A stretch of 64,000 bases of DNA from assembly GCF_963675165.1 (NCBI RefSeq), contig NC_087379.1:3845442-3909441 (forward strand). Direction: 5' to 3'. Shown here piece by piece: positions 1 through 64,000 of the stretch. The position numbers were made by a program, and so were the translations under genes. The notes under the pieces were generated by a model. That model made no database searches and was not told the origin of the DNA. It worked only from the letters and a program-made list of their open reading frames with translations. This DNA is from Halichondria panicea. Lineage: Eukaryota > Porifera > Demospongiae > Suberitida > Halichondriidae. The stretch's first letter is position 1. Each line of letters begins with the position of its first letter.

Positions 1-215
1 ATATCATACTTCTCTGAGACTCCAGGCATCTTTGCTGTGATCCTGGACCTAGTCCACTGTGCATGCCTCATGTACCACTAACTCTGTTCTCACAGCATGC
101 CTCTGTCTGGTTTAGTCCTGAGACAGATCAGCACTGCATTATATCACTCTTCTGGTTTCTTTATAATCATGTCACCAGCCGAGGGTTTGCACTTCAGTGC
201 TCTAGTTATAATCCT
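1..215 (+). repeat. 3' part of repeat family F
   Basis: This resembles 7466-7750, including the text around 'cttctctgagactccagg' and the terminal 'ccgagggtttgcac' with a following 'cagtgctctag'. It is therefore the right-hand end of the dispersed repeat that also occurs at 6.57-7.75, 31.5 and 34.2-35.4 kb. The left part lies outside the window. No coding potential is seen. Confidence 0.6.
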
Positions 216-527
216 TTGTAGTGTTAGCCATTTTTGTTTCCAATCCCCTTCCTTTTCGGATACAAATAATATTATTTTGACAGACATTAATTAAATAATA
301 TTATTGTCAGTCAAATTAATGGGTTCCTATATATAGATTGCCTGTATACTGTTAGCCTCGAGACCAGCCGTTCGTTATCTGAAAGAAGTTCTTTCATACA
401 CTACCGTATACCTCGCTTGCGATTGCACACCATGGGGATCTTGGACAAAAATTAATAATGCCATACAAACAAACTAAGGTCAACCGACTGCAACAATAAA
501 GGGGTCTACATTAATAATTATTGTTCC

Positions 528-3500
528 CTACTTAGCAAGCAAGTTTAAGTCTATCTCGAAGAACACATAAGGATGGTAGTCTTGCTGCCCAAAAGAGAGT
601 CCTTGCATGTCAAGCATCTAAAAAATGTTATAATTATTAAGAACATGCACACCTTTCTGATTAATACCTCAGCCTCTGACGCGATGTAATTTGAGTCAAG
701 ATGACCATATAGACCGTTAAGAATTTCTGTCAATTTCTTTTGCGATTTTCTATGTGGCTTCATTATCACTGCTTGAAAATTCACAGGCAAGCTGTACCTA
801 TACATGGGAACGAATCAATAATACCAAAAAAACATATAAACACAGAAAATGTACCTCAAAACAGATTCAGTAAATACACGCAGTGCTTTGAGATGAACCC
901 AAGCTGAAAACACCTGGTTGAAATTAACTTTCAGCCAGTTCATCAGTGGTCCCTGCATTTACAATAACACAACATTTAATTTGATGCATGCACGAGGCAC
1001 TTATAATTATTACACCAGGGAGCGCGACTTTATTCCATAATAATGTATATACCCGTATAGCGCAAAATTTTCAAGGGGCTTAATTTTCGCGGATTTCGTG
1101 GGGTTAGCAATCTTACACGAAAATTAAGTCCACGAAAATTGTTCAGAATTATCTGCTATAACGATTTAAAGGCGTGGCTTCCGGTAAGCAGTCATTCCGC
1201 GAACATTGTGCAACGAAATGCTTTTGGAGGCCAATCCATGAAATATAAGTACCTCAAAAATTTCGTGCTATACGGTATTAACATTGTAGGTCCAGTCAGG
1301 CACACACACATGCATCAAGCGTTGCATTACAACTCACAAACTGCTTCTTCAGTTGAAGCTCAAGCTTCCCCTTTTCATCTCGCTCCTTTTGCACGGTCTT
1401 AGCATCGAAGTCAAACTCACGAACGATAAATCTGTTAAAGATTGACAAGTGAATAGTGTCGTTTTCACACACCAAAACTCAACTTTTTCTCTCGAGCATG
1501 ATGCTTGTATTCATCGGCTACTTTTCTAAACACAGTGACAGTGTATAGCCCATATTCAGAATCGTCCGCTACCTTTTTGGTTGACCTAGGTACTACCATC
1601 TGTGTAATTTTCTCATAAGAGTTTTCCCATTCCTTATAGAGAGACCTGGAGACGATGTGACAAATAAACTGCAGTACATTCACTCCAGCGTATCAAAAGT
1701 ACGCCGGGTTTCTATGACTCCACAGCAGAGAAGGCATGTACAGAATTATGGAACATCTATCAACTCCGAAGTGCATGTGTACGTCATAGAGAAAAAAATA
1801 AAGATGCTACATGTACAGTCAGGGATATATTGGCTCAGTGGTGACATAAGGGCAAGGCACTACTGGTACACATCACTCCAACTAGTGGGCAACTACTAGC
1901 TGGCTGTGGAATGCACCAGTCGCATGAAATACATTTTTTGCTTACCAACAAGTAACTTCAACGGTGCTATAGTATTACAAAAGGGACCGTTTCAGGATAT
2001 TGGGTAACTTCAGCCATATACTGTGCTGAACTGTGCCATATGGCATCAATAAAAAGCTGTTTGCATTTGCAAAACGCATCGTTCCTGTTTAAACGCACAA
2101 TGAACGCATTGTATTATGCAAAAACATTTTCATGGATGCAGGAAAATTACTGAGTAAGCAGATTTGAGAACGACTGGGGAAACGGTGCATTTTTCCTCAG
2201 TCGTTCTCGATCTTGCAACAGCCCCAAGACTAAGTTGCCTTCCTCTGTGACCTGGAATTACCGTTTTTGAAGACCATCATCTTTTCTCCAGTGCTGTATC
2301 AGTATGTCTGACTGTCTGCATACACTGTAATAGCTAGCTAGCTGCTCATTGTATGACGGTAAGAGTAGATAAGGTGTTTAACTCCTATAGTAAACGTGAA
2401 ACCGCTAAATTGCGTCATCACTGTCGTCACTATTCAACTAATTAGGCCTGTTGAGTAAACTGTGGTCTGTGGTTCGTAGCACTGCCTGTAGAACTGCGCT
2501 AGCCTCCTTCACAAGGCCTCAAAAAGGAGGCCTGCTACTACTGACTGCAATTATTGGATAATTTGCCCGTAATGTTTCCCATTAAACTGAAATTTTTCCA
2601 GAAAAATATCCTGAATAATATAATATACAAAGAATTACAAATGTTCAAGTGCCTCTACCGCATCAGCACCAGCAGTGCTTTCATTATTATGCCTCGGTGC
2701 ACATGCGCAAGCGAGATATACGGTAGTGTGTTTGTGTGTGTATCTGTGTGTCAGTCTGTCTGTGCGTCTGTGTAGAGTGCTACAGCTGCTCAAGGATCAA
2801 TGAAGTGTAACTATAGGCTTCTAGTCATGATTTTAATTCGTGGATTTGCAAAATAATGCTTCGTTCTCGAGTTATGCCTAGTTTAGCTTACTTGGAATGC
2901 CATTGCAGCCTTTTCAGAAGAGTACGTAAACAACTTGTCCATAGAGTGTTGCTACTCTACTTAGTAGTTATCTCTGCACTAGAACGCTGGCTATTGGTAG
3001 CTGTAAGAGTGAGAATAGAGCTGCCAGGCTCTGCTGATGCAGCCATTAATTTTAGACCAACTCACTTTCTTTAAACTGTACAGAGGGTTTTTTATCTCAA
3101 AAGTTCCAGTTAGTAGATCCCTGCTACATGTACCTGCCTCTGAACAAGGCCGGCTTTCAATACATGTAGATGCCCTCGGGACATCGTAGCAGAGCGGTCT
3201 GGGGTTATCGTACAAGAAGCTCAATGTACTCTTGGGCGTATCTGACACCACTTGGAACTTTTAGCATGATCGCTTTAACAACCAGCATGGTCAATCATTA
3301 CCCACTATTAATTTGAGTTTCCCTGGATTCTGGCCTGAAATAATGCAAGAATTATGTTCATCTGATATAACGTGTATATAGTAAATTTATGTTATGTAGC
3401 TTTGGCCTCCACCGAGGCATCATAAATATAAGATTTCATTGATCCATTATATTTAGTCTACTGTAGTGCAATAACTGATTTGTTGCGTCGGAGAAATATG

Positions 3501-6500
3501 CCATTAATAAAGATTTCATTGATCTATTTATTAATGACATCATTGCATATTTCTCCTACGCAACAAATCAGTTATTGCACTACAGTAGACTTTTGCTCTG
3601 AGTTATGCATGGCCACCACGATATACCTATACCGCCCATTTGGTTTGGCACGGATTGCTAGCTAGATGTTTACTGCACAAAACTCACCCTGAACTGCGGC
3701 CACTCGCTATTTCGTATACTGGCCAGTACTGGCTGCCCCAACCTAGGTTTTCGTGATTATGACGGATATCACGTTTGGGGTGTGGTTTGGCAGATTACAC
3801 TTAAATAGAGAGCAAAACGATTCATTATCCTCAAGACAGAACCGCAAAATTAGATTCGAGGTAAGGTCGTTTTTAGCCGCGGCTATTTTTTGAAATACAG
3901 CCACCTCCCTATTCCAGCCAAGTGACAGAGTCTGCTGTTACTATCACTCGTGCAATATGCCAGATATTGTGCTCAGTACTTCTGAAATGGCTGCAATGGC
4001 ATTCCAAGTAGGCATAACTCGAGAACAAAGCATTATTTTGCAAATCCACGAAGCTTAATTTTAATACAGTGTTTCTCATCCCTCTTCTCGAATCTACGCT
4101 AATACGAAGTGATACTGCATATGTACATGTAGCTTCATTGCCTACACTGAGGCATCAGCACCCGCAGTGTAATCATTAACACGGCTGTCATTTTCTGACT
4201 CACGAATTTAACGTACACATCAGCATATTAATGTCCAGTCCTATCTACTTTTCACAGGACTGCATGGACATACACATTTTTCGGTTTCGTTTCAATAACA
4301 GTAAGAAGCATATAGAAGTTCAAGAAGACGTGAATGACATTGTAACGGATTAGAGTTATGCTCTCGCCGGATTCCTTGTTATATTTCCCCCTAGCAACTT
4401 TTTACATTGCAAATGTTTTCTAGTCGATATACTCAACTATCTATGTAGACACTCTCAAATAACCTGCTGTTTTACTGATTGAAGAGGGGCACTAACTACT
4501 GCTGCTACATCTGGCTGTGCACTACAAATTGTATTTCACCCACTAGTCAAATTGTATTTCACTCACTAGTCACTGCTACTCCAGATTATTTTAACGTACT
4601 AGTTACCATGGGTTGGAGGACATAGAAAAGAAATCATGACCGGAAGGGCGATTGTCAATGCTCTAATCCCCTCCGGTCTTCTTATAATTGAACTCACTTG
4701 GGGACAACAACAATAAGAGTCTGCAGGTACTCTGAATCCAAAACAAAATCTTCTTTCTTTACAAGATCAACTAGAGATCGAGTCATCAAGTTCCCTCTAA
4801 AGAAAACCACAACTAATTAGTGATACCAGCTATAATTATGAGCTTACGTATTTTTTCTTTCAATTATTTGAAGATTCTGACGTAGTGCATTGTAACTCTG
4901 TGACTTGGTCTTCAGGTCTGTGTCCACTTGTGAGACCAGCTATGCAGATGAATAAATGTAATTACTGATGCCTTGACATAACGTACATGTACGTACACTC
5001 AAAAAGTTATGTCAAATTAATCGGTACGAGAATAGAGATAATAGCTGGCTGGGCATATTTTATGTCCAATATATGGTAGAGGTCGTTTATAATTATTGCT
5101 AATCGCATGTTGTCCTATTATACTGTGATCATGCCTCGGTGCGCATGCGCAAGCGAGGTATACGGTAGTGTGTGCGTGTGTATGTGTGTGTGTCTGTGTG
5201 TGTATGTGTGTGTGCGTGTGTAGACTGCTACAGCTGCTCAAGGATGAATCAAGTGCAAGTAAGAGTTTCTATAGGCTTCTAGTCATGTTTACTTGGATTT
5301 TAATTCGTGGATTTGCAAAATAATGCTTCGTTCTCGAGTTATGCCTAGTTTTGCTTACTTGGAATGCCATTGCAGCCTTTTCAGAAGAGCACGTAGCCAA
5401 ACTTGTTTACCGAGTGTTGCTACTCTACTTAGTAGTTAGCTCTGCACTAGAACGCTAGCTATTGGTAGCTAGCTGCAAGAGTGAGAAGAGAGCTGCAAGG
5501 CTCTGCTAATGCAGCCATTAATTTTAGAATTATCATGTGTATAAGTAGCTTTATGTTATGTAGCTTTGCCATTGGCATCTCCACCGAGGCATCAGCACCT
5601 GCGGTGCTTTCATTCGTACAGTGATTAATCGTGTATCAATAATTGCACGTCGTCAAGGCAGTAATTGCACCATAGATTGAGTAGAGAGGGATTGGAAACG
5701 AGATACCCTCGAAGTACCATCCGTGTTTCCCCGCGGTTTTAATCGAGGCTTACTTCCAACGTGGGGTCTAAACATGAATAATTCATGAGAATTGTTTTTG
5801 CTGTCTGTAAAAAGTCCACGAGCAGTTCTGCTGCTAAACATCAACTTCATCAAATACTTGTGGCTATTTGGGACACAGCATACTACTTAGTGACACAACC
5901 TTAGCTATATCATAGTAGCTAAACTAACACAAGCAAGAAAAATAGCTCTGTGTTAGCTACTTCACGACAATCAAGATTGTATTTTTTTCGTTTCCAAATG
6001 ATACTCACTATCAGGGGGCATTTGTTTAAGTGTTAGAGGGGTCTTTGAGACGCATGCATAGACTATGATTAGACTCAATAAGTTTCCCGGTAAACTTACC
6101 CGGGGTAGAAAGCGAAACACGGATTGTTTCTGAGCTCTACATAGACTTCATTGTAAAACATCACGTGAACCACTTCCGTTGCCAATCCCCTTCTACTCTA
6201 TCTATGATTGCACGTCGTCATTAATGACGTGCAATTACTGCCTTGACGACCGCACTTTCGAATAACGGCCGCGGCTAATATTTTTACTGAAACTGCAGCT
6301 AAAAATGTCCTTAAAACTGCATCACAAACGATTAACAATCAATAGTATGGCTACTCGTGCAATAAGGGATTAATATAGCACTCATAACAAGGTTAACAGC
6401 AATTAGTATCCTTGCCATTGCTTGTTACTCATGCTATTAATCCCATATTGCACTCTTAGCCATACTATTAATTATACTAATCATACTACCAGAGTAGAAC

Positions 6501-9427
6501 CCTCACTACGTTTGAGATACTACAACCAGTCTGCCCTCCTTCCCTCAGATGCTGGACCTCTGGTCACTATAAAGAAGAGCGTCACAGCACTGCGTTTACA
6601 GCATGGATAGCCTCCACACAACAAGTTATTAGTGTTAACAATAGCAGATTTCGATGTTAAAGGTCCGTTGTCATAATTATAAAAGCGAGCAAAAGCTAAG
6701 AAGCTTGAACTTGCACGTTGGCAGCTAGCTAACTACACGCGGCCTTTACTCTATGTATTAGCCTCGATTCCAGGCCGCTCTCAATTGATAAAGACGGCCT
6801 GGTATACACTGTCTGCGCATGCGTCAATTGCCCCAAGATTCTTGGGGATCGAGATATCTTAGTAAATTAGTCAGTATTATTGTATATTTTACAATGATGT
6901 CATTGCACAAATCACAGCAGTTTTAATAAAATAACACAGCTACTTACATCATTTATGACCACCTAGACTAGTGACTACTTTTGTTGTGATGGCTTCTACT
7001 TCTGTTCTGCTCTTGCTCAAGCTCTCTCCAGTGTAGAAAAGTCAGGTTTTGTCTTCTTTTGTACTGTGGTAGAGTGGTGGGCGTTTTTCTGTCAGTACCT
7101 ACCGACTCTGGAAAGTCCAGACGCTTGTTTGATGCCATCTCAGTAAGATCAGTGCTCCTTGTATGAGCCTAGAGTTGTGATGGCGATTTCTCTCTCTTCA
7201 CACTAATACCACGTGGGTGACCATAGTACAAAAGGTTAATTGACAAAGAGTTTTACTAACAAATTTACTATTGAATCCACCCACGCGCAAACGGTGGTTA
7301 CCAGGCTCTCTAGTGAGAGGGGCTGGGATCGAGGCTATCTATGTATTTACAGCTGAAGTGATCCCGTACCAAGAACAATAGAAAAGGGTCATAGAAAGCT
7401 AAAAAATTGTGACTGGTTTGTTGTCTCTGTTAGTAGCTGACTCTGGGATCCTACTCCAGGAACCATACATATACTTCTCTGAGACTCCAGGCTTCTTAGC
7501 TGTAATCCTAGTACAGTGCATACTATTATACCTATACCACTAAAACCCTGTTCTTAAATGTTCAGCTTGCCTCCAGTCTGGTATAGTTTTATTGCTCCTG
7601 AGTTGCTGTGCTACACAGTTAAGTTATACTAGGAGACTGGTCATACATCATAACATCACTATACATGCACTGCATTATATACCACTCTTCTAGTTTCTTT
7701 ATAATCATGTCACCAGCCGAGGGTTTGCACTTTGGTGCTCTAGTGTTTTTGCGAGCATCAAACATTTGCAAATTTTGGAGTTTTCTTTCAATTTTCTGCT
7801 CATTTGCAAAGGTTTTTCACCCGCAAAATATTCTAGTAATACGGTATGTAGCTTTGGCACCTCTACCAAGGCATCAGCACCTGCGGTGCTTTCATTATCA
7901 TTCTATTCCTAAGGGCTAAGTGTTTTACCATGCGTATGAGTTCTTCTCCAATTTAATTCACCTGACTGGATTTCTTCAATCTGATTGGTCAACAATTATC
8001 TTCCCTAAAGCCTCTTAGAGATTATACTAAGGACATTGCATGGGTAATTTGGTGTCTGATAGCAGAACAAAATGCTAGGACAACTTGTCAGGACAATCAA
8101 GATGTGTTATTTATACCTCTGCACCTGGGTGTGCGAAATCAACCCTCACCTTACTAATGCCTTCGACTATGTTAGGCAGGGGCTGTCTCAATGGGAACTT
8201 GGCGGAGTCCCACTGGAAACGAGTCAGGAAGGTTTCCATCGGTACCTAGCACAATTGAAAAGCACCACTATAAAATAAATCCAAGTGAGCAACAAACAGC
8301 TTCATAAACTGACACTACAGTTCCTTCTGCTGTGGGTAACAATCGAAAGTGCCTGCGTTCTTTAATTATTAAATTATTAATTGCTTATCATTCTGTGTCT
8401 GTGTGGTAACCTACAATCTCCGCATTGAAACTACCTTAGCTGGGCCAACCAGAAGGTTCTCTTGTAGCTTTTCCTTGTCTTCAGGCTCTAGTATGTCACC
8501 CATATACTGGGCCATCTTCCTGACAACGCTGAGGAAATGAACAAAATGTCAATTGCGTACAAGACTTCATCAATGGTATGAATGAGGTGGTTAAAGTGGT
8601 GCATTGTAAATTCGTGTTTCAACCAACTTTTCAACGAATGGGTCAAGCTTTTGTAGCTTATCTCCCAGATCAACAAGTGTGTCCAGGGTGCCAACCTACA
8701 TGAAGGTATAGAGAATGTCCTTCGAAAGTCAAACTGAGTTCCCTATAATTATATGCACCAATGAAATGGGGATAACTTGACACATACACATTATATAATT
8801 CACAGATCCCTATCGAAAAACATATGTATATATACGTACCGTAAGATCTCGATTTAAAGCGACACTTTTTAATAATTACAAAGCCAGAGGTCGCATCTTT
8901 TGAAGGTTGAAAAATTATATTGAAGTCCTGTTGTCGCATATTTAGAGGGTCGCATCTAATTGGAGGTAACTTTACAGAGTCTACTTGCCTCGATTTCAGG
9001 CCGCTTAAAAACACTGATTTCCAGTGGGCTACAATCGAGGCTAGGGAGTGGCTACATTTACCTCTATTTAGAACGCGACATTAAAAAATAATTGTCAACG
9101 CAGCTGTCGCTACTTTTAGAGGTCAGAAAATTGCTGAAGCTCCTGGGTGTCGCATATTTGGAGGGTCGCCTTAAATCGAGGTCTTACGGTACTCCACGGT
9201 AGTTTCACTTAAACACACAATATTATTTCTGGCCAAAATACCTAGAGCATAATAATTAGATCTATAAACTTTATAGATATTCCGTAGCTAGATTTAGAGC
9301 TCACCTTTAGATCAGGAATGTTGAATTTGTGATTGACTGACACACCACCGGTTTTTTCTTTGATGAGCCCCCACGTATTCTCTGGTTTTGGGTCACCAGG
9401 AGCAGAAACTAACCAGTATGCAGCCAT
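528..9427 (-). CDS. ATP6V1C: V-type proton ATPase subunit C
   Basis: Subunit C of the cytosolic V1 sector. It links the catalytic head to the stator and membrane sector and leaves during reversible disassembly of the pump. Eleven exons, in transcript order: 9427-9305, 8695-8628, 8528-8435, 8245-8150, 4939-4848, 4796-4698, 1645-1484, 1431-1338, 952-855, 797-668, 617-528. They sum to 1146 nt and give 381 residues, against about 382 in animals. The start is the methionine of [11 protein letters not shown], matching the family N-terminus. Family blocks appear in order: [103 protein letters not shown]. The stop is at 528-530. Two introns of about 3 kb are filled with mobile elements. The first exon lies 239 bp from the divergent RhoGAP start. 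Confidence 0.95.
2687..3423 (+). mobile_element. Family-A MITE-like element, long version
   Basis: Starts with 'atgcctcggtgcacatgcgc' and a TG-rich microsatellite, and ends with 'cctccaccgaggcatca'. The interior matches 5122-5606 and 52911-53375. This copy keeps an extra interior section (around 3240-3330) that is also recognisable at 17.9 kb and 53.2 kb, so 5122-5606 is probably internally deleted. Confidence 0.6.
3452..3592. repeat. Long perfect-like palindrome
   Basis: The arm beginning 'agtctactgtagtgcaata' is followed after a short AT-rich loop by its reverse complement ending 'tattgcactacagtagact'. Arms are about 55 nt with very few mismatches. The sequence can form a long hairpin. The right arm merges into the family-G element that starts with ACAGTAGACT. 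Confidence 0.75.
5122..5606 (+). mobile_element. Family-A MITE-like element
   Basis: Runs from 'catgcctcggtgcgcatgcg' to '...gcggtgctttcattcg'. An (TG)n tract lies directly inside the left end. The flanks read TACTGTGAT on the left and TACAGTGAT on the right, an 8/9 match consistent with a 9-bp target duplication. Other copies or fragments occur at 2.7, 14.6, 16.8, 17.8, 28.8, 46.0 and 52.9 kb. Confidence 0.65.
5671..6206. mobile_element. 536-bp MITE, family H, 7-bp target duplication
   Basis: Left end begins CATAGATTGAGTAGAGAGGG and the right end is its reverse complement in degenerate form, ending 'tactctatctatg'. Both flanks carry the 7-bp duplication ATTGCAC (5664-5670 and 6207-6213). 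No coding capacity. The same terminal sequence bounds the 840-bp element at 48001-48840. Confidence 0.85.
6566..7750 (+). repeat. Family-F repeat interrupted by a TAGCC-family MITE
   Basis: The left half (about 6566-6758) contains 'cactgcgtttacagcatgga' and 'gctaagaagcttgaacttgc'. The right half (7347-7750) resumes with 'tttacagctgaagtgatcc' and ends with 'ccgagggtttgcac'. Uninterrupted relatives at 34.2-35.4 kb show the halves belong together, so the 579-bp element between them is a later insertion. Confidence 0.7.
6759..7337. mobile_element. 579-bp TAGCC-family MITE, 9-bp target duplication
   Basis: Starts TAGCCTCGATTCCAGGCCG and ends with '...gctgggatcgaggcta'. It is flanked on both sides by the exact 9-bp duplication TCTATGTAT (6750-6758 and 7338-7346). 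The length and ends match the element at 32444-33019. Long inverted ends with 9-bp duplications suit a non-autonomous Mutator-like element. No open reading frame of note. Confidence 0.85.
8839..9189. mobile_element. 351-bp MITE, TA target duplication, family E
   Basis: Inverted ends CCGTAAGATCTCGATTTAAA and 'ttaaatcgaggtcttacgg', flanked by TA on each side. It lies in intron 1 of V-ATPase C. The interior contains repeated 'gtcgcat' and 'agaggtcg' words shared with 9831-10152 in the opposite orientation. The ends and TA suggest a Tc1/mariner-like non-autonomous element. Confidence 0.8.
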
Positions 9428-9666
9428 TATATATTTAGCAGTCTGACACTGCACTGTTGCCTCTAGCTCTGTTGTAGCCCCACGTACGTAAGTAAATACT
9501 TACTTGCAAAGCACAGTACTTGTACATGCACTTACAATGTTTGGCCAGTCATATGACTAGTTGGGCGGAGCCCAACACCCCAATTCTGAAAAGGGGAGTG
9601 GTTTTACAGTGCCGTAAACCAGAGGCTGTAAACTACTTCTCAAAGAAATTGTGTTTTGTTTTTGCA
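9428..9666. promoter_or_regulatory. Shared intergenic space between divergent genes
   Basis: 239 bp separate the start codons of V-ATPase C (minus) and the RhoGAP gene (plus), so both promoters and 5' leaders must fit here or overlap. No TATA box at a convincing position is visible. Calling it a bidirectional promoter rests on spacing alone. Confidence 0.45.
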
Positions 9667-12600
9667 ATGTCTAAAGCTACTAGGAGGCAAAGTTATGTGT
9701 CAGTTGAAGATGAAAAGCAAAATTTGGTGGTGAGTTGTAGATAGGGTTCCAGTATAATCATTGATACTCTATAGCTATGGAGGCATATTAAAGTAGAAGG
9801 GCATGCAAGAGAAAGGGAGTATTGTATTTACCGTAATACCTAGATTTAAGGCGACCCTAAAAATAATTATGCGACACCCAGGAGCTTCAGCAATTTTCTG
9901 ACCTCTAAAAATAGCGACAGCTGCGTTGACAATTATTTTTTAATGTCGCGTTCTGTAAATGTAGCCACTCCCTAGCCTCGATTGTAGCCCACTGGAAAAT
10001 CTGTGTTTTAATTAAGTAGACTATATAAATTTACCTCCAATTAGATGCGACCTCTAAATATGCGACACCAGGTCTTCAATATAATGTTTTAACCTCCAAA
10101 AGAAGCGACCTCTGGCTTCGAAAAAGTGTCGCTTTAAATCGAGGTCTTACAGTACTCGTTTTGGCGATAAGTATTTAATACGAAGCCAGAGGTCGCTTCT
10201 TTTAGAGATCGATTGAAGCCCTGGTGTCGCATATTTAGAGGGTCGCATCTAATTGGAGGGTACGTGTAGCTCTACACTACTACAGAGTCTACTTGCCTCG
10301 ATTTCAGGCCGCTTAATTTTCCAGTGGGCTACAGTCGAGGGGCAAGGGAGTGGCTACATTTACCTCTATTTAGGACGTGACATTAAAAAATAATTGCAAA
10401 CGGAGCTGTCGCTACTTCTAGAGGTCAGAAAATTGCCTGAGCTCGAAGGTACTAGGTGTGGCATATTTAGAGGGTCACCTTAAATCGATGTCTTACGGTA
10501 CTAGTCACACGTGAATGTCTGGAGCTAAGAGAGATTCTTCTGTCTATGCCTCTCATCAGCTTGCAGCATCACAAAACAAGCAGGCCAGTCGGGGCAAGGT
10601 ACTTCAAATAGTTCTTTATAGTACTAGGAAGCTATACACAGACTTCTCTGAATAACAAGTAACGAGTAATTTAGTCTAAATTTGCCTGATTCAGTAATAT
10701 TTGTGCTTGCGTGATGTTGTCCGCCCCCCATTGGAATTAAGGCTACATGTATGTCAATTTACATGTACATGTAGAATGTGGTCAATAAAACAATTGTCAA
10801 CTTCGGCAATCACTACTTTTTAGAGGCCAGAAAATTGCCTAAGATCGAAGGTGTCGATAATTTGAGTACCGTATAACTGGAAAATTTATAAACACCAACC
10901 AAATTTTCCAGTTATACGTACATGTATAATTTTTTTATGCTGGCCAAGAAAAGTAATCAAATTCCTACAAAGCCACTTCCTCTCCTTGTTCATTGCTTGA
11001 AGCCTCTGTAGGAGGCGCTAACCCTACGTGAGCGTCAATGTTTTGGCTCCCCCCTAACTATAAATTATAGTCTGCTCTATTGGTGTAGGGTCGATCGATC
11101 TTGATAGCTTAATCTCAAGACATGCCTATTATTAGCCTGTTATTCAACCTTTGTTGATATCCAGCATTAAACAGCATAATGCTAAACTTCGCTATGCCCC
11201 CACCACGAGCACAACATGCACATCCCTTTGACGTCACATTGTAATGGCCACATGAACTTAACACTTATATAGTCTAGAATCCATCCTTGTCAAGGAGATG
11301 ATTAAGGATATCCCCTAATTCGTATGAGAAAGTACCCATAAGGCTTACTGATGTCTAACTCTGTATTACTATACTGACGTGTACATGTACATTATTACAA
11401 AAGCCATATACCTACCCTGAATAGTCCAATGCTCAAATTGAAAAGAAAAGAGAGAAGAGAAAGAAACTGAAGAGCTACATGTAGCTACCAGCTTCAGATA
11501 CAAAAGGCACTGCGAAATCACAGATCACAGCTAGCCAACACAAAGATGTACATGTATTACATAATGATGTATGTATGTGTATATGTACATATAACAGTCG
11601 CACTTATCCTGTACTCGTCCCACACCAGGGTACATGAAGGTACTCCTGCCCATGCCTATGTCCAAATGCACCATGCAGCACGCAAGCAGCACACATGCAA
11701 GCAGCAAATTAATGCCAGATATGTGCAAGATGCGAGTGATACATGTGCTGCATGCGTGCTGCATTTTTGTAAGGGTGTACATTTGTATAATTGTAGGTGC
11801 TCATTATGTCAGAAAAATCGCTATTATGCTCGAAATTATGCCAAGTTCTATCTCAATGAAAATAATATGTACATGTTAGTCTTGTGCAGCTACAGCTGGG
11901 CTAATAGTCATGTGAACATAATTATAGGAACATTTTGAGAAAGTACAAGGAAGGATTGATGATTTTCTGAAGCAAGGAAAGGTATAAGTACATACGTAAT
12001 AGAGTGTGTGTGTTGTTTACAATGGATGTGATTTTAATGTAGAGCTTAGTTCTAGTACTGAAGAAACGTGTGACTGTGGACAAGGATCATGTGAAGAATG
12101 TTCAGAAAATGGTGCAATCAATCCATGATGATGGGCAAACAAAACACATGAAATTTCAGGGGTAAATACATGTATGATGTTATATAATCTGTTTTTCAGC
12201 TGCTTTTTACAGTTCCTTAGATTCTTCATGGAATGGAATAAAAGAGCAACTAACATCAGAAGCAATGCAAACTTCCCGTATTGCCTCTACTTTAGAGTTG
12301 CAGGCACTACAGCCCCTGCAAACCTTTCTGATCAACGATCTTGAGAAGAGGTTTAGAGTCACAGTCAGTGATAGTAGGAAACTTCTTAAGGACTACTTCA
12401 CAGCAAAAGCAGCACTGCAGAAGAGTAGAGATAAGTACTTTAGGTATTCAGGGCAAAAACTACCGCGTACATGTTAACTTTTGCGAATGTGCCAAATCAG
12501 GCAAATTTGTGTGGCATGTTTAATTATGTTTGATGCGTGCAAAGCAGTGTAATATAATACTGTAGCTGTTGTGTATAATACATTATTATATACTTGTAAT

Positions 12601-15600
12601 GCACTGGTGCTCATGTGTACAGTGTAGTTGGAGACTGGGAGGTTGTGATGTTAGAGCTGTACCATGAGCAAGGGGATTCTTGGAATCCTGCCCCAGGCAA
12701 TAAACTTCACGATCGTGAAGCGCAGCTTAGTCGCAAAGTACAAGAGAGCAAAGAGGACTATGAAACAGCTGTGCAATACCTCAACCAATTACAGCAAGAT
12801 GTTTTTACCAGTCAACTCCCTGGGGTAACTTATGTTCATAGGCAAACAGGCAGTAATGTTTAGCCATGCAACCATTGGGTTTGTTTTCAGTATAATAATT
12901 GTGTTATTTCTAAGTGCCTATATATACATGTACAGTATGCTTGTGTAGGTACTGGACATCCTTCGGACAACTGCTCAAAACATGGTGGCCGTAGTAAACA
13001 ATGCACTTAAGTGTTTTACAGATATGCAATCACAGTTAATGCTTGGGAATGGATTGAAGGTGGGTATAAGTACATTGACCTTATTTGCTATAGACGTTTT
13101 TAATGAGCTATATCCGTGTCTCCGTGGTACTCACTAGCTATGACTGGAATTGTTATGTTCTCTGTAACTAGATGTATTAATCCTAACCCTGTGCCATATC
13201 ACACATAGTTACAATTATCATTAACCGAGATGCGCCACAGTGCCACTAGTTATAATAGTCGCTCAATTAGGTAGACCATGCATGTGTAGTAAGTTTCTCG
13301 GTTGTATAATAGAGTGTATAGTGACTGAGGCATACATGTATCACTAATAGTAATACCCATGCAGGCACAGACCCACAGGTCAGTAACCCAGTTAGCAACC
13401 AGTGGGGAGGTTATTTCATTGGGTACACAACTCATTTACTAGTGTCCACACCAGAGCCTGAGTACGCAAATTCCTTTTAAAGAATGGATAGCTTCAACAC
13501 AACAAGTTAGTTATTATAGTGCAAAGAAAACAAGCACGCAAAAGCTAACATGTAGCTAAATGCTGCTTTTATTTGAGGCACGACAGTACACATTTTTGAT
13601 GGGCCTCGACTCCAGTCGTCTTAACTGACTCCACTGTGCTCCTAGTCCCAGTGTGTGTGCACTGGACCACTGCCGTTTTCAAAGCCTTATTTTCATTTTT
13701 ACTTATAAGTAAATGGAAACTAAACTACATAAAATTAGTGTAGTTTAGTTTCATGCCGCTAGGTCTCCATGTTCATACATACTACTGCTGTACTTGTACA
13801 ACACTAGTTGTGACAATAATACGACGGCATAACACCGCCGAGTGTTTAGCACTTCAGTGCTCTACTTATTATTCATATCTACATGTATTCAGGGTGCACA
13901 GAGTCATGATCAATTCAATGCTGCTGATTATTGTCAAACAGTGATCTTTTGTAATGTTGAGTATGGCTCCATTCCCTTGCCGACATGTCACGAGTTTCAG
14001 GAATACCTCTACAAGGTAGGCACCTCTACTAGGGCTTATGGTATGCAAATTACCTATTATTTGTGTTCAGGATGAGACGCTAATGATTCAAGCTCGGAAA
14101 GTTCAGTACATGTGCATGAGCAAGTTGAGCCCAAAAGAGTTAGCCAGCAGAGCACATCAGTTCTTAGCAGATGGGGACAAGAAAAAACAGCATTCCAACA
14201 ACAAAGGGCTCTCTTCCACTCAAGAAGGTGTGTGAAGCAATTAAGAACGTGCAGTGTTTGTATCCAGGTTTCACACAGAGGGGGGGGGGGGGAGGATTCT
14301 CCTCCGGATTAGTAGCTTACTCAATTTTAATCTCATGCTCACCTGCAGGTTATAATTATGTACTCCGAAATTATGCTTTCCAGGTCTGTTGTATTAACAA
14401 TTGAGAATGTATTTGGGTCTCCCAAAAAGCCACCCTCCCCCCCGTGTGCTTCCTAGGCATGTTTTGCTTCAGTCAATAAGTATTGAAAGATATGCATAGA
14501 TTGATTTTGATTGATTGATGCATAGATTGATTCTACTTACATGTACTTTATTACATAATTATGCCTCGGTGTGCACATGCGCAAGCAAGGTATATGATAG
14601 TGTGTTTGTCCATATACATGTAGATATTACAGTAATGGTAAGAGGGATTGGAATTGGAAACACTCCTCGTTATAGGGTGTGGCTTGTTAGTGCTTTTGAA
14701 AGACTTTCTTGTGACAGAGTTCGAGTTTGTGCAAGTGAAAAGAACTTTTCACTACCAACTACAATGAACTACATGTAAAAGTTGTTGAATTACATAGCTG
14801 GGGCTAATAAACGCCTATGCAGCACAATGAAACATGTAGTAGCCGCGGCAAGCATACCGTATATACATGATCAGAGGCCACTTTTGTATAAAGGCTGCAC
14901 TGAAGTAGTAGCCTCCATACAGCTCATCTTCAGTGAAATAGAAGCCGCTCCAAATAGTAGCGTCAGTGAACTTTAAGGCTATAATTATGTCTCTGCACGT
15001 GGCAGCTATATTGATACTGATATCTACGGTAGCAACTAGCTAGGTATAGCAGCTTGTTAGTGCTCTTTCACTCATGGCAGAGTTCGAGTTTGTGCACATA
15101 AAAATAAATTTTGATGACAAACTGAAGGTTGTTGAATTAGCTTTCAAGATTCACAGTTAAAAAATGAGGTATTGGGTTTAGGCATCCATTTCGCTAGGGT
15201 GACCAGATTAACGAGTTTCTGATTTGTGGCAAGAATTCCCATGTAATAACTCTTTGTTGCCTGGAAAGCAGACAGTTTTACTTTCAGCTTTGATCGACTC
15301 ACACGTACTCAACTCTTACAGTGCCAGTACGCCATTAGGTCACCGTCTACAGTGCCATAATTATGCACATCAAATACTGGCATCTGAAGAGCCTTGAGGC
15401 TAAATGCAACAAAGGCTTGCAATAACTCACTATCTACCCTAGTACTCAAAATTCGTATCAGAGGCCAGATACATGTATGCTACATGACTGACACAATAGA
15501 ATCCAGTTTGTGCAGAAGTCAACACTTTTGCGTCTAAAACAGCACTTTCGTTTGCTAAGTGCAAGCATTAATTAGTTTTGAGTTACAGGGTGTCGATGTG

Positions 15601-18600
15601 CCCTCCTTGGTGCATGTACGTTTCTACTGATATTATATGTATATGTACAGATCAGGGATATTCTGCACCCATGTTCAGTTTCTTTTTGGGTCCTTCTCAA
15701 ATCCATTCTTGACTGCTTGGGCTCCTTTCTGCTGCTGCCAGTACGTATATGGCGCTAGTTTGATTCCTGGTATATACATGTAGCGAGCCATCATTAATTT
15801 TATATATACATGCATGTATGTACTTATAATTATGCTTCATAATTTGTGCACTTTTAGAATAATTAATGTTAGGTACATGTACATGTATAGCTATAAACAC
15901 AAACGTTCGGTATATCTTTTATGTAACTTAATTTGTTTCTTCAGTAGGGAGCAGGCTGCTGATCGAACTCTGCCTTGAGTATCTAATGCGACCCGTTGCT
16001 CTTAAAGAGGAGGGTCTATTTAGAGTGTCTGGTGATTCTGCTGTTATGAAGTCTCTCCATGCTGATTTCATGTCAGGAAGAGCCACAGGAGAGTTTCTAA
16101 AGTGAGTCACAATAGTGGAAACCATGGAAGGGTATAACTGGAGCCCAAGAACGTGTTGTTATAATAATTTTTACTGATACCTGTCCGCCTTGAACCAGCA
16201 GCAAATGTAGCTGGCCGATGCACTCTATACAGTAGAAACATGCATCAATTTACGTGACCTTGTGACGTCCTCGCACAGGTTTTCACCACAATTGTTAACT
16301 GATTTTGCATGACGCCCTTTACAAAATTGTCAGTAGCACTTAATGATCGATATACGTAAGTAATCAGTTTGTCCTTATATGAAAAGATCGAAGGCTGAAA
16401 TTTCTTGTACATGCATGTATAGCCATGCAGGAATCGTTTACGGTTGTTTATTGTTATGAATATGAATGTTCATGCCCATATACAATGCATACTCTAGCCT
16501 CCTGCAGAGGCCTCTTGAGAAGAAGGCCTGCTACTGAACAGAAAAAATATCCTGAATCGATATGTACATGCAGACAAAGATTACAATTCATAATATTGAG
16601 TTGATACACAGAGCTGTATATAGCTATAGCTAAAATGTATATAGCTAGCTAGCGACAGAGTTGTAGGTGTGTAGCTCTTTTCTTTCTGGTGGATCAAGTC
16701 TACATGTAGACTTTCACCAAGGTTACTGTTACGTGTAGATGAGCTTGGCCCGTCCATCTAGGCTAGTTCACTCTGTTCGGATGATGGTCATCCACACTGT
16801 TTTCAAGCTGCGGTATACGCATGCGCAAGCGAGGTATACTGTAGTGTGTGTGCGTGTGTGTCTGTCTAGGTTGCTACAGCTGCTCAGGGATCAATGAACA
16901 ACAGTAGACTCTTGCTATTTCGGCTCTCTGAAGTATGGTCACCTCGATATACCGGCCATTTGGCTTGGCACGGAATGCTAGCTATAATTATGTTTACTGC
17001 ACAAAACTCACTCTGAAGTACGGCTACTCACTATTCCGTATACGAGCCAGTGCTATAAGGATACTATTTTTGGCTGTAAGATCTCTATAAACAAGATCTC
17101 TTCGAGTCGCCCTCCATTAAGTCTTCAGGCAGTCAAATACTGGTCAGAAAGACGACCTGGAAGCTATTCAGTCAACAAAACTTGACGCCAAAATCTTCAG
17201 TTTTTTCCAGCTGATCTTAGACCACTTCATTGGATAACAAGACACATAAATAAACTCCGAATTATTATTGTAGCTAGCATTGTTTCATTATTCTCTTTTC
17301 ATTAAAATCATTGCAAGTTACAAAAATAATGTTAGTGAATAAATCTTATGAATTATTCATGACCGATTAACCTTACCGTGATTGTGTTTGATCCACCTTC
17401 AATTATTTAGGGCTGCACTGATGGATCAGCGTGACCCTAATACTATCAGTGGATTACTAAAGCTTCATCTCAGGGAACACCCATTCTTGTGTCCGGCTAG
17501 TGTGTCTGCATTGGATAAGGTCCTGGAAGAAGCAAATAGAGTAAGTTATTATTATACTGTGACTCTTTCAGTTACTATACGTGTGAGTGCGGCACGCATG
17601 CTGCATATGGAATGCCAAAACCGCCTAGCAATAAAGAGTGTAGTACCGCATGCAAAGGATACGTGCCATAGGAGATCTGATTCCTCATTACGTCTGACTT
17701 GCGTCTTTCACGCAGGAAACAACATGTATGTAAATTACGCGCATTAGGCCCACATCAAACTGTTCAGCAACTTGTATAAATGAAAGCACCGCGGGTGCTG
17801 ATGCCTCAGTGGAGGTGTTAAAGCTAAAGCTACTAGCCGTTATAGCAATAGCCTATACACACATTATCATCGGATGCATATAAATTTTGCAGCATGCAGG
17901 CAGAATCCAGAATCACAGAGAGTGGGTAATGATCGACCATGATTGTTGTTAAAAACGATTGATGCCAAAAGTCCAAGTCTTAAATCAATGGCTGCATCAG
18001 CAGAGCCTTGCAGCTCTCTTCTCACTCTTGCAGCTACCAATAGCTAGCGTTCTAGTGTAGAGCTAACTACTAAACTAACTACTAAGAGAGCTCACAAGAC
18101 TCACTCTATTGGAGAGGAAGTTGAGATAAAAGACTATTCGATCTGGCTATAGCAGCTTCTCTTCTGGCCACAGTAATAGCATAATTATTATTCATAATGC
18201 ATGTACACACGTGTCTTCACTTAATGACATCCGGAATTTGGATGGAGTCTGGTCCCGCTCTATTCATGAGCAATTAACCTTAACGTTGCTATACCACCTA
18301 CATAGTGTATTGGGATACTTCGTACAGTCATGTACATCGATACTAAAATACTAAAACAGCCGTGTATAGATGTACCATAGAAACTGAATCATTAGCGCTT
18401 ACTCAGACTATAAGCGTATCTTTATTTTAAACGCAAGCTCAACTGCAGGTTTTTTGTACTCGAATTGAAGCGCTTTTCCGATCATGCGAAGGATATTAGT
18501 GAAAATGTTGATTGATTCAGCTAACTTTGTTTATCTATTTTTATGAGCTAGCTAGCTTGTACAGTGCATGGTAGCTACATGCTGAGAGAATGTGAGGTCC

Positions 18601-19747
18601 TTTTGTTCCAGCTCCTGGTCAATATGAATGTTAATGGAACTGTAGTATGATATACATGTAGATCCATTAGGTTGCCTGCTTGCCTTGCCTGCTCACTTTC
18701 TAGCTAGCTTACGAATCTGCCCTCATCACAGAGACAGAGACATCCAGTTTCTGGGTGGGGCTTGAAAATGACTGCATTATAGGTGCATTCTCGAATATAA
18801 GCATATAGAGCTCTGCTATTGACCCTGCGATTATGTGGTTTGCATGTACACACAATTATACCCTTCGATCCCTAAGTGTGCGAATAACATTAACCCTTTA
18901 GCCTAACAAGACGAAAACTCACCAATGTCAACAAACAAGCTCTTGTTTGTATCTACACTGTCCACTCTAAAAGAGTGCCTAATGTGGGCAACTTACACAT
19001 GTATGCAAGTCTCTGATAAGACAGTTTATGTGCGCCTAATGTGATACAGTACGTAGAACCTCTATTATCCGGCCCTCCATTCTCCATTATCCGGAACCTC
19101 CATTATCCAGCTTGGCAATTTCTAATTCAGAATGGGTGTGTCCCTTAAATGCGCATGTGCATTGCAGTTGTTACTATGTTTGTCATTTAAGTGGGTGGAT
19201 CAAGGCGTGGTTTATCGATTCAATTATCCGGTTATCCGGCTTGGCTCTGGAACCAAGGTGTCCAGACAATCGAGGTTTGTACATGTAAAAATGCAGTTTT
19301 AGTTGCATGTAGCACGCATGCCGAAATCAGAAATCGTGCTGCACTTAAACTGCATTTAAATGTGTTCGCAAACATAATAATTGCACTATTATATGTGTGC
19401 ATATGCGTGCCACACTTAACATTTGTGTACACACGTACATGTACGTGCAAGCACACAATTCTTAACTTTAAATTTATGTCTTCCTTTCCTCGCAGGAAGA
19501 AATTGTACCTACTGTTCTAGGCGAGCTGTCATCCCGAGAGCTCAATGTACTAACTAACATCATGCTGCTGTTGAACACTATTACACAGACCCCATGGAAA
19601 GAGCAAAACAAAATGAGTGCTCACACATTGGGCATAGCTTGCGGACTCTCAGTGTTCCCTGATCTGAATCCTTCCAAAGCCACCCTGCTTACTGAATTCC
19701 TCACCATTAAGTATGATGACTTGGCAGGCTCACACACTCTGCTTTAA
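9667..19747 (+). CDS. F-BAR-like/RhoGAP domain protein
   Basis: Predicted GTPase-activating protein for Rho-family GTPases with an N-terminal membrane-binding coiled coil. Exons: 9667-9729, 10530-10598, 11928-11981, 12043-12161, 12213-12443, 12623-12824, 12949-13059, 13893-14015, 14071-14227, 15945-16101, 17411-17540, 19496-19747. Total 1668 nt, 555 residues, open in all junction phases. Residues about 45-330 are helical and charged (FEKVQGRIDDFLKQGK, LQPLQTFLINDLEKRF, LSRKVQESKEDYETAVQYLN) and read like an F-BAR or BAR module. Residues about 377-540 are a RhoGAP domain with EEGLFRVSG carrying the presumed arginine finger (Arg403) and KMSAHTLGIACGLSVF near the end. The start of the GAP fold (usual FG-x-L) is atypical, and no SH3 or C1 domain follows. 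The protein stops just after the GAP domain. The exact subfamily is unclear. It converges with the hydroxylase gene across 115 bp. Confidence 0.85.
9831..10152. mobile_element. 322-bp MITE, TA target duplication, family E
   Basis: Ends CCGTAATACCTAGATTTAAG and 'ttaaatcgaggtcttacag' with TA on both sides. It lies in intron 1 of the RhoGAP gene and is an inverted relative of 8839-9189. Confidence 0.75.
10156..10498. mobile_element. Truncated family-E MITE
   Basis: The interior and right end ('aaatcgatgtcttacgg', then TA) match 8839-9189. The left terminus is missing at the junction with the preceding copy. Confidence 0.6.
10869..10918. mobile_element. 50-bp hairpin MITE with TA duplication
   Basis: CCGTATAACTGGAAAATTT and its exact reverse complement surround a 12-nt loop, with TA on each side. 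The same end sequence starts 36422-36596. Located in intron 2 of the RhoGAP gene. Confidence 0.8.
13060..13892 (+). other. RhoGAP intron
   Basis: Contains a small hairpin (about 13713-13752, arms 'gaaactaaactac') and family-F fragments near 13480-13560 and 13832-13860. No exon is seen. Confidence 0.5.
14228..15944 (+). other. RhoGAP intron before the GAP domain
   Basis: Includes a G homopolymer (about 14280-14292) and a family-A left-end fragment with TG tract (about 14562-14640). The flanking exons join in frame without any extra exon. I searched here for an exon encoding the usual start of a RhoGAP fold and found none with compatible phases. Confidence 0.5.
16102..17410 (+). other. RhoGAP intron with truncated repeats
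   Basis: Carries a truncated TAGCC-family copy (about 16496-16810, starting 'tagcctcctgcagaggcct'), joined to a family-A left end (about 16811-16905) and a family-G piece (16905-17060). No exon is seen. Confidence 0.6.
17541..19495 (+). other. RhoGAP last intron
   Basis: Contains a reverse-oriented family-A fragment (about 17785-18110, starting 'tgaaagcaccgcgggtgctg') and a pogo-like MITE (19056-19279). The rest shows nothing recognisable. Confidence 0.55.
19056..19279. mobile_element. 224-bp pogo/Tc1-like MITE
   Basis: Begins GAACCTCTATTATCCGG, contains several 'ttatccgg' repeats, and ends 'gtccagacaatcgaggtttg' as a degenerate inverted end. TA is present at both borders. The 'cctctattatccgg' type end is typical of pogo/Tigger-derived MITEs. 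Confidence 0.65.
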
Positions 19748-19862
19748 ACAGTGAATGCATGCTCGTTAATTTATGCGTGTGTTAGTTTTCAATATAATTA
19801 CATCACATTTCTGGAATATTGTTTGCTCAGTAAAAATGTTATACTTTCACATAATTGTTAGT

Positions 19863-21077
19863 CTAATGGGCAATTCTCTTTTCAGAAGGAAGCTCAGGAT
19901 GCCATATGTCCATTATAAGTACTGCTCTGATTTTAGTACCACTATGAATAACTTCATGTTCCCATGAGTCGTCAAACATAATTATTTCCCCTTCCTTCCA
20001 TGTATGCCAGTCAGTTCCGACTCTTATACGTGCTCCACCGCTATGTAATAATGTTAGGTGTAATCTCAACCTCTCGTTTGATGGCCCTGTGTGAGTTCGA
20101 ATGTGTGTGCCTGGTTGAATAGCAGAAAACTTTATACTTGTGAAATCTTGCCCACACCCTCGTATGTGAGACATAGTTTTTTGAAAGTACTGTGTATACT
20201 CAGTAAACCCATAGCCTGAAGATTTAAGCCGCAGCTCAGTCCAATCACCGCCAACGTGTAAATTTTCTGTTTCTTCTGTGAACATGTATGAGCGCTCTTT
20301 TAAATTGTATAGTAACTCTTCTTTTATATCGCTGTATCCAGCTTCAAGTCGGGCTATGAATGGATATTCGGCTGTATTGTACCATGGCCTTGAAGTGAGT
20401 CCCTTGACATAACGTGACACTGGACGCTGCAATGGGTTTCCCCATAATTCTCTGTTTACTGCGTTGGCCCATAATTTTCTTGCTGCAAGCTCTTGGTTTA
20501 GAAACAACAGTGCCAATCCCAGCTGATCCACAATGAATAGATTGTTGGGTAGCAGCATAATCGCTTCCCTATATAATTCAAGCTTCTCAGTGTCTGAAAG
20601 CTTTAATTCATTTCGTTTCGTGTTGAATGTTGCTAATGCCTCTTTGTCTCTCTGCATGGCTCGCTGTAGTAACCTCAACATATCTTGTACTGTATCAGTT
20701 TTATTTGCTTCATATCCCAGATTTTCTGTATCCATAGTAATCACCTCCGGTGTTTTGAGCACCTTATTGTTGCAATTGATAAAGAAACTTGCATCTATAC
20801 GCAGTTTTTGTTTGAAATTAGACCAGGTATGCGTCATTTGTGGGAGTACTGCTGAATGCAGTTGATCAAAGCACGTTTCTTCGGAACCCCGTTTTGAAAT
20901 CTTCTTGCAGTACTTCGTTATTACCTTACATGGATTGTCTCCTTCGTTGAACACTAGGTCATTTTGTCCAGTCACAGGAACACTCAGCACTTTGTTAGTA
21001 GTCTTGTTTTGCACACAGACATAGCAGTAGCTCAATATTAGTGCTATATTACCTAGATGTAGTAGTCTAAGATGCAT
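19863..21077 (-). CDS. Aspartyl/asparaginyl beta-hydroxylase-like protein
   Basis: Single exon, 404 residues, from the methionine at 21077 (MHLRLLHLGNIALILSYCYV). A start upstream would need a non-ATG codon. Residues about 5-22 form a signal peptide or signal anchor, so the protein enters the secretory pathway. Cysteines at NPCKVITKYCKK and EETCFDQ suggest a lumenal fold. The C-terminal third is an aspartyl/asparaginyl hydroxylase domain of the 2-oxoglutarate/Fe(II) class: HTGPSN with His329, FDDSWEHEV with His374, and KIRAVLI with Arg384. This spacing equals the two iron ligands and the oxoglutarate-binding arginine of ASPH. It ends at the usual DIWHPEL. It lacks the long junctin-like stalk of vertebrate ASPH and has at most weak TPR-like helices before the catalytic domain. 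It converges with the RhoGAP gene and diverges from the unknown gene at 21316. Confidence 0.88.
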   Translation of the reverse strand: MHLRLLHLGNIALILSYCYVCVQNKTTNKVLSVPVTGQNDLVFNEGDNPCKVITKYCKKISKRGSEETCFDQLHSAVLPQMTHTWSNFKQKLRIDASFFINCNNKVLKTPEVITMDTENLGYEANKTDTVQDMLRLLQRAMQRDKEALATFNTKRNELKLSDTEKLELYREAIMLLPNNLFIVDQLGLALLFLNQELAARKLWANAVNRELWGNPLQRPVSRYVKGLTSRPWYNTAEYPFIARLEAGYSDIKEELLYNLKERSYMFTEETENLHVGGDWTELRLKSSGYGFTEYTQYFQKTMSHIRGCGQDFTSIKFSAIQPGTHIRTHTGPSNERLRLHLTLLHSGGARIRVGTDWHTWKEGEIIMFDDSWEHEVIHSGTKIRAVLIMDIWHPELPSEKRIAH

Positions 21078-21315
21078 CTTCACTTTCTCAGCACTAGCTA
21101 TAGGTGGTACTCTTGCATCCACCTCAACAGGTGTGTATGTTTTGAGGGGTGTAACTGATAAAATCAGGATCTGTAATTATACAGATTGGATTCATTTGTT
21201 GACAGCCTCTCTATCACACTCAGCACTTCCTCTTGCAGTCTATGAATTTAGTTTGTGCTGGACTCTAGTCTAGAGCTTAAGAAAATAGCTAAGTATAGGT
21301 AGCCATTCTACCAAA
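21078..21315. promoter_or_regulatory. Short divergent intergenic region
   Basis: 238 bp lie between two divergent start codons. A 5' untranslated exon of the hydroxylase gene could extend here. No core promoter element is convincing. Confidence 0.35.
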
Positions 21316-23692
21316 ATGGAACCGAGTAGATCTAGTCCGTCTTTAACCAAAACCAGCAGCTTTTTTGATAGCCATAATCATTCCAGGCGTCTGGTTAGTA
21401 GTAGCAGCTCTAGGACCAAGGTAGAACTGCACCAGGTGGATGTTTTGCTGCAGAAAGAAATAGGTCGTCTTGAGCGCCAACAAAATGCTGCTGTAAGTAA
21501 CATTGCCAACCATCAGCAAGCAATGAAGATGTCCTGGCGAAAGCTAGAACAGAAACGTTCACTTGAAAGTCCACTTCTGTCCAGTTCCAGAGAAAAAATT
21601 GCCTCGTCTCCCTCTCCAAGGAGAGGAATTTTTTATTCTAACACCAAGCTTCACGTTGGAGATAATGTGTGGAAGTCTGAACCATTCCCGCTCTATTCTA
21701 CCACAAGCAGCAGTCCCGTGTCTCAAGCTGTCAAAGGTATCCTTGATGGAAATGTCAGCTGTATATGTATACATGTCCTACTTCTTTAGTAGAAAAGACA
21801 ATCGTTACCTATAGGTGTTCAGTAAGCTTTAATTCATGTGCTACAGGCAATTAACCTTGCATGGTCTGTTATTACCTTATGGCTTTAGTGATTAGAATAC
21901 ATGCTAGACTAAGCTATAGATCTACCTTTTATTTGCTAAACATTCCTGGGACCAAGCCTGTATCTATATAGCTTTCTTTCACTAAAATGTGATGATAAAA
22001 AGGCAATTCATCACATACAGTCGCTGGTGACATCCACCATAGACGTGTCAATCAGTGTCCTCTACCTGCTTTACACGGGAAAATTTCATCCCCATACGTA
22101 TCAAGTCCTTACAACTTGAGGTGTGATTAGAAAGTGTGTGTGCGTGCGTGTGTCCTTGTGTTTTATTGTTTCCAAGTTTATGTCTTTGGATTATGGGGTG
22201 CCGTTTGTGTCAAAATCCAAAAACAGTCGATTTTATCAAATGGAGTGTCTACGTTATAACAGAGTCGATGTTATAAAGGTCAATGTTTAAAAAGGATACG
22301 AAGTTATGAGGCCTCGGTGCCATTTGTCATCATGCAGTTTTAAAAATTGGTCGATGTTTACACAGTCTACCTCATTATTATTGCCTTAAAACAGTCGGTC
22401 TTTTATAAACAGCAGTCGATAATTATCGGTTATAAAAGAGTCGATTTTATAAAAAGAATGGGATCGACGTTACAAAAGTGATGTTAACCATAATTATTAG
22501 TGTGCATGTACAATTATATAACTGTATAGTTTTTACTAGGATTAAGTCTAGCTAGACTAGAATTGACATTCAATGAACACGACACATGCAATTAACAACA
22601 GCATGACTTTGTACATAAGTCAGTTTCCTACGATAGCTATAAGTAAGTTTAGTACTAATTTAAGCTCTTGTATATATTTTCAATTGTTATAGGCGACAGG
22701 AACCCTTGCAACCAATTCGTACAAAGAGCATGGGCAGTCAATTTGGAGTCCCAAAACTGAGCTCTAGCCCTGTAAGTGACAACATTTTGAGTGGGCCTTT
22801 TGCCTACTACTACTATGATAAAAGCATTCCGAATGTCGACACTTGTATCAAATGCAAGGGCTTAGAGAAGAGGGCATGCAACTCACTATCAATCCTAATA
22901 GGTATACTCAGCAAAATTCATATCAGAGAGGCATGCAGGATATAATACTATATGTATCCAGTATACTGGGCAAGTGCATTTTTCGCATGCATGCAGGCAG
23001 AAGGCCTAAAATGGTAACCACAAGAAATTTGCTGAGTCTAGAATGGTCTACCCTCTTAATTCTCTTTATAGGCTTTTAGTATAATTCACTATGGTGAGGA
23101 CGCATGTATACGTTCTTTGTGTAGGGAATCAGTGTGAACGTTGCTGGTGTACATGCATGTACGTACGTACAGCTGTATGTACCTAGACATTATAATTTAC
23201 ACATTTCAGATGCTCGACCGTATACATGTAGACTATAGTTTTCAATTCTACGTATATAATAATACTGTTCATGGTTAGCCTGTCGCTGGAAGCAGCTCTG
23301 ATACCAGTGACAAAGACACACTTTTAATGGCATCCAAACTGATGGGTGTGGAAACCTCCAGCAACCGGTCGCAAAGCTTCAAGGAATTCTACTCTGCTGG
23401 AGGTACAGTACAGAGGTCTGCATCTGAAGCTACAATTCTTGTGTCTTCTGCTCTTGATCAGAGTATGAACGCTTCCAGGAAGACAGCACGAGATACAAAC
23501 ATGTGAGTTCATGGGATATATTTTTAACCTCACCTGTTACATCATTATAATTATAGTGATGAGGAGTCCACTGCTGATCAGATTCCCGCCGAGGGTGAGC
23601 TCACAATGGCCCAGATGTTCGATCAGATCAAGCACTGCAGATACATCAGACGTTATCACCCTGACGGAACTGCCCTTGAAGAATATTTCTAG
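21316..23692 (+). CDS. Unrecognised 309-residue protein
   Basis: Five exons: 21316-21736, 22021-22097, 22700-22771, 23279-23502, 23557-23692. They sum to 930 nt with consistent phases and end at TAG 23690-23692. I do not recognise the family. Residues 1-35 are rich in Ser, and the next 45 form a likely coiled coil (VDVLLQKEIGRLERQQNAAV). The middle is low-complexity Ser/Pro/Thr (SSSREKIASSPSPRRG) with RGIFYSNTKLHVGDNVWKSE. The last 50 residues are the best-ordered part: acidic DEESTADQIPAEGELTMAQ followed by MFDQIKHCRYIRRYHPDG and a C-terminal EEYF. No signal peptide or membrane segment. Shape (basic Ser/Pro spacer plus short helical tail) would suit a cytoskeletal or ciliary accessory protein, but that is only a guess. 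Confidence 0.75.
22225..22480. repeat. Degenerate short tandem repeats in an intron
   Basis: Repeated variants of 'agtcgattttataaa' and 'cgatgttataaa' occur about every 20-40 nt, partly as inverted copies. Located in intron 2 of the 309-residue gene. Probably a decayed MITE or minisatellite. Confidence 0.45.
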
Positions 23693-24189
23693 ATTGGACA
23701 TGTCCGTAAAATTAATACATGCATGGAAAAAGTTAGGAACTGTATACTTAATTCTCCATAATTATTATAATTAACGAGTAGTCGTCCTACATATGCAACA
23801 CTGACTTAATTGCATGTGTTAGGCTGTGTGTGCAACTGCGCATCATGACTGCATGCATACATGCGTGCATTGCATGTGCAGCTAGTGTTTGCATATGTAT
23901 GGAAAGTGTTAAAAAATTAGGCGTTAGTGCATAAAATAATTAAAAATATAACGAGTTGATAAATGCAGCTAAGACCATAGATAAACGAACAGAACTGTTT
24001 GTTTATCTATGCTAAGACAGAGTAATAATTATGCCTCGAGGGGTAGCCGCACGAGGGACACGGTGTCACAGGAAATAAAGTCCGGCCAGAATTCGATCGG
24101 GGAGACTAATTGCGCGCGCAGAAACGGTCCGTGCCGGACAGCGTTCGCGTCGCATTTTCTGTCTGGTGCCGCGTATATTGTCTGGGGGA

Positions 24190-24790
24190 GCAAAATGCAA
24201 GTGAAGGGGCCAGAGAAGCGTAAGGAGAAGTTCAGAATTCATGATGGCCCTCTTTACTACACGTACTCATGGTGGCAGAGAGAGGTATAGTGGATCAGAG
24301 ATGAGGGTACAAAGAAGAGGATCATAACTGCTTGTCATTCAGACAAGCTAGCTGGGCATTTAAAACCAGGGAGAAGATAAGCTGATTAATTAAGGTTGTA
24401 CACTCAGTTGTATGAAAAAGCTCATAATGAAATGCATGCATGTTATACAGGTATACTGGAATGAAATGATCAATGATGTCAAGACAACTATGTCAAGAAT
24501 TGTGATAGCTGCCAACAAGCCAATCTCACTCTTAAAAAAACGGTGTGCCTGTCAGCAGTGTCTGGCACAGGATTGTTAATGATTTGATTAGCCCACTAGA
24601 TCTAAAAGAGACACCGGACCTCGTGGGAATAAGTACATCATTACATGTACCAATGGGCAGAAGCTCTTCCACTCAAGACCAAAGAAGCAGGGAGTGTAGA
24701 TGATAGAATGTGCAAAATGCGAAGAGTGGTACCACAAGACCTGTATCACAGATCCTAGAGTGATGTGTTGTCTTCCCTCTGACTAGACTG
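24190..24790 (+). pseudogene. Internally deleted Ginger transposase remnant
   Basis: In broken frames one reads a zinc-binding integrase N-terminus (RIITACHSDKLAGHL, then VKNCDSCQQANLTLKK) and, about 170 bp later, a PHD-finger half (MIECAKCEEWYHKTC, about 24700-24745). The catalytic core normally between them is absent. Several stops and frame changes make this non-functional. It lies left of the fuller copy within the same outer element. Confidence 0.65.
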
Positions 24791-25257
24791 ATGATAACAA
24801 GTTATTAAGTATTCATGTATCTGTAATCTTCATGATTAATTTTGTAGCTAGATTTTTATTTTTAATATTCAGACTGAGAACTTCTATTGCTATTTTAATA
24901 TCTTACTCTGACTCTGTCTTTTCACTTCCTTGCTGTAAAATGAAGTTAGCCAATGGGTGGTTTGGCAGTGAATTACTTCCTATTGATAGACGGACAGTTT
25001 CTGCTAAAAGTAATCAGTTCCGACCATTTTCGCTAGTGTTTAGTGTCCGGCCGGACACATTTTTGGCCCGGTGTCATAGGATAGAACCTCCGGGCGACAG
25101 TTTCTCCCCCGGAGCCTGCGGTCTTAGGACAATGCCTCCCCCCCCCCCCGGTGGTTTCGTCCTAGGACAGAATCCCCGCCCCCAGGATATATCATCCGGG
25201 TACATGTACCCTGTCAAGGCTATAGTATAAGCGTATGTACGTGCGAGTGCATGAGAA

Positions 25258-27110
25258 ATGTATAGACTGTTAGCAATCAGAATGCCTACTCAACAAGAGT
25301 ATGAGGACATACTGCTGTACAAGACTGCTGCCAGCAATGCTGGCCAGAAGAAATACAGAGACGGGCTTTCCACTAATGACAAGAGAAGTATAAGAGACAA
25401 AGTTCAAAGATATGCTCTGCAGCAACAATGCTTATACCTGCCTGAGAAGGACAGCACTGGCATGCATAGAATGAGAAGAGTTGTGGTGAAGCAAGAGGAG
25501 AAAAGCAGGATACTAAACATGTGCCACGATGAACTGGATGGAATGCATTTTTGGAGAGACAAGACCTATGGAAAGGTATATTTATCATCATATCTTATAA
25601 AGTATAATTATATCTGTTTCATGCATGTAGGTTGCTCAGGATTTCTACTGGAAAGGCCTACATGCTGACGTCATACAGCTCTGCAAGCACTGCGACAAAT
25701 GCCAACGAACGAATCACCAACTGCAGAAGCCCAGAGCAGAACTACATCCCATCCCTGTGACAAAGGTCTGGTACAGAGTTGGTATTGACTTAGTAGGACC
25801 TCTACCTGAAACAAGCTCTGGAAACAAGTACATTATCACGCTCTCAGACTATTTCTAAGTGGCCTGAGGCTGCCCCACTCCCATCAAAATCAGCAGAAGG
25901 TGTAGCAAAATTTCTGTTTGACACATTTTGCAGGCATGGGTGGCCAAAAGTGATTCAAGACCAAGGAAGAGAGTTTGTCAACGAAATCAACACCCGACTT
26001 TTTCAGTTGACTGACATACAGCACTGCGTATCAAGTGCTTACCACCCACAAACAAATGGCCTTGATGAACGCTTCAACCAGACTCTAGTGAACACTCTCA
26101 AGAAGGTAATCGATTCTAGTACTGATGACTGGGATCAGCATCTCTCTGCTGCTCTTTATGCCTATCACATATCAAAACATGTAAAATTTTAATTATTATA
26201 TCATGCATGCTTTTATTTTTTGATTGTAGGCGTCATCAAAGTACACACCCTTTTTCTTAATGTTCAATCGCCACCCGCGGAAAGCTGTTACTTTTGATAT
26301 GGATCAACGAGATGGTGCCGACGCTATAGAAGATAGAGGAGATGCTGACCAATTGAGTGGAGAGGAGACTGAAAATGAAGAAGACGGAGAAGACATGGAT
26401 GGAATTCTCCGAAGGTTGATGGAAATTCGTGATCGCTGTCACCTCAATGCCAAGGAGAACATTGCTGCTGCACAGCAAAAACAGAAGCAGCAGTATGACA
26501 ACAAGCATAACTCTTTGAAGGTATTATTTTATATAGCAAACTTTAGCTTAATTTTTGCCATTTTTGTCGTAGAGTTATCCAGTTGGCAGCAGTGTCATGC
26601 TAAAGAATATGGCCAATTCTCATCGAATGGGAGGGAAAATGGACTGCACCTGGAAAGGTCCATATAACGCTTTCCCCAAGTACTGAGCTCCAGATAGCAC
26701 AAGTGTATAGCCCATTAATTCAATGCAATGGGCTCTGTGGTGGCTCTCCAGCAGCAAGAGGGTGCTAACAACTGCGGACTATTTAGCATTGCTGCTGCAA
26801 TCACGCTGCTATGAACGATAATGTGGATTCTCTAGTGTTTAATGAGGCCAAAATGAGAGCACATCTCATTAAGTGCTTTGAGAAGGGCAAACTCTCACGG
26901 TTCCCTCGCACAAAGAAAGCGATGCCCAAAAGACCAACACCACAAACCATTGCCATTACAATATACTGCATGTGCGAGAGACCGGACTCTTTTGAGGATA
27001 TGGTCATGTGTGACAAATTTAGTGAGTAGTATCACTATCGCTGTGCCAAAATTCGCAATGAACCAGTAGGTAATTGGTTTTGTTCTGGTTGTATCACTTT
27101 ATGATTTGTG
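25258..27110 (+). pseudogene. Ginger transposase: DDE core, C48-like protease, PHD
   Basis: Exons about 25258-25575, 25632-26180, 26230-26520, then 26570 onward, separated by short GT-AG introns. Features in order: H2C2-type zinc domain (CHDELDGMHF...CKHCDKCQ), catalytic core with Asp in GIDLVGPL, Asp in VIQDQGREF and Glu in NGLDERFNQTL. Next come an acidic linker, an SH3-like integrase C-terminal patch (YPVGSSVMLKN...WKGPY, about 26575-26667), a Ulp1/C48-like fragment (QQEGANNCGLFSIA, about 26745-26800) and a PHD finger (CMCERPDSFEDMVMCD...WFCSGC, about 26968-27095). All three core acidic residues are present, but the frame breaks after DYF near 25855. A stop follows LITLL-like text near 26812, and the PHD tryptophan before YHYRC is a stop (TAG). 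It is therefore dead. Confidence 0.8.
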
Positions 27111-28497
27111 CACTTTTGGTTATATTTATTGTACTTCTTTCTCTTGCATTGTTGTATTTATTGAGTATTGAGATCTATAACATAATAGATACAGCATCTA
27201 TTGCATCTAGTCTATGGCTGTTTACTTCGTAGCCTAGACTAGTCTTCTCAGATTACCTGTGGACTGACTTTCACCTGCACCGCAGAATGGGGGAGCTCTG
27301 GTCCTGGGGTAGGAGCTTTTGTCCTAGGACAGAAACTCCGGGGGGATGAAATATCCTAAGGACGGAACCCCCCCCCCGGAGCTACTGTCCTGGGGGAGGC
27401 CGTGTCCTGTGACACCGGACTGTATCTGCTGTGACAACGGTAAAGCTGACTGTGTGTCTGTGTCTGTGTGTCTGTTCCAGCTGTAACTGCTCAACGGTTG
27501 CAATGCGACGAAAACTAACAGCTTCTATAGGCTTCTAGCCACGTTCTCTTGGATTTTGATTGGATTTGCAAACTAAAGCTTTTTTCTCGAGTTATGGCTA
27601 GTTTGACTCACATTGAAGGCTGTTGCAGTCTCTTCAGAATCTTTCATAGCATCATCTGTCCGCACAAACTTTCTATTCAACATATGAGTTAGCCTTGCAC
27701 TAAAGCGCTAGCTTTTTGTTAGCTACAATACTCAGAAAATATCTGTTAAAACAGCTAGCTAGCTAGCAGTAGCCATTTGTGAAATTGGACACACCCTTTA
27801 ATTATTCCTGTGGATGTAATGCGCATGCGCGCTCATTCCACATGTGTGAGAAATAATATCCAAGATCCAGATCCAGATCCTCCTGGCAGAATCATCTTTG
27901 TCTTGAAGGCCTGGTAAGCCACAAAACACTATACCATAATTATAACAATAATTATAGATAACAATAATTATGCATGTACACAGGTCTTTTCTTCTTAGAT
28001 ATTATTATACACTGAACTACAGATCCTGGAAGAATCAATTTTCTTCTTTCTTGAGGTCCTAGTAAGCCACATAATACAACAATAGATGCATGTAAATATA
28101 TCTTTTCTTCTCAGTGACTTTATATAGATAAGCTAACTTTAATATTATAGAAACTAATAATTATAACACTCTAATACTTTTCAGCGAAAGCAAAAACATG
28201 GCGAGAGGCATTAGCACATGCAGCGCCAGCTTGAACACTAGTTTAATTATGAACGATCATTCGCTCTACGTGCAGAGTATAATTATAATAAAAATTATAT
28301 TACATTTTAATTAGACTATTACTACATAGCTCCTGCTCCTCTGCATGCAAGTCATCGATCTATAATAATTTTGTCTTTTTAATTACAAAATTGATATAAA
28401 ATTAATTAATGCAGAAGACGGTTGTAATAATAAGGTACTGGTGATGAATGAATGAATACAAAGTGTGAACACGAGGCTACGATTATAATTACATAGT

Positions 28498-39920
<11,423 letters not shown>

Positions 39921-40164
39921 TATAATTTCAGTCAATTAGAAGACAATACATAGTCCACGAAACTTGTGATTTCTAAAAAAATGAACATTCTGCTTGTGTT
40001 CTTGACCTTTGCACTGTCAGTAAAATAATACCTCGAAAACCACAAACTACCTGCTATAAAGGTACAAGCGCATGCGCAGCAGGTGGTACATAGGTACGTG
40101 AGTGCACCGCCACTAAATATAATGGGCATGCATATCATGCATATTATGCATGCACAGAGCTCGA
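39921..40164. other. Upstream region of IRE1
   Basis: Expected to hold the IRE1 promoter and leader. I see no TATA box or clear stress-response element (no complete CCAAT-N9-CCACG-type site). Short tandem 'tgcatatcatgcatattatg' lies near 40130. Confidence 0.3.
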
Positions 40165-40560
40165 GTTGTATGTGGTGGTCGGGTAGACCGGGAAAGCCTG
40201 TTAGTGGCCATTGTATGTGTAGCATGGTAGTTGCGTTGATAAATGTGTGTGTAGGACGGAGGGTTGGCCCAGTGTAAGTGTATGTGTGGTGGTCATGTCA
40301 TTGTGGGACCTGGAGAGCGGCTGTGGAGGAGAAGGGAACTGGGTCGAGGTTGGCCTGGTGAATTGTATGTGTGGTGGTCGTGTAGACCAGGAGAGCCTGT
40401 TAGTGGTTGTTGTGTAAGAGGAGGAGAAGGGAGCTGTTGGCTCAGTATCATTATATTATATGTGGTAGTCGTCTGGATGTTAGAGACGGCCCACTGCCAG
40501 AATATATGTGGTGGTCATAGGCCAGGATGACAGTCTGACAGACATGGTTATAACGAGTGT
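40165..40560 (+). repeat. Degenerate minisatellite-like repeat
   Basis: The word 'tatgtgtggtggtc' or close variants recurs near 40170, 40281, 40366, 40460, 40506 and 40560. Some copies are followed by 'gtagaccaggagagcctgtt'. Spacing is irregular (45-115 nt). G-rich on this strand. Confidence 0.6.
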
Positions 40561-41259
40561 GTGGTGGTCTATTTTTGGTGCAGATTCAGCTCCGGCGGGA
40601 GCAATTTCATGGTTGATGGCTAACCATCCCAAGGTGGAAGCAGGAGTCTCTCTGCCAGGCCCGTCTGGTTTGTTGTCGGGGAGCTTGGTTGAGGAAACAA
40701 AGGTCCCGTCCATAGGGGAAAGTAGGAATAGCCTCCTACCCCTGCCAGACAAGCTCTGAAGAAAAATGTTGAAGGTAAACTTTGTAGACATGACGGAATT
40801 GTTGCAGGAGGTATGGATGTCGGGCGAGGAGGAACTTCCGATGTTTCGGAATGTACTTAATGATGCCCAAAAAGAGGGCCGGTCCGACGTCATGTTGTGG
40901 TTCCAGTGTTTCGCCAGCTACGTGGCCATACTCTCATCAAAGTTCCCCTCAGCGACACCAGAGTTGTTGTCGTACATGGCAATGATCATTAAGTGTGCCC
41001 GGGATTATGAGGGAATTGCCTGGGCACAATATGATAGGAACTTCAGGAAGGCCAGCGGAAGGCCTTGTGCTGGTCACGCGTTGATCAGACCATATACACA
41101 GTGTGTTTTAATAGCAGGTGCATGGTGTGTGCCCACTGCTTGTCTGATACTCACGTGTCAACTCAGTACCCAGAAATACAAAATCAGCCATCTGGATCGG
41201 GCGGAAAAACATTCGATCGGTCCGAGCCCAGGTGCATGGTCAGTTTGAGAAAAAACTGA
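40508..41259 (+). pseudogene. Retroelement gag-like fragment
   Basis: Open text ending LPDKL is followed in the same frame by TGA and then MLKVNFVDMTELLQEVW, WFQCFASYVAILSSKFPS, LLSYMAMIIKCARDYEG and WAQYDRNFRKA. After a frame change near 41065 come DQTIYTVCFNSR and a CxxC...H-like tail (VCAHCLSDTHVS). These blocks belong to a gag-like N-terminal region common in invertebrate retroelement proteins. No polymerase or integrase follows. The internal stop and frame change make it a fragment. Confidence 0.55.
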
Positions 41260-42496
41260 GAAAGTTTGAGGGGGGACCACTCCCAAGTACTGCTGGGTCA
41301 TACAATGCGGGAGCGACGTGCAAATAATTATGATAGTTGCAAGTTTGCACACGTGTTGGAGTGCAATGGGGAGCACACAAAGGTGTCAAACTATCGTGTA
41401 TTATAATTATCATGGTGTTTATGGCCTGAACGAACAAGGAATGTGTATTAGCATAGCATCAGACCAGATGGTGGTTGTAATTATCTGCGTGTAAAAAAAA
41501 AGTTATCGGTGGATGTTATTGTTGTCTGGTCAGTTCAATGTTATTCCTGAATCGATCACATATATCCATGCATGTGATTTAAAACAGGTGCACTCGCATG
41601 AGGTATAGCCTATAGTCAGGTATAATATATATATCTGGCCGACATCAGCTGTGCTGGTCCAGCTGTCTTACCATAACTGGAGTGTAAACATGCATGGGCA
41701 GTATAGCTATAGCAGGTATTATTACCTGGCCGAGATCACGCAGTTTTGCTGGTCTCACCTAACTGGAGTTGGGGTGTCAAATTAAGTAGTAGGAATCAGA
41801 GCTGTTGTTCATTGTGGATGAACACACATATGGCTCACGTTGTTTTCATTGTACAGGTGGCTAACAGGAATGTAAGGAGTTCTCTTTAGCATATCGGCGT
41901 GGCCTACTATTTGGTAAGAAACAGGGCAGGCCTGAGGGGGCCCGCGCTCTTGCGGCTGCTAATTGTACATTATGTGCATGGCAAACAATAATTATTGGGG
42001 TTGAAATAACTGGTTGTGTCACACCAAAAGTGCCATGGAGACATCTGTCAGTGATTAATAGCCTTAATTGGCGTAATTTAAAGTAATTGGCTAGTATTTT
42101 CATCAGTCTCATTGGGAGCTCGAGTTGAAAAGTGTGAATGATAAATTATACAGTGCATCCAGCTTTGAGAGTAGATTACCACAACTGCGTGAGTAGTTGT
42201 ACTTAAATGTTAATATCTTTTGATTGGAACGAAATGGTGCTGATACCATCGTGTAGGTGAATGAATATAAGCTATACAAAAAATTCACATGAGTAGTTGG
42301 CTATCCTTAACCTGTGTGTTCACAGTGTATATAATTCATGATTTACTGGTTTTCAGGTATACTTTTGGTTAGAGTGAAGCTTAGCTTTCTAATGTTTGTA
42401 GTAAGTTTACAGGCTACATAATTTTGATACCAAGAACATCCTCTACAGTATATGCTTCATACATTCCATCATAATTATGATTCCATTGCTGAGCCT
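41260..42496. other. Intergenic, no gene recognised
   Basis: I see no conserved coding segment. Mostly AT-rich unique-looking sequence with small inverted motifs near 41640 and 41725 ('atctggccgacatcagctgt' and a similar 'cctggccgagatcacgcag'). Confidence 0.4.
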
Positions 42497-42555
42497 TAGT
42501 CTCATGAATCAGCCGCACCTTTGGTGTCCAAAGGTGCGGCTAATTCATGAGACTA
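42497..42555. mobile_element. 59-bp hairpin element with 10-bp target duplication
   Basis: TAGTCTCATGAATCAGCCGC and its near-exact reverse complement form a hairpin with a tiny loop. Exact 10-bp flanks TGCTGAGCCT at 42487-42496 and 42556-42565. Lies about 350 bp upstream of the RPL12 start. Confidence 0.85.
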
Positions 42556-42909
42556 TGCTGAGCCTAAGTAACTATTTTCTATGACAGCAGTCATTTTAAT
42601 TAACCACATACGTGGGCGTACATAACCGCCCAATAACGCCCACTCATAAGTAAGCCTCGAGGCTAGATCTCGACATGAAGATATTTTTCTTTCCTTGAAC
42701 ACGTGGATGTGAAGTGTGTGAAGTGTGTTAGGTAAGCTATCTTTTTTAATCCTTACTTTCTGCCGTAGTGTAGTGAAATTTGTTGATAGCTACGCCTTGC
42801 AGAGCAAAGTAGAAGTGCAACATATCACATTTGTGGTATTTGGTAGGGTCGAATGACTCATCCACACTCTCTTCTTCTGTTGTGTAGTATAGTGACCAAG
42901 TAAAGCAAA

Positions 42910-45900
42910 ATGCCTCCAAAATTTGACCCAAACGCGATATCTATCGGTAAGCAAAGTATTTGTATGCACTGAGTACTGTTTTAATACTGTGGATTGTTCA
43001 TCCTATATTATAGTTTGCCTGAGGGCTGTAGGCGGAGAAGTAGGTGCTACATCATCACTTGCTCCTAAACTAGGTCCTCTCGGTCTAGTAAGTATTAGTT
43101 ACTTGTAATGATAATTATAAAGGCAAACCATCGTATTGTGTTCGTTTTTATAGTTGCACAGTATAATAGCTATTACTTTCTTTCTCCTTTTTAGTCTCCC
43201 AAGAAAGTAGGTGATGACATTGCCAAAGCAACTGGGGACTGGAAGGGTCTAAAAGTTACAGTTAAGTTGACTGTACAGAACCGGCAGGCCAAGATAGAGG
43301 TAGTACCCAGTGCTGCTTCTCTAGTCATCAAAGCACTGAAAGAGCCAGCAAGAGATAGGAAAAAGCAGAAAAATAGTGAGTCACCGAGCACGCAATTTAT
43401 TAGGAAATTACTAATTGTTAGATAGGATCTGTCGTTCCTAGAGATAGTTGGGCAAAGTCCAACCAACCCACACTCATGATTGGGTATCAGTAGTCTCACG
43501 AGCAGGCGTGGGAGGGAGAGAACGTCTGGTCACTATCGCAGCAATTCCGTGGACCCAGAATGTTGGCAGTGCCAATCAGATTTGTCCACACATAGTGGGC
43601 GGTAACACCCCGTGTATTTTCCTATTATAGCATAAAATGAACGTGAAAAGAAGGATTATTGACTCTAGCAAAGGCTAATTTTAGTGTTGAACCATACCTG
43701 GCTGCGAAGGAACTCGGTTACAAGAAGCTCGAGACCAAGCAAGAGCTAGCTAGCTGCGAATGAAAATATTTGTCTACATGTGAATTTGGGTAATTAACAA
43801 ATACCTTGCACGTGAATACATTACTCAGTGCCATGGAATTGCTGCAATAGTGACCAGACGTTCCCTCTAGGACTAGGGTATCAGTACTAGTAGCAGTTTT
43901 GTTTCACTGGTACTTGAGGCAGAGTATTATTTGACAACGCATGGCTCAAGGATGGCTTAAGGGTATAACTATTTGACTGGATCTAGCTATAATTCAAGAA
44001 ATACCTCAGAGCTCTCTTAGAGAAAGTAGAAGAATACTGTAGCCTGTAATGCAAGATTTTAGTACAGGCGGAAATAAACTTTTTCAGACATCTAGAACAC
44101 ATCTAGAACATTAGTCTCATGATCAGCTGTCTTTCTTTTGGAAAGATCGTCGAGCACTCTTTACATGGGCTACGGTGGATTCCAACGTGACCAGTGAGAT
44201 TGCTCATAAGTGACTTGAATAGGAGGCAACAAATATGAAACTTTACATGCGGTTGAGCAGCAAGCTGTGATGTGGTTACATTTTTGTGGTTTTGTTAGCT
44301 TGTACAGTGATGCAATACATCCCATTGTGCTATGACTTCACATAAAGAGTGGTCAGATGTTCCTCCCTGAGAGGTGCGGCTGATTCCTAGAGCACAAGGA
44401 GAGGCACAACCAGCTACCCCAAGCTTAAGGATTCTGGAGAAGGCACACGTAACACGTTTTGTCCTTATTGGTAGCACAACAAAACCTAAAACAAAGACAA
44501 TTAAGTTCAATTAATACAAGGATACTACTGTTTAAGCTTCATTCATAGACGCTAAGATAGGCTATGCTTCTTTTCTAGTAGCAACATATCTGGCAGGAGC
44601 TGTTTCTGCATATCTGGAGAAACACAGTGACCCAACTTGTAGTCAGCTAAATTGAGCTATAAGGTTTCTCTGATTGGGGTGCAAATTTTTTGCAGTGGAA
44701 CTGTTACAAGTACTGATACTCAACCATGAGCGCGCGTTGGTTGGACGCCACCCAACTAGAGATAACGCGATACAGTAGTGCTAGAAATTGTTGTACGTAT
44801 AGCAGGGCTCGCACTAAAATAATTAGCATGGCTGTTTTAATCTGACAACATGTAATTTTGCTCTGACATGCAAAGTTGGCTATACAAATCAGATAATTAC
44901 AGGTACACAAATGTTCTTGTGCATGAGGCTGGCAGCATGATCTGCGAAGTTGGACGCTCGGAATATTCCTTGAGCCATCAATAAACTCTTTCAAGTTTCT
45001 TAAGCCTAATAGCGAAACTTTGTAGAAAGAGACCCACCAGCCAATGAGAGAGAGAGAATAGACTAAGAACTTCAGACAGTTAGCTTGCTCTCAGCTAGCT
45101 AACTACATTCAATGTACAGCCACGAGGTAATTTTTAATTCGTGGTCGTTTTTCAATGATCCATTTATCCACACTTCTTGTTCTGAGCTACTAGAACTCCG
45201 ACAAGGGCTCTTACTAGTGCTAGAATAGCTAACCCGTATAGCGATCTCTGGCTAGCTCTATATATTAATTATGCTCCGACAAAATGTCTGACTAACACGT
45301 GCAATGATCAGTCACGTGCACATAATGACCTAGCTGGTGTAGACTGTAATTTCGAGCCCCGGTTATAGTGAGGTAATAAGATTTTAGGGTAGTGTTCGTG
45401 GCCTTTTTTATTTTTTCGTGAGCAAGTGCTGAGTCTATAGCTGACCTCTAGGAAAGTTTCCTTGCAAAAATCTAGAAGTGCAGTAACAAATATTACTCGC
45501 CAAAATTACGCATTTAGCTAAACAATTTTTACGAAAAGTACCTGCTTTAATACGGTGTTACGTAGCAAGCAGTTAGGAATCCAATCCGTGGCATTGCATA
45601 GATAGTGTAAAGAACTGGCCTGCACAGGGGTGGATTCTTGTCTTGAGAGCATCGTAGTGTCCTTTGTTGCCCTTGTTGCACAAGGAACCATACTATTGAT
45701 TTCTAATCGTTTATGTAATTCTCTGCCATTTTAATCTCTTTGTAGTGAATTGGTGATATAGCTTGTGCCCATTATAGACAGGTTTTCCTGTTTACGAGTG
45801 TCGTTTGTCTTAGTACGTCTATTATCTGGACCCCTTTATTCCAGAGTCATATCAGATATAAAATATAAAGTTTCTGTTCAACGGTGTAAATACCTGTTGG

Positions 45901-46855
45901 TATTACTTTAATTTGACGTAATGTTTCAATAATGATACATGGCATGGTAAGATGGTGTGATTAATTATTTATGATGAAATGTGCAACAAAATTGAAAGCA
46001 CCGCAGGAACTAGCACGAGTCTGTAATTATCAATGGCTGCAAGCTCATTGAACAGTGGCTGCTACCAATAGCTAGCGTTCTAGTGCAGAGCTAACGACAT
46101 AATATGTTGCTACACACGAGCCTTCAAAACCATAATTCGAGAACGAAGCATTGTTTTGCTCCAAGAATAGAAACTCTTACTTGCACTTCATTCATCACTG
46201 AACAGTTGTAGCACTCTACACACACAGACGCATTACCGTATACCTCGCTGCGCATGCACTAACTAACATGTACTGCGTTTTGCTACTGCCAGCCTTGCAT
46301 TATTGAACTAGAGTGAATTAATGACAGGTTCCTTCAATTATTGCTGATTCGGCTAGTGCATTCTGTATCAATTGTGAAGTAAAAATGAATCACAACTGCT
46401 TTATTCTCTAGCTGTAATTCCAGAGTCCTAAACACTCATTTTAGTACTTACTTACCGCGTAGCTGCACAAGGAGAAGATCTACGGAAACTATTTACACTC
46501 GCCAGTAGTGTCTACATAACTTCATGTGTAAAATAAAATAATGGGTTTGGTGTATACTAGAGAACAGTAAATACGGGGAGAGCTAAAGCATATTATTTTA
46601 TAGTGTATAATAATAAAATTATGACTTTCCTCTCAAAACACACGCACAGTTAAGCACAGTGGAAATATCACAATGGAACAGGTGTATGAGATAGCCAGGA
46701 TTATGCGTGTGAGATCAATGGCCCGCTTGTTCTCGGGAACTGTGAAAGAAATTCTGGGCACTGCTCAGTCTGTTGGCTGCACTGTAGAAAGTGTTAATCC
46801 TCACGACAAAATTGATGAAATAAATGATGGCACTCTGGAATGTCCTGTAAGTTAG
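42910..46855 (+). CDS. RPL12: 60S ribosomal protein L12
   Basis: uL11-family protein at the base of the ribosomal stalk, next to the GTPase-associated rRNA. Four exons: 42910-42946, 43014-43087, 43195-43375, 46650-46855. They sum to 498 nt, 165 residues, the exact length in animals. Starts [12 protein letters not shown] and contains [70 protein letters not shown], and near the end [15 protein letters not shown]. All positions match a functional L12. The third intron is 3.3 kb, unusually long for a ribosomal-protein gene. The gene converges with the MINDY gene, whose stop is 146 bp away. Confidence 0.97.
43376..46649 (+). other. RPL12 intron 3
   Basis: No host exon is seen. It contains a reverse family-A fragment (about 45992-46262, 'gaaagcaccgcagg' to 'ataccTCGCTGCGCATGC'). 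Near 44111 'ttagtctcatgatcagctg' and near 44375 'gaggtgcggctgattc' resemble the ends of the 59-bp element at 42497. Ribosomal-protein introns often host snoRNAs; I could not identify one by box motifs. Confidence 0.5.
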
Positions 46856-47001
46856 TTTCTGTGCATTCTTATATTGTTTTAACTCTGCTGTTTGCAGGAT
46901 GAGTGATGAGAACAATTTCAAAAGGAACTGTAATAACTATTATACTGGACACAAAAATGTTTTGATACAGTGTTGGTTGGTAATAGATGTTTGGTGTATT
47001 A

Positions 47002-50000
47002 TCATAATATCTGACATTGGTCACTACTACGATGTCTTTGAGAGTTTGACGTTTCTGTCCTTGGAACTTCCCAGTCTGAAAGGGAACTATAGAAACATAA
47101 TCCACTGGTTGCATGTGAGTATTCACCTACCTGGTGTCATTAGCCACAGCTGCTGGCTCTGAGAGATGTAGTACTTGTTCTTCCTCAATTTCTTTTTTTA
47201 TTGGAAGTTGCTCTCTGTTGCCTTGAGGTATGGAGTGAGTTGAGTACTTAAACTGTGCATCTAAGAAATCACCACTTCCATCGATATCAGTGACCGTCTT
47301 CCACACATGCCCAAGTTCATTGACAAAACCACTGTCTGTAACCAATAGCAGTAGTTGACCCTGTATATACAGATGCATGTGACTAAAACTATGAAGGATT
47401 ATATTTACAGTCAGCGTACTCTAGCAGGTAGCCGTGGGTGCTTAAGGGGGGAATAAAGCCAAAAAATAGACGCGGGCTAGAAAAATCATAACTCCACCCT
47501 ACTACCTCCTATGAACTCTATGTTGGTCTTAATCTTTGTTTAAAGATGTATTTACATCATGTATAGGTACCGATAACTGAGATAGTACGTATACAGTGCA
47601 ACAACCAAAGAGTAGATTTTTTTTGGTACACATTTTTTACATTTTGTGATATAAAATATAAATAAAAGTGATATGATCTATTTGAGTGCAGGTACTGAAA
47701 GTTCAACTATTGGCGATTCCATTGGACCACCACCTGTTACATCACATGACATCATCAGTATAAAATGGCTGTCTGAAGATGTGTACTTCCGAAAATATGT
47801 TAGGAATAGAAGTAGCTTATTTGTTTGAGTTAAGATCTGAAATTTGTTGTGTATGTACCTGAGTATATTCCTAATCTTTTGAGCTTCAACAGAAGTCTGG
47901 GCTACTAGTAAGTTCAGAGAAATGTATATATTCGATTTTATATTAGTTAAGGTCTGGTTTTTGAGGAGCATGTACTACAATAGTGTACTTTTCATCTGTA
48001 CATAGATAGTAGAGGAGAGGGATTGGAAACGCATGCGTGGGACTCAGTACAATTTCGGCCCATCCGTGTCTCGCCTACGCCCACGCAATGCTGTAGCGGT
48101 AACTGAAGCAAGGCATCTTTTTAGAAGGACAGAGAAGTGCCTTGGCCTCAGGGATATCGCACAGGGCTATGCCAGTTAGTACTATGCTCTTAGTACCTAG
48201 TATAGTTGTAACCTTAACCTAGAAGTGTCTACTAAAGGAGTTTCATGAGTTTTTTTAAGCTTTCCTTGACTGGCTGAGGATTGTGGGATTTTTTTATCTC
48301 TCCAAAAAGAAGTACAACCTGTTTGAGATTGAAGACAAGTACAGTGGTATGTTAAGTGTTTTTTAAATGTAGCAACTTTGTGATTGACTCTCCATGGTAG
48401 TATTTGCTGACAAATTTATTATCACACTCATGACTTTCACTTGTGGGATTTTGTGGAAGTGTAGGTGTTGAAGTAGCAAATGTATATAGGCTAGAAGTGA
48501 CCCTTTAATGTTACTACATGCTATTGTACACTTTATTTGTAGTTATACGAATGGATCGGCAGGCGAAAACTCCTCTAATACTAACTTCTGAAACACGAAT
48601 GGAAGCTAGTAGCCTAACTTGATCCTAGTAGCCTTCCTGCCTGTCTCATGTCTCTTTCTGGCTAGTCAGTAGTAGCCTTCCTGCCTGTCTTTTGGCTGTT
48701 AAAGATTAAAATACTAAAATTATCATAGGACAAAGGTCAATTTCTAGTGACGGAGGCAGGAAAGGAAGAAATTTAACCGTGACACGCATGGGCCGGGCAT
48801 TTACGTATGCGTTTCCAATCCCTCTCCTCTACTATCTATGATCTGTACTAACTTACAGGAGTTAGGCTAGCCTCTTCTTTGCTATTGTCAAAAACAGTGC
48901 TTTTTATGACTTTTGGGTCGATTTGGCTACGTAGTAAGCTCAATTGCCACGCCCCTATGACACAGAATGACCAACACCAACTGTGTATTTGCAGGTAGAC
49001 ATCACATGACCTTTGGATGTAGCAAATAACAACAAGATGATTTGTGATGTCACAAATCAATGAATATCATTGCATACGTCATCCAACTGGTTATGGCAAG
49101 TCCTTTTGCTTTGCCCTATTGATTGCCAGCAATATTTGATGTGATTAGCTATTTACACTGTAAATTGCAATGATCATGCTGCTGTAAATTACAGCGGTAT
49201 ATCATTACCACAGGCTGAGTCATTCCAGGCTCTTAACGATTATTGGTGCACGTACAGTCTTCCCTAAGACCCCACAGGAGGTACAACAGGCGCAATGTAG
49301 CTTTAGTAATAATATTAGTCCGCTAATTATACGCCCACGTGTTACTGCGGAGTGTATTCACAGTACCGCGCCTGTCGTACCTCCTCAGCTAAGACCCCAA
49401 ATGTTGTAAGACAGGAAGTGCTACAAGTAGCCTCATCATAATAAGAGAAAATTTTTAGAGCTAGCGAAAACTTTTCACTTTTTGAGCAAGCTTTTCACAC
49501 CATCAACGTAGCAATGTCAATACGGAGCCAATGTCTGTCTTGTAATGTGTGCATGAGTAAAGCCAGGTAATAACAGAGATTGAAGAGAAGGGGATATGAA
49601 ACTAGATCACGTGAGCTTATGTGCTTAATGTAAAACAGAGTAAAAAGTTTAGGCACTCTGCCTTGAATAGCGGTTTAATTTGTAAATAAAACAAAACAGC
49701 CCCATGGGAAGCTGGATGACTCACTTGAAGGATTATGATCATATAATTGACTAGCCACAGATTGTTCTAAAATATATTTGGTGGCAATAAAATCCAAAAT
49801 CCCAGATTCCCTGGTTTATTGGCCTTTGTGGGACTGTAGCAGAAAGCAAGTTGGTTTTCATAAGATGGTTCAGTGATGGGTTTTAATGTTAGCTATGTAT
49901 TCTATGGTATGGTGCCTGTCTCAAAGGCTAGGTCGCTCTGATGCTGAAAGTAAATCAATTTTTAGTGTACAATTTTGCAACATTTTGCTCCAGGACAAGC

Positions 50001-53000
50001 ACAAGAGGTCAAAAAAGTTGAAGTGATCGAACAAGCTGTCTCTTGGCTTTTAGCTGAGGAAACAGTCCACTCTTGCATTTAACATCAACTTTGTTCTATA
50101 TGTAGCAGCAAGTCCAGAGATACAGTCCCACAAAGTATTTTACATGATTTTACATAGAACTTGCAGTAAAGACAACGGTGTCACGCCCATTTTGGGCAAC
50201 ACGGATTGTATGTACACGCCATCAAGTTTCATATCCCTCTCTTTTCAATCTCTGGTAATAATAGCTGCATTTTTCAATAGACTCATCCTGGGGCCATACT
50301 ATCAAATCTCTAAACATGCTCACGGTACTATGGCTCATACTTTACGCTAGTAAAACATAATTCTGTTTATTACGTCATATCATAAAGCAGTACGCAATAT
50401 CATGTTTCCATTTAATCCGCCCACACAAGACATACATACATACATACATCACACAAGCGTTACCCAATCTTGGTCTGTGTATCAACACGTATGTGAAACA
50501 CGTGATGCGTTGTTCACGGTAAAATCTCATAGATTGAAAGCATAAACTCAACCGCTTTTTCCGAGGAGGGGCCTAATTAACAACTTATAATTGAAGTGTA
50601 TGACAGTATGAGATCATGATGTACCTGGCGTTTGAAAATAGTGTTGAAGTGATTGTTTCTGAAGAAGACACACATATCTCCTTCTTTAATTACTCTGTTA
50701 AGCTCACAAAGACCATGATGAGTTAGCTGGCTGGAGTTGATTTCTAAGAATTCCTCACAAATCAAAGCTGTTGATACATGAAACAGACATAAAATAACAA
50801 TGTAACAAGTGGGCAACCCACGAACCATTTTGAATGTTGATCGGATCAGCAGAGTTTTGATTATTGATGATCATTTCCACCAGCTGGTTGTACGACAGCG
50901 TACACACCACATCATAAGTGTGCCGATCCTGAGGGTCTACTAACCAGCCATGATATAGCGGAACTTGAAACAAATCAAATATTCCAGACTCACTTGTGAA
51001 CTCAAAAGACTGCACACTGAAATAAACTTTTGTTATGAAACTACATGTATGATACTGCACTAGCTTATCAATATTCTAATACAGTTTGCATCACAATAAA
51101 TGCCTGCACTTGTCTTACAGCTCCACCAAATTTGAGGCAGCAGAGATACAGTTTCATAATTAAAATCTGCTTCCGGAGGCGGAGGACATCACTCTTTCTT
51201 TATTACCTCCAACCACAGTTTACAAGATGATTGGAATGCAATTAAAATGTCCTCCGGAAGCAGATTTTAATTGACCATGACTATCCTCAGGTCTGGGGCC
51301 ACTAGACCACTCCCTTGCACGTGATCATCATGATACATGTAGGTGCCAGGGAGAGGGTCTGGCATTTAGAATCACTTTCCTTGGTTGAGATGTCCAAAAT
51401 TGACATATCTAATCGGATTCGCAAGAATCCAATTAACTGACACATGACTCCCACTCACGGAAGAGGTTGGTAGTACTTGACCTTTGTCGTTTTTGTAACT
51501 CTCAGTAGGCAATGGCTAACTTAAATTCCGATATCAACTAAAAGCCTCGTTACCACGCCCATTTGTTGACATCTGAGAACCAAGAAAAGTGACTGTTGTC
51601 CAGACTAGCTATCCTCCTCTGGTCTGTACGGGTATAGTATCTACATAGACCATAGCCTTTCTAGCAGTAGCATGCTTCGCCGTACGAATCTCCTAAAGTG
51701 GGGTTGAAGGCATAGTGGTCACGTTATTGATGTTTGACCATCTTTGTTGCAAATATGGCTACAACCACACGTTTAAAGGGCTAGGGTATCTAGATCACCC
51801 AGCTGTAAGACAGGTGCAAGCCTTTATTGTGATGCATAAAAGTTCAGAAGTCTGCAGTGCAGATTTTTTTGTGAGCGTCTGATTTTTAGAGACGGCAGAA
51901 TAAAGTGTCAGTGTAACCTGTTAAACTTGACGTTGACATCAAGACCAGTTTGCAGCCTAGGAAAAGCTGCCATAGCATCTTGCATGTTCTGTTGGTAATT
52001 TGCAGAATGATAATCAGCTAGTGGATTCTCCAACAGACAGCTACCAAGTAAATCCATGAGGTGAGAGGACGACACCAGAGTTTCTCCACCGCCGATTTTG
52101 ATACGATGTGACAGTAGCAGAACATTGGCCAATGCGATGAGAGGACAGGGGCCGTTTTCATTCTGCAGAGGGTATTATTATAATTATGTAACATTAGCCT
52201 CGATCCCAGGCCGCAATTTATCAGGGAAGTGGGCCTGGTATCGACTACTTGTGCATGTGCTAATATCCCCCGGTATCTGGGGGCTTTGGATAACATCGTA
52301 TATGCTCAGTAAAATAATGACATCACAACAAACGGAAGTGGATTGGATAGAAAGTTCGATTGAAGGTTTCTAGCCCATCAGATAGCATTCTCTGATAGCT
52401 ACCCTTAGCCTGCTATATTAACAAAAGACTTATAGCCTGCAACTGTGGATGACAATCGTCTGAACGAAGTGGCCTGTCCATATAGGTATGGACTGGCCAC
52501 GCCCATCTAACACTAAGTTTGGTGAAAGTCTACTATAGTACTGCTACTGAAAGTTAATAGCTGTACAACAAACCTACACAGCTCTGTCTCTAGCTAGCTA
52601 GCTATTATAATAATATAGCTCTGTGTATATGACTTTAAGGATATTATCTCTGATGAGTTCAGTATTATAGGAAATTTTACGGGGAAAAATATCCGATAAT
52701 TTTGCGCATGCCCAAGCAGTCAGTAGCAGGCCTTCTTTTCTCTTCGAAGGCCAGTGAAGGAGGCTAATAATTATAACATGAGCCATGAGCTGCATAACAC
52801 AAGGGACACATTACAATATCTAGATCTAGATCTAAGGTAGTTAAATTAATACAGAGTGTACTAGTGTATGCACGTTCGACAAACCATGCAGCTGTGGATC
52901 CAGGGCTTATTATGCCTCGGTGCGCATGCGCATGGGAGGTATACGGTAGTGTGTTTGTGTGTGTGTCTGCTACAGCTGCTCAAGGATCAACGAAGTGTAA

Positions 53001-53934
53001 GTAACAGTTTCTATAGGCTTTTAGTCATGTTTTCGATTTTAATTCGCAAAATAATGTTTGGTTCTCGAGTTTGGAATGCCATTGCAGCCTTTTCAGAACA
53101 GTGCGTAGAATAACTTGTGTTGCTTCTACTTAGTAGTTAGCTCTGCACTAGAACGCTAGCTATTGGTAGCTGCAAGAGTGAGAAGAGAGCTGCTGATGCA
53201 GCCATTATAATGTTCAGACTTGAACTTTTGGCATAGATAGTTTTTAACAACAATCATGGTCGATCATTACCCGAGTTTCCCTGGCCTGTGACCAGTGCAA
53301 AACTCATGATTAGTAGCTTTATGTTATATAGCTTTGGCACCTCCACCAAGGCACCAGCACCCGCGGTGCTTTCATTTATCAGTAAATAGTGAACTAGTTA
53401 TAAAGCAAGAGCAAGATGGGGGAGATCCTAGGATTAGATGACGGAGGTGCTCATGGCGCCACCACCCCCACTTTTGGTTACGCCCTTTTGTCGGCCACGC
53501 CTACCAGTTTATCTTCAGTTACCATGGTTATCCATGGACGAAGAAAAGTGTAAGAAATGGCTGGTTTTTTAGGCGTTGTAACTATCACTATTAAGCTATA
53601 GAATAGTTGCAGTAAGTGTAGCTTCCTCTCTGGCTAGCAGTTCAAGAGCAGTGTTGGTTGAACTACTGAGCTACTCGAGTCTGGATGGGGGTTAAGCACC
53701 ACCCAGTGTACGCCACCGCATTACTTTACTAAGATTACGCACACTTACCTGGGTAACGATTGGAACAAACTCATCATCGCCCGGACCCCACGGTATCCAC
53801 TTCAATTGGTAATAGATTTGATTATTGACTACATCTGAAGTTCTTTCAGGTTGGTCCTGCACATAAAAAATAGATACCTTGTAGTTGGCAGATTCTTAGC
53901 CATGTACAAAAGTAAATACCTGAGCCATAGCCAT
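47002..53934 (-). CDS. MINDY-1/2-type K48 deubiquitinase
   Basis: Cysteine protease of the MINDY (FAM63) family, which trims K48-linked polyubiquitin chains in the cytosol. Seven exons: 53934-53920, 53856-53749, 52162-51918, 51016-50826, 50767-50625, 47360-47131, 47086-47002. They sum to 1017 nt, 338 residues. The catalytic motif NENGPCPL (Cys47) is preceded by VPIVTQ, as in the family. LYHGWLVDPQ carries the likely catalytic histidine (His145). LSYNQLVEMII, LTHHGLCELN, FFRNNHFNTIFK and LLLVTDSGFVNE follow in family order. Shorter than vertebrate MINDY-1 because the N-terminal extension is only MAMAQ. The last intron is about 44 bp. The predicted C-terminus is CQIL, a CAAX-like box. No break is seen. 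Confidence 0.93.
48001..48840. mobile_element. 840-bp MITE, family H, 7-bp target duplication
   Basis: 38-bp inverted ends with one mismatch, beginning CATAGATAGTAGAGGAGAGG. Exact 7-bp flanks ATCTGTA at 47994-48000 and 48841-48847. No coding capacity recognised. Shares ends and 7-bp duplication with 5671-6206. Confidence 0.9.
49262..49406. mobile_element. Small inverted-repeat element
   Basis: 'taagaccccacaggaggtac' with 'aacaggcgc' at the left is answered by 'gcgcctgtcgtacctcctca' and 'taagacccc' at the right. The arms are imperfect. Target duplication not clear. Confidence 0.5.
51159..51272. mobile_element. Small inverted-repeat element in MINDY intron 3
   Basis: Arms 'aattaaaatctgcttccgga' and its reverse complement near 51250-51272, with a 6-bp insertion in the left arm (cggagg repeated). 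About 55 bp of spacer. Confidence 0.6.
52195..52766. mobile_element. 572-bp TAGCC-family MITE, reverse copy
   Basis: Begins TAGCCTCGATCCCAGGCCG and ends 'gtgaaggaggcta', the mirror of 32444-33019. Flanks are similar but not identical (ATAATTATGTAACAT against ATAATTATAACAT). Lies in MINDY intron 2, starting 33 bp from exon 52162. Confidence 0.75.
52911..53375 (+). mobile_element. Family-A MITE-like element
   Basis: 'tatgcctcggtgcgcatgcg' with a TG tract at the left, 'cagcacccgcggtgctttca' at the right. The interior matches 5122-5606, with the extra section seen in 2687-3423. In MINDY intron 2. Confidence 0.65.
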
Positions 53935-54245
53935 ATAGAATTGTCGCACTGCACTGAGATCGAAGCAGCTACTGTACAGGTACGTAGCTGGGTACGTACA
54001 GGTATAATGTAATTGTTTGACAGATTTCACGGGGTGTAGATAAGCTCAACAGCTGTATTGATTTTTCTAATTACAGCACAGTTGCTTTGAATTCAGCCGC
54101 CCTCCTAGTGCATTTTGCATTCTTGCGACTTTATTTTGTTTACTATAGAGCTCAAGCCACTAAGTTTAACCACAACTTCAAAAGGCGTTATGATTTTGAA
54201 ATAATTATTGTTGATGAGTGATGACCAGTACAGTGCAGCTAGCTC

Positions 54246-54323
54246 TAGCCTCGATCCCAGGCCGAGTTTTCGCTTTTATAATGTAGGCAACCGTTATAAA
54301 AGCGAAAACTCGGCCTGGGATTA
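54246..54323. mobile_element. 78-bp TAGCC-family hairpin, 9-bp target duplication
   Basis: TAGCCTCGATCCCAGGCCG runs into 'agttttcgcttttata' and is answered by the reverse complement, ending 'cggcctgggatta'. Exact 9-bp flanks AGCTAGCTC at 54237-54245 and 54324-54332. It lies 275 bp beyond the end of the decayed transposase gene. Confidence 0.85.
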
Positions 54324-54597
54324 AGCTAGCTCATGACAGCTATGGTATAGTGTTTCACCCACGCATCCAAACCTTGTATGAATATCATTATAATGTACAT
54401 TCCTGTGGCATATAATCACGTGTATGGCCCTTGTGGTCTTGTAGTATTGTACACAACACAAGCAACACACAAAACTATCACAAGCTGGAAGATACTATGC
54501 TATAGCAGCAGCTACTGCACTGTAGTACTAGGTAAGTAGGTATTATTTGATTACCATGTTCAGTGATAGGTGAATTATGATGATTTTATGATGATGA

Positions 54598-57317
54598 TTA
54601 TGATGATGTGTTGGTTGAGGTAGGCTCCCTGATACCACCATTACGGAATCTGGGGCAAGCTAACTCTGACAAAAGTGCAGTATAATAAAAGTTCCTTAAT
54701 TTTGATAGTTGTAGTTCCCACCACCTATTGTCTCTGTTGATACGCTCGATGTGAATGTCTTTGTTTGTTCGTAGTACGAAATCACACCATTGTGTGTCAG
54801 TACAGTACATTTGACATTGTATTTGATAATAGTAGTCATCTTCGTTTCAGTTGTATGTTATTTGTCTTCTTATCAACTTGCAGGCAGAAACTTGACTTCG
54901 TACATGCTTCTGTTAGCATTTTATCCTTAGCAGAAAAAGGATTTTTAATCTCAACTAGTCCTTGAGGATGGGATGTTTCACTTGGGTTGTTAACTAAACC
55001 AGCCAGCCAATTGTTGTGCTCTGAAATGAACAAGCCACATGTCTTAACTTCTAAATCTGGATGACCATTCCTTCGTTGGTAAGCAATATATTGATGTGTT
55101 GTTTGTTCTTCCTTTTCTGAGCCATAACGTGTAGCTTCGTTGCCTCTAAATGTGCTGTACAGTAGATCTTTGACTTTATTACTCTTTTTTGTCGTCTCTT
55201 TCATTTTCGCTATTCCTCCCACTCTTGATGCTGTAATTCTCTTCCTTCTCTCATACTTCCACTCATCATTCTCTGCCTGTTGTCTTGTTTTCTTCTCAAT
55301 TGTTTGTGCTTCTTCGCAAGTGACGACCACTTTTGTCTGGTAAAAGCTTGTTTTCAACTCTTCAAGTCTCTGCGAGGAAATGTCTTCAGTTATTTCATCC
55401 GGAGAAACTCCTTCGTCATGCCTAGTGTAAGCTTTGCGAGCTGCAATTGAGTTATCTATTTTAGTGTACTTGCTTTTTCGTCTTTGTTCTTTTGCTTCAT
55501 TTGTTCCTTTTCTCTTTCTGTCATTAGAGACTGTCTTAGCAGAACGTTCTGCTGCGTCAGAGAATACTTTATTTGGCATCGATCCTGCCATCTGTTCCCA
55601 GGTCTGTGGTCCCCATTTTCTTCCAAGGTTCTGCCTAAGCCCTGCTCCCATGCATCTGTGTTCCCAAGAGCCACTCTGTGATCGATTGATGACCTTCCCA
55701 CGACCTTCCCACCGTCAAATTTAGCACGAATATGCATCCAACATTCTGCCAGATTTGTTGTCTCGTTTCCTATCAGCTGAGATGCTTTGCTCACAAGTCG
55801 ATTTAGTTGTACCTGAATGTCATGGTAAAGTCGTGGGTCCACGTTTGTTGGTGTGTGTCCACCTTGTCGAGCTTCCAATCGTACCATCGGATCGTCATCA
55901 ACAGTTTCACTCCACAAAGCCTCTTGTGTAGTAACAATACCTGTGATTAATATCAATACATATTTACACTTGCCTCAATTAACGTTATGTTTTTATTCTG
56001 TAGGTCTGAACTCACCATCAAGCACGTCATCATTGTCTTCGCTGTTTTCACTGGAAGTTGACGGTTGAGATGTGGACTGAGTGAGCGAGGGAGATATTGT
56101 TGCGGATGAGAGCTTGTCTTACAAAAGTCAGGGCTGCAGTCATCGTGAAAGCCAAAACAATGACGTGGTCCATTCTGCAAGTCACGTTTGAGTGATATCA
56201 GGGCCTTCTTCGGGTCGCTCCTCATCCTGATTGCAGCTCGAGCAGCAGAAACCAGTCGCTTTCTTGTTTTCAGCGTAAGTCCACCAGTTCCCTTGTAGGA
56301 TGGGTTATCCTGAACAAGCCTCTCAAGAGCACCTCGGTAACACTTGCAAGCGTGATTCGCACATTCCAGCTTCTTGATGGCATGTCCCCACCCTGGAACA
56401 TTCTGTATGAGCGTAGGATGCACAGAACCATCTCCGTCTCCTATGAAGTGTATGTACCGCACACCATGGACCTGCTCAGCTTCAAGGAACCCTTCCAGGA
56501 TAATGTCTGTCTCCATTTCAGAAGATGACTTGTTCCAGTTGCGGAAACAAGCATGCTTGTCAGGCGAGATGTTTCGTGCACAGGCATGGCAGTACTTATT
56601 TCGCACACCTATGTAGAGAAGCTTGCCGGTCTCCTTGCCAATAATGATGGCAACACCTGAGTTTGCATTGTAGGAGTGCTTGTGTGACCGCTTGCTCCAT
56701 CCTCCGTCTACAATAACTGTGATAGCTGGAACGCCTTCATTATAGCTCCCCATTTCCTCTGCTATTCTTTTCTCCTCCCGTCCTGCTTTGGCCATTGACT
56801 CGATTAAATTTTGCTTCCAAATCTCTTCGATATTTCTCTCAGTTGAGATGAAGCTCACTTTCGTCATGGTGGGAATTCCCAGAACACTCATTTGCTCCTC
56901 CAGCTGAGAATGACCACCCCGTAGCCATCTGCCCCCACACCGCAGCAAGATTGCACTCCCACCTAAACACAGAGAGTTTTGTTTGTAAACGATTTGTGTG
57001 CATGTTTACCTGGAATAGGCTCGAGGACCCTTAACTTTCTTTGATGTGTCCAGGTTGAAGTACATTTCGCAATTGTTACATTCGGCCTTCAAGATTGAAG
57101 CCAGTCCATCTCTACTCTCTCCACACAAAGAAATGGAGCCGTTACAGCTACTCGAGTGTTGTGTCAGCCTGTCAGTATACTGTTGAAGTTTATCTAAATT
57201 CACAATTCTGTTTCCTTCTAGACATTTGTTTTTTGTTCCACTGTTTTTGTCAGCACCGGTACCGGTCATGGAGGTATGAATCCTCTTCGCCTTTGCTGGC
57301 CACTTCTTCACATACAC
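54598..57317 (-). pseudogene. Mutator-like transposase fused to YqaJ-type nuclease, decayed
   Basis: Reads, 5' to 3': a Cys-containing N-terminal exon (57317-57010); then about 56963-56100 with VIVDGGWSKRSHKHSYNANS, a Cys/His cluster (YCHACARNISPDKHACF), FIGDGDGSVHPTL and LECANHACKCYRGALERL. This is typical of the 'Mutator-like transposase' domain seen in many invertebrate repeats. After a Ser/Thr-rich acidic linker comes a second exon set (about 55946-54598) with WGPQTWEQMAGSMPNKVF, RRKRITASRVGGIAKM, RYGSEKEEQTTHQY, GLVEIKNPF, and after frame change QIQCQMYCTDTQWCDFVL. This last part is YqaJ-like exonuclease. Frame breaks lie near 56110, 55640 and 54840. The place of the usual SPD-type aspartate reads WLAGLVNNPS. 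So it is inactive as it stands. Domain names are from motif recognition only. Confidence 0.8.
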
Positions 57318-57335
57318 ATGCCTGTAACTATTTTT

Positions 57336-58183
57336 ATGCCTCGAGGCGTAGCCGCATGAGGGATACGGTAAAGCTGACCGTGTGTGTCTGTCTGTCTGTC
57401 TGTGTGTGTATTCCAGCTATAACTGCTCAACGGTTGCAATGCGACGAAAACTAACAGCTTCTATAGGCTTCTAGCCAAGTTCTCTTGGATTTTGATTCGT
57501 GGATTAGCAAACTAAAGCTTCTTTCTCGAGTTATGGCTAGTTTAACTCACATTGAAGGCTGTTGCAGTCTCTTCAGAATCTTTCATAGCGTCCATCTGTC
57601 CGCACAAACTTTCTATTCAACATATGAGTTAGCCTTGCACTAAAGCGCTAGCTTTTTGTTAGCTACAATACTCAGAAAATATCTGTTAAAACAGCTAGCT
57701 AGCTAGCAGTAGCCATTTGTGAAATTGATCTCTTTGGACACACCCTTTAATTATTCCTGTGGATGTAATGCGCATGCGCGCTCAATCCCCACGTGTGAGA
57801 AATAATATCCAAGATCCAGATCCAGATCCTCCTGGCAGAATCATCTTTGTCTTGAAGGCCTGGTAAGCCACAAAACACTACCATATAACAATATACTAAT
57901 TAGATAACAATATGCATGTACACAGGTCTTTTCTTCTTAGATATTATATACACTGAACTACAGATCCTGGAAGAATCAATTTTCTTCTTTCTTGAGGTCC
58001 TAGTAAGCCACATAATACAACAATAGATGCATGTAAATAAGTCTTTTCTTCTCAGTGACTTTATATAGATAAGCTAACTTTAATATAAAATTCATTATAG
58101 AAACTAATATAACACTCTAATACTTTTCAGCGAAAGCAAAACCATGGCGAGAGGCATTAGCACAGCGCCAGCTTGAACACTAG
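57336..58183. repeat. 0.8-kb repeat, uninterrupted copy
   Basis: Starts 'atgcctcgaggcgtagccgc' 18 bp upstream of the transposase start and ends '...gcgccagcttgaacactagtt'. It is a close match to the split copy at 24031-28216. Contains a TG/TC microsatellite near the left end and 'agatccagatccagatcc'. No coding capacity recognised. Confidence 0.85.
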
Positions 58184-61100
58184 TTGATTTTGTTTTCCTT
58201 ACTTCCCATCTCATAGATCTCATAGAAAAGCTCTCTTTTGTATGCATCTTATGTTTTCAATGTACCCGCTCGAAAAACCTGTAATTGCGTGGGTGTCTAT
58301 TGTTTGCGGTACAGGCATTACCAGCTTAGAGCTGCAACTTACTTTGTTGTCAAAATTTAGACTGGGTAGACTGAGAAATCTTGAACTATAGCTTCTATCT
58401 ATTTATATGAAGGAAGGGGCAGGGCAACACAAAGAGAAATGTTGAAAATTGTTAAGCCAGCCGTAGCTAGCCTTCTGTTTATAAAGAAATCGAACGTAGT
58501 TTTCGATACTTACCACCTACTCGTGGCTATAACTCTTCCGTACGAACGTTTACTGCTCGGATCTCTTTGTGTCGCCCTCTGAAAGGTATCTATCTACATA
58601 TATTTGTCAAGAAACCTTGCTTGAAGTGCCTATTGTTCACATAAAATGACGACAAAAATTGTGTTTATACTTGTAGACTAGATATCCTCTTGTCTCATTC
58701 ATGTATCTTCATAATCATGGAATTCTTACACACAACAATAGCAATAGAATTGATAATCATACAAAACACGTTCTGTAGACTTCATTGATCCTGCAAAAAG
58801 AGAAAAGCTGCCAAAAAAACTCATGAATATTCATGAGCAATCACTATACCGTAACCTAGCCTCGAGACCAGGCCGATTACGTAGGCCTGGATTCGAGGCT
58901 AGAGTACAAAACCACAACACATGCACTTGCTCTGGTGAGGTTTTGCTTGCTGTAAAACAGTACTAGTTGGCAACTTAGCGGTGAGCACTGACCTAGCTAA
59001 GTTATGACAGACGTGCTCCATTGTACTTTCAAATTACAATGTCATGATGAGCTTGTAGCTGCCTGCGCGTGTATATATGGTAGACTAATGGTGCATGTGG
59101 AGAGGACCCTAGGCTGCATATGTATAGCTCTAAACAATAACTTCATTACTGCTATAGTGCAACCACAAAGATCAGTCGACCAAACTTTTCAGAAGGGGCC
59201 ATATTTTTCAGTCCCCATGGACTGAAATTTTCATTGAAAAATTGGTCCCCAGACTATTATTTCTTTTTTCAGTGACAGGCCTACCTCAGGGTCAACTATT
59301 GAAGGCTTTTCCTATGAACTGAAAAGTCAGTGTGATATATAGGTGTCAACTAAGACCTACAACAGCTAGCTCACATACTATAAGTATAGTTGCACAAAAG
59401 CACTCAACCAATAAGGTATACACCTGGTGACATGATTCAGTTTTTGAAGGGCTTGTGTATAGTCTACTGAAGAGTCTTTTGGTATACCATCAGATGATTC
59501 ACCTCAAGCTACAATACCATCCTCGTAATCGTCACTATATCTCCTTATATTCTGATGGGAATAAAACTGTTAGAAGCTAACAGTTCCAAACAATACACTA
59601 TAGAACAGGCGAACAAATTAAGCATTAACTGCTTTTCCCCTGAAAACGCGCAATTTTTGCACCTCAAGAAAATTTCTTTATAATTATGGTATGTATACGG
59701 TATACCCAAGAAATTAGAGAGCACCTGTTCTCATATCAACATGTCACACTTTATGCTTTGCACAACTGTACTATTACTATACTGTGTACAGTAGTCTATG
59801 GAGTACACGAAACATTTATCTGTCAATGCATAATTATGTGTCCCTATAGATTATAGTTATTACATGGCTATCATAATAATTAACTACTTTGTTGCCTTGA
59901 AGCCATTTGCTACATGACAGAAGTGAGTGTATTAATTCATATATACTCCTGTCCCACAAATAACGAGAATGAGTCTCTAGTGATTTGACAGTTTTTGTGG
60001 TTTAGGTTTAATTATACAGAACTGACCATGCACAGTGCAATACTGCATTTCCTTTGATATCAGATCAAAAGGCAGCAATATACACTTTACGCAGAGAGAA
60101 TAATTAAGAGAGAGAATAGCTCCATAAAACATTTATATCCATGAATTATATGTATAGTACGTTATGGCCCACAAATATTTCCGAACGTTCATTCCCTCAA
60201 AATAATATACACGGCCGGTAAGAAGCCGTATAGCGGGTTATAATTATTGTGGAAATTTTTCTTATTTAGAGCATCCGAAAATTATAACTATTGTGTGCAA
60301 TAGGTTCTATGTCACTATTCTGAGCTGTACGATCGATCAAATTACTACCAATTAAAATCAGTTCGATCTATAATTATGTATATACCTGTTTTTTGGGGGA
60401 TCGTTTGGCTCCTCGGGTGGAGCAGGGTCACCATTTCTGCTGTTATAGTTTCTGGTTCAATACAAGTTGGCAGCTGATTCCAAAAGTTATCTCACTGATC
60501 TACATGTGTATGTCATTATGTCGCCTCCAAAGTGCACCTGACTTCGTTTGAACTACGGCGGTCCCTTTCTTTCAACAGCTACTCCTGGGACTAGTTAATT
60601 GGATGTTAAAAATTAAGGTCCTATTGCTGAAGTGACTAGCGCTGTCTTTCCCACTACCCTCCACTCTTTTCTAAGTTACACACTAGCTGTTTTGGAGGTG
60701 TCTATGGGATTTAGAAACCCAAAGGCACTGCATGTAAGCTATGATGTAAGTACCCTTAAACGTAGTGAGGGTACTACAAGTGCCTGAGGGCTTCTAAATC
60801 CTATGGAGACTGACAAATCCTCTACTCTAGCTCCCATTCTTCCCCACTACCCCCCGGCCTCCTCGATCCCCTCTTCTTCATCAATGCAGTACACCATGCA
60901 GTCTTTCCCCCAATTTGTTTACCTTTCTTCCCCACTTTCTCGCACTCTTTTCCCAATACCTACCCCCCCCCCCCACCCTATCCCCTTTTATTCCAATATC
61001 CCAATATTCCTCACACTCCCTCACGGGCCCATTCGTTCTGGTACTGACCACCTCCTTGGGCTTAATTGTGTGGTTTAATGAATTAATAGGCTCTGAATTG

Positions 61101-61250
61101 CTGTCTCCTGGACATAATTATGTCAAATGCATGTGGCCAAGTTGATGCCCAGATTTTTGTGATAATAAGTAATTTATTTTTTGTCATCAATAAAATCATG
61201 TGTCCATTAAAATTGTTATGTCTAATCCATCCATATTCATAGCAACAGTG
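58184..61250. other. Intergenic, no gene recognised
   Basis: A 45-bp hairpin of TAGCC type (58859-58903, 'tagcctcgagaccaggcc' and reverse), a family-D remnant (about 60225-60300), and pyrimidine-rich low-complexity sequence at 60830-61030. No conserved coding segment on either strand. The 3' end of the vWA/Ig gene is at 61251, so part is its downstream region. Confidence 0.45.
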
Positions 61251-64000
61251 TTACGCTACTGTTACACCAGTACTTGCACTTGCAGAGCTTCCATCAATGG
61301 ACATGGCCTGACACTGATACTCACCAGAGTTTTCAACATTCGCAGCCAAAATAACTATAGCTGACCTCCTCTCTGAAACCAATATTGCAACAACATTGGG
61401 TGCAGCAGCACTTTCTAACAAAGGCTCCCCTTGTATCTGCATGGGGCATAATAATAATTATACCTTAAGGTGACATATTTTCATAGGTAGATTTGTTTGC
61501 GTTTTCACTGTTTAGCTAGTATTAAATTCTGCTAAAATCCTGATGAAGTTGTGTTATTCATAGCATTTCTAATTACTCGCAAGTGGTTTAACGAGTTTAT
61601 TGATTATCTGCGAGTACACATTTTTGCGATTTTACTCTCATTCGCAGAAATAGCAGAAATTAATACTCGCGAAAATATGTCACCTTAAGGAAAGAGCTCG
61701 CTTATTATACACGTTACCAAGAGTTCATTAGGAAGAGTACGAAAAGAGTACGCAACTCCAATAGACTGACACAAAAGGCATTCCTCCATACCACATCACA
61801 GATACTAGCTGTTGTAATCGCAACTAGCAGGAAAGGCAATGAATAAAATCATCACTCATTGCAAATTTGATTTCACAGTTTATACAACAGCATGTGGTAG
61901 GTTAGAAGAAACACCTACTAGGTTTTAAGTGGAGTTGCGTACTCTTCCTAATGAACTCTTGACGTTACCTGTATTAGTAAGCCATTGAATGACCATATGA
62001 AACTCCTTGTATATCTGTTTGCATCACAAAAGACTGATTGATTGGATCCAACCCCGACGAAAATATTTTCCATAGGGCTGAGAAACACTTCATATTCAGC
62101 TTCTGTAAAGAGATCGAGTGATCTACTGTGAGTTACAACTTTGATTAGGAACTCACCCCGTGCCTTGATAGTAACATAAGCAGATCTTTGGGTTATCTCG
62201 TCTCCAGCTTGCCCTGTGCAAACGTACCTTCCACTATCATCGTCAGAAATGTTTGGTATTAGCAGTCTAATATCAGATGAGGACTGAAGAACCTAAAACC
62301 AAACAATAAATAATCTGTACCTGCATGTTAATAATTATTATGTGTACCTCAGCTTGTTGTGGTAGCTTTAAATTATCGGCGCGTCTCCATTGGAATATTG
62401 CACTGGGAAAATCACTGGAATACCTACAAACTATTTCCACAGATGAATTTAGTGCAACCTCAAAAAAATCCTGTTCAATGTCCACCCTGACAGCAGGGTC
62501 TATAGTTAAAAATAAGACATACATTTTATTAATAATTATTATAATTATATAACACGTACCAACAATGTCAACATAAGACGTGTCTCTGTTAATAACTCCA
62601 CGATCTGTATCGTTCACTGTACAGGTATAAGCCCCTCTGTTTAGGTTATTTGTTTCCATTATAGACAGAATAGAAACTGTCACCGAGTCCATGACAAAAG
62701 TATTCAAAGGTAGTGGGCCATCATTAAAAGTCCACCTGAACAAACAAAATCTTAATCAGATTTCCCAAATGAAAATTCAACAACGTACTCAATAATAGCA
62801 GGGTTCTCGGCAGAGCAAATAAGGTCATTGTTACTGCCTCTGGGAAATTTTGCTTCTAGAGGTGTCAATTTGAGCATCAAGTCTTGCGTGGGATCTATAT
62901 AATTATTTAGATAGAAATGACAACAACGTGTAGCCCAGAAAACTCACCATAAAACTCTATTTTCACATTGGTTACAGCACTATACCTCTCGCTAGGAGTT
63001 TGTGCCAGGCAAGTGTACACACCAGCATTTCCCTCTAGTCCATCCACTACTGTGAGTACAGAGCTAAAAGCAGAGATTTCAGTTACAGCAGCATTAGCTG
63101 GTAGATCAGCCCCATTGAAAGTCCAGTGAATTGTAGCAGAGCAATTGACTGTACAGTACAAAGTGAGTTCAAGACCTGGAGATATACTTGTAGCACCGTG
63201 TTCAATTTGGATGCGCAGCGGACTCTCTCCAGGCAAAGCAGGTGCTACAGAGTAAGAAACCAGTCTGCAGACAGCATGTATAAAATTAATGCGTAACATA
63301 CCAACAACACTTTGGCAAGTTATGTTCCTTGTGGCTGGAGCCTCACATTTAATCCCGCCTGCAGTACACATGCACCTCAAACATTTTTCCATCTGTGCTC
63401 TAGTCTCAATTACTTTGTTTAACACAAATGCATTAGTAAATGCTTCAGCAACACTTCCACCTAGGGGCAAATATTATAGTAATCAATGGTTAGTAAATTA
63501 AAAGTCGTATCTTCCAAAATCTTCACGTGACATTCATAAATGCACTTACCCTGTCGCAACTGCCCAATATCCCAAACTGCTCCACTGAGCTCCAAGGCAA
63601 GGTCAGTGTAATCAGTGTTGGTGCTTCCATGAGCACTGTCTGGTATTGGTGATCCTACTCCAGTAATTACTCTAAAGAGAGACCGAGCTGAAGGATCGTA
63701 GATAAATACATTTGCTTTACTGTCAATCCCTAGTCCTCTGTATTCGTTGCCAGAAAATTCTTGATTTACAACAGCGTTTAGAACAATGCCTTCATTTCGC
63801 ATTGCTCTTAGGAGACTGCTTCGTGTAATGTTGGCATTAAGGACATCTCTATCCTCATCAGTAATTAGAATAAATAGCCTGGCACCATCTCGAAAGTGGT
63901 ACGAGTCAATAGCAACTTGCAATGCACTGTAACCATCCTCTTGTCTGCCTCCGACCGATAGATTCATTGTGAATTCCGAAATGTTGTCTGCTGTTACAAA
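61251..64000 (-). CDS. vWA and Ig-domain protein, 3' part
   Basis: Open to the right edge, so the 5' part is missing. Exons: 64000-63550, 63460-63302, 63244-62948, 62894-62789, 62735-62560, 62499-62348, 62292-62157, 62102-61969, 61436-61251, stop TAA. The first exon shows the end of a von Willebrand A-type domain (DGYSALQVAIDSYHFRDGAR, LFILITDEDRDV). A short Cys-rich module follows (CLRCMCTAGGIKC). Then four Ig-like domains, each with the usual Cys...Trp...(D/N)xGxYxC pattern: LYCTVNCSATIHWTF...NAGVYTC; LICSAEN...WTFNDG...RGAYTC; IVCRYSS...FQWRR...SGRYVC; SVFCDAN...FIWSFNG...SGEYQC. The chain ends VTVA without a membrane segment in this last exon, so this form would be secreted unless other 3' exons exist. 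A role in adhesion or recognition is likely by family only. Confidence 0.88.
61463..61690. mobile_element. 228-bp MITE with perfect 20-bp inverted ends
   Basis: CCTTAAGGTGACATATTTTC at the left and its exact reverse complement at 61671-61690. The target duplication is not clear. It occupies the 3' half of the last intron of the vWA/Ig gene. Confidence 0.85.
61718..61961. mobile_element. 244-bp MITE, 7-bp target duplication at a splice site
   Basis: Ends CAAGAGTTCATTAGGAAGAG and reverse complement. Exact 7-bp flanks ACGTTAC at 61711-61717 and 61962-61968. On the minus strand the right-hand copy reads GTAACGT and supplies the GT of the intron's 5' splice site. Confidence 0.9.

Follow-up and report, generated by a model that had tools for sequence, protein, structure and literature searches.

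The host gene and its last intron

The window, a stretch of 64,000 nucleotides from the genome of Halichondria panicea, carries on its minus strand a vWA/Ig gene, in which the vWA match of the first vWA-like exon falls below the Pfam cut-off, the last 398 residues are recognized as Ig domains by Pfam (Ig_3, 4.1e-28) and LDLR-A-like repeats are found upstream by eye. With 10 introns placed by hand, the spliced gene is one open frame of 1,089 codons followed by a single terminal stop. The last of these introns splits the last Ig domain and contains two MITEs, which we refer to as MITE A and MITE B. The parts of the gene that matter here are as follows.

61251..61436, minus strand: downstream exon, second part of the last Ig domain and stop codon
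61437..61968, minus strand: last intron of the vWA/Ig gene, 532 bases, phase 0, within the last Ig domain; splicing restores the open frame
61969..62102, minus strand: upstream exon, first part of the last Ig domain
62156-62103, minus strand: 54-base intron, part of the gene model
62293..62347, minus strand: 55-base phase-0 intron of the preceding Ig domain, similar but not identical in position, too short for a MITE

The modelled splice sites of the 532-base intron are CAG/GTAACGT for the donor and CATGCAG/ATACAA for the acceptor (the slash marks the splice junction), and splicing is predicted to join donor 61968 to acceptor 61437. The nine other modelled introns, with lengths of 56, 56, 89, 57, 53, 53, 60, 55 and 54 bases, are all too short to hold MITE A or MITE B, and a further upstream intron, which is outside these nine, has 161 bases.

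Two MITEs and a target duplication at the donor

The content of the 532-base intron can be divided as follows, with no strand assigned to the MITEs.

61437..61462, minus strand: acceptor side of the putative old intron, ends CATGCAG
61463..61690: MITE A, 228 bases, ends CCTTAAGGTGACATATTTTC, 20-base perfect inverted ends
61691..61717, minus strand: donor side of the putative old intron, between MITE A and MITE B, includes one target copy
61711..61717, minus strand: target copy 2, GTAACGT, a second donor-like site, after MITE B's TTG
61718..61961: MITE B, 244 bases, ends CAAGAGTTCATTAGGAAGAGTACG, 27-base inverted ends, 96% complementary
61962..61968, minus strand: target copy 1, GTAACGT, follows the exon's CAG and is the modelled donor of the intron

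An earlier, sequence-only reading had described a 532-base intron with a 228-base and a 244-base MITE and about 60 bases of other sequence. These coordinates are confirmed here, the inverted ends of both elements were measured, and 60 of the 532 bases were counted as non-MITE. MITE B is flanked on both sides by ACGTTAC, a 7-base target duplication whose two copies are GTAACGT on the minus strand, and the donor GT (61968-61967) opens one of them, exactly as had been claimed. The same reading had offered the other copy as a second donor, which holds for its presence at 61711-61717, whereas its use is less likely: splicing from it would retain 251 extra bases whose seventh codon is a stop, and it is preceded by TTG, not by CAG. 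Target copy 2 would be a poor donor.

Both elements belong to repeat families in the genome assembly searched (131 Mb, 39 contigs). MITE A was scored at 40 places and MITE B at 40 candidates, window copies included in both cases, and a 24-base end of MITE B was found at 144 forward and 144 reverse places with at most two mismatches, while the control gave 0. Tc1/mariner-type MITEs use TA targets. Similarly, among the 15 end pairs found at 20 loci of the MITE A family, TA stands outside CCTTAAGG on both sides in eight, which carry TACC and GGTA (six of 13 after pairs with repeated flanks were dropped), whereas the copy in this intron has TA on one side only, at 61461-61462, and AA at 61691-61692. 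The target of MITE A is most likely of the TA type, although a TTAA reading is possible, and MITE A itself is probably a Tc1/mariner-like MITE.

The rebuilt empty site

The empty site was rebuilt from the window copy, rather than observed in another genome, by removing the MITEs and the duplicated target. Without MITE B and one GTAACGT, 281 bases remain; when MITE A is also removed, the remainder is 51 bases for a TA target, 53 for no duplication and 61 for a TTAA target. All three remainders start with GTAACG and end with CATGCAG, so that each has its own donor and acceptor, and their sizes fit those of the other modelled introns (53-60 bases, with one of 89). None can be read as exon: the 51-base remainder has an in-frame stop at codon 10, the 53-base remainder shifts the frame, and the 61-base remainder both shifts it and has a stop at codon 11. 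Because what is left is a complete small intron that is unreadable as exon, the MITEs would have entered an intron that already existed, which is the main argument of this analysis and favors one of the two options of the earlier reading, that a MITE had landed on an existing donor. On this evidence the intron grew through invasion by the MITEs and was probably not created by them.

The other option was that the insertion had taken part in making the intron. In its fullest form, MITE B would have landed in an exon and made the intron at once, with its target copy supplying the donor and the neighborhood the acceptor, in the manner of Introners. Introners with the donor located in the target duplication are indeed known from the excerpts of PMC9860276, and targets of the MITE B family often start with GT. 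However, the acceptor lies 274 bases past the second target copy, beyond MITE A, and the sequence in between cannot be read as exon. Nor does MITE B offer an acceptor of its own near its end, for on the gene strand its final 38 bases are free of AG, the nearest one starting 40 bases from the end; and in a crude screen of 36 distinct sites no other copy was shown to terminate an exon similarly, one further case (L059) being doubtful. The position of the acceptor and the missing AG speak directly against a part of MITE B in making the intron, and we consider such an origin very improbable.

An origin from MITE A, with MITE B arriving later and the short flanks being exon that decayed afterwards, deserves still less credence. 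MITE A ends with TTAAGG on the gene strand and thus has an AG at its end, but with this AG as acceptor the second codon in the frame would be the stop TAA (GTA TAA), and the 51-61 flanking bases are of the usual intron size of the gene and possess a donor and an acceptor themselves.

The invasion of an existing intron does not require that intron to be ancient, since in our own reading of the splice model an intron at this position is absent from four sibling Ig domains of the vWA/Ig gene. In the preceding Ig domain, the 55-base intron is about five codons further from the conserved W than the intron of the last Ig domain. Such a comparison among Ig domains is suggestive only and no proof of intron history. 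A search with the last 398 residues found no paralogue good enough for comparing introns (best foreign match E 0.0095), and a search with the last Ig domain (123 residues, about 15 of them translated from the intron 62156-62103) also gave none that was comparable. A second allele was not found in the assembly, where the upstream exon 61969..62102 matches a single place. The rebuilt empty site does not date the intron, the age of which is inferred here.

Target preference of the MITE B family

The scan for the MITE B family covered 85 loci, of which 30 lacked an end pair and 55 gave one. A 7-base duplication, with six or seven of the seven bases alike, flanks 42 of the 55 end pairs and yields 36 distinct sites. 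In the 35 sites other than that in the window, GT is found at one end of the target, on either strand, in 19, compared with 12% of the 7-mers in the window (binomial p 2e-9), and the symmetrised target consensus of the family is GTATTAC, i.e., RTANTAY. By a target matrix built from the first 32 of the other sites, GTAACGT is in the top 1.8% of the 7-mers in the window. Within the rebuilt intron, the donor site receives 12% of the insertion weight if positions are weighted as targets, versus 2% (1 in 45) if they are treated uniformly.

It may also be that the history was the same and the overlap of donor and target was pure chance, with no target choice. The uniform odds within the rebuilt intron are already 1 in 45, and five 7-mers in or beside it, four inside and one in the exon, outscore GTAACGT as targets. 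Against pure chance stand the preference of the family for RTANTAY and the high rank of GTAACGT among the 7-mers, and we regard this explanation as unlikely, if less so than either of the origins from a MITE discussed above. We prefer target choice, according to which MITE B would have landed at the donor because its target consensus resembles a donor. This does not make the family a donor-seeker in general, since the target matrix favors donors, taken together, no more than mildly: the mean target weight of the ten donors in the vWA/Ig gene is 2.3, versus 1.0 for the background, and about 1.4 without this donor.

Based on these results, we propose that the last Ig domain was already divided by an ordinary intron of about 51 bases (range 51-61, according to the reading of MITE A's target), that MITE A, a probable Tc1/mariner-like element, was inserted into this intron, and that MITE B, a probable P-superfamily element cut and pasted by a P-type transposase encoded elsewhere in the genome, was inserted seven bases into it. 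Such a transposase would pick and duplicate 7-base GTANTAC-like targets, which share GTA with the donor. The duplication would have left CAG/GTAACGT intact at the exon edge, and for this reason the insertion of MITE B could be tolerated. While the order of the insertions into the intron is inferred, we hold this overall history, an old intron invaded by MITE A and MITE B with the donor rebuilt by duplication, to be correct with a probability of about 90%.

The RNA of the 532-base intron is predicted to fold with -180.2 kcal/mol (z -11.9), which none of 100 shuffles equalled; it folds far better than the shuffles because each MITE closes on itself. As GTAACGT contains the palindrome ACGT, the two target copies add four pairs to the MITE hairpin in the fold model, up to the donor: the ACGU of both copies pair together and the GUA of the donor stays open. 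The predicted fold has no weight in the verdict on the origin of the intron.

MITE B and the P superfamily

In the P superfamily, the inverted ends typically begin with CA and end with TG. The ends of MITE B, CAAGAG...CTCTTG, follow this rule and are the same in nearly all pairs of the family (one, L030, starts with CTAGAG), and CA...TG ends are also found on a P-type element of the same genome, L108. The 7-base duplication and GTATTAC consensus of the MITE B family agree in turn with a P-superfamily target, as excerpts of PMC4168063 give 7-base duplications with the consensus GTANTAC for Galileo, a P-superfamily transposon of Drosophila, and GTATTAC in D. willistoni. On target and end type, MITE B is a probable P-superfamily (Galileo-like) MITE.

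P-type transposases are present in the genome, where the domain PF21789 was matched by 35 of the 50 scored candidates. L108:552-5173 (C16) is a 4.6-kb P-type transposase element that encodes PF21787 (1.8e-27) and PF21789, has inverted ends CATAGATGAAGG...CCTTCATCTATG and is flanked by a duplicated 7-base GTTTTAC, in sequence a Galileo-like target. It also carries a frame of 342 residues on the opposite strand. L108 is the only one with inverted ends and a duplication among seven P-type transposase places (eight loci; three of the places were covered over 3 kb only), and none of these seven is enclosed by a MITE B end pair; single matches to a MITE B end, with six mismatches in 20 bases, occur in the transposase loci L106 and L109. 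The ends of L108 and MITE B share CA and GGAAGAG, a likeness that is not significant, as 1,036 of 5,000 shuffles reach the same score. Four long pieces beside seemingly unpaired MITE B ends were considered as autonomous partners and rejected: one of them, L096, proved to be paired, and no transposase was recognized by eye in the four pieces among frames of at least 120 residues.

Recurrence at other donors

To what extent MITE B copies land on other donors was screened with a crude coding score that was trained on this vWA/Ig gene and is thus biased toward it. In this screen, only the present copy, among the 36 distinct sites, shows a clear exon running into a target that starts with GT; the number of ends in the genome (144 forward, 144 reverse) suggests that there are more copies than the sites screened. 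Two further candidates were set aside. At L059 (200-420 and 714-760), a relative of MITE B with the target GTATCAG lies inside a 67-codon open frame, possibly as an insertion into coding sequence; as a second donor case it is doubtful, for Pfam matches nothing in the 67-residue frame and coding sequence is not clear on the downstream side. At L037/L038, a relative of MITE B sits 13 bases after a donor and not on it; the gene of this donor (L037:1-420) shows, by eye, a membrane span and then a tyrosine-bearing tail.

Several copies have shared flanks and are probable segmental duplications, namely L037 and L038 (C1:9.94 and 9.99 Mb) and L079, L080 and L081 (C1). On the same contig, C1:1.27-2.48 Mb contains 15 copies of one MITE B-type element, 14 of them on one strand, that are 94-99% alike and share one truncation point (1-295 of 315), with some of them 30-180 kb apart; they probably form part of a larger unit that is repeated as an array.

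A broader claim would be that P-type MITEs, whose GTANTAC target overlaps with the GTA of the donor consensus, land repeatedly on donors and are tolerated since the duplication rebuilds the donor. If this were true, donor edges would be a safe harbor where introns are lengthened and donors doubled. We think it improbable, more so than a chance overlap at the present donor.

Comparison with known systems

Two MITEs in a small, probably pre-existing intron, one of them at the donor, are an ordinary event with a neat detail, and among the matches listed from the open-licence literature none dealt with this locus or with P-type MITEs at splice donors. The locus is a clean example of how the target preference of a transposon can explain a coincidence that resembles the birth of an intron. 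It also warns against calling an intron transposon-made just because its donor lies within a target duplication; the empty site must be read. In addition, the analysis yields for this animal genome a MITE family and a P-type element that both have targets of the Galileo type.

Galileo and its small non-autonomous copies resemble MITE B in their 7-base target duplication and GTANTAC-type consensus, according to excerpts of PMC4168063, while Galileo is described as an element of Drosophila with long inverted ends and MITE B has ends of 27 bases. P elements and the zebrafish THAP9 elements differ from MITE B in that their duplications are of 8 bases in the part of PMC7776569 concerned with them.

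Introners, as presented in excerpts of Gozashti et al. 2022 (PMC9860276), are, like MITE B, non-autonomous DNA elements that have inverted ends and are flanked by target duplications. They insert into exons, where the element either brings its splice sites along or obtains them from the target duplication or the neighboring exon, and in some the donor comes from the duplication. They create a new intron in an exon, whereas the intron studied here keeps its own remainder and its own acceptor. The empty site of an Introner would be continuous coding sequence; the rebuilt site here is a 51-61-base intron with a stop or a frameshift. Splice sites at the edges of the element or target on both sides would likewise mark an Introner; here this is so for the donor, and the acceptor is 274 bases away. 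A family-wide habit of forming introns, as Introners have, was not found for MITE B at the 36 distinct sites of the crude screen. Another parallel is with carrot, in which MITEs lengthen existing introns and give rise to intron length polymorphism, according to an excerpt of PMC5422474. Existing introns are lengthened by MITEs in both cases, and the sponge intron differs from those of carrot described there in that it contains two families at once and that a target copy of one of them is the donor.
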